Source: Methyloversatilis sp. (lineage in GTDB: Bacteria > Pseudomonadota > Gammaproteobacteria > Burkholderiales > Rhodocyclaceae). From it: a stretch of DNA of 64,000 bases. Below are positions 1-64,000 of this stretch, in pieces. The translations under genes and the position numbers were made by a program. The notes under the pieces are model-generated. The model saw nothing but the letters and a program-made list of their open reading frames with translations, searched no databases and had not been told where the DNA came from. The stretch is from assembly GCF_030696805.1 (NCBI RefSeq), contig NZ_JAUYRO010000096.1, forward strand, positions 1 to 64,000, given 5' to 3'. Every line of letters begins with the position of its first letter. Position 1 is the stretch's first letter.

Positions 1-95
1 CACCCCAACCTACTAAAAGCGTGAGAGTCACCGCCGGTCCGGTGTTGAGCGACAGCCTGGTGCCAAGCTGTTTCCGCGCGACTGCCACGCTGGCA

Positions 96-127
96 TGTTG
101 GGCATCGCTGCGCTCACCCCAACCTAC
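96..127. repeat. REP-like intergenic palindrome, with a second partial copy at 1-13
   Basis: Arms GTTGGG (97-102) and CCCAAC (118-123) flank a GC-rich centre, and the element ends in CCCCAACCTAC. The 13-base end CACCCCAACCTAC recurs at positions 1-13, where the window edge cuts it. The GTAGGTTGGG type of end is common in dispersed intergenic repeats of proteobacteria. It lies just after the parE stop, in a likely untranslated spacer. Confidence 0.5.
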
Positions 128-137
128 ATGATTCCGA

Positions 138-2099
138 TCAGGCATCGGGCACCACGCTGTCGCCTTCCTGTTCCATCCACCGGCGGCGACGTTCGGCTTC
201 TTTCTTGCCCATCAGCATGGTGAAGGTATTCATCACCACATCGGCGTCGGCGCCCGGCGTGATGCGGATCAGCCGCCGCGTTTCCGGGTTCATCGCTGTT
301 TCCTTCAGCTCATCCGGATTCATTTCGCCCAGACCCTTGAAGCGGCTGACGGTGAGCGCGCTTTCGGCGATGCCGTCGCCGATCAGGCCGGCGAGCATGC
401 TGTCGCGTTCGGCTTCGTCGAGCGCGTACAGCCGGCGTGCCGGGCGCGCCCTGGTCGGCGCGATCTTGATGCAGTACAGCGGCGGCTGGCCGATGAACAC
501 GTGGCCGCGCACGATCAGGCGCGGGAAGTGGCGCAGGAACAGCGTGAGCTGCAGCGTCTGGATGTGCGCGCCATCGACGTCGGCATCCGACAGGATGATC
601 ACCTTGTGGTAGCGCAGGCCGTCGAGCACCGTGTCGGGCGCGTCCGGCTTGTGCGGGTCGATGCCCAGCGCCACCGCGATGTCGTGAACCTCGTTGTTCG
701 CGAAAATTTCCGACGCATCGATTTCGAAGGTATTCAGCACCTTGCCGCGCAGCGGCAGCACCGCCTGGAAGGTGCGATCGCGCGCCTGCTTGGCGCTGCC
801 GCCGGCCGAATCGCCCTCGACCAGGAAGATTTCGTTCTGCTCCGGCACCGTGCCGGTGGCGTCGGTCAGCTTGCCCGGCAGCAAGGTGACGCCGGAGCCG
901 GCGCGCTTTTCCACCACCTTGCCGGCGCGCGCGCGCGACTGCGCGCTGCGGATGGCCAGCCCGGCGATACGCTGCGCCTCGGTGGCATGGTCATTGAGCC
1001 AGCGGTCGAGCGCGTCCTTGATCGATTCGTACACCAGCTTCACTGCTTCGCGGTTGTTCAGCTTGTCCTTGGTCTGGCCCTGGAAGCGGGGTTCCAGAAC
1101 CCGGGCACTCAGCACATAGCTGGCGTGATGCGACACGTCTTCGGACTGCAGCGCCAGCTTGGCCGGCATCAGGCCGTGGTGGGTTGCGTAGTCCTTTACC
1201 GATTCGAACAGCGCCTGGCGCATCCCGGATTCGTGCATGCCGCCGCCCGGGGTCGGAATCAGATTGACGAAGGATTCGCGCACCGATGCGCCTTCGACGA
1301 AGCCGATCGCCCACTCGGCGCCCTCGCCGGCGTCGTAACCAGGCAGTGCGCTGCGCGCGCCGGCAAACACGGCCTGCCGCGGCGCGCCGGGTGCCGTGTC
1401 GCCGATCGCCTCGAACAGCTGTTCGCGCAGATAGTCTTCCAGCCCGTTCGCGTAGTGCCATTCACGTGTGTCGCCGCTTTCCTCGTCCTGAAACACGATG
1501 CGCACGCCGGGCAGCATGGCGCTGCGCGCGCGCAGCAGGTGTTCGACGTCAGCGCGCTTGATTTTCGCCGTGGCGAAATAGCGCGGGTCGGGCCAGGCGC
1601 GCACCCGCGTTCCGTTGTGCGTTTTCGGGCAGTTGCCCACTTCGGTCAGGCCTTGCGACACACCGTGGTCGAAGGCAATCGCGTACTCGCGGCCGGCGCG
1701 CTTCACGGTCGCTTCCAGCCGCTTCGACAGCGCGTTGGTGACCGTGACGCCGACGCCGTGCAGGCCACCCGCGATGCGGTAGGCCTTGCCTTCGAACTTG
1801 CCGCCCGAGTGCGGGATGGTGAAGATGACTTCGATCGCCGGCACGCCCTTGGTCGGATGGATGTCCACCGGAATGCCGCGCCCGTTGTCCTCCACGGTCA
1901 CCGATCCGTCGGCGTGCATGATCACGCCGAGACGGTCGGCAAAGCCGCCCTGCGCCTCATCGCAGGCGTTGTCGATCATTTCCTGCACGATGTGGTTCGG
2001 ACTTTCGGTCCGCGTGTACATGTCGGGCCGCTTCTGGATCGGCGCGATGCCCTCTAGCACCTGGATTTCGGCGGCGTTGTAACTGCTGGGTTTGTTCAT
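138..2099 (-). CDS. parE: DNA topoisomerase IV subunit B (ParE)
   Basis: ATPase subunit of topoisomerase IV, which decatenates daughter chromosomes together with ParC. The 653 residues have the usual ParE length. The N-terminal GHKL ATPase shows the NACDEA helix (about 44), DNGRGIP and GGLHGVGVT. The C-terminal TOPRIM domain has EGDSAGG (about 428) and DADVDGAHI. ParE is chosen over GyrB because the protein is short and lacks the large TOPRIM insertion seen in many gram-negative GyrB proteins. parC is not in the window. The gene is divergent from rdgC, with a 193 bp spacer containing the palindrome TTGCATGCAA at 2180-2189. The ATG start gives the canonical N-terminus, although its ribosome binding site is weak. 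Confidence 0.95.
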   Translation of the reverse strand: MNKPSSYNAAEIQVLEGIAPIQKRPDMYTRTESPNHIVQEMIDNACDEAQGGFADRLGVIMHADGSVTVEDNGRGIPVDIHPTKGVPAIEVIFTIPHSGGKFEGKAYRIAGGLHGVGVTVTNALSKRLEATVKRAGREYAIAFDHGVSQGLTEVGNCPKTHNGTRVRAWPDPRYFATAKIKRADVEHLLRARSAMLPGVRIVFQDEESGDTREWHYANGLEDYLREQLFEAIGDTAPGAPRQAVFAGARSALPGYDAGEGAEWAIGFVEGASVRESFVNLIPTPGGGMHESGMRQALFESVKDYATHHGLMPAKLALQSEDVSHHASYVLSARVLEPRFQGQTKDKLNNREAVKLVYESIKDALDRWLNDHATEAQRIAGLAIRSAQSRARAGKVVEKRAGSGVTLLPGKLTDATGTVPEQNEIFLVEGDSAGGSAKQARDRTFQAVLPLRGKVLNTFEIDASEIFANNEVHDIAVALGIDPHKPDAPDTVLDGLRYHKVIILSDADVDGAHIQTLQLTLFLRHFPRLIVRGHVFIGQPPLYCIKIAPTRARPARRLYALDEAERDSMLAGLIGDGIAESALTVSRFKGLGEMNPDELKETAMNPETRRLIRITPGADADVVMNTFTMLMGKKEAERRRRWMEQEGDSVVPDA

Positions 2100-2292
2100 G
2101 TCGCAGCGGGCTGAGGTCGGTGGAACAGAGATATTCGGTACAGCGCGTGCCGACGGGGCCGCGCGAAAAGTGCGCTAGTTTGCATGCAATGGCGCCCTGC
2201 CGTCGATACCGTCGTTGCGCGGCAGCGGATTGTCCGGCGAGGCGCAGCTTGGCGGATCGCTCGTGTAGACTGCGTCCCTTTTTGCCGACGCC

Positions 2293-3189
2293 ATGTGGTT
2301 CAAGAACCTCCAGATCTACCGCCTCTCCACGCCGTTCACCGCCACCCCCGACCAGCTTGCTGAAAAGCTCGCTGCGCAGGCCTTCCAGCCCGGTACCAGC
2401 ATCGAAATGCAGCGCATGGGCTGGGTGTCGCCGCGCAACGATGAGTCGCTGGTGCATGCCGTCGCCGGTCAGATGATGATTGCGCTGCGGGTCGAGAAGA
2501 AGCTGCTGCCGGCGTCGGTCATCAACCAGTTCGCCAAGGCGCGCGCGCAGGAGATCGAGGAGCAGCAGGGTTACAAGCCCGGACGCAGGGAAATGCGCGA
2601 AATCAAGGACGCGGTGACCAACGAACTGCTGCCGCGCGCGTTCGCCATCGCGCGCGACACGCGGGTGTGGATCGACCCGGTGCGCAACCTGATCGTTGTC
2701 GACGCCGCCGCCAGCGCGAAAAGCGACGAAGTGATGCAGTTGCTGAACGAAAGCATCGAAAACCTCGGCGCGCGGCCCTTGCAGACCGCGCTGTCGCCGG
2801 TGTCGGCGATGACCGCGTGGCTGGCGGCCGACGAAGCACCCGCAGGCTTCACCGTCGATCAGGACACCGAGCTGCGTTCCAGCACCCAGTCCAAGGCCAC
2901 GGTGCGCTACACACGCCATGCGCTGGAAGCGGAAGACCTGCGCCGTCACATCGAAGCCGGCAAGCAATGCACTCGCCTGGCGATGACCTGGGCCGAACGG
3001 GTGTCCTTCACGCTGACCGAAACCCTGACTTTGAAGCGCATCGCGCCGCTCGACGTGCTGACCGAAAAAGAGGATGGCAGCGGTGACGAAACCGAGCGCT
3101 TCGATGCCGACTTCGCACTGATGGCGGGCGAACTGGGCAAGTTGATCGATCAGCTGATCGAGACGCTGGGTGGCACGGACGCGCGTTGA
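2293..3189 (+). CDS. rdgC: Recombination-associated protein RdgC
   Basis: RdgC is a nucleoid-associated DNA-binding protein that forms a ring dimer around duplex DNA and restrains RecA-dependent recombination. The 298 residues match the family length. The N-terminus begins [11 protein letters not shown], typical of the family, and the pattern MGWVSPR is recognisable near residue 36. There is no signal peptide or membrane segment, so it should be cytosolic. It stands alone between divergent parE and a convergent GGDEF/EAL gene. The ATG start lies about 12 bases after a TTTTT tract. I am confident of the family from the conserved N-terminal half and overall length. Confidence 0.93.
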
Positions 3190-3207
3190 TGTGCAACGCG
3201 CGCGGGC

Positions 3208-5922
3208 TTACGCCGCGATGCGTAGTTTCCCGAGCAGTTTTTCCGCCAGTTCATCAGGCGGCAGCGGACGAGAGTAAAGGAAGCCCTGAATCAGATCGCA
3301 CTGCATATCGACCAGCAGGTCTCGCTGGGCAACCTGTTCCACGCCCTCGGCGACGATGCTGAATCCAAGCGAGCGGGCAAGCGAAATGACCTGACGAACG
3401 ATGGCCTGCTGACGCGTGTCACCAGCAAGGTTGCGAATGAATGCGCGATCGAGTTTCAGGATGTCGGCCGGCATTTCAGTCAGATAGATCAGTGAGGAAT
3501 AACCGGTGCCGAAATCGTCCAGCGCGATCTTCACGCCCATGTCACGCAGGCGCTGCAGCGTCGTGCGCACGCAGCTGCCGGCACCGACCTCCGACGTTTC
3601 GAGAATTTCCAGTTCGAGCCGGTCAGACGCAAGACAGTGTCGTTGCAGGGCCGCAATAATCTTGTCGAAAAAATCTGCAGTCTCCAGATCGGCCGGGGAT
3701 ACGTTGATCGAGACTGGAATCGGCGGCAAACCCGCCTTGTCCCACGCTGCCATCTGCGCGCATGCCTTGTCGAGCACGAAGCCGGTCAGCCAGCCATTCA
3801 GACCGATATTCTCGATCAACGGAAGGAAAGCTCCCGGCGACACCAGCCCCCGCGATGGCGATTGCCAGCGGATCAGCGCCTCGGCGCCCATGATGGCTCC
3901 ATCGTGTGCGCTCACCTTTGGCTGGAAGTGCAGCAGAAGCTCTCCGCTCTGAACTGCCCGACGCAGCTCCTGGGCGAGCTCGAAGCGCTCGCTTACCGCG
4001 GCGTTCATCGACTGCGAGTAAAAGTTGAAGCCGCCACGGCTGGACTTCTTTGCTTCGTGAAGCGCAACTTCGGCCGTACGCATCAACGATTCGAAGTCGT
4101 CCGAATTGTCCGGGTAGAGCGAGATGCCTATGCTTGCCTGCGAAATGACATCCCGATCTTCAAGGCGTACCGGCGACGCCAGCAACCGGTGGATACGCTC
4201 TGCGATGCCATGCAGCACAAACATGCGTTCCGCGTCGTCCATTCCTGTTACGAGCATCACGAATTCATCCCCGGCAAGGCGTGCGACCGTGTCTTCCGGT
4301 CGCACAAGGGATTCAAGGCGGCGTGACGCCTCGATGAGAAACATATCGCCTGCAGTCTGGCCCAGTGCTTCGTTGATGGAATTGAAGTCATCAAAATCGA
4401 TGCACAGGGCGGCAACCGACGCCTTTTCCCGACCCGCACGCGTGAGCGCCTGCGTCACACGATCGCGCAGCAGCGTGCGATTCGGAAGGCCGGTCAAGGC
4501 GTCGTAGTGCGACTGACGGTAGAGCTTTTCCTCCCAGGCGAAACTCGATCCCGCAACCGACATCCGATCGGCAAGATTGCGTCCTGCGGTGATGATTTCC
4601 TCCTTGTCCCGCGGGCCATCGGTCGCCACGGCAAGCACGAGCAGACCGTCGAGCCGTCCATGGCTGCGCACTGGAAACACCAGCGCAGCCCGGCCCGGAT
4701 TTTGCGGCCGGCCGCTCAGCAGCGATTCAACATCGATCTGGACATCGTTCCATTCGTCGACACAGAGGCTGCAGATCTGGGCCAGGACATCGGCCGACAC
4801 ATCAAGACGCGGCGAGGGATGCTCGTCGCCCGCTTGCGCACGCGCATAGGTGGCCGTTCCGCTCGGATTGATGATTGCGATGCCTGCGGCGTCGCAGGGA
4901 ATGGCGTCAAGCACGCCCGAAAGAATGGCTTCGGTTACCCGCGCGGGCTCGCCCGAACCGAGTACCGCGCGATCGAGCTCTGCAAGCAGTCGAAGCATGT
5001 TGAACTTGCGCTTCAGGCGATCGGACATCGCATTGAAGGTTGCGCCGAGCAGGGCGAATTCGTCATCGCCCGGCACTTCGACACGGGCGTCCATTTCGCC
5101 ACGGGCAAGACGCTTGACACCCCGTGTTAGCGCATCAAGCGGTTGCGTCTGCCGTCCGATCTGGCTCGCCGCCATCGCCACGATCAAGCCCAGCGCGAGC
5201 GCGAAGATCGCAATGAACCCGTAACGGAGGTGAGCGAGCGGCAAGGACAGCGATTGTTCAGGGACGGTCGTCAACACATGAAAGACGCCCGCCCCGTAAA
5301 GACCGTCCAGGTGGGCGCTCCAGTACCCCACCAGGTGAGGCATGCCGTTGGACAATGCGGTGATCAGTGTCCGATCACTCGACGACAGGTTGAGCGCCGG
5401 GGGCTGCAGCCCCTGCGTGCAGAGGATGGGGCGCTGCCGCTCGTCGAGGATGCAGTAGGGTGTATCGACCGAATGCCTCAGCCACAAGGCCGCCGGGTCA
5501 AGGCGGCCGTACAGTATGCGGTTGTCCGTGTTCCGACGAACGACGAGCAAGGGCGCGTGCGCGCCATAAAGGCGGACGGTTGCCCCGTGTGCAGCAAGCG
5601 CCCGGGCTTCGTCGGCATTGAGGGTCGGCACCCGCGGATCACGTTCGTCCCTGATCCAGACGAATCCGCTTGCTCCCCCTTCGACTTTGCCCGCACTGCT
5701 GTCCTTGAGTATGCCGACGCGCAGGCTGAGCTCGTTGATGAGCTCCATGCCAAGGCTCTTGCCGTCGTCACGCAGACCCTGCTGGAGCTGATCCACCAGC
5801 TGCTCGCGCATTTCGCTATAGGAAAAGGTCGCCAACACCGCCATCGGCAGCAGGGCTGCGATAAGGAAACGGCTGAAGAGGCGGCGCCCGAAACGGCTTC
5901 GCAGATGAAGGCGGACAGACAT
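3208..5922 (-). CDS. Membrane-anchored HAMP-GAF-GGDEF-EAL cyclic-di-GMP enzyme
   Basis: A 904-residue predicted c-di-GMP signalling protein. A first membrane segment lies at about 17-37, followed by a periplasmic sensor of roughly 190 residues, a second membrane segment near 233-252, HAMP (about 255-307), GAF (about 315-460), GGDEF (about 475-635) and EAL (about 645-900). The GGDEF signature reads AGDEF, preceded by RPED at the inhibitory-site position. The EAL domain keeps EALIRW, the DDFGTGYSSL loop, KLDRAFI and AEGVE, so phosphodiesterase activity is likely and cyclase activity uncertain. The start codon directly abuts the stop codon of the upstream pseudopilin gene, so the two are probably cotranscribed. 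Confidence 0.9.
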   Translation of the reverse strand: MSVRLHLRSRFGRRLFSRFLIAALLPMAVLATFSYSEMREQLVDQLQQGLRDDGKSLGMELINELSLRVGILKDSSAGKVEGGASGFVWIRDERDPRVPTLNADEARALAAHGATVRLYGAHAPLLVVRRNTDNRILYGRLDPAALWLRHSVDTPYCILDERQRPILCTQGLQPPALNLSSSDRTLITALSNGMPHLVGYWSAHLDGLYGAGVFHVLTTVPEQSLSLPLAHLRYGFIAIFALALGLIVAMAASQIGRQTQPLDALTRGVKRLARGEMDARVEVPGDDEFALLGATFNAMSDRLKRKFNMLRLLAELDRAVLGSGEPARVTEAILSGVLDAIPCDAAGIAIINPSGTATYARAQAGDEHPSPRLDVSADVLAQICSLCVDEWNDVQIDVESLLSGRPQNPGRAALVFPVRSHGRLDGLLVLAVATDGPRDKEEIITAGRNLADRMSVAGSSFAWEEKLYRQSHYDALTGLPNRTLLRDRVTQALTRAGREKASVAALCIDFDDFNSINEALGQTAGDMFLIEASRRLESLVRPEDTVARLAGDEFVMLVTGMDDAERMFVLHGIAERIHRLLASPVRLEDRDVISQASIGISLYPDNSDDFESLMRTAEVALHEAKKSSRGGFNFYSQSMNAAVSERFELAQELRRAVQSGELLLHFQPKVSAHDGAIMGAEALIRWQSPSRGLVSPGAFLPLIENIGLNGWLTGFVLDKACAQMAAWDKAGLPPIPVSINVSPADLETADFFDKIIAALQRHCLASDRLELEILETSEVGAGSCVRTTLQRLRDMGVKIALDDFGTGYSSLIYLTEMPADILKLDRAFIRNLAGDTRQQAIVRQVISLARSLGFSIVAEGVEQVAQRDLLVDMQCDLIQGFLYSRPLPPDELAEKLLGKLRIAA

Positions 5923-6387
5923 TCAGTGATCGACGGCAAGGCCGACAAACGCGCCATTGCCGGCGCGGACGATGTCATCGCGCGAGGCGGCAGCCGTGAG
6001 CGGTTTCTGACTTCGCCCATCCTTGCCCATGCTGTAGAGGTCGTAATCGCTGTTCAGCGGCACAAGGTTCTTGTCCTTGCGCAGCTGACCTCGATTCGGG
6101 CGTGGCGTGCCGCCGATGCGCAGGTACTGGTAAGCGTTTCCCCACGGGTCCAGCAACTCGCCGAATCCAACCTCGGCGAGCGAAACCGGAAATTCGTTCG
6201 CCCGGATCACATGACGATCGATCGCCATCATGATGCTTGTCATGTCGCTCATCGCAGCAGTTCGCTTGCTGCGCTCGACATAGGCTTCGTAGTTTGGGAG
6301 AGCGATTGCGACAAGTGCCCCGATGATAGCGACCACGGCAAGCAGTTCTACAAGCGTGAATCCCGAAATCCGGTATTGCCCCTGCAC
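5923..6387 (-). CDS. GspG-like pseudopilin with type IV prepilin leader
   Basis: A 154-residue protein with a short leader ending MQGQYRISG before FTLVELL, the prepilin peptidase site (Gly at -1, Phe at +1, Glu at +5), then a hydrophobic helix. The C-terminal DPWGNAYQY and YDLYSMGKDG resemble the calcium-binding end of major pseudopilins of type II secretion (GspG family). The start is GTG at 6387, favoured by a GGGGGG Shine-Dalgarno 5 bases upstream. It is not in a gsp operon. Its only partner is the GGDEF/EAL gene starting at the very next base. It could be a solitary pseudopilin or part of an atypical pilus-linked sensor; the exact apparatus is unknown. Confidence 0.8.
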   Translation of the reverse strand: MQGQYRISGFTLVELLAVVAIIGALVAIALPNYEAYVERSKRTAAMSDMTSIMMAIDRHVIRANEFPVSLAEVGFGELLDPWGNAYQYLRIGGTPRPNRGQLRKDKNLVPLNSDYDLYSMGKDGRSQKPLTAAASRDDIVRAGNGAFVGLAVDH

Positions 6388-6562
6388 GGCCGCCCCCCAT
6401 CGATAACTCGAAAAACATGATCGGATCTGATGATCGACCTGTGCTTGCAGGAGCGTTAACGGGCACTCGGATTGATGGCTTGAGGGCTCAGCGTGCCAAA
6501 GTCACAGACTTCGAAGCCCGTGACACGGCAAGGGATGAACTGCGGAGGGGTAACTTGAAGAG

Positions 6563-6639
6563 TGGGGTGGCTGATGGGACTCGAACCCACGACAACCGGA
6601 ATCACAATCCGGGACTCTACCAACTGAGCTACAGCCACC
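6563..6639 (-). tRNA. tRNA-His (GTG)
   Basis: A full cloverleaf reads on the minus strand: acceptor GTGGCTG pairs with CAGCCAC, and the anticodon loop TTGTGAT has GTG in the centre. The gene encodes the histidine-specific G-1 (6639), the C73 discriminator (6566) and a 3' CCA (6563-6565). It is last in a Pro-Arg-His tRNA operon. Confidence 0.95.
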
Positions 6640-6694
6640 ACTGGGACGCCGATCGAGCGATCAGCGTTTGAAACTCTCGGGCCACACATATAAA

Positions 6695-6771
6695 TGGCCT
6701 GCCCGGCAGGAATCGAACCCGCAACCTACGGCTTAGAAGGCCGTTGCTCTATCCAGTTGAGCTACGGGCAG
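6695..6771 (-). tRNA. tRNA-Arg (TCT)
   Basis: Minus-strand cloverleaf with acceptor CTGCCCG pairing with CGGGCAG, discriminator G and encoded CCA (6695-6697). The anticodon loop CTTCTAA sits between arms ACGGC and GCCGT, giving anticodon TCT for AGA codons. It is the middle gene of the Pro-Arg-His operon. Confidence 0.95.
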
Positions 6772-6803
6772 GTACTAAGTTACCGCGTTGCGGACCGATG
6801 TTC

Positions 6804-6880
6804 TGGTCGGGGTGGAGGGATTCGAACCCCCGACATCTTGCTCCCAAAGCAAGCGCGCTACCGGGCTGCGCTACACCCCG
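6804..6880 (-). tRNA. tRNA-Pro (TGG)
   Basis: Minus-strand cloverleaf with acceptor CGGGGTG pairing with CACCCCG, discriminator A and encoded CCA (6804-6806). The anticodon loop TTTGGGA gives TGG. It is first in the operon, beginning a few bases after the predicted transcription start. Confidence 0.95.
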
Positions 6881-6890
6881 AGAGCGCGCG

Positions 6891-6919
6891 ATACTACCGG
6901 CGCAAAGCCGCGCGGTCAA
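6891..6919 (-). promoter_or_regulatory. Sigma-70 promoter of the tRNA Pro-Arg-His operon
   Basis: On the minus strand, TTGACC (6914-6919) and TAGTAT (6891-6896) are spaced by exactly 17 bases. The predicted start point falls a few bases upstream of tRNA-Pro. The bases between -10 and +1 read CGCGCGC, a GC-rich discriminator typical of stable-RNA promoters under stringent (ppGpp) control. Confidence 0.7.
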
Positions 6920-6968
6920 TGGCTGCAGGGCCGGTGGATCAAGAAAAATCCACCCTGCCCCGCAGTCA

Positions 6969-9083
6969 TCAGTCCTGCTGGTCGGTCGCTTCCGGCGCGG
7001 CGAGCAGTGCCTTCATCGACAGGCGGATGCGGCCCTTTTCGTCGGTCTCCAGCACCTTCACCTTCACCTGCTGACCTTCCTTCAGGTGGTCGGCGACGTT
7101 GGCGATGCGCTCGTTGGCGATCTGGGAAATGTGCAGCAGACCATCCTTGCCCGGCAGCACGCTGACGATCGCGCCGAAATCGAGCAGACGCAGCACCGTG
7201 CCGTCGTACACCTTGCCCACTTCGACTTCCGCGGTGATCGCCTCGATGCGGCGCTTGGCGTTCTCGGCGGCTTCGGCGCTGACCGATGCGATGGTGATGG
7301 TGCCGTCGTCGCCGATGTCGATCGTTGCGCCGGTTTCTTCGGTCAGCGCGCGGATGACGGCGCCGCCCTTGCCGATCACGTCGCGGATCTTTTCCGGATT
7401 GATCTTCATCGTCAGCAGACGCGGTGCGTAGGTCGACACGCCTTCGCGGGCGCCGCTCATCGATTCCTGCATGATGCCGAGGATGTGCTTGCGCGCCTCA
7501 TGTGCCTGCGCCAGCGCGACCTGCATGATTTCCTTCGTGATGCCCTGGATCTTGATGTCCATCTGCAGTGCGGTGATGCCGTTGTCGGTACCTGCCACCT
7601 TGAAGTCCATGTCGCCCAGATGATCTTCGTCACCGAGGATGTCGGTCAGCACCGCGAAGCGGTTGCCGTCCTTGATCAGGCCCATGGCGATGCCAGCCAC
7701 GTGCGCCTTCAGCGGCACGCCGGCGTCCATCAGGGCGAGCGAGCCGCCACACACGGAAGCCATCGACGACGAACCGTTCGACTCGGTGATTTCGGACACC
7801 ACACGCATCGAGTAGCTGAATTCGTCGGCCGGCGGCAGTACGGCGAGCAGCGCACGCTTGGCCAGACGGCCGTGGCCGATTTCGCGACGCTTCGGCGTGC
7901 CGAAGCGGCCAGCTTCGCCGGTAGCAAACGGCGGCATGTTGTAGTGGAGCATGAAGCGGTCGCGATATTCGCCGCCCAGCGCGTCGATGATCTGCTCGTC
8001 ACGGCCGGTGCCCAGCGTGGCGATGACCAGCGCCTGCGTTTCACCGCGGGTAAACAGCGCCGAACCGTGGGTGCGCGGCAGCACGCTGTTGCGGATGTAG
8101 ATCGGACGCACGGTGCGCGTGTCGCGACCGTCGATGCGCGGCTCGCCGTTCAGGATGCGGCTGCGGACGATGCTGGCTTCGATGTCGAAGAAGTAATTCT
8201 TGATGGTGTTCACATCCGGCGCGTTGGCCGCGTCGGCGGTCAGTGCAGCCACGACTTCGCTGCGCAGCTCGTTCACGCGCTGGCTGCGCGTCTGCTTCTG
8301 CGTGATGCGGTAGGCGTCCTGAAGCTTTGCTTCAGCCAGCCCGACGATGCTGCTCCACAGCGCCTCATCACGCGCCGGCGCCTGCCAGTCCCATTCGGGC
8401 TTGCCGGCGACTTCGACCAGTTCGTTGATCGCGTTGATGGCCGCCTGCATCTGTTCGTGACCGAACACGACGGCGCCCAGCATGATTTCTTCCGACAACT
8501 GCATCGCTTCCGATTCCACCATCAGTACAGCGGCTTCGGTGCCGGCGACGACCAGGTTCAGTTCGCTGGTCTTCAGCTCGGTGGCCGTCGGGTTCAGGAT
8601 GTACTGGCCGTTGGCGTAACCCACGCGGGCGGCACCGATCGGGCCGCTGAACGGAATGCCGGAAATCGACAGCGCAGCCGACGTACCGATGAGTGCGGGA
8701 ATGTCGGAATCGACTTCCGGATTCAGCGACAGCACCTGCACGATGACCTGCACTTCGTTGTAGAAACCTTCCGGGAACAGCGGACGGATCGGGCGATCGA
8801 TCAGACGCGACGTCAGCGTTTCCTTTTCGCTCGGACGACCTTCGCGCTTGAAGAAGCCACCCGGAATACGACCGGCCGCGTAGAACTTTTCAGCGTAATC
8901 GACGGTGAGGGGAAAGAAGTCCTGCCCCGGCTTGGCCGTCTTCGAGGCCACTACAGTGGCCAGCACCACGGTTTCGTCAATGCTCACCATGACGGCACCA
9001 CCAGCCTGGCGGGCGACCTCACCGGTCTCCAGCACAACCTTCTGGTTGCCGAACATGAATTCCTTGCGGGTAGCGTTAAGCAA
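6969..9083 (-). CDS. pnp: Polyribonucleotide nucleotidyltransferase (PNPase)
   Basis: A phosphorolytic 3'-5' exoribonuclease of the RNA degradosome, 704 residues, the family's normal length. The order of domains is RNase PH 1 (about 15-145), alpha-helical linker, RNase PH 2 (about 320-460), KH (about 550-615) and S1 (about 620-690). [15 protein letters not shown] and the KH motif IGKGG are clear. The start is TTG at 9083, chosen because AAAGGA lies about 7 bases upstream and because the resulting N-terminus matches other PNPases. The first in-frame ATG is nine codons later. It follows rpsO in the classical rpsO-pnp order with an intrinsic terminator between them. Confidence 0.97.
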
Positions 9084-9128
9084 GTTGATTCCTTTCGTTT
9101 CGATTCACGGCGGACTTGCGCGCCCGCC

Positions 9129-9167
9129 AAAAAACAAACCGGCGGAGTCGCATGGACTCACGCCGGT
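9129..9167 (-). terminator. Intrinsic terminator between rpsO and pnp
   Basis: The minus-strand hairpin ACCGGCG-T-GAGTC / GACTC-CGCCGGT has a CATGC loop and one bulged base, followed by TTGTTTTTT. It lies after the rpsO stop and before pnp, the position of the partial terminator known from enterobacterial rpsO-pnp operons. Confidence 0.8.
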
Positions 9168-9214
9168 GTGTTGTGTCAGGCCGATGAAGGCTTGACCGTA
9201 GTCTGCAGAAGCAA

Positions 9215-9484
9215 TTACTTGCGCAGCCCGAGACGTCCGATCAGCGCGCGATAGCTGTCTGCATCGGTGCGCTTGAGGTAATCAAGCAGCTTGCGACGCT
9301 GACTCACCATCTTGAGCAGACCACGGCGGGAGTGGTGGTCCTTCACATGTTCCTTGAAATGACCGGTGAGGCCATTGATACGTGCGGTCAGCAGGGCAAC
9401 CTGGACTTCGGGTGACCCCGTATCGCCGGCCACGCGCTGGAAGTCAGCCACAATGCGGGCTTTTTCGGCGGTAACGATAGCCAT
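9215..9484 (-). CDS. rpsO: 30S ribosomal protein S15
   Basis: Small-subunit protein that binds the central domain of 16S rRNA early in assembly. The 89 residues are canonical. Family-defining stretches include [23 protein letters not shown] and RRKLLDYL. The ATG start has a GAGAG Shine-Dalgarno about 10 bases upstream. A near-consensus promoter lies immediately upstream, and an intrinsic terminator lies downstream before pnp. S15 autoregulates translation in enterobacteria through a 5' pseudoknot. The roughly 30-base leader here is short, so I cannot say whether that applies. Confidence 0.98.
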
Positions 9485-9516
9485 CTATCTAAACTCTCTC
9501 GTCTGGAAAACCCAAA

Positions 9517-9544
9517 ATTATACGCCAGAACGGCGCAATCTCAA
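9517..9544 (-). promoter_or_regulatory. Strong sigma-70 promoter for rpsO
   Basis: On the minus strand, TTGAGA (9539-9544, 5/6) is followed after 16 bases by a perfect TATAAT (9517-9522). The -35 box overlaps the truB stop codon, so rpsO-pnp can be transcribed independently of the upstream nusA operon. Confidence 0.75.
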
Positions 9545-10470
9545 GCCTTTTGGCCAATTTCCTGAGGCAAAAGGCGTTTCACCTGCAATCGGCCGGCGCA
9601 TGCAATGACCAGACCCAGAAACACCGCGCCGTCATAGGCCCGGTTCACCTGTCCGTCGACCATGGCCGCGCCATCCGGGAAGGCGTCGAGCCGCACGATC
9701 TGACCCTGGATCAGCCGTCGTGCCGACTCGCCATCGAGCCGGCAGGCCGGCAGATCCTGCAGCAGACAGTCCGGCGGGAGCAGCAAATCCATGCGTTGCG
9801 CTTCGTCGAGCGCGGCAAGCGTTTCAAGGGTGTGCGAGCAGTCGAGCGACAAGGGGCCGGTCAGCGTGCGCCGCAAGCCGCTCAGGTGCGCACCGCAGCC
9901 GAGCACTTCGCCGATGTCTTCGGCCAGCGTGCGGATGTAGGTACCCTTGCTGCAGCGCACCCGGATTGAAAACGAGGGCAATGCGCAGTCGAGCAATTCG
10001 ATGTCGTGGATGCGCACGTGGCGTACCGCTCGCTCGATGGTTTCGCCGGCACGCGCGTACTCGTACAGCGCCTTGCCCTGGTGCTTGAGTGCGGAATGCA
10101 TCGGCGGGATCTGCTCGATGTCGCCGCGGTGGGCTGCCAGTGCGTCCAGCAGCCGGTCGAGACTGACGTCGACCGGACGGGTGTCGAGGATCTCGCCTTC
10201 TGCGTCGCCGGTGCTGGTGCGCACGCCCAACCTGACATGCGCAAGATATTCCTTGTCGGCATCCAGCATCAGACCGGCAAAGCGCGTCGCATCACCGAAG
10301 CAGACCGGCAGCAGTCCGCTGGCGAGCGGATCGAGCGTACCGGTGTGCCCCGCACGGGCAGCCTGGAACAGGCGGCGCGCTTTCTGCAGCGCGTCGTTCG
10401 AGCTCAACCCGATGGGCTTGTCGAGCAGCAGCACGCCATGAACGGCTTTCCAGCGCGAACGAGGTTGCAA
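9541..10470 (-). CDS. truB: tRNA pseudouridine(55) synthase TruB
   Basis: Makes pseudouridine 55 in the T-loop of tRNAs. The 309 residues include the catalytic motif GHTGTLDPLASG (Asp near residue 46), the KEYLAHVRLG strand and GTYIRTLAEDIG, with a PUA-like C-terminus. The start is TTG at 10470, one base after the rbfA stop. No ATG gives a complete N-terminus before GVLLLDKPIGLSSND, so a rare start codon is the best choice. It is the fifth gene of the rimP-nusA-infB-rbfA-truB operon, and tight spacing suggests coupling to rbfA. Confidence 0.95.
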   Translation of the reverse strand: MQPRSRWKAVHGVLLLDKPIGLSSNDALQKARRLFQAARAGHTGTLDPLASGLLPVCFGDATRFAGLMLDADKEYLAHVRLGVRTSTGDAEGEILDTRPVDVSLDRLLDALAAHRGDIEQIPPMHSALKHQGKALYEYARAGETIERAVRHVRIHDIELLDCALPSFSIRVRCSKGTYIRTLAEDIGEVLGCGAHLSGLRRTLTGPLSLDCSHTLETLAALDEAQRMDLLLPPDCLLQDLPACRLDGESARRLIQGQIVRLDAFPDGAAMVDGQVNRAYDGAVFLGLVIACAGRLQVKRLLPQEIGQKA

Positions 10471-10471
10471 A

Positions 10472-10846
10472 TCAGTCGTCGCTGCTCGAGGAAGGTCCGG
10501 AATGCAGCGCCTTGTCGATCAGGCGCGACAGGTGATCAGCGCGTGCAAGGGTTTCGTCATGCACGAAGTGCAGCGCGGGCGTCGTGTGTATGCGCACCCG
10601 GCGACCCAGTTCGCGACGCAGGAAACCCGATGCGCGCACCAGGCCTTCCTGGATGTGCGCCAGTGCCTCACCCTCTGCCATCGTGGTGTAGAAAATCTTG
10701 GCGTGTGCGTAGTCGGGCGTGATCTCGACCGCGGTCAGCGAAATCATGCCGACGCGCGGGTCCTTCAACTCGGTCGCGATCAACTGCGCAAGCTCGCGGC
10801 GGATCGCTTCCGATACCCGGTCGCTGCGTGAATAACGTTCGCTCAT
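10472..10846 (-). CDS. rbfA: 30S ribosome-binding factor RbfA
   Basis: A late 30S assembly factor that binds near the 5' end helix of 16S rRNA and helps cold adaptation. The 124 residues form a single KH-like domain, with the recognisable stretches IRRELAQLI, DPRVGMISLTAVEI and HFVHDETL. It starts 18 bases after infB ends and stops one base before the truB start. The start was taken at the ATG giving MSERYSRSDRV, which is typical of the family. The C-terminus is acidic and serine-rich. Confidence 0.95.
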   Translation of the reverse strand: MSERYSRSDRVSEAIRRELAQLIATELKDPRVGMISLTAVEITPDYAHAKIFYTTMAEGEALAHIQEGLVRASGFLRRELGRRVRIHTTPALHFVHDETLARADHLSRLIDKALHSGPSSSSDD

Positions 10847-10864
10847 CTGAGGGGCGGGCCGATA

Positions 10865-13639
<2,775 letters not shown>

Positions 13640-13651
13640 ACCTGTCCTCGA

Positions 13652-15124
13652 TTATTCAAACCAGTGCGCGCGCGCAGTGGTAATCAGCGATGTCGCACGT
13701 GCGGAATCGATGCCGGCGATTTCAACCAGTTCATCGACCGCCAGATCTGCGAGATCGTCACGCGATCGCACATTGGCGCGCGCAAGCTGCGCAGCCAGTG
13801 GCTTGTCCATGCCGTCCAGTCCGAGCAGATCGTCATCGACCTGCTCCAGTTGCTCCTCGTCCACGATGGCTTCGGTCAGCAACACGTTGCGTGCGCGGTT
13901 GCGCAATTCATTCACCGTGTCTTCGTCGAACGCTTCGATTTCGAGCACTTCGGCAAGCGGCACGTAGGCAACCTCTTCCAGGGTCGAGAAACCTTCCTCG
14001 ATCAGGATGTCTGCAACTTCTTCATCCACATCGAGCTTCGCCATGAAAAGCAGCCGGATGGCAGCGTTCTCGGCATCGGACTTGGCGGCCGACTGCTCGA
14101 TGGTCATCAGGTTGATCTTCCAGCCCGTCAGCTCGGATGCAAGACGTACGTTCTGACCGCTGCGACCGATGGCGATCGCCAGATTGTCCTCGCTCACGAC
14201 GACATCCATACTGTGGGCGTCTTCGTCGACGACGATACTCGCGACTTCGGCCGGCGCAAGCGCGCCGATGACGAACTGGGCCGGGTCGGGCGACCAAAGG
14301 ATGATGTCCACCCGCTCGCCACCCAGTTCATTGGTCACCGCCTGCACGCGCGAACCGCGCATGCCGATGCAGGTGCCCTGCGGATCAACGCGCTGATCGT
14401 TGGATTTAACCGCGATCTTGGCGCGAATACCTGGGTCGCGCGCCGCGCCCTTGATTTCGATCAGGCCGTCTTCGATCTCGGGCACTTCGAGCTCGAACAG
14501 CTTCATGATGAATTCCGGCACCGTGCGCGACAGGATGATCTGCGGCCCGCGCGCCTGGCGATCAACCCGCAGCAGGATGGCCTTGACGCGATCGCCGACA
14601 CGCAGGTTTTCACGCGCGATGATGTGTTCGCGCGGCAGCAGGGCTTCCAGGCGGCCGCATTCGATAATGGCGTTGCCGCGCTCGATGCGCTTGATGGTGC
14701 CCGTGACCAGATGGTCCTTGCGTTCGAGGAAATCGCTCAGGATCTGCTCTCGCTCGGCATCGCGGATGCGCTGCAGGATTACCTGCTTGGCGGCCTGCGC
14801 GCCAATGCGACCGAAATCGATCGGCTCGAGGGCTTCTTCAATGTATTCGTCGAGCTGCACGTCGGAAATCTGGTCCTGCGCATCGGTCAGGCCGATCTGC
14901 GCTTCTTCGTTTTCGAGCTCGCTGTCAGGCACCACCAGCCAGCGTCTAAACGATTCGTACTCGCCGGTTTCGCGGTCGATGGTCACGCGCACGTCGGCGT
15001 CGTCATGGGTACGCTTCTTCGTGGCCGAAGCCAGTGCAGATTCAAGTGCGCCAAATACCACTTCGCGGGCGACATTCTTTTCGCGCGCCAGCGCATCAAC
15101 CAGCAACAGAATCTCGCGACTCAT
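13652..15124 (-). CDS. nusA: Transcription termination/antitermination factor NusA
   Basis: RNA polymerase-associated factor controlling pausing, intrinsic termination and rRNA antitermination. The 490 residues show the N-terminal RNAP-binding domain, S1 (about 135-200), KH1 and KH2 (with [13 protein letters not shown]) and two acidic C-terminal repeats (about 360-490) as in gammaproteobacterial and betaproteobacterial NusA. It starts inside the rimP stop (ATGA overlap), indicating translational coupling. The leader upstream of rimP contains a promoter and a terminator hairpin, which could allow NusA feedback on its own operon. Confidence 0.97.
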
Positions 15125-15573
15125 CGTTTCAACTCCTGCTTGCGTTCAAAGTCCGGCACCAGACGGGCGCGCTCGATCTGCGACAACTCGAACTCGTGTG
15201 CCACACCCTTGATTTCCATGGTCAGTCGGCCGTCGCTGACACCAGCCAGGCGCCCGCTGAAACTTCTTTGGTTGTTCAACGGGATGCGTAACCGCAGCTG
15301 CGCTTCCTGCCCGGTGAAACGGATGAAGTCGGCCGCTTTCTTGAGCGGTCTGTCGAGTCCCGGCGACGACACTTCAAGCCGGTCGTAGTCGACGTTTTCA
15401 ACAGTGAAAAGCCGTGTGAGGTGATTACTCACCGCCACGCAATCATCCACATTGATGCCCTGCTCCGCATCGATGAAAATGCGCAGAAGCCGCCCGCGCG
15501 GGGACGTTTCCACATCGACCAGTTCGTATCCGAGCCCGCTTACTGCCTGCTCGATGAGCTCTGCAACATTCAT
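15121..15573 (-). CDS. rimP: Ribosome maturation factor RimP
   Basis: A 30S assembly factor needed for binding of S12 and neighbouring proteins. The 150 residues start [11 protein letters not shown] and contain GYELVDVE and SPGLDRPL, both hallmarks of the family. The ATG at 15573 is chosen because AAGGA lies a few bases upstream and because the N-terminus matches the family. An in-frame extension to 15627 would run through the terminator hairpin and is unlikely. It is the first gene of the rimP-nusA-infB operon and overlaps nusA by 4 bases. Confidence 0.93.
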
Positions 15574-15601
15574 CCTTGCAACACAATTCCGGACGCACAA
15601 A

Positions 15602-15624
15602 TAAAAAATGGGCTGACCGCCCAT
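15602..15624 (-). terminator. Intrinsic terminator/attenuator in the rimP leader
   Basis: On the minus strand the hairpin ATGGGC-GGTCA-GCCCAT is followed by TTTTTTATTT. It lies 29 bases upstream of rimP and downstream of a promoter candidate at 15663-15692, so it could act as an attenuator as well as ending the rluB transcript. Confidence 0.75.
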
Positions 15625-15662
15625 CAAACAAACGCCGGCACCGCCAGCGCGACAAGTCCGTT

Positions 15663-15692
15663 AGTGTATCAGAGCGCGACAATCCACTTCAA
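15663..15692 (-). promoter_or_regulatory. Promoter candidate for rimP-nusA-infB
   Basis: On the minus strand, TTGAAG (15687-15692) and TACACT (15663-15668) are separated by 18 bases. The TGA just before the -10 box gives an extended -10 (TGnTACACT). The predicted start would leave a leader of about 80 bases containing the terminator hairpin. Confidence 0.6.
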
Positions 15693-15734
15693 CATGAATG
15701 GCCAGATTGCCCGCGCACAAGGATGTTTTGAAAG

Positions 15735-16796
15735 TCAGGATTCGCCGGCCGGGGCGGTCGACGGGCGGCGGCGGCGGCGTGGTGCGCGTTTGCGCACAGG
15801 CGCGTCACCGTCGGCACGTTGTACCTGAGCCGGCGGCTGACCTGAAGGTGCGCCGTTGCCGGGTTCGCGCGGCTTGCGCGGACCGCGACGACGGCCATTG
15901 CCCTGCCCCGGTTTGGCTGCCGGAGCGACCTCTGCGGATTTCGCACGCGGCCTGCCGACGGCTGGTACGCCGGTCAGCAGGCGCGATACATCTTCCGGCT
16001 TGAGTTCTTCCGCTTCGCCGCGGTGCAGGCGGCGCGGCAGTTCGAACGGTCCATAGCGCACGCGCATCAGCCGGCTCACCGCAAGGCCGACAGTCTCGAA
16101 CATGCGCCGGACCTCGCGATTGCGCCCTTCCGAAATGGTGACGCGATACCAGTGATTCGATCCTTCTCCGCCTCCGTCCGACAAGGCATTGAATCTGGCA
16201 ATGCCGTCTTCGAGCTCGATGCCGGTCGTCAGGCGGGTTGCCTGTTCTTCCGTCAGCTCACCGATCAGACGCACGGCGTACTCGCGTTCGAGCTCGTAGC
16301 TCGGGTGCATCATCTTGTTGGCCAGCTCGCCACTGGTCGTGAATACCAGCAGGCCGGAGGTATTGAAGTCCAGCCGTCCGACGGCGATCCAGCGCCCGCC
16401 GCCGACGCGCGGAAGCTTGTCGAACACCGACGGCCGGCCCTCGGGGTCGTCGCGTGACACGATTTCGCCTTCCGGCTTGTGATAGATCAGCACGCGCGGT
16501 GCGCGCGGTGCGAAATGGATATGGATGAGCTTGCCGTTGACGCGGACCTTGTCTTCCGGCCCGACGCGCTGACCGACATGTGCCGGCAACGCATTCACGC
16601 TGATGCGCCCTGCCACGATCCAGTCTTCCAGCTCGCGCCGCGATCCCAGGCCCATGTCGGCCAACATCTTGTGCAGCTTCTGCGGCTCGGAAAAGACGAC
16701 GGGACCGCGCTTCTTCGGACGGCTGTCCTGCGATCTGTAATTGGCCACGTTGCCATTGACCTGGGGCCCGCCCGGTCTGCGCTTACCTTGCATCAT
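15735..16796 (-). CDS. rluB: 23S rRNA pseudouridine(2605) synthase RluB
   Basis: A RsuA/RluB-family pseudouridine synthase for a large-subunit rRNA uridine. The S4 domain (about 40-85) is followed by the catalytic domain with [17 protein letters not shown], where the Asp is catalytic, and by [11 protein letters not shown]. The final 90 residues are a basic, Pro/Arg/Gly/Ala-rich tail ending in an RRRRRP run, probably disordered and RNA-binding. ATG codons at 16796 and 16793 are equally possible. It overlaps the end of scpB, following the common scpA-scpB-rluB order. Confidence 0.92.
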
Positions 16797-17352
16797 CGAA
16801 ATTCATCACCTTCTGTAGTTCGGCCAGGGGTGGCAGCTCGGCAAGCGTGCGCAGCCCCAGATCGTCGAGGAATCGTCGGGTGGTGGCGTACAGCGCCGGC
16901 CGCCCGGGGACTTCCCGGTAACCTACGCTGTCGATCCAGCCACGACCTTCAAGTGCCTTGATGATGCCCGGCGACACCGACACCCCGCGGATGTCTTCGA
17001 TGTCGCCGCGCGTCACCGGTTGGCGATACGCAATGATCGCCAGCGTTTCCAGCACCGCGCGCGAGTAGCGCGGCGGCTTTTCGTTCTTCAGCTTTTCCAG
17101 ATACGGCTGCAGATCCGCGCGGGTGCGAAAGCGCCAACCGGACGCAACCTGTATCAGTTCGACACCGCGCCCCGACCAGTCGTCGCGCAATTCGTCGAGC
17201 AGTCGACGGAGCACCGACGCATCCAGTTCCTCATCGAACATCCGTCTGAGTTCGGCGATCGACAATGCGTCCTGCGCTGCGAGCAGCGCCGCTTCGAGTA
17301 TCCGTTTGATATCAGACGGGTTCGGCGACAGCAGGTGTGGCGTGTCGGACAT
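16783..17352 (-). CDS. scpB: Segregation and condensation protein ScpB
   Basis: A winged-helix subunit of the SMC-ScpAB condensin. The 189 residues from ATG 17352 begin MSDTPHLL. The family patterns [33 protein letters not shown] and the [16 protein letters not shown] strand are clear. An upstream in-frame TTG at 17388 would lengthen the overlap with scpA and has no better ribosome site. It overlaps scpA upstream and rluB downstream. No smc gene is in the window. Confidence 0.92.
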
Positions 17353-18136
17353 AAATCGGCGCAAAAGCTTCAATCTGAAGCAGTTCAATCAGGTTCTCGC
17401 GAGCCAGTTCAAGTACCGCGAGGAAATTCACCACCATCTGCGCTGCCGGTGCACCGGCTTCGAACAGCTGGTCGAAGCGCAGTGAGCCTTCGTCGGTCAG
17501 ACGCCGCAGGATGCCGGACATGAACTCTCTCACCGACAAGGCCTCGCGACTGACCTTGTGATGACGGGTAACGTCGGCATGCCGCATCAGCGCCAGCCAG
17601 GCCAGCTGAAGATCCGCTGCACTGACCGCAGGCTGGATTTCCGCAATGCGCTCGGCAACCTGCACACCCACCCATTCATGCTCGCGCTGCGCGCGCGGAA
17701 TGGCGTCAAGCGTCAGAGACGCCGCTTTCATCTGTTCGTATTCGATCAGTCTCCGGACAAGTTCGGCTCGCGGATCTTCGCCGTCGTCCGCCGATTCGCG
17801 CGGCGGGCGCGGCAGCAACATCCGGGATTTGATCTCCAGGAGCATCGCGGCCATCAGCAGATATTCGGCAGCAAGTTCAAGGCGATGTGTGCGCATGGCC
17901 TCGACATAGACCAGATACTGCGCGGTCAGCGGCGCCATCGGAATATCGAGTATGTCGACATTCGCCTTGCGGATCAGATAGAGCAGCAGATCGAGAGGTC
18001 CCTGAAACGCATCCAGGAACACTTCAAGCGCGTCGGGCGGAATGTACAGGTCGAGCGGAAGTTTTTCCAGCGTCTCGCCATACAACCGCACTGGTGTCGG
18101 GACAGCAACTTCAACCAGGAGCGCGTTGCTCGACAT
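17312..18136 (-). CDS. scpA: Segregation and condensation protein ScpA
   Basis: The kleisin subunit of SMC-ScpAB. The 274 residues include the N-terminal family core [23 protein letters not shown] (given here as its position, about 44-66), then [21 protein letters not shown]. The C-terminal winged helix contacts the SMC head. The ATG start shares one base with the trpS stop, so translation is likely coupled to trpS. The protein is cytosolic with no membrane segment. Confidence 0.93.
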
Positions 18137-19338
18137 CAGGCGTAGTTCAGACCCATGGCTTCGCGCACGTCGCGCATCGTTTCCGATGCCAGCTTGCGCG
18201 CGCGCTCGCAGCCATCAGCGACGATGTTGCGCAACAGCATGGGGTCTTCTTCGTATTGCCGCGCACGTTCATGAATGGGCGCCTGTTCCTTCAACACGGC
18301 ATCGATCACCGGCTGCTTGCAGTCGAGACAACCTATGCCGGCCGATCGACAGCCCTCCTGCACCCACTGCTTCGTCGTGTCGTCCGAGTAGATGACGTGG
18401 AACTGCCAGACCGGGCAGCGATCCGGATCTCCCGGATCGGTACGCCGCACGCGTTGCGTGTCTGTCTTCATGCCGCGGATCTTCTTGGTCACCAGATCCG
18501 GCTCTTCGCGCAGCATCAGCGTGTTGTTGTAAGACTTCGACATCTTCTGGCCATCCAGACCCGGCATGCGCGCCGCTTCGGTCAGCAGCGCGCCGGGCTC
18601 GGCCAGAATCATCTTGCCGCCACCTTCCAGGTAGCCGTACAGCCGCTCGCGGTCACCCAGACTCAGGCTCTGCGCCTCGTCGAGCAGCGCATGCGCCTGT
18701 TCAAGTGCCTCGTCGCGACCTTCCTGCTGATACAGCGTGCGCAGCTCTTCGTAAAGCTTGCCGCGTTTGCCGCCCAGCTTCTTCACCGCCTCGCGCGCCT
18801 TTTCCTCGAAGCCCGGTTCCCGGCCATACAGGTGGTTGAAACGGCGAGCGACTTCGCGTGTCAGCTCGACGTGTGGCACCTGGTCTTCACCCACCGGCAC
18901 CAGGTTGGCGCGGTAGATAAGGATGTCGGCCGACTGCAGCAGCGGGTAGCCGAGAAAACCGTAGGTCGCCAAATCCTTGTCGGACAGCTTGTCCTGCTGG
19001 TCCTTGTAGGTCGGCACGCGTTCCAGCCAGCCAAGCGGACACATCATCGACAGCAGCAAATGCAGTTCGGCATGCTCGGGCACGCGTGACTGGATGAAAA
19101 GCGTCGCCTGCGACGGGTCGACGCCAGCCGCCAGCCAGTCGATCAGCATGTCCCACACGCTGCGTTCGATGACCTGAGTGTCTTCGTAGTTGGTGGTCAG
19201 CGCATGCCAGTCGGCGACGAAGAACAGACAGGGGTACTCGTGTTGCAGACGTACCCAGTTCTTCAGCACCCCGTGGTAGTGGCCGAGGTGCAGGCGCCCG
19301 GTAGGGCGCATGCCGGAAAGAACACGTTCAGCGTACAT
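18136..19338 (-). CDS. trpS: Tryptophanyl-tRNA synthetase with iron-sulfur-type cysteine motif
   Basis: Class I synthetase charging tRNA-Trp. Signature motifs are HLGH (about 17-20) and KMSKS (265-269). The 400 residues exceed the usual length of about 330. The extra length is a helical insertion at roughly 170-250 and a C-terminal cysteine cluster C308-x21-C330-x6-C337-x2-C340. That spacing closely resembles the [4Fe-4S] motif known from Thermotoga TrpRS, which assists anticodon recognition. The synthetase assignment is certain; the cluster is inferred from spacing. It lies between the site-2 protease gene and scpA. Confidence 0.95.
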   Translation of the reverse strand: MYAERVLSGMRPTGRLHLGHYHGVLKNWVRLQHEYPCLFFVADWHALTTNYEDTQVIERSVWDMLIDWLAAGVDPSQATLFIQSRVPEHAELHLLLSMMCPLGWLERVPTYKDQQDKLSDKDLATYGFLGYPLLQSADILIYRANLVPVGEDQVPHVELTREVARRFNHLYGREPGFEEKAREAVKKLGGKRGKLYEELRTLYQQEGRDEALEQAHALLDEAQSLSLGDRERLYGYLEGGGKMILAEPGALLTEAARMPGLDGQKMSKSYNNTLMLREEPDLVTKKIRGMKTDTQRVRRTDPGDPDRCPVWQFHVIYSDDTTKQWVQEGCRSAGIGCLDCKQPVIDAVLKEQAPIHERARQYEEDPMLLRNIVADGCERARKLASETMRDVREAMGLNYA

Positions 19339-19356
19339 GGTGTGGATTCATCCAGT

Positions 19357-20013
19357 TCAGAAAAGCAGCGCAATCAGGGCCATTCTGGCCAGCGTCAGCA
19401 GCGGGCGCAGGATATCGCCCAGCACGCCGGTCAGCAAAAGCGCAAGCAGCAGGAACAGGCCGTAGGGCTCAAGCCGCGCGAAGGCCATCGACGGTCCGCG
19501 CGGCAGCAGACTTACCATGATGCGGCCGCCGTCCAGCGGTGGAACCGGCAGCAGGTTGAGCACCATCAGCAGCAGGTTGATCAGGATGCCCGCCTCCGCC
19601 ATCAGCGTCAGCGGCTCGCCAAAATACTGGGGAGAGGCGTCCAATGCAAATTTGTAGACCAGCCCCCAGATCACGGCCATGACCAGATTGGCGCCCGGTC
19701 CGGCGGCGGCCACCCACAGCATGTCCTGCTTGGGACGGCGCAGAAGAGAGAAATTGACCGGTACCGGCTTGGCCCAGCCGAACAGCAGCCCGGGCTGACC
19801 GAGCATCGCGGCGCCGAAATACATGACCAGCGGTACCAGTATCGTACCGACCGGATCAATGTGCTTGAACGGGTTGGCCGTGATACGACCCGCCAGATGC
19901 GCCGTCGGGTCCCCCTTGAGCAGCGCGACATAACCGTGCGCGGCCTCATGCAGGGTAATCGCCAGCACCACGGGAATGATGATGATGGCAAGTCGCGCGA
20001 TCATGTCATCCAT
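19357..20013 (-). CDS. Site-2 protease family (M50) membrane metalloprotease
   Basis: A small intramembrane zinc protease-like protein of 218 residues with about five to six membrane segments. The zinc site HEAAH lies in the first segment (about residue 22) and the second metal motif LPVPPLDGGRI near 160. There is no PDZ domain, so this is the compact SREBP-protease class rather than RseP. ATG 20013 is selected because GGGAGCG lies just upstream; a longer reading overlaps the yciO-like gene. It sits between the yciO-like gene and trpS. The substrate is unknown. Confidence 0.88.
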   Translation of the reverse strand: MDDMIARLAIIIIPVVLAITLHEAAHGYVALLKGDPTAHLAGRITANPFKHIDPVGTILVPLVMYFGAAMLGQPGLLFGWAKPVPVNFSLLRRPKQDMLWVAAAGPGANLVMAVIWGLVYKFALDASPQYFGEPLTLMAEAGILINLLLMVLNLLPVPPLDGGRIMVSLLPRGPSMAFARLEPYGLFLLLALLLTGVLGDILRPLLTLARMALIALLF

Positions 20014-20038
20014 GTGCGCTCCCTGCGGAAGGTTGCGC

Positions 20039-20671
20039 TCACGATTCTTCGAGACCGAAGCGCGACACGTCACCCGCGCCAGCGCGTATCAGCACCGGCT
20101 CGCCGGACGACAGATCGATCACCGAGGTCGGCCGGGTGCCGCACGAACCCGCTTCGATCACCAGATCAAGGTCGTGCTGCAGGCGCTCGCGGATGTCGTC
20201 CGCATCGGTCAGCGGTAGCTCTTCCCCGGGCAGCAGCAGTGTCGATCCGAGCAGCGGCTCGCCCAGTTCGGCCAGCAGGCTGGACACCACCGGATGGTCG
20301 GGCACGCGCAGACCGATGGTCTTGCGCTTCGGATGCAGCATGCGGCGGGGCAGCTCGCGCGTCGCTTCCAGAATGAAGGTGTAGGCGCCGGGCGTGGCGC
20401 TCTTCAACAGCCGGAACTGTGTGTTGTCGACGCGCGCAAGGCTGGCGATTTCCGACAGGTCGCGGCACATCAGCGTGAAGTGATGCTGCGCGTCGACGCC
20501 GCGAATGCGCCGGATGCGTTCCAGAACCTGTGCATCGCCCATGTGGCCGACCAGTGAATAGGCGCAGTCGGTCGGAATGGCTGCCAGCCCGCCGGATCGC
20601 AGGATGTCGGCCGCCTGTCGTATCAGTCTGGGCTGCGGATTGTCGGGGTGAAGATTGAAAAGTTGGGCCAA
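20039..20671 (-). CDS. YciO-like Sua5/YrdC-family protein
   Basis: A protein of the Sua5/YrdC/YciO superfamily, 210 residues. YrdC enzymes make threonylcarbamoyl-AMP for the t6A37 tRNA modification. The more basic family core is visible: GGLAAIPTDCAYSL (about 27-40), FTLMCRDLSEI and RRKT-like KRKTIGLRVPDHP. The N-terminus MAQLFNLHPDNPQPRLI matches YciO, a paralogue whose role in t6A synthesis is weaker or unproven. The gene lies between rnm and the M50 protease gene, all minus. I favour YciO over YrdC from the N-terminal pattern. Confidence 0.85.
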   Translation of the reverse strand: MAQLFNLHPDNPQPRLIRQAADILRSGGLAAIPTDCAYSLVGHMGDAQVLERIRRIRGVDAQHHFTLMCRDLSEIASLARVDNTQFRLLKSATPGAYTFILEATRELPRRMLHPKRKTIGLRVPDHPVVSSLLAELGEPLLGSTLLLPGEELPLTDADDIRERLQHDLDLVIEAGSCGTRPTSVIDLSSGEPVLIRAGAGDVSRFGLEES

Positions 20672-20778
20672 TTGGGATCGAAGGGAAAATCGAGGAGAAA
20701 AATCCGGGGCGGTCGTCTGGGTCAGTTGTCTCGGGCACGTCGCGGGTCACAGGTCGCTTCAGGACGCGCTGCGCGAGC

Positions 20779-21636
20779 TCAGGTCATGCAAATCACGCGC
20801 TGGTTGAGTTCCGGTGCCTGCCATATCGGTTTCAGATCGTCAGGCAATGGTGCGCTGCGCCCCAGATCGACTGCACTTTCGTCAGGCGCGTGAAAATCCG
20901 ACGCACGCGAGGCGAAGAAGCCGAACCGGCGTGCCAGGCGGGCAAAGGTACGCACTTCCGCGTCGCCGTGGGAGCCGGATATCACTTCGATGCCGCGGCC
21001 ATCGAGCGCATGGAATTCTTCGAGCAACTGTTCGATCCGCTCACCCGAAATACGGTAGCGCCCCGGGTGTGCAATCACGGCAACGCCGCCGGCGCCATGT
21101 ATCCAGGCCAAGGCCTGGGACAGCGTGGTCCACCGGTGATCGACGAAGCCCGGGCGCCCGGGCACCAGAAAGTTGCGGAAAACGGCATGGATATCGCCTG
21201 CATAGCCCTGCTCCACCAGCACGCGCGCAAAGTGCGAGCGTCCGACAAGTGATGGGTTGCCGGCGTGGCGCATGGCGTTTTCGTAGGGCTGAACCACGCC
21301 CAGCAATGAAAGTTCATCGGCGATACGCATGGCGCGCGCATCGCGCCCGCTGCGCACCCGGGTCAGGCCGGCAGCCAGATCCGCGTTCGTCGGATCGACG
21401 CCCAGCCCCACGACATGTACCGTGATGCCGCCCCAGGTCACAGACACTTCGACGCCGTCGATGAAGGACAGGCCGCGCTCGAGCGCAGCATTCCGTGCTT
21501 CTTCGAGTCCGCTCAGCGTGTCGTGATCGGTCAGAGACCACAGTTCGACGCCGTTCGCCGCTGCGCGGGCGGCCAGGGCCGATGGGGAAAGCACACCGTC
21601 GGAGTGGCAGGAATGGCAGTGCAGGTCAGCGTTCAT
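20779..21636 (-). CDS. rnm: PHP-domain 3',5'-nucleotide phosphatase / RNase AM
   Basis: A 285-residue polymerase-and-histidinol-phosphatase (PHP) domain protein like E. coli YciV/TrpH (RNase AM). That enzyme removes 5'-terminal nucleotides from short RNAs and hydrolyses 3',5'-bisphosphates. Metal ligands are visible: HCH in MNADLHCHSCHSDG, LTDHD (about 36-40), and later IAHPGRYR and SDFHAP. The gene is first in the minus-strand run rnm-yciO-M50-trpS-scpAB and is divergent from gcvH with an 80-base spacer. Confidence 0.88.
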   Translation of the reverse strand: MNADLHCHSCHSDGVLSPSALAARAAANGVELWSLTDHDTLSGLEEARNAALERGLSFIDGVEVSVTWGGITVHVVGLGVDPTNADLAAGLTRVRSGRDARAMRIADELSLLGVVQPYENAMRHAGNPSLVGRSHFARVLVEQGYAGDIHAVFRNFLVPGRPGFVDHRWTTLSQALAWIHGAGGVAVIAHPGRYRISGERIEQLLEEFHALDGRGIEVISGSHGDAEVRTFARLARRFGFFASRASDFHAPDESAVDLGRSAPLPDDLKPIWQAPELNQRVICMT

Positions 21637-21716
21637 ATCCGTTGGATTCTATCAGGCCATCGTCCCCCGCCCGGCGCAGCTACAATTCGCGCTGGTCATT
21701 TCAACCTGGAACCGCA

Positions 21717-22094
21717 ATGAATCACCCGGACACTCTCCGCTACACCGACACGCATGAATGGGTCAGGATCGAACAGGATGGCAGCGTGACGGTCGGCATC
21801 ACGGACCACGCCCAGGACGCGCTGGGCGACGTGGTTTTCCTTCAATTACCCGAGGTCGGTCAGCAGGTCGCGCGTAGCGACTCGATGGCCGTCATCGAAT
21901 CGGTCAAGTCGGCTTCGGATATCCATGCACCGGTATCGGGCACGGTGACGGCGGTCAATCCGCCGGTCGCCGACGCCCCCGAACAGGTCAACAAGGACCC
22001 GTACGGTGCGTGGATGTTCGTCATCAAGCCTGATGACGCCGGCGAGATCGATGTCCTGATGGACGCCGCGCGCTACACCGCTTCCATCGCCTGA
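21717..22094 (+). CDS. gcvH: Glycine cleavage system H protein
   Basis: Lipoyl carrier of the glycine cleavage complex, 125 residues. The lipoylated lysine is K64 in ESVKSASD, preceded by GDVVFLQLPEVG. The ATG at 21717 gives the standard N-terminus (MNHPDTLRYTDTHEWV). A -10-like TACAAT lies at 21681-21686 without a good -35. gcvT and gcvP are not adjacent: the left neighbour is divergent rnm and the right neighbour a convergent GAF gene. It could therefore be a free-standing gcvH, possibly also used as a lipoyl relay. Confidence 0.95.
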   Translation: MNHPDTLRYTDTHEWVRIEQDGSVTVGITDHAQDALGDVVFLQLPEVGQQVARSDSMAVIESVKSASDIHAPVSGTVTAVNPPVADAPEQVNKDPYGAWMFVIKPDDAGEIDVLMDAARYTASIA

Positions 22095-22099
22095 TCGTC

Positions 22100-22132
22100 C
22101 GGCCGCAGCCTGCTTACGACTTGCTGCGGCCG
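22100..22132. terminator. Inverted repeat between convergent gcvH and GAF gene
   Basis: The perfect 10-base arms CGGCCGCAGC (22100-22109) and GCTGCGGCCG (22123-22132) flank a 13-base loop, just after the gcvH stop and overlapping the 3' end of the convergent gene. No T-tract follows, so it may be a transcript-end stabilising hairpin rather than a true intrinsic terminator. Confidence 0.4.
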
Positions 22133-22863
22133 ATGCGCTGGCCGTGCTTGCGCAGGCTGCCTGACAGCTGATCGATGATTTCGCCGGCCGCGGCGACGAT
22201 CTGGTTCGGTCCGAATCCCGCCGACTTCATTTCCCGATAGAAGGACTTGGCCAGCAGCTTGGCCATCTGGGCTGGCGGTGCCGCGCCCTGCGTGAAGGCA
22301 TCCATGGCCGGCAGTGGCACATTGCCGCCGCTTTCCAGCGCGCGCTGCGCAAAACCCGAATTCAGCAGGTAAGCCAGCTGCGCGACCTGTATCGCCTTGC
22401 CCGCATAAAGTGCCAGCGCCGCCAGCAACTGCTGGTCGATCGCGGTGAAGGGGGCTTCTCCGCGTGGCCGGCGCACATTGATCACACCAAGCACGCGGCC
22501 GTCGAGCGAAAGCGGCTGGCAGATGAAACTACCACCCTCGCCCCGCACCCGGACATCCGGCGCGGCTGCATCGACGTCATCGATACGCTGCGCCACACCG
22601 GTCATCAGCACGCTGCCCGAGGTCGATATGCCGACGCCGACCCGCACCTGCAAGGCGTCTTCGGCCAGTTCGCCGCGCCACGCCGCAAGACCCAGGAGGG
22701 TGTGCTCACCCTCTCCGTCGGCCAGCATGATGGACGCACGTGCGCAGCGCACACCCGACCACACGGCATCGATCACCTGATCGAGTGCTGCCTGCAACAG
22801 ACCGCGGCCGGCGTCCGGCGCGGGTGACGGTTGCGGCTTCTCAGCAGCCATCGTGAGCGCCAT
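22114..22863 (-). CDS. GAF domain protein, last gene of the Mla-type operon
   Basis: A 249-residue soluble protein with one GAF-like domain (about 25-165), including MLADGEGEHTLLGLAAW and GRVLGVINVRRP. The C-terminal 80 residues have no recognised domain. There is no output domain, so it may be a ligand sensor or protein-interaction partner. Its start lies inside the 3' end of the lipoprotein gene (23-base overlap), so it is cotranscribed with the lipid-transport genes. GAF proteins are not standard Mla components, and the function is unknown. Confidence 0.75.
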   Translation of the reverse strand: MALTMAAEKPQPSPAPDAGRGLLQAALDQVIDAVWSGVRCARASIMLADGEGEHTLLGLAAWRGELAEDALQVRVGVGISTSGSVLMTGVAQRIDDVDAAAPDVRVRGEGGSFICQPLSLDGRVLGVINVRRPRGEAPFTAIDQQLLAALALYAGKAIQVAQLAYLLNSGFAQRALESGGNVPLPAMDAFTQGAAPPAQMAKLLAKSFYREMKSAGFGPNQIVAAAGEIIDQLSGSLRKHGQRIGRSKS

Positions 22864-23452
22864 TCATGGTCGAGGATGCAATCCAGCCGGCAATCTGGAC
22901 GCCCAGCGCATCTACAGCACGCGCCGACGCTGCCACACCGGCGGCCGCGTCGGCGCCGCTCGCCGGTTCGCTGATCGCGAACGGCAGGCTGGCCAGCACT
23001 CGCTGACCACGCACGTCGGTCAATACTGCGCGACCGGACAGCAATGCGCGCGCACTGTCCGCCCGGTCGTAGTGCTGGATGAATTCATCAATGTCGACCC
23101 GCAGCCGACAACCCGTGCCCGTACTCGCGTCGTCGGTCTGCAGCATCTGGCGCAACGCGATGGTCAGCATTTCCGGTGGTGAGGCGGCCCAGCGGCTGAA
23201 CGCATAGACGTCGCGTCGCGTTGCACTTTCGTAGGCCAAACGGTAGTGCATCGCGCTGCCGTCGAGCCAGCTCGGCGACCGGACTTCTATGGTGCGCAGC
23301 CCCGGGATGCGCTGCAATGTGGCACGTGCACTGCCCAGATCGTGCAGTGCCGGCGCCGGCGGACGACTGACCAGCGGCCCGCAGCCCGCCAGCCCTGCCA
23401 GCATGAGCGACAGCACGGCCGTCCGGACCCGCCGCATTGATCCAGCCCTCAT
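22841..23452 (-). CDS. ABC-type transport auxiliary lipoprotein (PqiC-like)
   Basis: A 203-residue lipoprotein. The signal peptide ends in the lipobox LAGC, with the Cys near residue 24. The mature part resembles the PqiC/ABC-type auxiliary lipoprotein domain that sits at the outer membrane end of MCE lipid transport systems. The start codon overlaps the stop of the MlaD-like gene by 4 bases. Its presence in place of mlaC and mlaB suggests a system closer to Pqi/Let-like or actinobacterial-type lipid transport than the E. coli Mla set. The family call rests on context plus lipobox. Confidence 0.75.
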   Translation of the reverse strand: MRAGSMRRVRTAVLSLMLAGLAGCGPLVSRPPAPALHDLGSARATLQRIPGLRTIEVRSPSWLDGSAMHYRLAYESATRRDVYAFSRWAASPPEMLTIALRQMLQTDDASTGTGCRLRVDIDEFIQHYDRADSARALLSGRAVLTDVRGQRVLASLPFAISEPASGADAAAGVAASARAVDALGVQIAGWIASSTMNGAHDGC

Positions 23453-24426
23453 CGACCCGCTCCTTCCGTGGCTGGCGCGAAACCGGGTTCGCCCGGTCCG
23501 GCACGAGATGTTTCTCGCCCCAGCAGAAGCGTCTGCGGCGATGATTCAAGTTCGCCCAGTACTCTGTTGAGCTGGCGCGAATTGCGCTGCACCTCGTCGA
23601 TCAGGGTCTGCAGTCGGGGCAAGGTGTCGTCGGTGACCTGTTGTCCGGCCACCGCGGCCAGCGCATCGACGCGATCGGCCAGCTGTTTCATTGAACCCAG
23701 CAGGGCGCGCAAGTCTTCGGCGGCCCGGCGACCTTCACCGCTGGTCTGCTCGACACTGGCCAGAATGCCGCTCAACCGTTCGACGTTCTGCGGCGACATG
23801 ACGGCCTGCGTACGCTCGAAGGTCTGCCGGGCTTCGGCCAGCACTGCCGGCAACCCGGCCAGTGACCTATCCAGATGTGCTGTGGCCGACTGCAGATTGG
23901 CCAGCACGCCCGAAATCCTATCGATATTGCCGTCATCGAAGAGCACATTCACGCGCAGCAGCACCTGCCGCAACACGGCCATTGTGTCCGTTGCCTGCGA
24001 ACCGAGCGCTTCGAACTGCGAGCCGCCGAGCGGTATGCGTGCCGGGCCCTGATCATCGGCCAGCAGTGGCGCCGGATCGGAACCGTCGTCGTCGAGATCG
24101 ATCAGCGCAAGACCGGTCACGCCGAGATAGGACAGACGCGCACGCGTGGCGGCGGTGACCGGAAAACGCTCCGGAATGTCGATACGCACATGAATTTCGC
24201 GCGGTGCGTCGGGGTTTATCGAAATCTCCTTCACCTTGCCGACCCGGATACCACGATAGCGAACCTGTGCCTGCGGACTGAGCCCACTGACATTCGAGGT
24301 CGTCACCAGCACATATTCGCGCCCCACTTCACTGTCGCTCGACAGATACCAGGTCGCGAGACCGACACAGGCGCTCATCAGCAGAAGGAACAGTCCGGCG
24401 GCAAGGGCGTGGGCACGATTTTCCAT
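23449..24426 (-). CDS. MlaD-like MCE domain protein
   Basis: Periplasmic lipid-binding subunit of an MlaFED-type transporter. The 325 residues have an N-terminal membrane anchor (about 7-27) and an MCE domain at about 38-120, containing VSGLSPQAQVRYRGIRVGKV. A helical C-terminal region with repeated hydrophobic heptads follows (about 150-310), longer than E. coli MlaD (183 residues). It lies 2 bases after the ATPase gene and overlaps the lipoprotein gene. The long helical tail could form a tube or stalk crossing the periplasm, as in PqiB/LetB-like proteins, but there is only one MCE domain. Confidence 0.88.
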   Translation of the reverse strand: MENRAHALAAGLFLLLMSACVGLATWYLSSDSEVGREYVLVTTSNVSGLSPQAQVRYRGIRVGKVKEISINPDAPREIHVRIDIPERFPVTAATRARLSYLGVTGLALIDLDDDGSDPAPLLADDQGPARIPLGGSQFEALGSQATDTMAVLRQVLLRVNVLFDDGNIDRISGVLANLQSATAHLDRSLAGLPAVLAEARQTFERTQAVMSPQNVERLSGILASVEQTSGEGRRAAEDLRALLGSMKQLADRVDALAAVAGQQVTDDTLPRLQTLIDEVQRNSRQLNRVLGELESSPQTLLLGRETSRAGPGEPGFAPATEGAGR

Positions 24427-24428
24427 CT

Positions 24429-25199
24429 TCAGCGCACCGTGACGTCCGGTGCGCGCTGCAGGCGACCGGAGGCGAAGAAGTTCTGGATGAACGGATGGTC
24501 GACGTTCATGACGTGATCAAGCGGGCCATAAGCCAGTATACGTCGCTCGCCCAGCACTGCGACCTGAGTTGCCAGCGCCGCCAGCGTATCGATGTCATGG
24601 GTGACCAGAACGACCGTCAGGCCGAGCTGACCTCGCAACGTGCGGATCAGGCTGACGAAGGCGGCCGAGCGGTCGGGGTCTAGGCCTGCGGTCGGTTCGT
24701 CGAGCAGCAGAAGTTCGGGCTCGAGCGCCAGCGCCCGCGCCAGCGCCACCCGCTTGATCATGCCGCCGGACAGTTCCGACGGCATCAGCCAGGCATGCCG
24801 GGGTTCGAGTTCCACCATGGCCAGTTTCATCATGACCAGATCGCGGATGATGGCGCCATCCAGCCAGCGCAGCTCGCGCAGCGGGAAGGCAATGTTCTCG
24901 AACACATTGAGTGCAGAGAAGAGTGCGCCTTGCTGGAACAGCACGCCGAAGCGCTGGCGCAGCCGGCGATCGGCCAGGGCGTCGCCGGAGAACAGCGGCT
25001 GGCCGAACACGCGGATCTGCCCGGCGTCCGGCTGCAGCAGCCCGATCACCTGGCGCAGCAAGGTCGTCTTGCCGCTGCCCGAGCCGCCGACCAGCGCAAC
25101 CACTTCGCCAGCCGCGACGGACAGGTCGATGTCCTGATGCACGACATTCGTGCCGAAGCGCGTCACCAGCCTGCGAATGTCGATGACCGGCGCGCTCAT
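24429..25199 (-). CDS. MlaF-like ABC transporter ATPase
   Basis: Cytoplasmic ATPase of the lipid transporter, 256 residues from the ATG at 25199, which overlaps the permease stop (ATGA). Walker A is GGSGSGKTT, the signature LSGGMIKRVALARAL, Walker B LLLLDEPTAGLD and the H-loop VTHD. LSGGM rather than LSGGQ is typical of the MlaF/Ttg2A group. Longer readings upstream run through the permease gene in another frame and are rejected. Confidence 0.92.
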   Translation of the reverse strand: MSAPVIDIRRLVTRFGTNVVHQDIDLSVAAGEVVALVGGSGSGKTTLLRQVIGLLQPDAGQIRVFGQPLFSGDALADRRLRQRFGVLFQQGALFSALNVFENIAFPLRELRWLDGAIIRDLVMMKLAMVELEPRHAWLMPSELSGGMIKRVALARALALEPELLLLDEPTAGLDPDRSAAFVSLIRTLRGQLGLTVVLVTHDIDTLAALATQVAVLGERRILAYGPLDHVMNVDHPFIQNFFASGRLQRAPDVTVR

Positions 25200-26317
25200 C
25201 CGCCGGGCAGTCCGATGTGACGCGTGGCGATGGCGAACAGTGCGTCGACCAGAATCACGCAGGTGATGGCGCTGACCACCGATCTGGTTGTGTTCGACGA
25301 CAAACTTTCGGTGTTGGGTTTCACCGACAATCCGAAATGGCAAGCCACCAGCGCGATCACCAGCCCGAATGCAACGCCCTTTGCCAGTCCGATATACAGG
25401 TTGGCGATCGGAACCACGCGCGGCAGCGTGTCGAGAAAGAAGCCATAGCTCATGTCGAGCTGTATCGATGCGGCCACCATGCCGCCGAACAGTGCAGCCG
25501 ACGATGTCCAGAGCACCAGCAGCGGCAGCGCCGTCACCAGCGCCAACACCTTGGGTAGCACCAGACGCAGGCTGCGCGGCACGCCCATCGTCGCCAGCGC
25601 ATCGATCTCTTCGGTCACCCGCATCACGCCGAGCTGCGCGGTCATCGCCGAGCCGGATCGCCCGGCCACCAGCACGGCGACCAGCACCGGTCCGAGCTCG
25701 CGCACGATGCCGATGCCCAGGATGTTGACGATGAACACGTCGGCACCGAAGGTCTTGAGCTGCAGCGCCGACAGATACGACAGCACGACGCCGATCAGGA
25801 AGCCGACCAGCGCGGTGATCGGCAGCGCACTGACGCCGGTCTTGTAAAGATTGGCCGATATTTCGCGCAGCGGCGCGTCCTGCGGCCGGCGGGCGATGTG
25901 CAGCAGGTCGAGCAGCAACTGACCGATCAGTGCGACCAGATCGCCGATCTGCCGTGCGAACGACAAACCGGCGCGGCCCAGTGCCGCCAGCGAGTCGAAG
26001 GACGTCGTGGGCGGCGTCACACGACTGCGTACGCCAAGCGCCGAGGCCGACTCCAGCATGGCGAGCGTGTGCTCGCCGGCGTCCAGCGTTGCCGGCAAGC
26101 GGTCGCCCCAGATGCGCCAGAGCAGGCAGGCGCCAAGGCTGTCGATGCGTGCGATGCCGGTCAGATCCCAACGCGCGGCCGCCCGTGCCTCAACCGTGTC
26201 TAGCGCGGCGCGCAACGCATCGATGCGGCCTTCCAGCCCCTGCAACGTCCAGTCGCCCTGCAGCGACGCGACCGGCGCAGCACCTTCCCGATCAAACGAT
26301 ACGGTCGGTGCGTTCAT
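25196..26317 (-). CDS. MlaE-like permease with N-terminal STAS-like domain
   Basis: Inner-membrane permease of an MCE-type lipid transporter. The 373 residues combine a STAS-like N-terminus (about 1-105, with RIDSLGACLLWRIW resembling MlaB) and an MlaE domain (about 125-370). The family motif ELGPVLVAVLVAGRSGSAMTAQLG is at about 207-231, with ALATMGV after it, and five to six membrane segments. The fusion explains the absence of a separate mlaB. It is the first gene of the operon mlaE-mlaF-mlaD-lipoprotein-GAF and lies 7 bases after ppx. Confidence 0.9.
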   Translation of the reverse strand: MNAPTVSFDREGAAPVASLQGDWTLQGLEGRIDALRAALDTVEARAAARWDLTGIARIDSLGACLLWRIWGDRLPATLDAGEHTLAMLESASALGVRSRVTPPTTSFDSLAALGRAGLSFARQIGDLVALIGQLLLDLLHIARRPQDAPLREISANLYKTGVSALPITALVGFLIGVVLSYLSALQLKTFGADVFIVNILGIGIVRELGPVLVAVLVAGRSGSAMTAQLGVMRVTEEIDALATMGVPRSLRLVLPKVLALVTALPLLVLWTSSAALFGGMVAASIQLDMSYGFFLDTLPRVVPIANLYIGLAKGVAFGLVIALVACHFGLSVKPNTESLSSNTTRSVVSAITCVILVDALFAIATRHIGLPGG

Positions 26318-26324
26318 GCAGGTG

Positions 26325-27839
26325 TCAGCGCGTCACGCCGGCTGCAAGGCGAGCGGTGCGTAGCTTCAAGTCGATTCCGATCACACCCCACAACTTCAGT
26401 TCGTCGTGCAGGCTGGCATTGGTCAGCGGCGACGCCGAAAGCCATTCCGCGCGCGCACCCAGCTGATAGCCACTGCCAGTGTGCTCGATGGTCAGCGGCA
26501 GTTCGCTGAAATCTTCACGGCTGCGATGCAGCAGCACAGCCAGACGCAGACAGAGGATGAGCGACCAGTCGCGCGCGTCGGCCGAAGCCGAGTTCACCTT
26601 CTCCAGCTTGCCCCGATGGGCGAGCACGATGCGCGCCAGACGCGATTGATCCATGCGCGAAAACCCCGGCATGTCAGCGTTTCCGACAATGTAGGCGCTG
26701 TGCTTGTGGTAGCCGGCGTGCGCGACCGAAATCCCCAGTTCGTGCAGGCAGGCAGCCCAGCTCAGCATCTGCAGGTCGGGATGATCATCAGGATGATCAC
26801 CGTTTGCCGCCGGACTGAGCGCGCGGAACAGTCGCAGTGCCGTACCCCGTACGCGCTCGGCTTGCTTCTGGTCGACCTGGTAGCGCCGCATGAACTGCAA
26901 CACTGTTGCGTCGCGCAAGTCCTGGTGGTGATAGCGGCCGAGCAGGTCGTACAACACGCCCAGTCTCAGCGCCCCTTCCGAAAAACTCATGCGCTCCAGT
27001 CCGAAAGCGTCGAACACCGCCGACATGATGGCGAATCCGCCTGCCAGCACTGGCAGGCGGTCGGGTCGCAGGCCTGCGATGCCGAGCCGGTTCACGTCGC
27101 CGACGCGCAGCAGCAGCGCGCGCAGCTTTTCCATGGCCTCGCGGGTCAGCGCACCCTGCGACCAGCCGTTCAATTCCATGATGTCGAGCAGCGCCCTTGC
27201 CGTGCCGCTCGACCCGACGGCTTCGTCCCAACCGAGCGAGCGATAGCCATATTCGATGGTTTCCAGCTCGCGTCGCGCCGCCAGTTCGGCTTCGCGCAGC
27301 GAGCGCTTGTCCATCCGGCCATCCGGAAAGTAGCGCAGGCTGAATGCCACGCAGCCGATGTACAGCGATTCCAGCGCCAGCGGCTCGAAGCTGCGGCCAA
27401 TGATGAATTCGGTCGAGCCGCCGCCGATGTCGACCACCAGTTGCTGACTCGACGGGTTGGGGAGCGTATGCGCCACGCCGACATAGATCAGCCGTGCCTC
27501 TTCGCGCCCGGCGATCACTTCGATCGGGAAACCCAACGCCGCTTCGGCCTGCGGCAGGAGTTGCGGCGCGTTCTTGGCCACGCGCAGGGTGTTGGTGGCC
27601 ACGGCGCGTACCTGGTCCGGTGCGAAGCCGCGCAGCCGCTCGTTGAATCGTGACAGCGCCTCTATGGCCCGAAGCTGCGAGGGGCCATCAAGCAATTTGC
27701 CCTGGCCGAGACCCGCCGCCAGCCGTACGGTTTCCTTGAGGCCGTCCAGCGGATAGATCTGATCGTCGACAACGCGGGCAACCTGGAGACGGAAGCTGTT
27801 CGAGCCCAGGTCAACCGCAGCGAGAAGTTCGTAGCTCAT
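26325..27839 (-). CDS. ppx: Exopolyphosphatase Ppx/GppA
   Basis: Hydrolyses terminal phosphates of polyphosphate, and possibly pppGpp. The 504 residues show the ASKHA phosphate-binding loop AAVDLGSNSFRL (about 7-18), the second loop VDIGGGSTEF, and an HD-like C-terminal domain with WAACLHELG. Length and domain order match E. coli Ppx. It is divergent from ppk, with the ATG at 27839; the 155-base spacer contains a Pho-box-like element nearer ppk. Ppx and GppA cannot be separated from sequence alone, but the pairing with ppk favours Ppx. Confidence 0.93.
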   Translation of the reverse strand: MSYELLAAVDLGSNSFRLQVARVVDDQIYPLDGLKETVRLAAGLGQGKLLDGPSQLRAIEALSRFNERLRGFAPDQVRAVATNTLRVAKNAPQLLPQAEAALGFPIEVIAGREEARLIYVGVAHTLPNPSSQQLVVDIGGGSTEFIIGRSFEPLALESLYIGCVAFSLRYFPDGRMDKRSLREAELAARRELETIEYGYRSLGWDEAVGSSGTARALLDIMELNGWSQGALTREAMEKLRALLLRVGDVNRLGIAGLRPDRLPVLAGGFAIMSAVFDAFGLERMSFSEGALRLGVLYDLLGRYHHQDLRDATVLQFMRRYQVDQKQAERVRGTALRLFRALSPAANGDHPDDHPDLQMLSWAACLHELGISVAHAGYHKHSAYIVGNADMPGFSRMDQSRLARIVLAHRGKLEKVNSASADARDWSLILCLRLAVLLHRSREDFSELPLTIEHTGSGYQLGARAEWLSASPLTNASLHDELKLWGVIGIDLKLRTARLAAGVTR

Positions 27840-27910
27840 GCATCCGTAACTGAAAAATCGTCAGCGCCGGAGTTTAGCAGCCGGGGGCACCCCTGCATTC
27901 GGTGCATTTT

Positions 27911-27950
27911 GCGTCACACGGCTGTAATAATCGAACATGTTTCATGTCAC
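27911..27950 (+). promoter_or_regulatory. Pho-box-like direct repeats upstream of ppk
   Basis: GCGTCAC (27911-27917) and CTGTAAT (27922-27928) are 11 bases apart, as in the PhoB consensus CTGTCAY repeats (5/7 and 6/7 matches). ATGTCAC (27944-27950, 6/7) follows 22 bases after the second unit, in the same phase. The element sits 45-84 bases before the preferred ppk start. Confidence 0.5.
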
Positions 27951-27994
27951 ACAATAGCGTGTTGCCTACCGATGTCGAATCCGGACTTTTGCTC

Positions 27995-30091
27995 ATGAAC
28001 TTACCGCTTGTGGTGCCACGTTTCGCACCTGATCACTTCATCAACCGCGAATTGTCGCTCATCGCCTTCAACCGACGCGTACTTGCGCAGGCGGCAGACG
28101 AGCGGGTGCCGCTGCTCGAACGGCTCAAGTTCCTGTGCATCGTGTCGAGCAATCTGGACGAATTCTTCGAGGTGCGGATCGGTGGCCTGCGCGAGCAGAT
28201 CAAGCTCGGGGCACGCAGCGTCACGTCGGACGGACGCTCTGCGCAGGAGGCCTTGCGTCTGATCGCGAACGAATGCCATCAGTTGATCGCCGAGCAGTAC
28301 GCGCTGCTCAACGACGTCATCCTGCCGGCGCTGGAAACCGAAGGCATCGTTTTCCTGCGCCGGGGCGCTTGGACGGATGAGCAGCGGGAGTGGATACGCG
28401 ACTTCTTCATGCGCGAACTGATGCCCGTGCTGACCCCGATCGGGCTTGACCCTTCGCATCCCTTCCCGCGTGTCCTCAACAAGAGCCTGAACTTTGCAGT
28501 CGAACTCGACGGTCGCGACGCCTTCGGTCGCAGTTCGCGCTTCGCCATCGTGCAGGCGCCGCGCGCGCTGCCGCGCGTGATCAAGCTGCCGAAGGAATTG
28601 ACCGGCGTCGACCACGGCTTCGTGTTCCTGTCGTCAGCGATGCACATGAATGTCGGCGATCTGTTCGAAGGCATGAACGTGCTTGGGTGTTACCAGTTCC
28701 GGGTGACCCGCAATTCCGACCTCTTCCTGGATGAGGAAGAAGTGAAGAACCTACGTCTGGCGCTGCAGGGCGAACTGCCGCAGCGCCACTATGGCGACGC
28801 GGTGCGCCTGGAGGTTGCGGACAACTGCTCCGAACACATGGCCGACTTCCTGCTGCAGCAATTCAACCTGACGCGCGATGATCTGTACCGTGCGCCGGGC
28901 ATCGTCAATCTGGTGCGCCTGATGCAGGTGCCGAACTGGGTGGACCGGCCGGACCTGAAGTACCCGCCGTTCACGCCGACGTTGCCGCGAGCCATGGAAA
29001 AGCGCTACGACATCTTTTCGATGCTGCGCCGGCAGGACATCCTGCTGCATCATCCGTGGGAGGCCTTCACGCCTGTGATCGACCTGGTACAGCAGGCGGT
29101 TGATGACCCGGAAGTGGTGGCGATCAAGATGACCGTGTATCGCACCGGCATTGATTCGGTGCTGATGGAGGCCCTTGTTCGCGCCGCGCACAAGGGCAAG
29201 GAAGTGACCGTCGTGGTCGAACTGATGGCGCGCTTCGACGAGGAAGCCAATATCAACTGGGCGTCGCGGCTCGAAGATGCCGGCGCACACGTGGTTTATG
29301 GCGTGTTCGGCTACAAGACGCACGCGAAGCTTCTGATGGTGGTCCGGCGCGAGGAGATCGACGGAGTGCGCAGTTTCCGGCGCTTCGTGCATCTGGGAAC
29401 CGGCAATTACCACCCGAGTACGGCGCGCTTCTACACCGATTTTGGTCTGATGACGGCCGATGAGCAGATCGGCGAAGACGTGAATGAGGTGTTCAAGCAA
29501 CTGACCGGGCTGGGACACGCCGGCACGCTCACCCACTTGTGGCAGGCGCCGTTCACGCTGCACAGCAATGTGATCGCGGCGATCAACCGCGAAGCCGACA
29601 ACGCGCGCGCCGGTCGCAAGGCGCGCATCATCGCCAAGATGAACTCGCTGGTCGAGGACGAAACGATCGAGGCGCTGTACAACGCCAGCCAGGCGGGTGT
29701 CGACATCGATCTGATCGTCCGCGGCGTGTGCGCCTTGCGTCCCGGTGTGCCGGGCCTGTCCGAAAAGATCACGGTGCGCTCCATTGTCGGCCGCTTCCTC
29801 GAGCACTCGCGCATCTATCACTTCCACGCCGACGGTGAAGAAAAGCTCTACTTGGCCAGCGCGGACTGGATGGAACGCAACTTTTTCCGGCGCATCGAGG
29901 TGGCGTTTCCGATACTCGATCCGAAACTGAAGCGGCGCGTGATGAAAGAGGGATTGCGCCCCTACCTGCTCGACAACAGCCAGTCGTGGGAGATGGAGCC
30001 GGATGGCCGGTATCGCAGGCGCGTATCGCGCGCCGCACGGCACTGTGCGCAGGAAACGCTGCTGGCCGAGTATTCACGCGGGAGCAAGTAA
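27995..30091 (+). CDS. ppk1: Polyphosphate kinase 1
   Basis: Reversibly transfers the ATP gamma-phosphate to polyphosphate chains. The 698-residue protein has the N-domain with FINRELSLIAFNRRVL and SSNLDEFFEVR, the H-domain, and two catalytic C-domains. The autophosphorylated His is in GYKTHAKLLM, and ASADWMERNFFRRIE marks the C2 domain. ATG 27995 is preferred because it gives the family N-terminus and leaves the Pho-box-like repeats outside the gene. An earlier in-frame ATG at 27944 would add 17 residues. It pairs divergently with ppx for polyphosphate turnover. Confidence 0.95.
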   Translation: MNLPLVVPRFAPDHFINRELSLIAFNRRVLAQAADERVPLLERLKFLCIVSSNLDEFFEVRIGGLREQIKLGARSVTSDGRSAQEALRLIANECHQLIAEQYALLNDVILPALETEGIVFLRRGAWTDEQREWIRDFFMRELMPVLTPIGLDPSHPFPRVLNKSLNFAVELDGRDAFGRSSRFAIVQAPRALPRVIKLPKELTGVDHGFVFLSSAMHMNVGDLFEGMNVLGCYQFRVTRNSDLFLDEEEVKNLRLALQGELPQRHYGDAVRLEVADNCSEHMADFLLQQFNLTRDDLYRAPGIVNLVRLMQVPNWVDRPDLKYPPFTPTLPRAMEKRYDIFSMLRRQDILLHHPWEAFTPVIDLVQQAVDDPEVVAIKMTVYRTGIDSVLMEALVRAAHKGKEVTVVVELMARFDEEANINWASRLEDAGAHVVYGVFGYKTHAKLLMVVRREEIDGVRSFRRFVHLGTGNYHPSTARFYTDFGLMTADEQIGEDVNEVFKQLTGLGHAGTLTHLWQAPFTLHSNVIAAINREADNARAGRKARIIAKMNSLVEDETIEALYNASQAGVDIDLIVRGVCALRPGVPGLSEKITVRSIVGRFLEHSRIYHFHADGEEKLYLASADWMERNFFRRIEVAFPILDPKLKRRVMKEGLRPYLLDNSQSWEMEPDGRYRRRVSRAARHCAQETLLAEYSRGSK

Positions 30092-30176
30092 GGCGAGCTG
30101 GCAGGCGAGCCGACTCAAGCGTCGGCCGGAATTGTCGTAAACCGGATGTGTTCATTCCATCCGGACAAACGTCAAG

Positions 30177-30620
30177 GTGAAGGTCGCCCAGTCCCTCCTG
30201 CTCGTGTCGCTCGCCGCCACTCTCGTGGCGTGCGACAAGTTGCCCATTCCGGACCCCAATCGCGCCGCGATGCAGAAAGAACTCGACAGCAAGGCGATCG
30301 GCGGCGCATGCAGACATGCGGGCCGAGCGCTGGAAGACTGTTACCGGCTCAATCCGAAGGCGTCGAAGGCTGCCGTGTTTGCCGGCTGGCGCGAAATGAA
30401 CGATTACATGACGGAAAACAAGCTCGACGTCGTACTGCCTACCCTGCCGCCCCGTGGTACCCGCATGGTGAGTGAAACGGCCCATGCCGGTGCGCCACCT
30501 GCGGACGCGAAGCACAACGGCGAAAAGGGCGGCGCCGACAGCGCATCCGACGACAAGAAGCCTGACAGCAGCAGTGCGAAACCTTCAGACGAAAAAAACC
30601 CCGCGCTGACGGCGGGGTGA
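30177..30620 (+). CDS. Small predicted lipoprotein, function unknown
   Basis: A 147-residue protein with a lipoprotein signal peptide ending LVAC, Cys at position 19, then a short folded stretch with two cysteines (CRHAGRALEDCYRLN). From about residue 95 it has a low-complexity hydrophilic tail rich in Asp, Lys, Ser, Ala and Pro. The start is GTG at 30177 with only a weak Shine-Dalgarno. I do not recognise the family. The two central cysteines could form a disulfide in the periplasm. The 3' end overlaps the hairpin that serves as terminator for the opposite strand. Confidence 0.65.
   Translation: MKVAQSLLLVSLAATLVACDKLPIPDPNRAAMQKELDSKAIGGACRHAGRALEDCYRLNPKASKAAVFAGWREMNDYMTENKLDVVLPTLPPRGTRMVSETAHAGAPPADAKHNGEKGGADSASDDKKPDSSSAKPSDEKNPALTAG
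30592..30618 (-). terminator. Intrinsic terminator for the SNase-like gene
   Basis: On the minus strand, stem ACCCCGC / GCGGGGT with a 7-base loop is followed by a run of seven T. It lies 52 bases after the stop of the 30670-31152 gene and overlaps the 3' end of the plus-strand lipoprotein gene. Confidence 0.75.
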
Positions 30621-30669
30621 TTTCACGGGGTGATTCCAGCATCGGTCGCTCGCGCGACCGGCCTTCGCC

Positions 30670-31152
30670 CTACCGCATCGTAGCCAGTTCGCTCAGGTCC
30701 TTGCCGTCGATCCTCACGCGCGCCAGCGTCACCTCACCGTCGTCCATATCCAGCGGTTCGATGCTCACCCGGCCCGAATCGAGCAGTTGCTGCAATTTCT
30801 GTTTGCCGATGCTGGATGCGGTTGTGGTTTCGAGCGCTTCCAGGCCTGCCGCCCGGACACGCACGCCATCCGCGTAGAACGTACTGCCATCCACCGCGTA
30901 GTGCCGCTGGGCCGGCGCCTTCGGCGGCCGGAAGACCGGTGTTGCGGCAGCGACTGCCACAGTACGGCGAGGCGCCTTGGCGGTTGCCGATATGCGTTTC
31001 TTCGCGGCAACATTGACCGCCGGGCGAATCTTTTTCTTGACTTGCTCGCTGCTCGCCACTGACCGCGCCGCATAGGCGTTGTCCATCGTACCGAACAGCG
31101 AAAATCCAAACAGGGCAGACAGGGCGATTACGCCCCAGGTTTTTCCGATCAT
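30670..31152 (-). CDS. Exported protein with degenerate SNase-like domain
   Basis: A 160-residue predicted secreted protein. The signal peptide MIGKTWGVIALSALFGFS ends near AYAA, followed by a basic Lys/Ala/Arg linker. A C-terminal domain (about 85-160) resembles a short staphylococcal nuclease barrel: VDGSTFYADGVRVRAAGLEALET matches the usual DGDTxxxxGxRIRLxGIDAPE region, and TLARVRIDGKDLSE the GRTLAxVxxDG strand. The second catalytic arginine position reads E/V, so activity is doubtful. The ATG at 31152 is favoured by GGGAG upstream and by the signal peptide. The function is unknown. Confidence 0.65.
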   Translation of the reverse strand: MIGKTWGVIALSALFGFSLFGTMDNAYAARSVASSEQVKKKIRPAVNVAAKKRISATAKAPRRTVAVAAATPVFRPPKAPAQRHYAVDGSTFYADGVRVRAAGLEALETTTASSIGKQKLQQLLDSGRVSIEPLDMDDGEVTLARVRIDGKDLSELATMR

Positions 31153-31334
31153 GCACGTCTCCCGAAGTTGCCCGCAGCGCCGACCGACCTGAAAACTTCG
31201 ATCAACGATGTGAGCCAATTTATTGTTTAGGATGATTTTTCCAATATTAACCATTGCAGCCGCGGAGCGCCAGCACCGCCGAAGCATGTCGGCACGACTT
31301 ACAATGGCGGTGATTTCCTTTCCGTACTCCGCAC

Positions 31335-31694
31335 ATGCTTCGCGTTTTCGGTATCCGGCGCTGCGACACGATGTCGCGCGCCATGGCTTGGCTGAACGAA
31401 CACCAGCTCGAATTCCATCTGCACGACTACAAGAAGGACGGTGTGCCTGCCGACCGGCTGGCCGGCTGGATCGAACGCGCCGGCTGGCGCGCCATCGTCA
31501 ACACGAAAGGCACGACCTTTCGCAAGCTGCCGCCCGAACTGACCGCCGATCTGGACGATGCGAGCGCGCAACCTCTGCTGACCGAACATCCGTCAGCCAT
31601 CCGCCGGCCGATCATCGAGCACGGCGGACACTTGCTTATCGGCTTCGATCCGGCGAACTGGAGCGAAGTCCTCAAGCGCAAGCCCAATGAGTGA
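31335..31694 (+). CDS. ArsC/Spx-like thioredoxin-fold protein (YffB type)
   Basis: A 119-residue protein of the ArsC/Spx/YffB superfamily. A single Cys in RRCDTMSRA sits at the usual active-site loop (residue 10), with FHDY-like HLHDYKKDG and a C-terminal RRPII motif. Spacing and length match YffB, a glutathione-interacting protein of uncertain role, rather than plasmid-type arsenate reductases. The downstream Hsp33 gene starts within its last 8 bases, so they form a redox-themed pair. No enzymatic role can be assigned. Confidence 0.82.
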   Translation: MLRVFGIRRCDTMSRAMAWLNEHQLEFHLHDYKKDGVPADRLAGWIERAGWRAIVNTKGTTFRKLPPELTADLDDASAQPLLTEHPSAIRRPIIEHGGHLLIGFDPANWSEVLKRKPNE

Positions 31695-32559
31695 GCGCGA
31701 TTTCATCCAGCGCTTCATGTTCGAGGCGCTCGACATCCGTGGCGCCCTGGTCCGTTTCGATCAGGGCTGGCAGGCCATGCAGCATGGACGGGGCTATGGC
31801 GCCGTCGCGACGCGACTGCTCGGCGAAGTGGCCGTGGTCACGTTGCTGATCGGCGGACAGCTCAAGCAGCCGGCCCGTCTTACGGTTCAGGTACGCGGCC
31901 GCGGGCCGGTCGAAACGCTGGTCGTCGATTGCGACCAGCGGCTGCGCCTGCGCGGCATGGCCAGTGCGCCGCCAGACCTGGCCGATGCACCAGTCCCTGC
32001 GCTGCTTGGTGAGGGGCACCTCGTGATGACCTTGCAGACGAATGAGGCGGAAACGCCCTACCAGAGCCTGGTGCCGCTTGAAGGCGACACGGTGGCGGCG
32101 GTGTTCGAACACTATCTTGCACTGTCCGAACAGCAGCCGGCGGCGCTGTGGCTGCATGCTGATGCCGAGTGCGCGACCGGCCTGTTCCTGCAGAAGCTGC
32201 CGGATGCCGACCGCAAGGACGCCGATGGCTGGAACCGCCTGTGCCACCTCGCTGCGACCGTGACGCCTGACGAGCTGAAGACGCTGGCGCCCGAAGCACT
32301 GCTCGGCCGTCTGTTTGCCGAAGAGGCAGCGCGAGACGGCATTCGGGTGTTCGCACCGGCGATTCCGCGCCATCACTGCCCGCGCGACGAAGAAAAGTTG
32401 CGCCGACTGGTGCTGTCGCTCGGTCGCGAAGAGGTCGAATCCATCCTGCGCGAACAGGGCGAGGTGCATATCCACGACGACATGTGCAACCACGACTACC
32501 GCTTCAGCGCGCTCGACATCCAGCTTCTGTTCGGCGAAGCTCCGCCCGCCGTGCATTGA
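31687..32559 (+). CDS. hslO: Hsp33-family redox chaperone with non-canonical metal site
   Basis: Hsp33 is a holdase switched on by oxidation of a C-terminal zinc-cysteine centre. The 290 residues carry the HSP33 N-terminal fold, the linker and a C-terminal redox domain. The usual CxC...CxxC is altered: the aligned positions read H229-x-C231 and D264-x-x-C267 (RHHCPRDEE and DDMCNHDYRF). Only two of the four zinc cysteines remain, so the oxidation switch is likely changed, although metal could still bind through Cys/His/Asp. It overlaps the YffB-like gene by 8 bases. Confidence 0.9.
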   Translation: MSERDFIQRFMFEALDIRGALVRFDQGWQAMQHGRGYGAVATRLLGEVAVVTLLIGGQLKQPARLTVQVRGRGPVETLVVDCDQRLRLRGMASAPPDLADAPVPALLGEGHLVMTLQTNEAETPYQSLVPLEGDTVAAVFEHYLALSEQQPAALWLHADAECATGLFLQKLPDADRKDADGWNRLCHLAATVTPDELKTLAPEALLGRLFAEEAARDGIRVFAPAIPRHHCPRDEEKLRRLVLSLGREEVESILREQGEVHIHDDMCNHDYRFSALDIQLLFGEAPPAVH

Positions 32560-32588
32560 TGCGGTATCCAAACGCTCCCCTGCGTCAG

Positions 32589-32617
32589 TTGCCCGTGCAT
32601 CGGTCACTGACTAGACT
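32589..32617 (+). promoter_or_regulatory. Promoter candidate for minCDE
   Basis: TTGCCC (32589-32594) and TAGACT (32612-32617) are separated by 17 bases. The -10 box lies 24 bases upstream of the minC ATG, in the only spacer before the operon. Confidence 0.4.
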
Positions 32618-32641
32618 TTCGACATTTCCCGCGGACACCCC

Positions 32642-33442
32642 ATGGCGCGCAAGCCCGCTCCCCCGGCCGTAGAACTCAAAAGCGCCACGCTCGAAGCCAT
32701 GCGCGCGCTGCTGCACGCAGCCGATGCGCCATCGGTCGCGGCAGCGCTGGACGCGCGGCTCGGCGCAACCCCCGGCTTTTTTTCGGGCGAACCGGTAGTC
32801 ATCGACGCGAGCGCTCTGCCGTCCGATGCTGCGCCCGACTGGGCGGGCATCCGGGACGCACTGGCCCGCCACTCATTGACTGCCGTTGCAGTTCAGGGGG
32901 TCGATGACGCCGCTGCCGACACGGCGCGCGCACTCGGTTTTGCGATCGTGGCCGGCGACGCTCAGCCCGACCGGGCGCCACCGCCCGAATCCGTCGCCGA
33001 ACCGGTTGCAGAAGCCGTCGTCGAACCGGTCATCGAGTGCGAACCCGTCGTCGCGGAGGCGACCGAACCGGTCGTCCCACCGGCGCCCGCCAGGCGTGCC
33101 GAAATCATCGACAAGCCGCTGCGTTCCGGCCAGCGTGTATATGCCCGCGGTTGCGACCTGATCGTGCTGGCCATGGTCAGCGCCGGCGCCGAGGTGATTG
33201 CCGACGGCAACATCCACATCTATGCGCCGCTGCGCGGGCGCGCGCTGGCCGGTGCGGCGGGCGACGTGCAGGCGCGCATCTTCACCACCTGCTTCGAAGC
33301 CGAACTGGTGTCGATCGCTGGCGTTTACCGCACCTTCGAACACACCGCGCACAGCGAGCTGCTGCGCAAGCCGGCGCATGTGCGCCTGCAGGAACATGAA
33401 GACAAACAGGTACTTGATGTCGCCGCACTGGCGACCACCTGA
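32642..33442 (+). CDS. minC: Septum site-determining protein MinC
   Basis: FtsZ assembly inhibitor carried to the poles by MinD. The 266 residues have an N-terminal FtsZ-interacting domain (about 10-105), a linker of about 50 residues rich in Glu, Pro, Ala and Val, and a C-terminal beta-helix (about 160-262) with LRSGQRVYARGCDLIVL, DGNIHIYAPLRGRALAG and AELVSIAGVYRTFE. The start is ATG 32642. It is first in minC-minD-minE, with short gaps of 21 and 1 bases. Confidence 0.95.
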   Translation: MARKPAPPAVELKSATLEAMRALLHAADAPSVAAALDARLGATPGFFSGEPVVIDASALPSDAAPDWAGIRDALARHSLTAVAVQGVDDAAADTARALGFAIVAGDAQPDRAPPPESVAEPVAEAVVEPVIECEPVVAEATEPVVPPAPARRAEIIDKPLRSGQRVYARGCDLIVLAMVSAGAEVIADGNIHIYAPLRGRALAGAAGDVQARIFTTCFEAELVSIAGVYRTFEHTAHSELLRKPAHVRLQEHEDKQVLDVAALATT

Positions 33443-33463
33443 AACACCAGAGGGAGAACAAGA

Positions 33464-34279
33464 GTGACCCGTATCGTAGTTGTCACATCCGGCAAGGGCG
33501 GCGTGGGCAAGACCACCACCAGCGCCGCTTTTTCGTCCGGCCTCGCCATGAGCGGCAAGAAGACAGCCGTCATCGACTTCGACGTCGGCCTGCGCAACCT
33601 CGACCTCATCATGGGCTGCGAGCGGCGCGTCGTGTATGACTTCGTGAATGTTCTGCACGGCGAAGCCAACCTGACCCAGGCGCTGATCAAGGACAAGCAC
33701 TGCGACAATCTGTTCGTGCTGCCCGCGTCGCAGACGCGCGACAAGGATGCGCTGACCGAAGACGGTGTCGAGAAGATCCTGAACGACCTGGTGGGCATGG
33801 GGTTCGACTACATCGTGTGCGATTCGCCGGCCGGCATCGAACACGGCGCGGTGATGGCACTTACCTTCGCCGACGAAGCCATCATCGTCACCAATCCGGA
33901 AGTCAGTTCGGTGCGCGATTCGGACCGCATTCTCGGCATCCTGCAGTCGAAATCGCGCCGCGCCAAGGAAGGCCGTGAGCCGGTGAAGGAGCATCTGGTC
34001 ATCACCCGCTATTCGCCCAAACGTGCCAACGACGGTGAAATGCTCAGCTACGGCGACGTGCAGGAAATCCTGCGCATTCCGGTGCTGGGTGTCATCCCCG
34101 AGTCGGAAATCGTGCTGCAGGCGTCGAACCAGGGGACGCCGGCCATCCACATGGAAGGCAGCGATGTCGCGCAGGCTTACGCCGACGTGGTGGCCCGCTT
34201 CCTCGGTGAAGAGCGCCCGCTGCGCTTCGTCGATTACGAAAAGCCCGGCCTGCTCAAGCGCCTGTTCGGAGGGAAGTGA
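33464..34279 (+). CDS. minD: Septum site-determining ATPase MinD
   Basis: Membrane-cycling ATPase that oscillates with MinE and recruits MinC. The 271 residues show the deviant Walker [10 protein letters not shown] (about 10-18), [18 protein letters not shown] and the C-terminal amphipathic membrane-targeting helix ending LLKRLFGGK. The start is ATG-equivalent at 33464 (GTG codon, with AGGGAG about 10 bases upstream). It lies between minC and minE. Confidence 0.96.
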
Positions 34280-34280
34280 C

Positions 34281-34538
34281 ATGTCGCTGCTGTCACTGAT
34301 TTTTGGCCAGAAGCCGAAAACTGCGTCGATCGCGAAGGAAAGGCTGCAACTCATCATTGCGCGCGAGCGTGGCGCGAATTCGTCGGCCGACTTCCTGCCG
34401 GCGCTGCAGCAGGAACTGGTGGCGGTCATTTCGAAGTACGTGCGTGTCAATCCCGAAGACATCAAGGTCCAGCTCGAAAGGCAGGACAACTACGAAGTAC
34501 TTGAAGTCAACATCGTGCTGCCCGATCAGCGCAATTGA
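34281..34538 (+). CDS. minE: Cell division topological specificity factor MinE
   Basis: Stimulates the MinD ATPase and restricts MinC to the poles. The 85 residues include an N-terminal anti-MinCD/membrane helix [16 protein letters not shown], then [14 protein letters not shown] and a C-terminal dimerisation domain with [13 protein letters not shown]. The ATG lies 1 base after the minD stop, preceded by AGGGAAG within minD, so they are coupled. Length is typical for the family. Confidence 0.95.
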
Positions 34539-34590
34539 ACCCGGCGAAGGCTTTCACTGACACGACGAGCCGTCGGCTGAGGATTTCAGG

Positions 34591-35361
34591 TTGAACCTCG
34601 CCGTACCGCGTCATTCGATCGACGTGTCCGAGGGGGCTGGCGTGCGCTATCTGCACTTCGGCTCCGAATGGATACAGGGTGCGATGCGCGTCGCCCGCCC
34701 GTTCGCGCTGGAACTCGAATACACGCGCGAAATGATGTTGCCGCTGCTGCTGGCGGCCGACGAAAGCTGGCCGGCGCAGGTGCTGGTCATCGGCCTCGGC
34801 GCGGCATCGGTCACCAAGTTCCTGCACCGCTACTGCGCGCAGTCGGCGCTGACCGTGGTCGAGATCGATCCGCGCATGCCGGCGGCGGCGGCCAGTTACT
34901 TCCGCCTGCCACCGGAAGACGGACGGTTGAGCATCGTGATCGACGATGGCGCGACGTTCGTTGCGACCAGCGCGCAGCAGTGGGACCTGATCCTGGTCGA
35001 TGGCTACGATCACCGCGCGCGGGCCAACTCACTCGATACCGAAGCGTTCCATCGCGCCTGTCGCGCCACGCTGGCGCCGGGGGGGCGGGTCTGTCTGAAC
35101 CTGTTCGGTCGCACGCGCGGTTTTCGCGCGAGCGCACAGCGGGTGATGGACGCCTACGATGGGCACGCGCTGGTGCTGCCCTCGCTCAACGAAGGCAACG
35201 CGATCTGCATCGCGTCGACTGGCCATGGAACGGGCGTGTCGATGGATGTGCTACGCGCGCGGGCGCAGCGCCTGCGTGCCGCCACCGGGCTGAACCTGTC
35301 GCCCAGCCTGAGCCGGATCGAACAGGCTGGTTATTGTGCAGGGGGCCGTCTGGTGATCTGA
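34591..35361 (+). CDS. Spermidine synthase-like methyltransferase-fold protein
   Basis: A 256-residue protein with a Rossmann SAM/dcSAM-binding fold: VLVIGLGAASVTKFL is glycine loop I, VEIDP the acidic end of strand 2, and WDLILVDGYDH lies where polyamine synthases have their catalytic Asp. The family is COG0421-like (SpeE and relatives). The N-terminus is short, lacking the usual beta-hairpin domain, so the true substrate is unclear. The start is TTG 34591, supported by GAGGA 8 bases upstream; the first ATG is about 30 codons later. It lies 52 bases after minE and may share its transcript, ending at the terminator at 35416. Confidence 0.75.
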   Translation: MNLAVPRHSIDVSEGAGVRYLHFGSEWIQGAMRVARPFALELEYTREMMLPLLLAADESWPAQVLVIGLGAASVTKFLHRYCAQSALTVVEIDPRMPAAAASYFRLPPEDGRLSIVIDDGATFVATSAQQWDLILVDGYDHRARANSLDTEAFHRACRATLAPGGRVCLNLFGRTRGFRASAQRVMDAYDGHALVLPSLNEGNAICIASTGHGTGVSMDVLRARAQRLRAATGLNLSPSLSRIEQAGYCAGGRLVI

Positions 35362-35415
35362 ACGATCTGATCCGGCGCCGGCCATAAGGAAGCAACAGAA
35401 GGAAGCAACAGAAAC

Positions 35416-35443
35416 AAAAAAAGCCGGCACTGCCGGCTTTTTT
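35416..35443. terminator. Bidirectional intrinsic terminator
   Basis: Stem GCCGGC / GCCGGC with an ACT-T loop is flanked by a run of seven A on one side and six to seven T on the other. It lies between the convergent spermidine-synthase-like gene (plus) and cytochrome gene (minus) and should end both transcripts. Confidence 0.85.
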
Positions 35444-35461
35444 CATCGCCGAAGCGGATGT

Positions 35462-35788
35462 TCAGCGACGCGACACCAGCGGTCCGTCCTGGGACGCGTA
35501 GTAGGCTGCCAAGTCCGCCATGTCCTGCTTGCTCAACGCACCGACCTGAGCAGCCATGATGGCGTTCTTGCGCGAACCATTCTTGTACGATAGCAGCGAC
35601 TGCAGCAGATAGTCCTCGTGCTGCCCGCCGATGCGCGGAAAAGCCGGCGCCGGGCTGTTGCCGTCGGCACCATGACAGGCCGCGCAAGCAGCCGATTTTT
35701 CCTTGCCGCGCGCCACGTCACCCGCAAGCGCGAAGCTGCTGCCGAGCAGCGCGGCGGCCGCAACAACCATCGTCTTCTTGATCATCAT
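35462..35788 (-). CDS. Periplasmic cytochrome c, class I (c553 type)
   Basis: A monohaem electron carrier of 108 residues. The signal peptide (MMIKKTMVVAAAALLG, cut near ALA) is followed by the haem motif CAACH and a C-terminal Met ligand region (MAAQVGALSKQDMADLAAYYAS). The ATG at 35788 is chosen because AGGAAGG lies just upstream; an in-frame ATG at 35800 overlaps the neighbouring gene's stop. It forms a tandem pair with the similar cytochrome next to it. The partners are not identifiable here. Confidence 0.9.
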   Translation of the reverse strand: MMIKKTMVVAAAALLGSSFALAGDVARGKEKSAACAACHGADGNSPAPAFPRIGGQHEDYLLQSLLSYKNGSRKNAIMAAQVGALSKQDMADLAAYYASQDGPLVSRR

Positions 35789-35796
35789 GACCTTCC

Positions 35797-36114
35797 TCAT
35801 TTCTGCGCGGCGTAATACGCCGCGATGTCGGCCATGTCCTGTTCGGTCAGGCTGGCGGCAATGCCGTTCATCGACGGGTGCTTGCGATCACCGCTCTTGT
35901 AGGCCTGCAGCGCGGCAACGATGTATTCGGGGTACTGGCCCCCGATCAGCGGCACCTTGTAGGTCTTCGGAAACACTGTTTGGTAACCCGGAATGCCGTG
36001 GCAACCGATGCACATGGCGACCTTGTCCTTGGCGGCTTCTGCATTGCCTTCGACGGCAAGGGCAAGCGGGCTGACACAGAGGGCTGCGACAGCGAGAACG
36101 GTTCTGGCGCTCAT
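35797..36114 (-). CDS. Periplasmic cytochrome c, class I (c553 type)
   Basis: A 105-residue paralogue of the downstream cytochrome. The signal peptide MSARTVLAVAALCVSPLALA is followed by the haem motif CIGCH and the Met-ligand segment HPSMNGIAASLTEQDMADIAAYYA. The ATG 36114 is preferred because AAAGAGA lies upstream and the signal peptide then begins correctly; an upstream extension is basic, low quality and unlikely. The two genes probably arose by tandem duplication and are cotranscribed. Some tandem c553 pairs accompany terminal oxidases or formate or methanol oxidation, none of which is in the window. Confidence 0.9.
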   Translation of the reverse strand: MSARTVLAVAALCVSPLALAVEGNAEAAKDKVAMCIGCHGIPGYQTVFPKTYKVPLIGGQYPEYIVAALQAYKSGDRKHPSMNGIAASLTEQDMADIAAYYAAQK

Positions 36115-36220
36115 CGATGATCTCTTTTTGAAGGTTGAACTTATTTCGGAAAATCGCCGCGCAGTGTAGCGAAGGACGGAGTGACCGTCAAAAGCGCTGC
36201 ACGGCGCGCGGCCTGCATAC

Positions 36221-37210
36221 TCAGACTGCAGCCGTATCGACGACCAGGCGACCGCGCACCTTTCCTTCCAGGAAGCGCGGCGCGACGTCGAGCACTTCAC
36301 CGAGCCGCACCACCTGCGTCATGGCATCGAGCTTGTCCATCGGCATGTCGCGCACGATGCGCGCCCAGGCTTCCGTGCGCGGTCCGTGCGCCACGGTGAC
36401 GCTGTTGATGCCGTACAGCGTGATGCCACGCAGGATGAACGGTGCGACGGTAGCCGGAAAGTCCATGCCCTGGGCCAGACCGCAAGCGGCGACGGCGCCG
36501 TTTTCACGCGTCGCGGCGCAGGCGTTGGCAAGCGTGTGCGAGCCGACACTGTCGACCACACCGGACCAGCGCTCGCGCGCCAGCGCCTTGCCCGGAGCCG
36601 ACAAGGTGGCGCGATCGATGACCGATTCGGCGCCGAGCGACCTTAGATAGTCGGTTTCGTCGAGCCGGCCGGTACTCGCCACCACGCGATAGCCCAGACT
36701 GGCCAGCAGCGCCACGGCGACCGAACCCACGCCGCCACTTGCGCCGGTCACCAGCACTTCGCCATCGCCCGGCTTCAGCCCATGACGTTCCAGCGCCAGC
36801 AGGCACAGCATGGCGGTGAAGCCGGCGGTACCGACTGCCATCGCATGCTTCGCATCGAAGCCGGCCGGCAGCGCGACCAGCCAGTCGCCGCTGACGGCAG
36901 CGCGCTGCGCCAGACCACCCCAGTGGCCCTCGCCCACGCCGAAGCCGGTCAGCACGACCTTGTCGCCCACCTTCCAGCACGGGTGATCGCTGTGTTCGAT
37001 CACGCCCGCAAAATCGATGCCCGGCACCATAGGCCACTTGCGCACGATGGGGCTGCGCCCGGTGATCGCCAGCGCATCCTTGTAATTCAGGCTGGACCAT
37101 TGCACGGCAACGCGCACATCGGCTTCGGGCAGTGCGGCGTCCTCGACATCAGTCAGGCGGGCGATCGTCTTGCCGTCCGCGCCCTGCTCCAGCAGTATGG
37201 CCTTGAACAT
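36221..37210 (-). CDS. acuI: Acrylyl-CoA reductase (NADPH)-type zinc-free MDR protein (AcuI/YhdH)
   Basis: A medium-chain reductase of the YhdH/AcuI group, 329 residues, which reduces acrylyl-CoA to propionyl-CoA with NADPH. The GroES-like N-domain includes SSLNYKDALAITGR and MVPGIDFAGVIEHS; the Rossmann domain has VTGASGGVGSVAVALLASLG. Zinc ligands of alcohol dehydrogenases are absent. ATG 37210 is chosen because GGAGG lies upstream; the longer reading from 37339 is rejected. The gene is divergent from arsS with 135 bases between, so they may share control, but no functional link is evident. Confidence 0.88.
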   Translation of the reverse strand: MFKAILLEQGADGKTIARLTDVEDAALPEADVRVAVQWSSLNYKDALAITGRSPIVRKWPMVPGIDFAGVIEHSDHPCWKVGDKVVLTGFGVGEGHWGGLAQRAAVSGDWLVALPAGFDAKHAMAVGTAGFTAMLCLLALERHGLKPGDGEVLVTGASGGVGSVAVALLASLGYRVVASTGRLDETDYLRSLGAESVIDRATLSAPGKALARERWSGVVDSVGSHTLANACAATRENGAVAACGLAQGMDFPATVAPFILRGITLYGINSVTVAHGPRTEAWARIVRDMPMDKLDAMTQVVRLGEVLDVAPRFLEGKVRGRLVVDTAAV

Positions 37211-37229
37211 CTTCGGTTTCCTCCGGTCT

Positions 37230-37256
37230 TTGACAGTCTGCAACCCGCAGGATACT
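37230..37256 (+). promoter_or_regulatory. Promoter candidate for the arsS operon
   Basis: A perfect -35 TTGACA (37230-37235) is followed after 15 bases by GATACT (37251-37256, 4/6). The spacing is shorter than ideal. It lies in the 135-base divergent spacer with acuI and would give a leader of about 80 bases before arsS. I saw no clear ArsR or metal-regulator palindrome. Confidence 0.4.
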
Positions 37257-37345
37257 TGGTGCTCCGCAAAGCAGTAAGGTTGCGGCGGCGACAACGGTCT
37301 TCCATCCAGCACACTCCATCGCACCGCCACAGGGCTCAATCACGC

Positions 37346-38308
37346 ATGCATGCCACACTGCCGCTTCTGCGAACGACCGACTTTCCGCCGCTGGCCCGTC
37401 GCCACACCGAAATCCTGCAACTGAATCTGGGTTACACCTGTAACCAGAGCTGCCTGCACTGCCATGTCAACGCAGGCCCTGCCCGCACTGAACAGATGAG
37501 TCTGGCCACGTTGCAGGTCGTTCTCGACTTCATCCGTGCGTCCGACGTGCGCCTCATCGATCTGACCGGCGGTGCGCCGGAAATGAATCCGCACTTCCGC
37601 TGGCTGGTGACAGAGGCCCGCAAGCTGGACGTCGCCGTGATAGATCGCTGCAACCTGACCATCCTGTCCGAACCCGGCCACGAGGGCACGGCGCAGTTTC
37701 TGGCCGACCATCGGGTGCAGGTCACTGCGTCGCTGCCCTGCTATCTCGAAGACAACGTCGATCGCCAGCGCGGCGACGGCGTGTTCGCGCGCAGCATCGC
37801 CGCGCTGCAGCAGCTCAACGCACTCGGCTATGGGCGCCCCAATTCCGGACTGGAACTGAATCTTGTGTTCAATCCGCAGGGACCGTCGCTGCCACCGCCG
37901 CAGCAGGCGCTGGAGCAGTCCTATCGCGATCGCCTCGGCGGCGCCTTCGGCATCGTGTTCACGCGCCTTTACACACTGACCAACATGCCGATCCAGCGCT
38001 TCGGCTCGACACTGGTATCGAAAGGCCAGTTCAACGCCTACATGCAGACCCTGCGTGCGGCGCACCGCGACGACAACCTCGACAGCGTGATGTGCCGCAA
38101 TCTGCTCAGCGTCGACTGGGAAGGCCACGTCTATGACTGCGACTTCAACCAGATGCTGGGCCTGCCGCTGCGCATCGACGGCCGGCCGCGAGTGCATCTG
38201 TCCGAACTGATCGGCCGCGACGTGTCGGGCACGCCCATCGTCGTCATGGATCACTGCTACGGCTGCACTGCGGGACAGGGCTCGTCCTGCGCAGGCGCTC
38301 TGGCATGA
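37346..38308 (+). CDS. arsS: Arsenosugar biosynthesis radical SAM enzyme ArsS
   Basis: A radical SAM enzyme that, with methylated arsenic, forms the 5'-deoxyadenosyl-arsenic intermediate of arsenosugars. The 320 residues carry the 4Fe-4S motif C32-x3-C36-x2-C39 (CNQSCLHC), GGAPEMNP as the SAM-binding glycine segment, and the C-terminal DUF3641-type domain with cysteines in VMCRNLL, YDCDFNQ and CYGCTAGQGSSC. ATG 37346 is used; longer readings run into acuI on the other strand. It is the first gene of an eight-gene plus-strand operon. The family name is firm, while the in vivo product is inferred. Confidence 0.9.
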   Translation: MHATLPLLRTTDFPPLARRHTEILQLNLGYTCNQSCLHCHVNAGPARTEQMSLATLQVVLDFIRASDVRLIDLTGGAPEMNPHFRWLVTEARKLDVAVIDRCNLTILSEPGHEGTAQFLADHRVQVTASLPCYLEDNVDRQRGDGVFARSIAALQQLNALGYGRPNSGLELNLVFNPQGPSLPPPQQALEQSYRDRLGGAFGIVFTRLYTLTNMPIQRFGSTLVSKGQFNAYMQTLRAAHRDDNLDSVMCRNLLSVDWEGHVYDCDFNQMLGLPLRIDGRPRVHLSELIGRDVSGTPIVVMDHCYGCTAGQGSSCAGALA

Positions 38309-38318
38309 AGGGCCGGTC

Positions 38319-39713
38319 ATGAACGATCCGGTGGTGTTCGGTTTCGCCTTCTGGGGCTTTCTGGTGCTGTACGGTGTCGGCATGTATGCGCTGTCGCCGC
38401 GCGCTGTCGGGCGGGCCGGCTTCTTCGACGGCCACGACGAAGCCGGTCGCCCGGCCGGCACCTGGGCGCTCGGCGCCAGCATCTTCATATCGTGGATTTT
38501 CGCGAAGTCCATCACCAATGCGGCCAATCTCGGCGCGACCTACGGCATCGTCGGCGGACTGGCCTATGCGACTTACTGGCTGTCGATTCCGCTGGCTGGC
38601 TGGGCCATCCTGCGACTGCGCCGACGCTATGGCGCCACCAGCCTGATGTCTTTCCTGACCGGGCGGCACGGCAGGCTCGCGGCGCTGGCCTTTTCGATCG
38701 CCATCCTGGTGCGTCTGTTCAACGAGGTGTGGAGCAATACGGCGGTCGTCGGCGGCTATTACGGCCCGGCAGGGTCGAGCGAATTCATCGGTGCTGCGCT
38801 GCTGTTCACCGCCGCCACCCTGTTCTACAGCCTGAAGGGCGGCCTGCGCTCATCGATCTACACCGACGTGCTGCAGACCGGCCTGTTCGTGCTGTTCTTC
38901 GCTGTCGTGCTGCTGCTGGTGTTGCCGACGCACGGACCGGTGGCGCTCGTGAGCACCGGCGAGTTCCGGCTCGACGCCGGCGTCGACCTGCTGCTGGTCG
39001 CCGCGCTGCAGGTGCTGTCCTACCCCTTCCACGATCCGGTGCTGACCGACCGCGGCTTCATCACCGAAGAAAGGCGCATGCTGCGCGCCTTCGTCTGGGC
39101 GGGTGCGCTCGGCTTCGTGTGCATCCTGCTGTTTTCCCTTGTCGGGGTGCATGCCCGGCTGGAAGGACTGGCCGGCGGCGACAACGTGCCGGCCGCACTC
39201 GCCCGCAGCATGGGCCCGGCGGCACTGTTCGCGATGACCATCGTCATGGTGGCCGCGGCCGGTTCGACGCTCGATTCGACCTTTTCGTCGCTGGCCCGGC
39301 ACGTGGCGCAGGAACTGCCGCAACTGGCCGGACGACCGGAGCCGCAACGCGCGGTTGCCCTCGGCATGGGGGCCATGGCGCTGTTCGCGATCATCGGCAA
39401 TCTGCCGATGATCGCCGGCACCGACATCCTGAAAGCGACGACCATCAGCGGCACGATGGTGATCGGTCTGGCGCCGATCTTCCTGCTGGCCGGCTTCACG
39501 CAGCCGGGCACGCGCGCTGCGAAGTGGTCCTTCCACCTGGCGTTCTGGACCGGGCTCGCGCTGGGCGTGCTGCTGGCGATGGGACTGATCCCCGACAGCT
39601 GGGCCATCGGCACCGGCAAATACGCCAGACTGCTCGGCGTGAATCTTTACGGACTGCTGCTATGCACCGCCGGCTACCTGTTGCCGCCGCTGATCGCGGG
39701 ACGGATGCGATGA
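38319..39713 (+). CDS. Sodium:solute symporter family protein in the arsS operon
   Basis: A 464-residue integral membrane protein with about 12-13 helices in the SSS (SLC5-like) fold. TWALGASIFISWIFAKS and the DPVLTDRGFITEERR loop match the family's substrate and Na+ site regions, and AAAGSTLDSTFSSLARH is a typical helix 8 Na+ site. The substrate is unknown. Arsenic, sugar or organoarsenic transport is suggested only by position between arsS and the metallophosphoesterase-like gene. It starts 10 bases after arsS and its stop overlaps the next start (ATGA). Confidence 0.85.
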   Translation: MNDPVVFGFAFWGFLVLYGVGMYALSPRAVGRAGFFDGHDEAGRPAGTWALGASIFISWIFAKSITNAANLGATYGIVGGLAYATYWLSIPLAGWAILRLRRRYGATSLMSFLTGRHGRLAALAFSIAILVRLFNEVWSNTAVVGGYYGPAGSSEFIGAALLFTAATLFYSLKGGLRSSIYTDVLQTGLFVLFFAVVLLLVLPTHGPVALVSTGEFRLDAGVDLLLVAALQVLSYPFHDPVLTDRGFITEERRMLRAFVWAGALGFVCILLFSLVGVHARLEGLAGGDNVPAALARSMGPAALFAMTIVMVAAAGSTLDSTFSSLARHVAQELPQLAGRPEPQRAVALGMGAMALFAIIGNLPMIAGTDILKATTISGTMVIGLAPIFLLAGFTQPGTRAAKWSFHLAFWTGLALGVLLAMGLIPDSWAIGTGKYARLLGVNLYGLLLCTAGYLLPPLIAGRMR

Positions 39714-40672
39714 ACCCTCACCTCGTTGACGGTACGACCGACGACAACCTCGCCGACCCCGGCCGCAGCTGCCCGCTGCACTACCGCTATGGCGCGGCCG
39801 CGCTGGCCGATACCCGCGCCGATCTGGCGACGGACACGCTTTATGTCGTCGGCGGCCTGTACGGCAACCGGCCGGCGCTCGCCGCGCTCGAGCGGCTGTT
39901 CGCCATTGAGCGCGGCGACGCGCGCCTGATGTTCAACGGCGACTTTCACTGGTTCGACATCGACCCGGCCCGCTTCGGCGACGTGCAGCGGCGTGTGCTG
40001 GCCCATGACGCAAGCGCCGGCAACGTCGAAGCCGAACTGGCCGATGGCTCGGGCGATGCCGGCTGCGGCTGCAGCTATCCGGACGACGTGCCGCAGGCGC
40101 TGGTCGACCGCTCCAACCTCATTCATGCGCAGTTGTCGCGTACCGCCGGCCACGATCCGCACTGGCGCGGCGAACTGGCGGCGCTCGACTTCTGGCGCGG
40201 CGTGCGCATCGGCGATGCCCGCGTCGGCGTGGTGCATGGCGACGCCGACTCGCTGGCCGGCTGGGCGTTCGATGCCCGCACGCTCAACGAAGCTGCGCAG
40301 CGCGCCCGTCACCTGGAACAGTTCCGCCGGGCGCAGTGCGACGTGTTCGCCAGCAGTCACACCTGTCTGCCTGCGCTGAAGCGTTTCGACGGCCATGCGG
40401 TGATCAACAACGGTGCCGCCGGCATGCCCAATTTCCACGACCGTCTGTGCGGCGTCATCAGCCGGATCGCACTGACGCCGTCGCCGCATCCGGTGCTGTA
40501 CGGCACACGCATCGGCGCCCTGCATGTCGATGCGCTGGCGCTCGACTACGATCTGGCCGCCTGGCAGGCCGAATTCGCCGCGCAGTGGCCGGAGGGCTCG
40601 GCGGCCGCGCTGAACTATCTCGACCGCATCGACCACGGCCCGGACTGGACACTTGAAGAGGCGGCGCCATGA
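39710..40672 (+). CDS. Degenerate metallophosphoesterase-like protein in the arsS operon
   Basis: A 320-residue soluble protein with a calcineurin-like outline. The usual first motif DxH is replaced by GLY in YVVGGLYGN, NGDFHWFD sits at the GD motif, GNVE at the GNHE motif, VVHGDAD at the H motif, and SSHTCLP at GHxH. So N and H positions survive but several metal ligands do not, and a cysteine occurs in the last motif; a GCGC cluster lies near residue 119. It may be a divergent metal- or arsenic-binding member. Overlaps of 4 bases at both ends show tight coupling. Confidence 0.6.
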   Translation: MNPHLVDGTTDDNLADPGRSCPLHYRYGAAALADTRADLATDTLYVVGGLYGNRPALAALERLFAIERGDARLMFNGDFHWFDIDPARFGDVQRRVLAHDASAGNVEAELADGSGDAGCGCSYPDDVPQALVDRSNLIHAQLSRTAGHDPHWRGELAALDFWRGVRIGDARVGVVHGDADSLAGWAFDARTLNEAAQRARHLEQFRRAQCDVFASSHTCLPALKRFDGHAVINNGAAGMPNFHDRLCGVISRIALTPSPHPVLYGTRIGALHVDALALDYDLAAWQAEFAAQWPEGSAAALNYLDRIDHGPDWTLEEAAP

Positions 40673-42834
40673 ACGCGCGCAAGCTTGTCCTGCTCGGGGC
40701 GGTCGTCGCACTGGTTGCCGCCTTCTTCGTTTTCGACCTCGGCCGCTTTTTCGATCTGGCCTGGTTCAAGGCGCAGCAGCGCATGCTGACCGACGAGGTC
40801 GAAGCCGCACCCTGGGCCTCCGCCGCGCTGTTTTTCGCGATCTATGTTGTCGTGACGGCGCTGTCGCTGCCCGGTGCGGCGATCATGACGCTGGCCGGCG
40901 GTGCGCTGTTCGGCTTCGTCAAGGCGCTGGTCATCGTGTCCTTCGCATCCAGCCTGGGCGCTCTGCTCGCCTTCCTGATCGCGCGCTTCCTGTTGCGCGA
41001 CTGGGTGCAGGCGCGCTTCGGCACGGCGTTGCAGTCGATCAATCGCGGCGTCGAGAAGGACGGTGCGTTCTATCTGTTCACGCTGCGGCTGGTGCCGGCC
41101 TTCCCGTTCTTCGCGGTCAATCTGGCGATGGCACTGACCGCGCTGCCGGCACGCACCTTTTACTGGGTGAGTCAGCTCGGCATGCTGGCCGGCACCATCG
41201 TGTTCGTGAATGCGGGCACCCAGATCGGCCGCATCGAATCGCTTTCCGGCATCCTGTCGCCCGGGCTGATCGGCGCCTTCGTTCTTCTGGGCGTGTTTCC
41301 GCTGATCGCCCGCAGGGTGATCGATGCGGTGCGCAGCCGCGCGGTGTTCCGCCGCTGGCCGAAACCGTCACGCTTCGACTACAACCTGGCCGTGATCGGC
41401 GGCGGCAGCGCCGGTCTGGTCACCGCCTACATCGGCGCCGCAGTGAAGGCGAAGGTGGCGCTGGTCGAGCAGCACAGCATGGGCGGTGACTGCCTCAACA
41501 CCGGCTGCGTGCCGTCGAAGGCGCTGCTCCGCTCGGCGCGGCTGCTGTCGCAGATCGCGCACTCGAAGTCGCTCGGCGTGCGCGAGGCGAGTGCGCAGTT
41601 CGACTTCGCCGACGTGATGGAACGCGTGGCTCGCGTGGTGCGCGCCATCGAACCGCATGATTCGGTCGAACGCTACGCCGCGCTCGGCGTCGATTGCTTC
41701 GACGCGCGCGCACGCATCACCTCGCCATGGACCGTCGAAGTGACGCAGCGCGACGGCAGCACGCGCACGCTGTCCGCACGCAACATCGTCATCGCTGCCG
41801 GCGCCCGCCCCTTTGTGCCGCCGATACCCGGCATCGACGCGATGGATCTGCTCACGTCGGACACGCTGTGGTCGCTGCGCACCCTGCCCGGCCGGCTGCT
41901 GGTGCTCGGTGGCGGCCCGATCGGCTGCGAACTGTCGCAGGCTTTCGCGCGCTTCGGCTCTGAGGTGACCCAGGTCGAAATGGCGCCGCGTCTCATGGGA
42001 CGCGAAGATCCGGATGTGTCGGCACTGGTCGAAGCGCGTTTCGCCGAAGAAGGCGTGCGAGTGCTGACCGGCCACAAGGCGGTTCGGTTTGCGCGGGAAG
42101 GAGAGGCGAAGGTGCTGTACGCCGAAGGGCCGGAGGGTGAAGGACAAGAGGGCGAGGTGCGCATCGAATTCGACACCCTGCTGTGCGCCGTCGGCCGCAC
42201 GCCCAATGTCAGCGGCTACGGCCTGGAAGAACTGGGCATCGCGCTGCGCACCAACAAGACCGTCGACACCAATGACTACCTTGAAACGCTGTACCCCAAT
42301 ATTTTCGCGTGCGGCGACGTGACCGGACCGTTCCAGTTCACGCACACCGCCGCGCATCAGGCCTGGTACGCCGCGGTCAATGCGCTGTTCGGCCGCTTCA
42401 GACGCTTTGCGGTCGATTATTCGGTCATTCCGTGGGCCACCTTCACTGAACCCGAGGTGGCGCGCGTCGGTCTGAACGAAACCGACGCAAAGGCGCGCAA
42501 CATTCCGCATGAAGTGACGATCTACGAACTCGATGACCTGGATCGCGCGATCACCGACGAGGTGGCGCACGGCTTCGTCAAGGTGCTCACCGTGCCCGGG
42601 CGCGACCGCATCCTCGGCGTGACCATCGTCGGCGAGCACGCGGGCGAACTGATCGCCGAATACGTGCTGGCGATGAAGCACGGTCTGGGGCTCAACAAAC
42701 TCCTGGGCACCATCCACATCTACCCGACGATGAACGAAGCAAACAAGTTCGCCGCTGGTGTGTGGAAGAAGGCGCACGCGCCACAGACGCTACTGGCATG
42801 GGTCGCGCGCTACCACGCGTGGATGCGCGGATGA
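40669..42834 (+). CDS. TVP38/DedA-like membrane domain fused to a FAD disulfide oxidoreductase
   Basis: A 721-residue fusion. Residues about 1-220 form a TVP38/TMEM64 (DedA-like) domain with five to six helices and FAxSLGALLAFLIARFLLRD-like and LRLVPAFPFFAVNL motifs. From about 235 there is a mercuric reductase/dihydrolipoamide dehydrogenase-type enzyme: FAD loop GGGSAGLVTAY, redox CLNTGC (CxxxxC), NAD loop GGGPIGCELSQAFARFG, GDVTGPFQFTH and a dimerisation domain. The Cys-Cys tail of true MerA is missing, so it is not a mercury reductase. It overlaps neighbours by 4 bases. It may reduce an arsenic or thiol substrate at the membrane. Confidence 0.85.
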   Translation: MNARKLVLLGAVVALVAAFFVFDLGRFFDLAWFKAQQRMLTDEVEAAPWASAALFFAIYVVVTALSLPGAAIMTLAGGALFGFVKALVIVSFASSLGALLAFLIARFLLRDWVQARFGTALQSINRGVEKDGAFYLFTLRLVPAFPFFAVNLAMALTALPARTFYWVSQLGMLAGTIVFVNAGTQIGRIESLSGILSPGLIGAFVLLGVFPLIARRVIDAVRSRAVFRRWPKPSRFDYNLAVIGGGSAGLVTAYIGAAVKAKVALVEQHSMGGDCLNTGCVPSKALLRSARLLSQIAHSKSLGVREASAQFDFADVMERVARVVRAIEPHDSVERYAALGVDCFDARARITSPWTVEVTQRDGSTRTLSARNIVIAAGARPFVPPIPGIDAMDLLTSDTLWSLRTLPGRLLVLGGGPIGCELSQAFARFGSEVTQVEMAPRLMGREDPDVSALVEARFAEEGVRVLTGHKAVRFAREGEAKVLYAEGPEGEGQEGEVRIEFDTLLCAVGRTPNVSGYGLEELGIALRTNKTVDTNDYLETLYPNIFACGDVTGPFQFTHTAAHQAWYAAVNALFGRFRRFAVDYSVIPWATFTEPEVARVGLNETDAKARNIPHEVTIYELDDLDRAITDEVAHGFVKVLTVPGRDRILGVTIVGEHAGELIAEYVLAMKHGLGLNKLLGTIHIYPTMNEANKFAAGVWKKAHAPQTLLAWVARYHAWMRG

Positions 42835-43517
42835 GGCGGCTGTCCATCGTGCTGCCGGTGCTGAACGAAGCCGCGACCATAGGCGATGCGCTGTCGCGAC
42901 TGCCGTCGGCTGACGCCTGCGACGTCGAGATCATCGTCGCCGACGGCGGCAGCCGCGACGAGACGGTGGCGATCGCGCAGGCTCACGGGGCACGCGTGGT
43001 CCGCTCCTTGCGGGGTCGTGCGTTGCAGATGAACATTGGTGCGCAGGTGGCGTCCGGCGACGTTCTGCTATTCCTGCACGCCGACACTCAGCTGCCTCCC
43101 GACGCGGTCGAACTGATCGATCGATTGATAGCGGACGGCGCGCAGTGGGGGCGTTTCGACGTGCGCATTGATGGTCGCCACCCGCTGCTCGCGGTCATCG
43201 CCACCATGATGAACCTGCGTTCCCGCCTGACCGGCATCGCCACCGGCGATCAGGCGATCTTCTGCTCGCGCGGGCTGTTCGATTCACTGGATGGCTACGC
43301 GCCGATCGCCCTGATGGAAGACATCGACTTTTCAACCCGCGCGCGTTCGCGGTCCCGACCGGCCTGCCTGAGCGCGCGCGTCACCACGTCGGGCCGCCGC
43401 TGGGAGCGCCGGGGCGTGCTGCGCACCATCATGTTGATGTGGCGCCTGCGTCTGCGCTACTTCTTCGGCGCCGATCCGCGCGATCTGGTGCGCGACTACC
43501 GACCGCATCATGAGTGA
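42831..43517 (+). CDS. Glycosyltransferase family 2, TIGR04283 arsenosugar type
   Basis: A 228-residue GT-A fold glycosyltransferase. SIVLPVLNEAATIGDAL opens the nucleotide fold, IIVADGGSRDET gives the first acidic motif, FLHADTQLP the DxD-like metal site, and ALMEDIDF the catalytic ED. The TIGR04283 group is found with arsS in many genomes and is presumed to finish the arsenosugar headgroup. ATG 42831 overlaps the previous stop by 4 bases; its end overlaps the next gene by 8. The acceptor and donor are not known. Confidence 0.85.
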   Translation: MRRLSIVLPVLNEAATIGDALSRLPSADACDVEIIVADGGSRDETVAIAQAHGARVVRSLRGRALQMNIGAQVASGDVLLFLHADTQLPPDAVELIDRLIADGAQWGRFDVRIDGRHPLLAVIATMMNLRSRLTGIATGDQAIFCSRGLFDSLDGYAPIALMEDIDFSTRARSRSRPACLSARVTTSGRRWERRGVLRTIMLMWRLRLRYFFGADPRDLVRDYRPHHE

Positions 43518-44142
43518 GCTCGAAACAACGGTACTGGTGTTCGCGCGTGCGCCCGAGGCCGGCCGCACCAAGACGCGCCTGATACCGTTGCTGGGCGCCG
43601 ATGGCGCGGCGCGGATCAGTGCGCAGCTGACCCAACGTGCGCTGCGGGTGGCCGTCGACGCAGCCATCGGCCCGGTCGAACTGTGGTGCGCACCGGACTG
43701 CAGCCATGATTTCTTCGAACGCTGTCGTGACCGCTACGGCGTGTCGCTGCATGCCCAGTCGGGCGGCGACATCGGGGCGCGCATGGCGCAAGCCTTCGAC
43801 GACGTCCTCCGCCGCCATGCCCGCGCGGTGCTGATCGGCGCCGATGCCGTGTCATTGCAGCCCGCCGACCTGCGCGCAGCAGATGTTGCGCTGCGCAGCC
43901 GCGATGCCGTGTTCGCTCCGGCCGAGGACGGCGGCTATCTGCTGGTGGGACTGCGTGTTCGGCAAGCTGCCGTGTTCGAAGGCATCGCATGGGGCAGCGC
44001 CGGGGTGTGGTCGCAGACTCTCGCGGTGATCGATCGGCTCGGCCTGCATGCGCAGACGCTTGCGACCGGATACGACCTCGACCGCCCGGACGACTATCGA
44101 CGTGCCGTGGCCGAAGGTCTGCTGGTGCCCGAGCTGTGCTGA
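43510..44142 (+). CDS. TIGR04282-type arsenosugar glycosyltransferase (CofC/MobA-like fold)
   Basis: A 210-residue protein with the nucleotidyl/glycosyl transferase fold of COG3222. TVLVFARAPEAGRTKTRL is the N-terminal sugar-nucleotide loop, and VFAPAEDGGYLLVGLR is the family hallmark. The middle metal motif reads LIGADAVSL, where most members have a GxDCP-like sequence. NCBI-style family annotation pairs TIGR04282 with TIGR04283 in arsenosugar clusters, as here. It overlaps the upstream gene by 8 bases and the next by 7. Confidence 0.82.
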   Translation: MSELETTVLVFARAPEAGRTKTRLIPLLGADGAARISAQLTQRALRVAVDAAIGPVELWCAPDCSHDFFERCRDRYGVSLHAQSGGDIGARMAQAFDDVLRRHARAVLIGADAVSLQPADLRAADVALRSRDAVFAPAEDGGYLLVGLRVRQAAVFEGIAWGSAGVWSQTLAVIDRLGLHAQTLATGYDLDRPDDYRRAVAEGLLVPELC

Positions 44143-44891
44143 CCCGCCTGCGCGCGCTGCTGCTGGCGATCGCGCTGGCGCTGACCTGCGAAATGTCGGC
44201 GATCGCGGCAGATCCGGTGTCGCTGCCCGCCTTTTCGACCCAGTCAGCCGGACCGAACGTCGGCGGATGGACGGCCTATACGCTGGGCGGCAAGGCGGAG
44301 CCTGCCGATTTCCGGCTGGCCGAGCTCGACGGCCTGACCGTGCTCCGTGTCGAGGCGTCGAATGCGGCTTCGGCGCTGATCCACACCCGCCGTTTCGATC
44401 CGCTCGCCACGCCCTGGCTGAACTGGCGCTGGCGCGCCGACGTGCTGCCGGCTGGCGGTCGCTTCGCGACGCGCGATGGCGACGACTACGCGCTGCGCAT
44501 CTATGTGCTGTTCGATCTCGATCCGGCCAAGCTGTCGTTCGGCACGCGCACGAAAATCCGGCTGGCGCGTACTTTCTACGGCGAGCAGATTCCGACCGCC
44601 GTGCTGTGCTACGTGTGGGACACGCGTGCGGCGCCGGGCTCACGCGCATGGAGCGCCTACACCGACCGGGTGCGCATGATCGCCGTCGACGGTGCCGGCT
44701 CGCCGACCGGAAGCTGGCGCGAGGCGAGCCGCAATCTGGTCGAGGACTACCGCGAAGCTTTCGGCGAAGACCCGCCGGCCGTGACCGGCGTCGTGGTCGC
44801 CAGCGACAGCGACAACACCGGCGGACGTACGCTGGGCTATTTCGGCGATCTGTCAGTCACCGCTCAGCCAGCGCTGCAGCCAACGCCATGA
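44136..44891 (+). CDS. DUF3047 exported protein in the arsS operon
   Basis: A 251-residue protein starting at GTG 44136, inside the end of the previous gene. The signal peptide (MLTRLRALLLAIALALT, cut near AIAA) directs it to the periplasm. The mature part is the DUF3047 jellyroll-like domain: GWTAYTLGGKAEPADF, LNWRWRADVLPAGGRF, DDYALRIYVLFD, CYVWDTRAAPG and VVASDSDNTGG. No catalytic residues are obvious, so a binding or carrier role is possible. Its stop overlaps the following ATG by 4 bases. Known function: none. Confidence 0.78.
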   Translation: MLTRLRALLLAIALALTCEMSAIAADPVSLPAFSTQSAGPNVGGWTAYTLGGKAEPADFRLAELDGLTVLRVEASNAASALIHTRRFDPLATPWLNWRWRADVLPAGGRFATRDGDDYALRIYVLFDLDPAKLSFGTRTKIRLARTFYGEQIPTAVLCYVWDTRAAPGSRAWSAYTDRVRMIAVDGAGSPTGSWREASRNLVEDYREAFGEDPPAVTGVVVASDSDNTGGRTLGYFGDLSVTAQPALQPTP

Positions 44892-45961
44892 AACGCCTCG
44901 TTCTGCTCGGTGGCGGTCACGCCCACCTGTTCGTACTGGAAGCATTTGCGCGCGAACAGCCCGATGCAATGGTCAGCCTGATCACGCCCGATGTACTGAC
45001 ACCTTACTCCGGCATGATGCCGGGCGTCATCGCCGGTCATTACGACTACCGGCAGGCCTGCATTGATCTCGCGCCGCTGGCTGCGCAGGCGGGCTGCGCG
45101 CTCAGGCTGGATTCCGCGGTGTCGCTGGATGCTGCGCAGCGGCAGATCCGGCTGGCCAGCGGCGAGGTGATCGACTATGACCTGCTGTCGATCGACACTG
45201 GCTCGACCCCGCGCATCCCCGATCTTCCGGGTGCCGACACCTGTGGTCATCCGGTGAAGCCGATCGGGCAGTTGCTCGAAAGCTGGCACACCGCGCGCGC
45301 CGCACGGTCTGCCGCAGTAATTGGTGCGGGTGCAGCGGGCGTCGAAATCATCATGGCGCTGCATCACCGGCAACCGCGGATGCGCTGCACGTTGATCGAC
45401 CGTGCGCCGTCCATTCTCGACGGGCTGCCCGCGGGCCTGCAGCGGCGTGCGATGGCTGAACTGGCGCGCCAGCAGGTCGACGTGGTGACCGATGCGGGCG
45501 TGTCCGGACTCGACGCCGATACGCTCACGCTCGAAGATGGGCGCAGCCTTCCGAGCCAGTTCACGGTGTGGGCCACTGGAGCCGCCCCGCCAGCCTGGCT
45601 GCGCGGCAGCGGTCTCGCACTCGACGAGCGTGGCTTCATCGCCACCGGTCCGACGCTGCAGTCGCCGTCACACCCCGAAGTGTTCGCTGCCGGTGACGTG
45701 GCGACGATGATCGATTCGCCGCGCCCGAAGTCCGGCGTGTTCGCCGTGCGCGCCGGTCCGCCGCTGGCTGCCAATCTGCTGCGCGCCGCGCGGGGCTACA
45801 CGCTGCAGCCCTGGGCACCGCAGACGCAAGCGCTTCTGCTGCTCGCCTGCGGCCGCCGCCACGCCATCGCGTCACGCGGGGGCTGGTCGCTGCAGGGAGA
45901 CTGGGTGTGGCGCTGGAAGGACCGCATCGACCGGGCCTTCATGCGCCGTTTCGCTCTTTGA
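44888..45961 (+). CDS. Pyridine nucleotide-disulfide oxidoreductase of the SelD-N-terminal type
   Basis: A 357-residue flavoprotein resembling NADH dehydrogenase II and the NtermToSelD domain (TIGR03169-like) fused to SelD in other bacteria. It has LVLLGGGHAHLFVLEAF (FAD loop with the GGGHAH signature), SIDTGSTPR, AAVIGAGAAGVEIIMAL (NAD loop), FAAGDVATM and no membrane anchor. There is no redox CxxxxC pair and no SelD kinase domain. It is the last gene of the arsS operon. mnmH/selU lies 1.5 kb downstream, but no selD is in the window. The electron acceptor is unknown. Confidence 0.82.
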   Translation: MKRLVLLGGGHAHLFVLEAFAREQPDAMVSLITPDVLTPYSGMMPGVIAGHYDYRQACIDLAPLAAQAGCALRLDSAVSLDAAQRQIRLASGEVIDYDLLSIDTGSTPRIPDLPGADTCGHPVKPIGQLLESWHTARAARSAAVIGAGAAGVEIIMALHHRQPRMRCTLIDRAPSILDGLPAGLQRRAMAELARQQVDVVTDAGVSGLDADTLTLEDGRSLPSQFTVWATGAAPPAWLRGSGLALDERGFIATGPTLQSPSHPEVFAAGDVATMIDSPRPKSGVFAVRAGPPLAANLLRAARGYTLQPWAPQTQALLLLACGRRHAIASRGGWSLQGDWVWRWKDRIDRAFMRRFAL

Positions 45962-45984
45962 CGGCAGATGAAAGATTCAAGATG

Positions 45985-46016
45985 CAGGATTCAAGGCCCA
46001 ATCGGCTTGAATCCTG
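45985..46016. repeat. Palindrome after the arsS operon
   Basis: The perfect 11-base arms CAGGATTCAAG (45985-45995) and CTTGAATCCTG (46006-46016) flank a 10-base loop, with a further copy of ATTCAAG just before. It lies 24 bases after the last arsS-operon gene and between convergent transcripts. No T-tract follows, so it may be a repeat element or a weak terminator. Confidence 0.6.
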
Positions 46017-46020
46017 AATC

Positions 46021-46710
46021 TCAGATCATTCGACCGGCGGCCAGGCGGATGCGGCGTGTGCAGCGCGACGCCAGCGCTTCGTCGTGTGTCACCAGGATCA
46101 GCGTGGTGCCTTGTTCGGCATTCATGTCGAACATCAGGTCGATGACCGACGCGCCCGTCGCGGCGTCGAGATTGCCGGTCGGTTCATCGGCCAGCAACAA
46201 TCCGGGCTCGGGCGCGAACGCTCGCGCCAGCGCGACCCGCTGCTGCTCGCCGCCGGAAAGCTGTCGCGGGTAGTGCGTCATCCGCCCACCCAGACCGACC
46301 CGTTCCAGCAGGGCCACCGAGCGCTCGCGCACCCGATCGACGCCGGCCAGTTCGAGCGGCAGCATGACGTTTTCAAGCGCGGTCAGCGCTGGCAGCAACT
46401 GGAATGACTGGAACACGAAGCCGACCTTTTCCCCGCGCAGCTGCGCCCGGGCGTCTTCGTCGAGCGCAAAAATGTCCTGCCCGGCGATGCTCACCGAGCC
46501 GGCCGACGGCAGGTCGAGGCCGGCCAGCAGACCGAGCAAGGTCGATTTTCCTGAACCGCTGGCGCCGACGATGGCCAAAGCTTCGCCGGCATGAACCGTG
46601 AAGGCGATATCCTGAAGAATCTGCAGCGGCGCGTTTCCGCTGCTCACCTGCTTGCCCAGCCCGATGACTTCAAGGACGGTCGGGCGTATTTCCGGAGTGT
46701 CTGTAGGCAT
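46021..46710 (-). CDS. ybbA: YbbA/LolD-like ABC transporter ATPase (orphan)
   Basis: A 229-residue ATPase of the MacB/LolD/YbbA group. Walker A GASGSGKST, signature LSGGEQQRVALARA, Walker B LLLADEPTGNLD and H-loop VTHD are intact, with an X-loop-like EKVGFVFQSFQLLP. In E. coli ybbA lies divergent from tesA, as here, and beside the permease gene ybbP. No permease gene is present in the next region, so it is an orphan here. ATG 46710 is paired with the divergent tesA ATG (shared CATG); an upstream ATG at 46740 is also possible. Confidence 0.85.
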   Translation of the reverse strand: MPTDTPEIRPTVLEVIGLGKQVSSGNAPLQILQDIAFTVHAGEALAIVGASGSGKSTLLGLLAGLDLPSAGSVSIAGQDIFALDEDARAQLRGEKVGFVFQSFQLLPALTALENVMLPLELAGVDRVRERSVALLERVGLGGRMTHYPRQLSGGEQQRVALARAFAPEPGLLLADEPTGNLDAATGASVIDLMFDMNAEQGTTLILVTHDEALASRCTRRIRLAAGRMI

Positions 46711-47350
46711 GAAAAAAGTGTTGTTCTCGCTGTTATGCATGTTTTCCGCTGCGCTGCCGTTGCAGGCGCAGACGCTGCTTGTTGTCGGCGACAGTCTGTC
46801 AGCCGGTTACGGTCTGCGCCAGCATGAAGCCTGGCCGGTACTGCTCGGGCAGAAACTGGCGCAGGCGGGTTACGCCCATTCGGTCGTCAACGCGAGCACC
46901 AGCGGGGACACCACGGCCAACGGATTGTCGCGCATCGACGCGGCACTCGCGGCGCACAAGCCCGCCATCGTCATTCTCGCGCTCGGCGCCAATGACGGAC
47001 TGCGCGGCCTGCCCGTCAGAAGCATGCGCGAAAATATCGAATCCATGACCCGCAAGGCGCAGGCGGCGGGTGCCAAGGTGCTGATCGCCGGCATGCAGCT
47101 GCCGCCGAACTACGGCCCCGACTACACGCAAAAGTTCGCCGATACCTTCAGCGAGGTCGCGACGGCCACCCGCTCTGCTTTGCTGCCTTTCCTGCTTGAT
47201 GGCTTCGCCGCCGATCCGCGAAGCTTCCTGCCGGATGGCGTGCATCCAGTTGCCAGTGTGCAGTCGCGCATCGTCGACAATATCTGGACGCCGCTCAAGC
47301 CGCTGCTTGGCAAGGCGTCAGACAGCGCGTCGGCCGCGCGTCAGCGGTGA
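46709..47350 (+). CDS. tesA: Arylesterase/acyl-CoA thioesterase TesA (GDSL, periplasmic)
   Basis: A multifunctional SGNH hydrolase: thioesterase I, protease I and lysophospholipase L1. The 213 residues begin with the signal peptide MKKVLFSLLCMFSAALPLQA. Catalytic blocks are GDSLSAGYG (Ser), LGANDGL (Asn) and DGVHP (Asp-His). ATG 46709 shares the tetranucleotide CATG with the divergent ybbA start, so each gene's control region would lie inside the other. A GGAG lies 11 bases upstream. Function and location follow the family. Confidence 0.92.
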   Translation: MKKVLFSLLCMFSAALPLQAQTLLVVGDSLSAGYGLRQHEAWPVLLGQKLAQAGYAHSVVNASTSGDTTANGLSRIDAALAAHKPAIVILALGANDGLRGLPVRSMRENIESMTRKAQAAGAKVLIAGMQLPPNYGPDYTQKFADTFSEVATATRSALLPFLLDGFAADPRSFLPDGVHPVASVQSRIVDNIWTPLKPLLGKASDSASAARQR

Positions 47351-47498
47351 CCGGAGTGCGGATGGGCAATACGCGGGGGACCTCTGCCTACATCTGTGGC
47401 GTAGCGCATCGGCAAGTCGATCGTCCTTCGCCCGGCGCGCTACCATCGCTGGCCGCAGTACTTCAAGACAAGGTTGTCATGCACAGGATTGCCCAGCG

Positions 47499-48617
47499 AT
47501 GAGCGACGCTCAGCTTCCCCGGCGACCGGCGGGAATGGCGACGATCCATCAGTTGCACGACTTCGACGCCCTCATCGATACCCGTTCGCCGGCCGAATTC
47601 GCGCTCGACCATGTGCCGGGTGCGATCAACTGTCCGGCGCTCGACGACGCGCAGCGTGCAGAAATCGGCACGCTGTACAAACAAGTGTCGCCCTTCGTCG
47701 CCAAGCGGCGCGGCGCGGCGCTGGTCGCCCTGAACATCGGCCGACACCTGCTGGAAACCTTTCACGACAAGGGGCCGGACTGGCGTCCGCTCATTTATTG
47801 CTGGCGGGGCGGCAAGCGCAGCGGCGCCTTCGTCACCGTGCTCCGCCAGATCGGCTGGGACGCGCACCAGCTCGAAGGCGGCTACAAGCGCTACCGACGC
47901 GATGTGCTCGACCGGCTTGCCGCTGCGCCAGCCCAGCTTGATTTCCGCGTGCTGAGCGGACCGACCGGCAGCGCCAAGAGCCGGGTGCTCGAAAGGCTGG
48001 CCGCACGTGGCGAACAGGTGCTTGATCTGGAGGCGCTGGCCGCGCACAAGGGTTCGGTGCTGGGCCGACAGCCCGGCCAGCCACAACCGCCGCAGCGCTG
48101 GTTCGAGTCTCAGCTGCATGCGGCACTGGCGACCTTCGATCCGACGCGCCCGGTGTACACCGAAGCGGAAAGCCGGCGCATCGGACTGGTTTCGCTGCCG
48201 AACGAGCTGATCGAGCGCATGCGGGCAGCGCGCTGCCTGCGCATCGATGCTTCGGTTGCCGCCCGTACGGACTTCCTGCTGCGCGACTACGACTACCTCA
48301 CGAGCGATGCCGAGTCGCTGATTGCCGAGCTCGAACGGCTGACCGATCTGCGCGGACACGACACGATAGGCGCCTGGTCGGCGCTGGCGCGCGCCGGAGA
48401 CTGGCGCACCCTGGTCGCGGCGCTGCTGGAACAACACTACGACCCGCTCTATCGGCGATCGCAGCAGTACAACTTTGCACGCCACCCGGATGCGCCCACC
48501 TTCTCGGCCGACCGGCTCGACGCAGCGGGCATCGACGCGCTGGCGGCACAGATCATCCGGCACACCGGTCAGGGCACTTTCGACGACGTGTCGGCGCGCA
48601 CCGCGCAGATGCGCTGA
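47499..48617 (+). CDS. mnmH: tRNA 2-selenouridine synthase
   Basis: Replaces sulfur by selenium at the wobble 2-thiouridine of tRNAs for Lys, Glu and Gln, via geranylation, using selenophosphate. The 372 residues have an N-terminal rhodanese domain with the catalytic Cys in IYCWRGGKRSG and a P-loop domain. The Walker A motif reads GPTGSAKS, with Ala in place of the usual Gly before Lys. ATG 47499 is taken with a weak ribosome site. Its 3' end overlaps the convergent methyltransferase gene by 49 bases. selD is not in the window. Confidence 0.9.
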   Translation: MSDAQLPRRPAGMATIHQLHDFDALIDTRSPAEFALDHVPGAINCPALDDAQRAEIGTLYKQVSPFVAKRRGAALVALNIGRHLLETFHDKGPDWRPLIYCWRGGKRSGAFVTVLRQIGWDAHQLEGGYKRYRRDVLDRLAAAPAQLDFRVLSGPTGSAKSRVLERLAARGEQVLDLEALAAHKGSVLGRQPGQPQPPQRWFESQLHAALATFDPTRPVYTEAESRRIGLVSLPNELIERMRAARCLRIDASVAARTDFLLRDYDYLTSDAESLIAELERLTDLRGHDTIGAWSALARAGDWRTLVAALLEQHYDPLYRRSQQYNFARHPDAPTFSADRLDAAGIDALAAQIIRHTGQGTFDDVSARTAQMR

Positions 48618-49120
48618 ATCATGGCCGGTGCCGGCATGGCGAGTTCGCCCTGTTCGAACGCCAGAACGCGCCCCCAGCTGCGTGCCCAGTCGAACAGTTC
48701 GTCCGGACGGAGCAGGAAATCGGGGTTCGACGGCTTGCCGAAACGCTCGTTGCCCAGCATGAAGGTTTCGTAGATCAGCACGCCGCCCGGTCTCAGCAGC
48801 GCGGCCAGCTCCGCGAGCCTCGGCCGGAAAAGGTAGCGCGTCACCACCACCGCATCGAAGCTGGCAGCGACCCAGGGCCACGGGTCCTGTTCGAGATCGG
48901 CGCACAGCGTGCGCACGCCTTGCACCTCAGCCAACTCGGCGAGCGCGGCCGCATCACGATCGGCTGCCAGCACGCGCAAGCCCTGACCTGCCAGCCAGCG
49001 GGCATGCCGGCCGGCGCCGCTGGCGAAATCGAGGATTTCCGCGCCGGGTGCACAGAGCGCCGCGAAACGGGTGACCCATTCCGATGGCGTCTGACTGGAA
49101 AAGTGGGGATGAGAGGGCAT
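48569..49120 (-). CDS. Class I SAM-dependent methyltransferase
   Basis: A 183-residue methyltransferase. SAM motif I is ILDFASGAGRHARWLAGQG (about 30-48), followed by VLAADRD and the motif IV region FDAVVVTRYLF, with LRPGGVLIYETFMLG. This resembles the small methyltransferases of the UbiE/tellurite TehB-like group, but no specific substrate is indicated. ATG 49120 gives a compact start, with AAGG about 8 bases upstream; a longer reading in the same frame crosses the promoter region of the histidine kinase. The 3' end overlaps mnmH on the other strand. Confidence 0.8.
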   Translation of the reverse strand: MPSHPHFSSQTPSEWVTRFAALCAPGAEILDFASGAGRHARWLAGQGLRVLAADRDAAALAELAEVQGVRTLCADLEQDPWPWVAASFDAVVVTRYLFRPRLAELAALLRPGGVLIYETFMLGNERFGKPSNPDFLLRPDELFDWARSWGRVLAFEQGELAMPAPAMIQRICAVRADTSSKVP

Positions 49121-49190
49121 CGGAAGGCCTTTATTCAAGGTTGTCGGTGGTCGGGGCGGCATTATCATCCGAGGCACTTCAAGGAAAACA

Positions 49191-50897
49191 ATGTTTCGCA
49201 CTGCGGATATGCCGGCCTCCCCCATGACCGCCAGCGGTTTCTTCCTGTGGCGGGCGCTGCCACTGGCCATTCTGGCAGGCGCGGTCGCGGCCAGCGTGTC
49301 GGTGCCGATCGGCTTTGCCGTGTTCCTGATCGCCAGCGGCATCGGCGCGGCAGCATCGCGACAGCTCACCGTTGCCGCCGGACGCCTGGCCGCCCAGGAC
49401 AGCGAAAACCTTCGCCAGCAGGACTTCGCCGATCTGGCGGCCGACTGGCACTGGGAAACCGATTCCGGATTGAGACTTCGGGTGTCGCAAACGCGTCCGG
49501 TGCTGGGCAATGCGCTCGACATCGTCGCGGTGAATGGCCTTCAGTTCTGGAAGATTGATGCGCTGTCGCCGGTGCACGGCGACTGGGAAGAGTGCCATCG
49601 CTTGATTCAGTCGCGTCAGCCCATGCATCTGCACCTGGTCCTGCGACTGCCCGATGGCAACGTACGGCACATCGACCTGCATGGCCGACCGGTGACCGAC
49701 GCGAAAGGCGAGTTCTGCGGCTACCGCGGCACCGGGCGCGACGAAAGTGCCTTCGTGCAGTCGACGCGTGCCCTGCGCGAGCTGGAAACGCGGCATCGCG
49801 AAATGGTGAATCACCTGCGCGAAGTCATTTTCCGCATCGATGCCCGTGGCCGTTTCACCTATCTGAATCGGGCCTGGGAAGACCTGACCGGCCAGCCGGT
49901 GTCGCAGGCCATCGGTCAGCGTGTGCTGCGCTGGCTGTCGAAAGACGAAGCGCGCTATCTGCTCGCCAGACTTGAACCCCTGCTCGACGGTCGCCGCGAC
50001 TCGATGCAGGTCGAGGTGCGCACCCATACCGCCGGTCAGCCGGCGCGCTGGCTCGAAATCGCGATCAGTGCGCGCTTCGACGGCAGCGGCGGCCTGGAAA
50101 GCCTGTCCGGCAGCATCGAGGACATCACTCAGCGCAAACAGGCCGAATCGACGCTGTACGACATGAATGCCGAACTGGAACGGCGGGTGAAGCGGCGTAC
50201 CGCAGAACTCGAAGCGTCGAATCGCGAACTGGAAGCCTTTTCCTACTCGGTGTCGCATGACCTGCGCAACCCGCTGCGAGCGATCGACGGCTTTTCGCAG
50301 ATCATCATCGAGGATTACGGCGACCAGCTCGACAAGATGGCGCACAGCCACCTCGGACGCATCCGGGCGGCGTCTCAGAAGCTGTCCACGCTGATCGACG
50401 ACCTGATCGAACTGGGGCGCCTGACGCGTGCGCCGATCAGCCGCGTGGTGGTCGACCTGTCGGCTATCGCACGCACCATCGCGCGCGAGTTGCACGCGGA
50501 GGCGCCCGAACGCGAAGCGCGCGTGTCGATCGGCCTGCACCTGATGGCGCGTGTCGACCCGATGCTCGCGCGCGTCATGCTCGAGCACCTGTTGCGCAAT
50601 GCGTGGGCTTTCACCGCCGACTGCGCGCCGGCCGAGATCGAATTCGACGCCCGGCTGCGCAATCGCGAAGTCGTGTTCCACGTGCGTGACAACGGCGCCG
50701 GCTTCGACATGGCGCACGTATCGCAGTTGTTCCGCCCGTTCAACCGGCTGCACGATCAAGCCGATAACAGTGGTACCGGTATCGGACTGGCAACCGTGCA
50801 GCGTATCGTGCACCGCCATGGCGGTCGCATCTGGGCCGAAGGCGCCCCCGGCAAAGGGGCGAGCTTCTATTTCACCTTGCCAGATCCGGCAGGCTGA
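49191..50897 (+). CDS. PAS-domain sensor histidine kinase
   Basis: A 568-residue membrane-anchored histidine kinase with one or two N-terminal helices (about 18-55) and almost no periplasmic part. Two PAS-like domains (about 80-185 and 200-315) are followed by a coiled coil (about 318-350). HisKA has the phospho-acceptor H in SYSVSHDLRNPLRAI. HATPase_c has LRNAWAF at the N-box, DNGAGFDM and GTGIGLATVQRIV. There is no receiver domain and no adjacent response regulator, so it is an orphan kinase. It resembles bacteriophytochrome-like kinases without the chromophore domain. Confidence 0.9.
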   Translation: MFRTADMPASPMTASGFFLWRALPLAILAGAVAASVSVPIGFAVFLIASGIGAAASRQLTVAAGRLAAQDSENLRQQDFADLAADWHWETDSGLRLRVSQTRPVLGNALDIVAVNGLQFWKIDALSPVHGDWEECHRLIQSRQPMHLHLVLRLPDGNVRHIDLHGRPVTDAKGEFCGYRGTGRDESAFVQSTRALRELETRHREMVNHLREVIFRIDARGRFTYLNRAWEDLTGQPVSQAIGQRVLRWLSKDEARYLLARLEPLLDGRRDSMQVEVRTHTAGQPARWLEIAISARFDGSGGLESLSGSIEDITQRKQAESTLYDMNAELERRVKRRTAELEASNRELEAFSYSVSHDLRNPLRAIDGFSQIIIEDYGDQLDKMAHSHLGRIRAASQKLSTLIDDLIELGRLTRAPISRVVVDLSAIARTIARELHAEAPEREARVSIGLHLMARVDPMLARVMLEHLLRNAWAFTADCAPAEIEFDARLRNREVVFHVRDNGAGFDMAHVSQLFRPFNRLHDQADNSGTGIGLATVQRIVHRHGGRIWAEGAPGKGASFYFTLPDPAG

Positions 50898-51152
50898 GCG
50901 GGATGTTAGTGAGTTTATATTGCGATTGCACATTTATTTTTTTCTAGATTCAACTTTATAAAGTCAGATCAAGTGCCTAATTAAATGATGTTTATATTTG
51001 ATTGACAAAGATTGTGGTTTTCCACAAGCGGAACTTGTGCTGCGATGCAATATACTGAGATCAAGGTGCCAGGCATCACCGCGTACGGCAGCAGCAAGGC
51101 TGGCAATCACCGCCACCACCGCTGACGACATCGCAGCGCCAAGGGAGTCCCC
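50898..51152. other. AT-rich intergenic region before the Pat-type gene
   Basis: This 255-base spacer contains no gene. It is markedly richer in A/T than its surroundings (about 50900-51060). It holds a perfect TTGACA (51002-51007) without a matching -10, a palindrome TTGTGG-TTTT-CCACAA (51012-51027) and TATACT (51051-51056). It looks like a regulatory or promoter region for the downstream gene, though I cannot fix one promoter. Confidence 0.45.
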
Positions 51153-53846
51153 ATGCAGTACGAGCACTATCTGAAGTCCATGTTCGAACCGCAGTCGGTC
51201 GCCATCGTCGGCGCCAGCGAGCGGCACGATTCGATCGGCGCGGTCCTGATCCGCAACATGCTCGACGCGCGCTTCAACGGCGCGTTGCACGCCATCAATC
51301 CCAAACACGATTCCGTCCAGGGAGTGCCTTGTGTCGCGCGCCTCGATGATCTGCGCAAGCGGCCCGATCTGGCGGTGATCTGCACGCCGGCAGCCACGGT
51401 GCCGGGATTGATCGATGAATGCGGCCGGGCCGGCATCAAGTCGGCGGTCGTCATCAGCGCCGGCTTCGCTGAAAGCGGCCCGGCAGGCGCCGAACTCGAG
51501 CGGCGCACCCGCATCGCGGCCAAGCGCGGCGGCGTGCGCATCATCGGCCCCAACTGCCTCGGCCTGATGCGACCGTCGATCGGCCTGAATGCCACTTTTG
51601 CGCGCGCTGCAGGCAGCCCCGGCAGCATCGGCCTCATTTCTCAGTCCGGCGCCATCTGCACCGCCCTGCTCGACTGGGCGCAGACGAACGGAATCGGTTT
51701 TTCGACCGTGGTATCGCTGGGCGCATCGATCGATGTCGATTTCGGCGAAATCCTCGACTACATGATTGCCGACCCGCGTACCGAAAGCATCTTCATGTAC
51801 ATCGAAGGTATCCGAGACGCGCGCCGCTTCATGAGTGCGGTACGCGCCGCTGCACGGGTCAAGCCGGTGCTGGCGATCAAGGTCGGGCGTCATCCGGCGG
51901 GCACCAGGGCGGTGGCGTCACACACCGGTGCCATGGTCGGGTCGGACGATGTGTTCGATGCGGCATTGTGCCGTGCCGGCGTGGTGCGCCTGGCGAACAT
52001 GGGCCAGATGTTCTCGGCTGCGAATGCACTGTTCACTGGCTTCAAGCCATCCGGCAAACGCCTCGCCGTGGTGACCAACGGTGGCGGGCCGGGCGTCATG
52101 GCGGCCGACCGGGCGGCTGATCTGGGCATCGAACTGGCTGCGCTGTCGCCGGAAACGATGGCGGCGCTCAATGGCGCACTGCCGCCGACCTGGTCACACG
52201 CGAACCCGATCGACCTGATCGGCGATGCCGATGCCGCGCGCTACGGCGCAGCACTGAAGGCTGTGCTGGCGGATCCGGGTGTCGATGGCGTACTGACGCT
52301 GCTGACACCGCAGGCGATGACACAGCCAACCGCCGTGGCCGAAACGGTCATCGCCATCGCTGCCACCGCGCACAAGCCACTGATGACCTGCTGGATGGGG
52401 GGCGAACAGGTGCGTGCCGCGCGCGCACTGTTCGAGGCGGCGCACCTGCCGACGTTCCGCTCGCCCGAGCCGGCGGTCGAACTGTTCCACCATATATCTT
52501 CCTATTACCAGAACCAGCAGTTGCTGCGCCACGCGCCCGCATCGCTGGCGCAGGACCTCGACCCGCCGTCGGTCGAATCGGCCCGGCTGGTGATCGAGAC
52601 CGCGTTGTCCGAAAGGCGCACTGTGCTGACCGAAATGGAATCGAAGGCGCTGCTTGCCGCTTTCCGCATTCCGATCGCGCAGACCGTGGTGGCGCGCAGC
52701 GCGACCGAAGCCATGGTGTACGCAGAAGAAATGGGTCTGCCGGTTGCGATGAAGATCGATTCGCCCGACATCACGCACAAGAGCGACGTCGGCGGCGTGC
52801 GTTTGCACGTCGATAACCTGCGCGCAGTGCGCGACTGCTGGCAGGAACTGATGGCCGAAGTCGGCCGGCGCAAACCCGATGCCCGGCTGACCGGCGTGTC
52901 GATCGAACCCATGGTGACCAAACCCAACGCGCGTGAGCTGTTCGTCGGCGTGGTGCATGACGATGTGTTCGGGCCGGTCATCAGTTTCGGCCACGGCGGC
53001 ACGCGCATCGAGGTGCTGCGCGATCGCGCGGTGACGCTTCCACCGATCAATGTCGAACTGGCGCGCGATGCCATTCAGCGCACCCGCGTGTCGGCCATGC
53101 TGGGCGAATTCCGCGGTATGCCGGCGATCGACATGGACGCGCTTGAACGGGTGCTGATCCGCGTGTCCGAAATGGTGTGTGAGCTGCCGTGGATACGCGA
53201 AATGGACATCAACCCGCTGCTGGTCGATGAAAGCGGCTGCGTGGCGGTGGATGCGCGCATCATCCTGGCCGATGTATTGCCGACCGCAACCCCCTACTCG
53301 CACATGGCGATCCACCCCTATCCGGCGCGGCTGGAACATGTGGTGAATCTGCCCAATGGCGCGCGCACCATCATCCGACCGATCCGGCCGGAAGATTCAG
53401 ACCGCGAAGCCGACTTCGTGCGCGCCCTGTCGCCGGAAACGCGCTACCTCAGGTTCATGAGCACGATCAAGGAGTTGCCGGGCCCGCTGCTGGCACGACT
53501 GACGCAAATCGACTACGACCGCGAAATGGCGCTGGTGGCCATAACCGGTGATGGCGACAACGAAGAGCAGATCGGCGTGTGTCGCTATGTGGTCAATCCG
53601 GACGGCGAATCGTGCGAATTCGCCATCGTCATCGCCGATGCCTGGCAGCGTCAGGGTCTCGCCCGCACGATGATGAACCTGCTGATCGAAGCCGCACGCG
53701 AACGAGGGCTCAAGGTGATGGAAGGCGTGTTTCTCGCCAACAACGAACGCATGTTGCGTTTTGTGCAGAGCCTGGGCTTCCACATCAACCGCGATCCGGA
53801 AGACAGTTCGCTGTTCAACGGCGAACTGGATCTGCGTCCGTCGTGA
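51153..53846 (+). CDS. pat: Pat-type NDP-forming acyl-CoA synthetase fused to GNAT acetyltransferase
   Basis: An 897-residue protein lysine acetyltransferase/acetate-CoA ligase-like protein. Domains are CoA-binding (about 10-140), succinyl-CoA ligase-like flavodoxin domains (about 150-470), ATP-grasp (about 480-700) and C-terminal GNAT (about 725-890). The synthetase His region is intact (ASHTGAMVGSDD), whereas enterobacterial Pat proteins are reported to have lost that histidine. The enzyme may thus still make acyl-CoA or signal through it. GNAT motifs include RYLRFMS and WQRQGLARTMM. The gene stands alone with AGGGAG before its ATG and is followed by an overlapping tag. Confidence 0.9.
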   Translation: MQYEHYLKSMFEPQSVAIVGASERHDSIGAVLIRNMLDARFNGALHAINPKHDSVQGVPCVARLDDLRKRPDLAVICTPAATVPGLIDECGRAGIKSAVVISAGFAESGPAGAELERRTRIAAKRGGVRIIGPNCLGLMRPSIGLNATFARAAGSPGSIGLISQSGAICTALLDWAQTNGIGFSTVVSLGASIDVDFGEILDYMIADPRTESIFMYIEGIRDARRFMSAVRAAARVKPVLAIKVGRHPAGTRAVASHTGAMVGSDDVFDAALCRAGVVRLANMGQMFSAANALFTGFKPSGKRLAVVTNGGGPGVMAADRAADLGIELAALSPETMAALNGALPPTWSHANPIDLIGDADAARYGAALKAVLADPGVDGVLTLLTPQAMTQPTAVAETVIAIAATAHKPLMTCWMGGEQVRAARALFEAAHLPTFRSPEPAVELFHHISSYYQNQQLLRHAPASLAQDLDPPSVESARLVIETALSERRTVLTEMESKALLAAFRIPIAQTVVARSATEAMVYAEEMGLPVAMKIDSPDITHKSDVGGVRLHVDNLRAVRDCWQELMAEVGRRKPDARLTGVSIEPMVTKPNARELFVGVVHDDVFGPVISFGHGGTRIEVLRDRAVTLPPINVELARDAIQRTRVSAMLGEFRGMPAIDMDALERVLIRVSEMVCELPWIREMDINPLLVDESGCVAVDARIILADVLPTATPYSHMAIHPYPARLEHVVNLPNGARTIIRPIRPEDSDREADFVRALSPETRYLRFMSTIKELPGPLLARLTQIDYDREMALVAITGDGDNEEQIGVCRYVVNPDGESCEFAIVIADAWQRQGLARTMMNLLIEAARERGLKVMEGVFLANNERMLRFVQSLGFHINRDPEDSSLFNGELDLRPS

Positions 53847-54460
53847 TCGCCCTGCCCGCCCGCTGCAGCTGGTGCGGGCAGGACCCGTTGTATGTCGGCT
53901 ATCACGACACTGAATGGGGCGTGCCGGTGCGCAACGAGGCCGCGCTGTTCGAACGGCTCATTCTCGAAGGAGCGCAGGCCGGTCTGGCCTGGATCACGAT
54001 ACTGCGCAAGCGCGAAGGCTACCGGCGCGCCTTCGACGGCTTCGACGCCGCGCGCATTGCGCGGTACGGCGATGAAGACCGTGCGCGCCTGATGGCCGAC
54101 GCCGGCATCGTGCGCAACCGGCTGAAGATCGACGCCACGATCGGCAACGCGCGCGCGCTGCTTGCGCTGCACGAGCGCGACGAATCGCTCGCCGGCTTGC
54201 TTTGGGACCAAGTGGACGGTCAACCGCTGATTAACCACTGGCGCCGTCCGGCCGACTGCCCGACCACGTCCGACCTGTCGGACCAGCTGTCGAAGCGGCT
54301 CGCCCAGCGCGGCTTCCGCTTCGTCGGCAGCACCATCGTGTATGCCTGGATGCAGTCGGTTGGCGTCGTGAACGACCACATGGTCGACTGCTTCCGTCAT
54401 CGCGAACTGGTGCGTCCGCTGCCCCCTCACCCGGCGCTGCGCGCCACCCTCCCCCGCTGA
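53843..54460 (+). CDS. tag: DNA-3-methyladenine glycosylase I
   Basis: Removes N3-methyladenine from alkylated DNA. The 205 residues start at GTG 53843, overlapping the upstream stop (GTGA). The zinc and catalytic signature is present: CSWCGQDPLY, YHDTEWGVPV, LILEGAQAGLAWITILRKRE and, near the C-terminus, VVNDHMVDCFRH. Family length is normal, with a short hydrophobic C-terminus PLPPHPALRATLPR. It is followed by a GC-rich repeat block and the helicase gene; a role in DNA repair is a shared theme with lhr and pdeM. Confidence 0.93.
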   Translation: MIALPARCSWCGQDPLYVGYHDTEWGVPVRNEAALFERLILEGAQAGLAWITILRKREGYRRAFDGFDAARIARYGDEDRARLMADAGIVRNRLKIDATIGNARALLALHERDESLAGLLWDQVDGQPLINHWRRPADCPTTSDLSDQLSKRLAQRGFRFVGSTIVYAWMQSVGVVNDHMVDCFRHRELVRPLPPHPALRATLPR

Positions 54461-54511
54461 GGCGGGAGAGGGTATGAACCACGACCCGCACGCAGACCGC
54501 TCCTGCCATGC

Positions 54512-54561
54512 CCCGCTCCCGCTCCCGCTCCCGCTCCCGCCTCTGCGGGAGCGGGAGCGAG
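54512..54561. repeat. GCTCCC hexanucleotide repeat forming a hairpin
   Basis: About 4.5 copies of GCTCCC run from 54513 to 54540, followed after a CTCT loop by GCGGGAGCGGGAGCGAG (54545-54561). The arms are complementary, so the block can fold as a strong hairpin. A second inverted repeat (CTCCCGC with GCGGGAG) lies at about 54450-54473. The region is a spacer between tag and the helicase gene. Confidence 0.8.
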
Positions 54562-54634
54562 TGTTCTGGCGCATAGGCGAACCGTCGCGGCGCGCGATAG
54601 TCTGAGCGCCGTCCTCAATGCGCACGCACTGCTG

Positions 54635-57370
54635 ATGTCCGGCTCCGACGATTCACCCGGCGATTTGCCCAACATTCCGCCTGAAACTCCGCCCACCGAT
54701 GCGTCCGACATGCACACCCGCGCCGACATCCGGCGCATCGTCGCGTCGTCTTCGCTCGGCCGGCAGCTGCGCGCTGCGCGGGCAAAGAAGCAGCGCGAGC
54801 AGGCAGAACCTGTACCGGCACGACCGACCCGGCGCGCCCGCCGCGCCGGCGGTGTGCTGCCTGACGTCGGCGCGCTGCAGGCGCGCATCGACGGCCTGTA
54901 CGCGGCACGCGGCTGGTGCGTGTTCGATTTCCAGCGCACGGTGTGGGCACATCTGCAGCAGGGCCGCAGCGGCCTGCTGCACGCCGGCACCGGCTCGGGC
55001 AAGACCCTGGCCGTCTGGCTGGGGGCGCTGCTGCGGGCCGCAGCCCGGCCGGCACCTGGTCTGCGCGTGCTGTGGATCACCCCGATGCGTGCGTTGGCCG
55101 CCGACACCGCGCTGACGCTGGGCGAATCGGCGCGCGCGCTCGGTCTGGACTGGGACGTCGGTCTGCGCACCGGCGACACCGGCGCGGCCGAGCGCGCCCG
55201 TCAGGCGCGCGCACTGCCGCAGGCGCTGGTCACCACACCGGAGAGCCTCACGCTGCTGCTTTCGCACGACACCGCGCGCGAACAGCTGGGCGCGCTGTGC
55301 GCCGTGGTGGTCGATGAGTGGCATGAACTGATCGCCAACAAGCGCGGCGTGCAGACGCAACTGGCGCTGGCGCGGCTGCGGCAGTGGAATCCGGCGCTGC
55401 CGGTGTGGGGTTTGTCCGCCACGCTGGGCAATCCGGACCATGCGATGCAGGTGTTGTGCGGCCCGGGTGGCGAACGGGTGGCCGGCGAAATGGTGCGGCC
55501 GGTGAAGCTCGACAGTCTGATTCCGGCGCACACCGAACGCTTTCCATGGGCCGGCCATCTGGGCGTGAAGCTGCTCGACGCCGTGCTGACCGAACTGGAC
55601 GCCAGTCCGTCGACCTTGCTGTTCACCAACACGCGGTCGCAGGCCGAGCTGTGGTACCAGGCGCTGCTGGCGGCGCGCCCGGACTGGGCGGGACTGATCG
55701 CGCTGCATCACGGCTCGCTGTCGCGCGACGTGCGCGAGTGGGTCGAAGCCGGGCTGAAGAACGGCACGCTGCGCGCCGTGGTGTGCACCTCCAGCCTCGA
55801 TCTGGGCGTGGACTTCCTGCCGGTGGAGCGCGTGCTGCAGCTGGGCTCGCCGAAGGGTGTGGCGCGACTGATGCAGCGCGCCGGCCGCTCGGGCCACGCA
55901 CCCGGCCGCACACCGCACGCCACCTGCGTGCCCGGCCATGGCCTGGAACTGATCGATTCGGCCGCCGCGCGCCGCGCAGTCGCGGCCGGTCGCATCGAAC
56001 CGCGACACAGCCCGGAGGCGCCGGTCGATGTGCTGGTGCAGCACCTGGTGACGCTGGCACTGGCCGGTGGTTTCGATGCCGACGCGCTGAAGGCGGAAAT
56101 CCGAACCACCCATGCCTACCGCGCACTGGATGATCGCACCTGGGACTGGGCGATGGATTTCGTCACCCGCGGTGGCGCCTCGCTTGCCGCCTATCCGGAT
56201 TACTGCAAGGTCGAACGCGATGGCGACGGCCGCCACCGTGTGCCGCGCGCCGACATTGCCCGTCGCCACCGCATGCAGATCGGCACCATCACCGCGGATT
56301 CCGCGGTCGACGTGCGCTGGGCGAGAGGTGGAAAGAGCGGAGGAAAAAGCGGTGGAAACAACGCTGGGCAGACCATCGGCGCCTCCGGTGTGGCGGCGCT
56401 GGCTGGCGGCCGACTTGGCCAGGTCGAGGAATCCTTCATCGGCCGCCTGAAGCCGGGCGACTGTTTCCTGTTTGCCGGGCGCGTGCTCGAACTGGTCGCG
56501 GTACGCGACATGCAGGCGCTGGTGCGCGCCGGCAATGCAGCGCGCGGCACTGTGCCGCGCTGGGCCGGCGGACGCATGCCACTGTCCAGCGAACTGGCGC
56601 AGGAAATCCGCGCCCTGATCGCGCTCGCCGCCCGGGGTGAGTATCCGGAGCCGGAAATGCAGGCGCTGCGTCCGCTGCTCGACCTGCAGCGCGCCTGGTC
56701 GGCGCTGCCGCGCGCAGACGAACTACTGATCGAAGTCGTGCAGTCGCGCGAAGGACATCACGCCTTTTTCTATCCGTTTTCCGGCCGGCCGGTGCATGCC
56801 GGGCTGGCCGCACTGCTCGCCGGGCGCATTTCGCGCAGCCGTCCGATCACCTTTTCGCTGTCGTTCAACGACTATGGCTTCGAACTGTTGTCTGCGACGC
56901 CGATCAACTGGGCGCAGGAAATCGCGGCCGGCCTGCTGTCCGGCGACGCACTCGCGACCGACATCGAACACTGCCTGAATGCGGCCCAGCTCGCACGCCG
57001 CCGCTTTCGCGAAGTTGCCCGGGTGGCCGGCCTGACCTTCCAGGGCTATCCCGGACAGGGCAAGAGCGCGCGCCAGCTTCAGGTCAGCAGCGAGTTGCTG
57101 TTCGACGTGTTTTCGCGCCACGACCCGGACAACTTGCTGTTGCAGCAGGCGAAGCAGGAAGCCCTGCACGACGAACTGGATGCCGAACGCATCGCCGACA
57201 CGCTGGCCGCGATGCGCGCCGCCCGGCATTGCATCACGCGCCCACCGTCGATGACGCCGTTCGCCTTTCCGCTGCTGGTGGCGCGGTTGCGCGAGCGGCT
57301 GTCGAGCGAACAACTGTCGGACCGTGTGGCGCGCATGGTGGCGCTGCTGGAAAAAGCGGCCGGAACCTGA
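54635..57370 (+). CDS. Ligase-associated DNA damage response DEXH-box helicase (Lhr-like)
   Basis: An SF2 DNA helicase of 911 residues. The N-terminal 75 residues are low-complexity basic. Walker A AGTGSGKT (about 117-124), motif II DEWH, motif III LSATLG, and motifs V and VI (CTSSLDLGVDF and QRAGRSGH) are present, followed by winged-helix and Lhr-core domains. A glycine/serine insert (GGKSGGKSGGNN) lies at about 567-578. In many bacteria this gene belongs to a four-gene set with PdeM, an exonuclease and an ATP-dependent ligase; here only PdeM follows, 4 bases downstream. Confidence 0.88.
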   Translation: MSGSDDSPGDLPNIPPETPPTDASDMHTRADIRRIVASSSLGRQLRAARAKKQREQAEPVPARPTRRARRAGGVLPDVGALQARIDGLYAARGWCVFDFQRTVWAHLQQGRSGLLHAGTGSGKTLAVWLGALLRAAARPAPGLRVLWITPMRALAADTALTLGESARALGLDWDVGLRTGDTGAAERARQARALPQALVTTPESLTLLLSHDTAREQLGALCAVVVDEWHELIANKRGVQTQLALARLRQWNPALPVWGLSATLGNPDHAMQVLCGPGGERVAGEMVRPVKLDSLIPAHTERFPWAGHLGVKLLDAVLTELDASPSTLLFTNTRSQAELWYQALLAARPDWAGLIALHHGSLSRDVREWVEAGLKNGTLRAVVCTSSLDLGVDFLPVERVLQLGSPKGVARLMQRAGRSGHAPGRTPHATCVPGHGLELIDSAAARRAVAAGRIEPRHSPEAPVDVLVQHLVTLALAGGFDADALKAEIRTTHAYRALDDRTWDWAMDFVTRGGASLAAYPDYCKVERDGDGRHRVPRADIARRHRMQIGTITADSAVDVRWARGGKSGGKSGGNNAGQTIGASGVAALAGGRLGQVEESFIGRLKPGDCFLFAGRVLELVAVRDMQALVRAGNAARGTVPRWAGGRMPLSSELAQEIRALIALAARGEYPEPEMQALRPLLDLQRAWSALPRADELLIEVVQSREGHHAFFYPFSGRPVHAGLAALLAGRISRSRPITFSLSFNDYGFELLSATPINWAQEIAAGLLSGDALATDIEHCLNAAQLARRRFREVARVAGLTFQGYPGQGKSARQLQVSSELLFDVFSRHDPDNLLLQQAKQEALHDELDAERIADTLAAMRAARHCITRPPSMTPFAFPLLVARLRERLSSEQLSDRVARMVALLEKAAGT

Positions 57371-57374
57371 CGCC

Positions 57375-58040
57375 ATGCTGCAGCTCGACATTGCCGGCGA
57401 ATCGATGACGCTGCTCGCCGAACGAGCGCTGTGGTGGCCCGCGCAATCCACGCTGCTGATCGCCGACGCGCACTTCGGCAAAGGCGTCACCTTCCGGGCG
57501 CGCGGCGTGGCCGTGCCCTCGGGCACCAGCGACGACACGTTGGACCGGCTGGCCGCGCTGCTCGATCGCACCGGCGCCTCCCGCGTGGTGTTTCTCGGCG
57601 ACCTGCTGCACGCCCGCGAAGCACGCCAGCCGGCGTTGATGGCGACGCTGGCCGGGCTGCACGCGCCCGCGGTGGAGTGGGTGCTGGTGCGCGGCAACCA
57701 TGATGCTCACGCCGGAGTGCCGGCCGAACTGGGGCTGACCGTGGTCGACGAACCGTGGGTGTTGGCGCCTTTCGCGCTGTGCCATCACCCGGACACGCGA
57801 ACGGGCCACTATGTGCTGGCCGGCCACGTGCATCCGGCGCTGCGTGTCGAGGCGGGTGGTGACAGGCTGCGCCTGCCCTGCTTCGCGTTCGGCCCGGACG
57901 TCGGTCTGCTGCCGGCCTTCGGCAGCTTCACCGGACACATGACGCTGGCGCCCGACGCCGGCATGCGCTGCTTCGTCGTCGCTGCCGACCGCGTGCTGGA
58001 AGTGCCGCATGCCTCGGCACGCCGGCGCGGCAGGGCCTAA
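57375..58040 (+). CDS. pdeM: Ligase-associated endonuclease PdeM-like metallophosphoesterase
   Basis: A calcineurin-type phosphoesterase of 221 residues. Metal motifs are intact: DAHFGKG, GDLLH, GNHD, CHHP and GHVHP. This order and spacing match PdeM, an endonuclease associated with the Lhr-like helicase in DNA damage response loci. ATG 57375 lies 4 bases after the helicase stop; a longer reading overlaps that gene. The C-terminus is basic. The spacer to nnr (54 bases) has the TAAAAT-like sequence at 58037-58042, a possible -10. Confidence 0.9.
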   Translation: MLQLDIAGESMTLLAERALWWPAQSTLLIADAHFGKGVTFRARGVAVPSGTSDDTLDRLAALLDRTGASRVVFLGDLLHAREARQPALMATLAGLHAPAVEWVLVRGNHDAHAGVPAELGLTVVDEPWVLAPFALCHHPDTRTGHYVLAGHVHPALRVEAGGDRLRLPCFAFGPDVGLLPAFGSFTGHMTLAPDAGMRCFVVAADRVLEVPHASARRRGRA

Positions 58041-58094
58041 AATGCAACGCTTGTACGATCGGTCGCGCGTCGACACACGTTTCCCGGATCCCGA

Positions 58095-59639
58095 ATGCGA
58101 ATCAGCCCGAACGCCCTGAACACCGCCGCGCTGCCTGCGCTCTACAGCGCAGAGGCCCTGCGGCGCATCGAGCGGCACTATGCACCGCGCAGCTCGCCGC
58201 GCCTGATGGAGCGCGCCGGCGCGACGGGGGCGGCCAAGGCGATGGAAATCATGGGCGGCCGGCACGGCCGCGTGCTCGTGATGTGCGGGCCGGGCAACAA
58301 CGGCGGCGACGGCTTCGTGATCGCCCGCCAGCTGCGCCAGACCGGCTTCGATGTTGTCGTGGCCTATATCGGCGACGAACATGCGCAGGCCACCGACGCC
58401 GTGTCGGCCTGGGCGTCCTGGCGTGCCATCGGCGGTGTCACCCTGCCGCGTCTGCCGCAGGGCGAATACTCGCTGGTGGTCGATGCGCTGTACGGCATCG
58501 GGCTGACGCGGCCGGTCGAAGGCGAACACGCGGCGTGGATCGATGCCGTCAACGACATGACGTGCCCGGTGCTGGCCATCGACGTGCCGAGCGGATTGAA
58601 CGCCGATACCGGCCGCGTGCTCGGTCGTGCCATCCGTGCTTCGCACACGGCGACGATGATTGCGTTCAAACCCGGTCTGCTGACGCTGGACGGGCCGGAC
58701 CACTGCGGCGAGCTGTCGCTGCACGATCTCGGACTCGACTGTGCGTTGGTCGAGCGGCCGTCCGGCTGGCAGGTCGGCCGCGCGCTGTTCGACCACCTGC
58801 TGCGGCCACGGGCGCGCAACAGCCACAAGGGCAGCAACGGCAATGCAGTGCTGATCGGTGGTGCGCGCGGCATGGCGGGTGCCGCGCTGCTGGCAGGGCG
58901 CGCCGCGTTGAAGGTCGGCGCCGGCCGGGTCTATGTCGGCATGCTTGATCACGCTGCATTGCCGCTCGATCCCGAACAGCCCGAACTGATGATCCGCTCG
59001 CCGGGTGAAATCCTGACCGGCGACCTGGCGACCTGTGTTGCCATCGGTCCCGGTCTGGGTCAGAGCCCGGCGGCGTTCGAACTGATGCGCGAGGCGATTG
59101 CGACCACCGGCACACTGGTGCTCGACGCCGACGCGCTGAATCTGTTGTCGCAACACCCGGATCTGGCGCAGGCGGTGCATGACCGCAGTGCGCCGACATT
59201 ACTCACGCCGCATCCGACCGAGGCGGCGCGCCTGCTTGGCAGCACGACGCCGCAGGTGCAGGAAGACCGCATCGCCGCGGCCTGCGCCGTCGCGCGCCGC
59301 TACCACGCCGCCACGGTCCTCAAAGGCTGCGGCAGCGTGATTGCACTGGCCGACGGACGATGGTTCATCAACACCACCGGCAATCCGGGCATGGCGTCGG
59401 CCGGCATGGGCGATGTGCTGACCGGGCTGATCGCGGGTCTGCTGGCGCAGGGCTGGCCGGCCGATCTGGCGCTGATCGGCGGCGTGCATCTGCACGGCCT
59501 GGCCGGCGACCGGCTGGTCGCGCTCGGCAAGGGGCCGAACGGCCTGACCGCCGGCGAGGTGATCGAATCGGCGCGCGCCGCGTTCAATGCGCTGATTGCC
59601 GGCACCGATGTGCAGGAAGTCAGCCATATCCCGCTCTGA
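58095..59639 (+). CDS. nnr: Bifunctional NAD(P)H-hydrate repair enzyme Nnr
   Basis: Repairs hydrated NADH and NADPH. The 514 residues carry the NnrE epimerase domain (about 20-220; GPGNNGGDGFVIARQL and VDALYGIGL) and the NnrD ADP-dependent dehydratase domain (about 235-505; GPGLGQ, LDADALNLL, LLTPHPTEAARLLG and GMASAGMGDVLTG). The two halves match E. coli YjeF in order and size. ATG 58095 gives the family start. It overlaps the start of the downstream EamA gene. Confidence 0.95.
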   Translation: MRISPNALNTAALPALYSAEALRRIERHYAPRSSPRLMERAGATGAAKAMEIMGGRHGRVLVMCGPGNNGGDGFVIARQLRQTGFDVVVAYIGDEHAQATDAVSAWASWRAIGGVTLPRLPQGEYSLVVDALYGIGLTRPVEGEHAAWIDAVNDMTCPVLAIDVPSGLNADTGRVLGRAIRASHTATMIAFKPGLLTLDGPDHCGELSLHDLGLDCALVERPSGWQVGRALFDHLLRPRARNSHKGSNGNAVLIGGARGMAGAALLAGRAALKVGAGRVYVGMLDHAALPLDPEQPELMIRSPGEILTGDLATCVAIGPGLGQSPAAFELMREAIATTGTLVLDADALNLLSQHPDLAQAVHDRSAPTLLTPHPTEAARLLGSTTPQVQEDRIAAACAVARRYHAATVLKGCGSVIALADGRWFINTTGNPGMASAGMGDVLTGLIAGLLAQGWPADLALIGGVHLHGLAGDRLVALGKGPNGLTAGEVIESARAAFNALIAGTDVQEVSHIPL

Positions 59640-60498
59640 CCGCTCACAGCCGCTGATCGGCGTGATGCTGATGCTGGCGGCGCTGTTCTGTTTCGCCGTG
59701 CTGGACACGACAGGCAAATACCTGTCGCAACGCTATCCGGTCGGCGTACTGGTATGGGCGCGCTATCTGGTGCCCGCCATCGTACTGGGCGCTGTGCTGT
59801 ACCCGCGCATGGGGCGCAACCTCGTGGTCACCGCGCGCTGGCGGCTGCAGATCGTGCGCGCGGCGCTGCTGGCCGGCGTGTCTTTCCTGATCATGGGGGG
59901 CCTGCGCACGATTCCGATGGCCGAAGGCACGTCGCTGTTCTTCATCACGCCGCTCATCGTCACCCTGCTGGCCGGTCCGGTGCTGGGCGAGCGGGTGACC
60001 GGGGCGCACTGGCTGCTCGCGCTGTTCGGCTTTTCAGGCGTGCTGCTGATTGCGCGCCCTGACGGCGACCTGCCGCTGGTGCCGGTGCTGATGCTGCTGG
60101 CCGGTTCGTTGCTGTACGCGCTGTACCAGCTGGCGACGCGCACGCTGGCGCCGACCGAGCGACCGCTGACCACGCTTTTCTACACCGCGCTGATCGGCGC
60201 AGCCATCTCGTCGGTGGCGCTGCCGGCCGCGGCACACAGCGATGTTCCGGGCTGGCAGGACACGCTGCTCGTGCTGTCGCTCGGTGTATCCGGCATGGCC
60301 GGCCACTTCCTGCTGATCCGGGCGATGGCGTTCGCGCCGGCGTCGACGCTGAGCCCGCTCATCTATGTACAACTGGTCTGGGCGACGCTGATGGGCTGGC
60401 TGGTGTTCGGCGACCTGCCGGGCGCCAGTGCCATCGGCGGTGCGGCCATCATCGTGGCCAGCGGATTGCTGAGTGCCTGGCTGGCGCACCGGCGCTGA
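59608..60498 (+). CDS. EamA/DMT family transporter
   Basis: A 296-residue inner-membrane protein with ten predicted helices in two EamA repeats (about 20-145 and 165-295), each with the usual internal pattern (LCFAVLDTTGKYL and RTIPMAEGTSLFFITPL; LPGASAIGGAAIIVASG). Substrate unknown; members export metabolites. The start is uncertain: ATG 59608 overlaps the nnr end by 32 bases, and ATG 59665 is a shorter possibility. It is followed by nadC after 81 bases. Confidence 0.82.
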   Translation: MCRKSAISRSDRSQPLIGVMLMLAALFCFAVLDTTGKYLSQRYPVGVLVWARYLVPAIVLGAVLYPRMGRNLVVTARWRLQIVRAALLAGVSFLIMGGLRTIPMAEGTSLFFITPLIVTLLAGPVLGERVTGAHWLLALFGFSGVLLIARPDGDLPLVPVLMLLAGSLLYALYQLATRTLAPTERPLTTLFYTALIGAAISSVALPAAAHSDVPGWQDTLLVLSLGVSGMAGHFLLIRAMAFAPASTLSPLIYVQLVWATLMGWLVFGDLPGASAIGGAAIIVASGLLSAWLAHRR

Positions 60499-60545
60499 GC
60501 ACGTCCGGTGTGACTGCCGCCGCATGGCGCGTACGGGCGCGATGC

Positions 60546-60551
60546 TAGAAT
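60546..60551 (+). promoter_or_regulatory. Extended -10 element before nadC
   Basis: TGC directly precedes TAGAAT (60546-60551), giving TGnTAGAAT. It lies 28 bases before the nadC start; no convincing -35 box is present at the expected distance. Confidence 0.4.
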
Positions 60552-60579
60552 CCGCCGCTTCGATCCACCGGTCACTGCC

Positions 60580-61428
60580 ATGCGGGAAAATGAACAGCTG
60601 TCCATCGAAATCCAGCGCAATGTATCGCAGGCGCTCGCCGAGGATGTCGGCACCGGCGACCTGACGGCGCGCCTGATTCCACCCGGGCGTGCTGCGCAGG
60701 GGCTGGTGACGGCGCGTGAAGAAGCTGTGCTGTGCGGCCGCGACTGGTTCGAAGCCTGTTTGCGTGCGCTCGATCCGAAAGCGACGGTCGCCTGGCATGT
60801 ACCGGAGGGCGAGTGGGTTGCACCGGACCAGAAGCTTTGCGAAATCCTGTCCGAAACCCGTGCCTTGCTCACCGCCGAACGCGCCGCGCTGAATTTCGTG
60901 CAACTGCTGTCGGCCACCGCCACGATGACGCGCCGCTTCGTCGACGCGATCGGCGGCACCTCGGCGCGCATCGTCGATACCCGCAAGACCTTGCCGGGCC
61001 TGCGACTGGCGCAGAAGTACGCAGTGCGCATCGGTGGCGGGCTGAACCATCGCATGGGGCTGTACGACGGCATCCTGATCAAGGAAAACCACATCATGGC
61101 GGCTGGCGGCATCCGCCCGGTGCTGGCGCGGGCGCGCGGCATTGCGCCATCGAATGCCTTCATCCAGATCGAGGTGGAAACACTGGCACAACTGCGCGAG
61201 GCGCTGGACGCAGGCGCCACCATGGTGCTGCTGGACAACATGAGCATCGAACAGATGCGCGAGGCGGTGGCGATCAATGACGACCGGGCCGAACTTGAAG
61301 CATCCGGTGGTGTGGATCTGGACCGGGTGCGTGCCATTGCCGAAACCGGTGTTGACCGCATTTCGATCGGCGTGCTGACCAAGAATGTTCGTGCGATTGA
61401 TCTTTCCCTTCGTCATGTCGAGCGCTGA
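60580..61428 (+). CDS. nadC: Nicotinate-nucleotide pyrophosphorylase (quinolinate phosphoribosyltransferase)
   Basis: Converts quinolinate and PRPP to nicotinate mononucleotide in NAD synthesis. The 282 residues contain ALAEDVGTGDLTARL, ERAALNFVQLLSATAT, VDTRKTLPGLRLAQKYAV, GGGLNHRMGLYDGILIKENH and, in the C-terminal barrel, LLDNMS and EASGGV. Length and motifs are canonical. ATG 60580. The nad partners (nadA, nadB) are not in the window. The next gene is a tiny membrane protein 42 bases downstream. Confidence 0.96.
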   Translation: MRENEQLSIEIQRNVSQALAEDVGTGDLTARLIPPGRAAQGLVTAREEAVLCGRDWFEACLRALDPKATVAWHVPEGEWVAPDQKLCEILSETRALLTAERAALNFVQLLSATATMTRRFVDAIGGTSARIVDTRKTLPGLRLAQKYAVRIGGGLNHRMGLYDGILIKENHIMAAGGIRPVLARARGIAPSNAFIQIEVETLAQLREALDAGATMVLLDNMSIEQMREAVAINDDRAELEASGGVDLDRVRAIAETGVDRISIGVLTKNVRAIDLSLRHVER

Positions 61429-61470
61429 GCGTCCGACCCACGCGACAGTCACCTGCGGAGACCCGGGCTG

Positions 61471-61608
61471 ATGTGGTTCATCCTGTATTACATCGTTGCA
61501 ATCACCGTACTCATCCTGCACTTCACCGGTTTTCTGGCCCGCAACAACATCGAATGGCTGGTGTTCGTGCTGGCGGTGACCGTGTTCCCCGCGGTGCTCT
61601 ACCTTTAA
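61471..61608 (+). CDS. Small membrane protein (45 residues)
   Basis: An uncharacterised reading frame of 45 codons, ATG 61471 to TAA 61606-61608, with GGAG 11 bases upstream of the start. The protein is almost wholly hydrophobic: a first helix at about 2-22, a short polar turn ARNNIE (residues 23-28), and a second helix at about 29-45, giving a hairpin. Codon use (GTG, CTG, ATC, TAC) matches neighbouring genes. I do not recognise a family. It lies 42 bases after nadC and is probably cotranscribed. Confidence 0.6.
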   Translation: MWFILYYIVAITVLILHFTGFLARNNIEWLVFVLAVTVFPAVLYL

Positions 61609-61732
61609 GCCTGCGCGCCATGCGGGTGCGGCGCAAAAGCCCTCCCCCGCGCGAACACACGCTCACCAGCGAATCCTGACTGCCCGCCATCCGGCCGGCA
61701 GTTTCCACCCGTCGCGTGCCTGGAACCCGCCA

Positions 61733-61752
61733 TTTTCTGCTGGGGCAGAAAA
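61733..61752. repeat. Inverted repeat in the TonB receptor upstream region
   Basis: TTTTCTGC (61733-61740) and GCAGAAAA (61745-61752) flank a 4-base loop TGGG. No T-tract follows, so its role is unclear; it may be a weak terminator of the nadC transcript or an operator. Otherwise the 61609-61796 spacer holds nothing recognisable. Confidence 0.45.
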
Positions 61753-61796
61753 CGGTTCGACTCATTAGGTAAATGAAAATACGTCCTTAAATCTAC

Positions 61797-61825
61797 TTGA
61801 GAACCATTTACATCACGTTTACATT
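61797..61825 (+). promoter_or_regulatory. Sigma-70 promoter overlapped by a Fur-like box
   Basis: TTGAGA (61797-61802, 5/6) and TACATT (61820-61825, 4/6) are 17 bases apart. The 15-base stretch at 61798-61812, TGAGAACCATTTACA, matches the Fur 7-1-7 core TGATAATNATTATCA at 11 of 14 positions. It would put the TonB-dependent receptor under iron repression. Confidence 0.55.
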
Positions 61826-61886
61826 ACGCACCTGATGCAATTCGTTCAGTGACCAGCGTTACTTGCCTAATGGAGCCAAACCCGTG

Positions 61887-63971
61887 ATGCATCTGCCCCG
61901 CCCGATTCCGCTCGCAGCCGCCCTTGCTGCCGCCCTGTCGTCCTGCGCCTTCGCGAACGACAGCCCGACGATGCTCATGCCTCGCGTTGATGTGATCGGA
62001 ACTGCCAATCGGCTGCCGGACCTTGCCGGGACCGGGCAGATCATCGACAGCAAGGAACTTGAAGGTAGCCGTGTCTTCACGGTCAACGAAGCACTGCGGC
62101 GCGTCACCGGGGTGAACGTGAGGGACGAGGAAGGGTTCGGACTGCGTCCGAACATCGGCATCCGTGGCCTCAACCCGACCCGTTCAACCAAGGTGACCCT
62201 GCTCGAGGACGGTGTGCCGCTGGCTTATGCACCGTATGGCGACAACGCGAGCTACTACCATCCGATGGTCGATCGCTACGAGCGCATCGAAGTGCTGAAA
62301 GGACCGGGATCGCTGCTGTTCGGGCCGCAGACGGTCGGCGGCACGGTGAACTACATCACCCCCGCACCACCGCAGGAGGTCGGCGGGTACGTGCAGGGCG
62401 CACTCGGCAATCGGGATTACGCCAATGCGAAGTTCAATATCGGCGGTCACGGGTTGTTGCTCGACTACACGCGTAAGCAGGGCAATGGCTCGCGCGACAA
62501 CATGGAACATGAACTTGACGATCTGAACGTCAAGTACGTGATGAATCTGACCCGCGATCAGGTTTTGACGCTGCGCGGCAACTATTACACAGAGAACTCG
62601 ACGGTGACCTACTCGGGTCTGACCCAGGCGGAATTCGATCGCTTCGGCGCGCGTTACAACCCGTTCAAGAACGACAGGTTCGACATCAGGCGGCATGGAT
62701 TCTCCGCCACGCATGCCATCGCCGTCACTGAGAAAGCCGTGCTGACCACCAATCTGTACTACTCGCATTTCGATCGCGACTGGTGGAGACAGTCGAGCAA
62801 CAGCACCGATACGCAGTGTGGGACGGGATTTCGCGATAGTCGCCTCGCGGGTATCGCAGTCGATCCCGACAACTGCAACTCCATCCAGGGACGTCTGCGC
62901 GAATACGACACCTGGGGCATCGAGCCCAGGCTGACGGTAGAGCATCAGTTCGGTGAATTCCAGGCCGGCGTCCGCATGCATTACGAAGAACAGCGCAGGG
63001 TCCAGATCAATGCAACGTCACCGACCGGACGCACCGGCGCCGTGGCGGAAAACAATCTTCGCGAAACCAAAGCGTTCAGCGCCTATGTGTCGAACCGCTT
63101 CGATATCGGCAAATTCAGCATCACGCCCATCATTCGCCATGAGGACATCGATGCTGAACGCAGGAACCGTCTGACCGGCGACACGGGTGATACGCGGGTC
63201 AGCAAAACGACACCGGGCATCGGCATCACGTGGAATCCCTCCGATGCACTTACGGTGTTCGCCGGCGCACACAAGGGCTTTGCCCCTCCGCGCGTGGAAG
63301 ATCTGATTGGTGGCACGGGGACAGTGACCGAGGTAGATCCGGAAGAGTCGACCAACTTCGAACTGGGCGCACGCGTGCGCCCGACCGACAAGATTTCGTT
63401 GCAGGCTGCCTATTTCAGGTCTGATTTCGACAATCTGATTGCGGTGGGTTCGATCGCTGGCGGCAACACGCCGCTGTCCCAGGGAAAGGCGTTGTTCGAA
63501 GGTGTCGAATTCTCCGGTCAGGCCGCGTTGGCAAGCGGTGCATTCACACGCGTCGCCTATACCTGGCTGCCGGTCGCCGAGCAAAGCACGCCTTTCAGAA
63601 ACGTCGCAACGCAGGCTGTCATCGCAGGCAGCCAGTCCGGTCTGCGCCAGCCCTACACGTCAAGGAACACCCTCACTGCAGCGGCCGGCTACGAGAAGGG
63701 ATCGTTCCGCGGAGAGCTCGAAGCGCAGTACGTCGGCAGGCAGTTTTCGGATTTTGCGAACGTGATCGATCCGACGGCTGACGGTCAGCGTGGCGAAATC
63801 TCGTCCTACACGATCTGGAATGCCAGCCTCAACTACCGCTTCGATCGGGCCTTCAGCGTTTTCCTGACGGCGAAAAACCTCGGTGACAAGACTTACATCG
63901 TCGACCGTACCCGCGGCATCCAGGTTGGCATGCCCAGGCTGGTGTTCGCAGGCATTCGCTACACCTTCTGA
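61887..63971 (+). CDS. TonB-dependent outer-membrane receptor (FecA-like)
   Basis: An outer-membrane siderophore or ferric-complex receptor of 694 residues. The signal peptide (MHLPRPIPLAAALAAALSSC, cut near AFA) is followed by a plug domain (about 45-155), with LRRVTGVNVR and IRGLNPTRSTKVTLLEDGVPLA, and a beta barrel ending in YTF, the usual C-terminal aromatic. RYERIEVLKGPGSLLFGPQTVGGTVNYITP (about 134-163) is the plug signature. No N-terminal FecA-type signalling domain is present. ATG 61887 or GTG 61884 is plausible; GGAG lies at 61871-61874. A Fur-like promoter precedes it. Confidence 0.92.
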   Translation: MHLPRPIPLAAALAAALSSCAFANDSPTMLMPRVDVIGTANRLPDLAGTGQIIDSKELEGSRVFTVNEALRRVTGVNVRDEEGFGLRPNIGIRGLNPTRSTKVTLLEDGVPLAYAPYGDNASYYHPMVDRYERIEVLKGPGSLLFGPQTVGGTVNYITPAPPQEVGGYVQGALGNRDYANAKFNIGGHGLLLDYTRKQGNGSRDNMEHELDDLNVKYVMNLTRDQVLTLRGNYYTENSTVTYSGLTQAEFDRFGARYNPFKNDRFDIRRHGFSATHAIAVTEKAVLTTNLYYSHFDRDWWRQSSNSTDTQCGTGFRDSRLAGIAVDPDNCNSIQGRLREYDTWGIEPRLTVEHQFGEFQAGVRMHYEEQRRVQINATSPTGRTGAVAENNLRETKAFSAYVSNRFDIGKFSITPIIRHEDIDAERRNRLTGDTGDTRVSKTTPGIGITWNPSDALTVFAGAHKGFAPPRVEDLIGGTGTVTEVDPEESTNFELGARVRPTDKISLQAAYFRSDFDNLIAVGSIAGGNTPLSQGKALFEGVEFSGQAALASGAFTRVAYTWLPVAEQSTPFRNVATQAVIAGSQSGLRQPYTSRNTLTAAAGYEKGSFRGELEAQYVGRQFSDFANVIDPTADGQRGEISSYTIWNASLNYRFDRAFSVFLTAKNLGDKTYIVDRTRGIQVGMPRLVFAGIRYTF

Positions 63972-64000
63972 GATCACCGACGCACCGGGCTGGATGCAAC

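Follow-up and report, generated by a model that had tools for sequence, protein, structure and literature searches.

An ArsS-centered operon with a degenerate metallophosphoesterase: a candidate organoarsenical pathway without its own ArsM

Introduction

We know of no genes assigned to the steps that follow ArsS in arsenosugar biosynthesis, a route whose ArsM-ArsS form in Synechocystis was reportedly worked out by Xue et al. (2017, 2019) and Cheng et al. (2021). The role of ArsM and ArsS in the arsenosugar pathway is described in PMC8552651, as is the arsinothricin cluster arsQML of Burkholderia gladioli, which resembles the locus studied here in that a radical SAM enzyme forming a C-As bond is encoded beside a transporter gene. 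ArsL of arsQML, however, moves an aminocarboxypropyl group rather than an adenosyl group, the cluster includes arsM, and its remaining genes differ.

Here we analyze a 64-kb stretch of DNA (the window) in which arsS opens a run of eight genes. This eight-gene set was not described in the available text of the matches listed from the open-licence literature searched (including PMC12159101, PMC3597751, PMC13188914, PMC8801600, PMC11237643, PMC8552651, PMC8787705, and PMC13077682). From sequence comparison and predicted structures, we propose, with a probability of about 0.6, that the operon encodes an ArsS-centered organoarsenical (arsenosugar-type) pathway that runs without an ArsM of its own.

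Results

A preliminary description of this DNA had reported eight plus-strand genes joined mostly by overlaps of 4 to 8 bases. This layout was confirmed: the genes span positions 37346 to 45961 (Table 1), and six of the seven junctions overlap (by 4, 4, 4, 8, 7, and 4 bases), the exception being a 10-base gap between arsS and sss. Apart from sss, whose scores were mixed, the families to which the genes had been assigned were likewise borne out by Pfam and NCBIfam scores and, for mpe, by fold and motif. Because all eight genes are under purifying selection (dN/dS of 0.057 to 0.264 per gene, relative to two related loci) and the gene order was seen again in other genomes, the arrangement is not due to chance. 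Consensus promoters and terminators were no more numerous than in shuffled sequence. The operon is flanked upstream by an AcuI-like gene and downstream by an ABC-transporter gene, both on the minus strand and both named from their translations.

Table 1. Genes of the arsS operon, in window coordinates
Gene	Position	Strand	Product or family
arsS	37346..38308	+	Radical SAM (seleno)protein family TIGR04167, Cys form
sss	38319..39713	+	Divergent sodium:solute symporter, 464 aa
mpe	39710..40672	+	Degenerate calcineurin-like metallophosphoesterase (MPE)
TVP38-oxidoreductase fusion	40669..42834	+	TVP38/VTT membrane domain plus MerA/lipoamide-dehydrogenase-like flavoprotein
TIGR04283	42831..43517	+	GT2-type glycosyltransferase
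TIGR04282 (DUF2064)	43510..44142	+	Nucleotidyltransferase-like GT-A protein
DUF3047	44136..44891	+	Hydrophobic N-terminal segment, then jelly-roll domain
TIGR03169	44888..45961	+	SelD N-terminal-like pyridine nucleotide oxidoreductase flavoprotein, without SelD fusion here

The window ArsS scored 449 bits against TIGR04167 (cutoff, 300) and carries the CxxxCxxC motif at residues 32 to 39; across 141 ArsS sequences, nine cysteines are kept at >97%. No alignment column discriminated the ArsS proteins of mpe loci (23 sequences) from those of arsM loci (35 sequences) at thresholds of 80%/70%, and the nearest partner of the window ArsS is an arsM-adjacent ArsS (local support, 95). Given the lack of a separating column, the nine conserved cysteines, and this pairing, the window ArsS and its arsM-adjacent relatives likely perform the same chemistry. 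An altered ArsS active site in arsM-less clusters was rejected, since the two groups are inseparable at these thresholds.

The absence of arsM from the operon had been noted previously, together with the option that the gene lies elsewhere in the genome. We found no ArsM in the source draft genome (G000; 99.97% complete, 123 contigs), where the best match to NF008823 reached 50.7 bits, so the second option gained no support. As a yardstick, the arsS-adjacent ArsM of locus L075 scored 166.7 bits, and partial matches of another arsS-adjacent type scored 107.7 to 113 bits among the matches listed. To place this result in context, we used an order-level sample of 200 genomes, 65 of them ArsS positive, with loci taken from 59 genomes besides the window. 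ArsM was called there from 100 bits upward (24 genomes of the sample; 67 had matches at E 1e-15, the remainder being weaker and mostly partial) and occurred in 18/65 ArsS-positive versus 6/135 ArsS-negative genomes. At the class level, the corresponding counts were 132/183 and 26/186 (ArsS called at E under 1e-60; 180 of the 183 were above the cutoff). This strong class-wide association is the reason for keeping an arsenic reading. ArsM was nonetheless missing from 47/65 ArsS-positive order genomes and from 40 of the 50 MPE-positive genomes searched (50 of 80 named genomes). Absence at this frequency counts against a methylated-substrate pathway as the best explanation, and it cautions against taking ArsS alone as a sign of arsenosugar synthesis from inorganic arsenic. 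Among 14 well-known genomes searched as controls, the ArsS and ArsM models were above cutoff in one each, and those of DUF3047 and TIGR03169 in none.

MPE was carried by 33 of the 200 order genomes, all of them ArsS positive (Fisher's exact test, 6e-20; odds ratio infinite). Inside the 11 families of mixed ArsS status, it was found in 13/24 ArsS-positive and 0/28 ArsS-negative genomes; ArsM was as exclusive to the ArsS-positive members of these families. Because the links with ArsS hold inside mixed families, they are not an accident of one lineage, a concern that the preliminary description had raised. Among the best 80 of 478 MPE relatives from named genomes, ArsS was encoded in the same locus in 63 cases (in one, L295, split into two low-scoring fragments, 90 and 81 bits) and elsewhere in the genome in 17 (16 above the cutoff and one partial match of 267 bits). 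One counterexample, G055 (93% complete), carries symporter and MPE beside ABC transporter genes with no ArsS found. In the class search for MPE, the sixth match (G093, 29 bits) was set aside. In our reading, MPE is probably a partner that depends on ArsS, and the operon would be an ArsS-centered one for organoarsenicals that lacks ArsM and represents a variant of the arsenosugar pathway. Of 220 loci (60 from the order, 80 from the class, and 80 named, with some overlap between the order and named sets), not one contained MPE together with ArsM, each at 100 bits or more. Despite this separation, ArsM was present in 7/33 MPE-positive versus 11/32 MPE-negative ArsS-positive order genomes (P = 0.28), and the idea that MPE directly replaces ArsM was dropped because this genome-wide contrast is not significant.

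The window MPE fell below every Pfam and NCBIfam cutoff, its best Pfam match being Metallophos_2 (E = 0.031; the best value among 60 aligned members was 5.1e-6), and a sequence search of the PDB with it gave no match. Calcineurin-like enzymes bind two metals through a D-x-H, GD, GN, H, and GHxH ligand set. By alignment motif, MPE does not have the full set: in the 60 aligned members D-x-H is replaced by GGLYGN, and GHxH is SHTC, with the last His lost, whereas D78, N105, H176, and H217 are kept. Four cysteines (C21, C119, C121, and C219) are also conserved. By motif, MPE thus appears to retain one metal site and to have lost the other. The AlphaFold2 model (pLDDT, 91.5) was closest by Foldseek to PDB entry 3qfn (SapH; E = 3.3e-10; TM by query, 0.55), which predicts a calcineurin-like fold resembling that of the Ap4A hydrolase SapH.

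The symporter gene directly upstream of mpe encodes a divergent protein that scored 36.7 bits against Pfam SSF (cutoff, 22.8) and 45.5 bits against TIGR00813 (cutoff, 184), with a weak match to SGLT1 chains. MPE follows in 44/44 symporter genes, 39 of which come from a set chosen for MPE. None of the other seven genes is as rare as the symporter (4/60 order ArsS loci), and 18/22 order ArsS loci with MPE lack it. The suggestion that methylated arsenic is imported by the symporter fits the direction of the data, in that ArsM was present in 2/25 symporter-positive versus 8/25 symporter-negative MPE genomes, although the contrast falls short of significance (Fisher's exact test, P = 0.07).

The fusion joins a VTT_dom match (74.8 bits) and a Pyr_redox_2 match (207.6 bits) in a single protein, the oxidoreductase part having Pyr_redox_2 and dimerization domains. 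Mercuric reductase is its best PDB match, and the protein falls below the cutoff for MerA (TIGR02053; 361 versus 454 bits). The fused form occurs in 40/60 order loci, and both CxxxxC and HxxPTxxE, which the window protein carries, are found in 44/48 fused open reading frames. A pattern search detected HxxPTxxE in only 1/23 unfused oxidoreductases near arsS; the proposed reductase role therefore does not extend evenly to all loci. The two glycosyltransferase-related proteins, both named for arsenosugar in NCBIfam, scored above their cutoffs (TIGR04283, 273 versus 182 bits; TIGR04282, 186 versus 134 bits). TIGR04282 also matches CofC weakly (5e-5) and, in the PDB, 3cgx, a putative nucleotide-diphospho-sugar transferase (2e-16).

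DUF3047 (219 bits against Pfam; cutoff, 27) was modeled at a pLDDT of 89.4 with AlphaFold2, and its Foldseek matches were doublet-microtubule chains and CBM4/CBM16 (TM by query, about 0.4 to 0.5), which predicts a jelly-roll domain like those of carbohydrate-binding modules. TIGR03169 scored 397 bits (cutoff, 310). The seven best matches to this family lie in frames of 758 to 899 aa and, judged by length, are probably SelD fusions. Across the 200 order genomes, ArsS was present in 58/65 carriers of TIGR03169 (odds ratio, 152; presence called at E 1e-40, 51 of the 65 being above cutoff), 52/65 carriers of DUF3047 (odds ratio, 38), and 18/24 carriers of ArsM (odds ratio, 8); 13 ArsS-negative genomes carried DUF3047 and 7 carried TIGR03169. 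MPE, DUF3047, and TIGR03169 therefore track ArsS in their distribution, in agreement with the earlier claim that the unassigned genes belong with ArsS. The expectation that all eight families would co-occur did not hold up, since at 100 bits or more the full set was present in 1/60 order ArsS loci and 9/80 MPE loci.

Discussion

The proposed pathway would begin with a methylated arsenical made by a neighboring organism and taken up, possibly through the symporter. A membrane-anchored TVP38-reductase, with its MerA/LpdA-like CxxxxC and H-E motifs, may hold the arsenic trivalent, and ArsS would adenosylate it, the activity ascribed to its family in the literature. The adenosyl-arsenical could then be handled by MPE, a role suggested by its predicted adenosine-polyphosphate phosphoesterase fold, lost metal site, and conserved cysteines. 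Removal of adenine may fall to an MTA-phosphorylase-type enzyme whose gene lies outside the operon, after which TIGR04282 and TIGR04283 would activate and transfer the arsenoribosyl unit. The glycosidic product might be bound by DUF3047 outside the cytoplasm, with TIGR03169 contributing redox chemistry. An MTA phosphorylase gene does lie close to arsS-mpe on a Burkholderia glumae plasmid. Such genes near arsS are too rare (3/61 order rows, including the window; 0/80 class loci; 6/80 named loci), and MTA phosphorylase was rejected as a regular member of the cluster. It is a tentative and rather doubtful extension of this scheme that bacteria without ArsM make organoarsenicals with the help of the symporter, starting either with methylarsenic that they scavenge or directly with arsenite.

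How the operon is read depends largely on what ArsS acts upon. The frequent lack of ArsM would suit an ArsS that adenosylates inorganic arsenite directly, giving an unmethylated, AMP-mimicking arsono-nucleoside that MPE recognizes, much as ArsL uses its own SAM fragment and, according to PMC8552651, acts on As(III) prior to methylation; the predicted resemblance of MPE to SapH, an adenosine-phosphoester type of enzyme, points the same way. We regard this as unlikely, given that no residue separates mpe-locus from arsM-locus ArsS at the thresholds used, that the window ArsS pairs with an arsM-adjacent one, and that ArsS and ArsM co-occur so strongly across the class. That co-occurrence, at both sampled levels, and the conserved ArsS cysteines also argue against a product free of arsenic, in which an ArsS-family enzyme would adenosylate a sulfur, selenium, or phosphorus nucleophile and the arsenosugar names would be inherited annotation. 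The 47 ArsS-positive order genomes without ArsM would be accommodated by such a product, the arsenosugar label of both glycosyltransferase-related proteins comes from NCBIfam names, the TIGR03169 family is associated with SelD, and PMC13188914 lists an ArsS-family version that is a selenoprotein; even so, we consider it improbable.

Least probable of all, in our view, is that symporter and MPE form a separate module, inserted into an arsS operon, that takes up some solute with no relation to it. Their invariable adjacency (in a set mostly chosen for MPE) and the ArsS-less pair of G055 fit such a module. MPE, however, usually occurs at order ArsS loci without the symporter, and it goes with ArsS in 33/33 MPE-positive order genomes and in 80 of 80 named MPE loci (the best 80 of 478). 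An ArsS-centered pathway without its own ArsM thus stays our preferred reading. Within the sampled order, the ties of MPE, DUF3047, and TIGR03169 to ArsS exceed that of ArsM by odds ratio, which yields a genome-wide short list of candidates.

Among known proteins, MPE is most like the SapH/Ap4A hydrolases (3qfn and 3qfm), with which it shares the predicted fold and, by motif, half of the metal ligands; it differs from them in losing D-x-H and the last His of GHxH and in having conserved cysteines. Other arsenosugar clusters of the class share arsS, TIGR04283, and TIGR04282 (the latter two in 55 and 60 of 80 loci, which were picked from the best ArsS matches listed for the 183 ArsS-positive genomes). 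Among those loci arsM is near in 29/80, and neither MPE nor the symporter lies in any of the 80. With the Synechocystis ArsM-ArsS pathway, the operon shares, by name, the same ArsS NCBIfam equivalog and has in addition the arsenosugar-named TIGR04282 and TIGR04283. The window genome differs in having no detected ArsM, and its operon adds MPE, the symporter, the TVP38-reductase fusion, DUF3047, and TIGR03169.

Organization and gene content of the operon

Eight plus-strand genes beginning with arsS lie together on contig 35 of the 4.19-Mb host draft genome, which is 99.97% complete. The preliminary description of an eight-gene, translationally coupled set was borne out at six of the seven junctions, where adjacent genes overlap by 4 to 8 bases; at the first junction, arsS and the symporter gene are instead separated by a 10-base gap. 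All eight genes have dN/dS values of 0.057 to 0.264 (window versus two Methyloversatilis relatives, L217 and L220).

Features discussed in the text (L, fetched locus; G, sampled genome; C, contig of that genome)
Feature	Location	Strand	Genes or source
Eight-gene set	37346-45961	+	arsS, symporter, MPE, TVP38-disulfide oxidoreductase fusion, TIGR04283, TIGR04282, DUF3047, TIGR03169
DUF547 protein, example	L080:4187-5044		Order locus
DUF547 protein, example	L091:4128-4925		Order locus
Symporter and MPE	L302:3840-6250		G055
Reduced MPE	L107 (G378:C101:102922-103202)		
arsS-mpe pair	L303:7994-10008		Burkholderia glumae plasmid NZ_CP100267.1
ArsM-like methyltransferase adjoining arsS	L170:10729-11931 (G127:C42)		

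We compared gene content in 60 ArsS loci fetched from 200 Burkholderiales genomes (the order set, window excluded) and 80 from the wider class set, some of which are deprived of context by contig ends. Order loci contained the oxidoreductase (45), TVP38 (44, of which 40 as the fusion), TIGR04283 (43), TIGR04282 (38), the degenerate metallophosphoesterase MPE (22), TIGR03169 (21), DUF3047 (20), ArsM (6), and the symporter (4). Class loci contained TIGR04282 (60), TIGR04283 (55), ArsM (29), TVP38 (27), the oxidoreductase (21), DUF3047 (5), and TIGR03169 (1); neither MPE nor the symporter was found in any of the 80. Of 61 order rows, 27 also have a DUF547 protein in the cluster, frequently flanked by the TVP38 fusion and TIGR04283; in the window, that query detected none.

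Distributional dependence of MPE, TIGR03169, and DUF3047 on ArsS

The suggested cooccurrence was borne out for MPE, TIGR03169, and DUF3047 as a distribution tied to ArsS, but the eight families do not form a fixed cluster: of the 60 order loci only 1 contains the complete set, as do 9 of the 80 MPE-centered loci from named genomes. The grouping is nevertheless real and not confined to the lineage: among the 200 order genomes, ArsS was present in all 33 carriers of MPE (Fisher P = 6e-20), 58 of 65 carriers of TIGR03169, and 52 of 65 carriers of DUF3047. Because Fisher P values are inflated by relatedness, the comparison was restricted to the 11 families holding both ArsS-positive and ArsS-negative genomes (stratified permutation, 10,000 permutations). 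Here, MPE was present in 13/24 ArsS-positive versus 0/28 ArsS-negative genomes (P = 5e-4), DUF3047 in 22/24 versus 4/28, TIGR03169 in 19/24 versus 1/28, and ArsM in 11/24 versus 0/28 (P = 1e-4 for each of the last three).

In the named MPE loci (the best 80 of 478 relatives), arsS lay inside the locus in 63, once as two weak pieces; the remaining 17 genomes encode ArsS elsewhere, 16 over the cutoff and one partial. Since nine order copies of MPE are likewise distant from arsS or on a different contig, the link is more than synteny. Five of 175 class genomes gave clear MPE matches (a sixth, weak at 29 bits, was set aside from this count). Three of these have ArsS over the cutoff and a fourth has a partial match; in the fifth (G055, 93% complete), which carries the symporter and MPE, no ArsS was found. 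In the 12 kb examined there, these two genes lie beside ABC transporter genes that look like the branched-chain amino acid or urea type. In L107, MPE is reduced to two short pieces within the arsS cluster and looks like a decaying gene; that genome also encodes ArsM.

Predicted properties of the encoded proteins

The nearest relatives of the window MPE are from Methyloversatilis (88 to 91% identity), which suggests that the window derives from this genus or a close neighbor; the protein reached no Pfam or NCBIfam cutoff. An alignment of 60 sequences showed invariant GGLYGN, D78 of GD, N105 of GN, H176, H217, and cysteines C21, C119, and C121, with C219 in at least 90%. The calcineurin-type metal motif includes D-x-H and GHxH. 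MPE lacks D-x-H and the final His of GHxH, and the motifs thus suggest that one metal site is lost, whereas the other could remain. The top Foldseek match of the predicted structure (AlphaFold2 pLDDT 91.5) was SapH, an asymmetric Ap4A hydrolase (E = 3.3e-10).

DUF3047 is predicted to form a hydrophobic N-terminal helix followed by a jelly roll; its best Foldseek matches were ciliary doublet-microtubule entries (the matched chain is presumably CFAP20), then carbohydrate-binding modules (TM ~0.4 to 0.5). Both CxxxxC and HxxPTxxE are present in the reductase half of the fusion. This half scored below the MerA cutoff, although its top PDB hit was a mercuric reductase. By pattern search, only 1 of 23 unfused oxidoreductases near arsS has HxxPTxxE; CxxxxC is kept in all 13 inspected. 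The TIGR04282 protein matches a putative nucleotide-diphospho-sugar transferase.

An S-methyl-5'-thioadenosine phosphorylase-type enzyme could strip adenine from a 5'-arsenoadenosine. On the B. glumae plasmid, where arsS and mpe are 11 bases apart, such a phosphorylase, TIGR04282, and TIGR04283 lie within ~8 kb on the opposite strand, with other genes intervening. The phosphorylase is rare near arsS or mpe (3/61 order rows, 0/80 class loci, 6/80 named loci) and is therefore a lead on the next step rather than a rule. The plasmid pair lies near Tn3 and IS21 elements, and each of the two queries hit 47 plasmid records from Burkholderia.

ArsS without ArsM and a possible outside source of methylated arsenic

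ArsS exceeded its cutoff in 180/369 class, 65/200 order, and 1/14 control genomes. ArsM occurred in 132/183 ArsS-positive versus 26/186 ArsS-negative class genomes and, at 100 bits or more, in 18/65 versus 6/135 order genomes, leaving 47 of 65 ArsS-positive order genomes without it. The preliminary description, noting no arsM in the window, had proposed import through the symporter or an arsM elsewhere; a search of the draft genome found none (best NF008823 match, 50.7 bits). Elsewhere, arsS-adjacent ArsM types scored 166.7 bits against this model and, among the partial matches listed, 107.7 to 113. ArsM-like methyltransferases of ~375 to 400 amino acids adjoin arsS yet fall far under the NF008823 cutoff, which consequently undercounts ArsM in arsenosugar clusters. 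One genome (G497) has two ArsS loci, L101 and L124, one with MPE and the other with ArsM adjoining. Lower-scoring ArsS copies with no other cluster genes around (L102, L125, L129, L130, and L131) are perhaps a separate group.

ArsS without ArsM might act directly on arsenite, an explanation weakened by two comparisons of ArsS sequences. No column separated mpe-locus (23) from arsM-locus (35) ArsS at 80%/70% thresholds, and the window ArsS pairs with an arsM-adjacent ArsS (FastTree, local support 95). Nine cysteines are conserved across the 141 sequences in this tree, which contains at least 13 changes in mpe adjacency and 25 in arsM adjacency. This argues that ArsS would perform the same reaction without arsM, in which case the methylated substrate would need an outside source. 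MPE lies directly behind all 44 symporter genes (39 named, from a set picked by MPE; 4 order; and the window). Among MPE genomes, ArsM was present in 2/25 symporter-positive versus 8/25 symporter-negative genomes (P = 0.07), a nonsignificant contrast that would fit uptake of methylated arsenic, with the symporter as a candidate route. The operon is a putative arsenosugar-type variant whose host genome yielded no ArsM in the search, and its new element is the MPE family, dependent on ArsS by distribution and putative in function.
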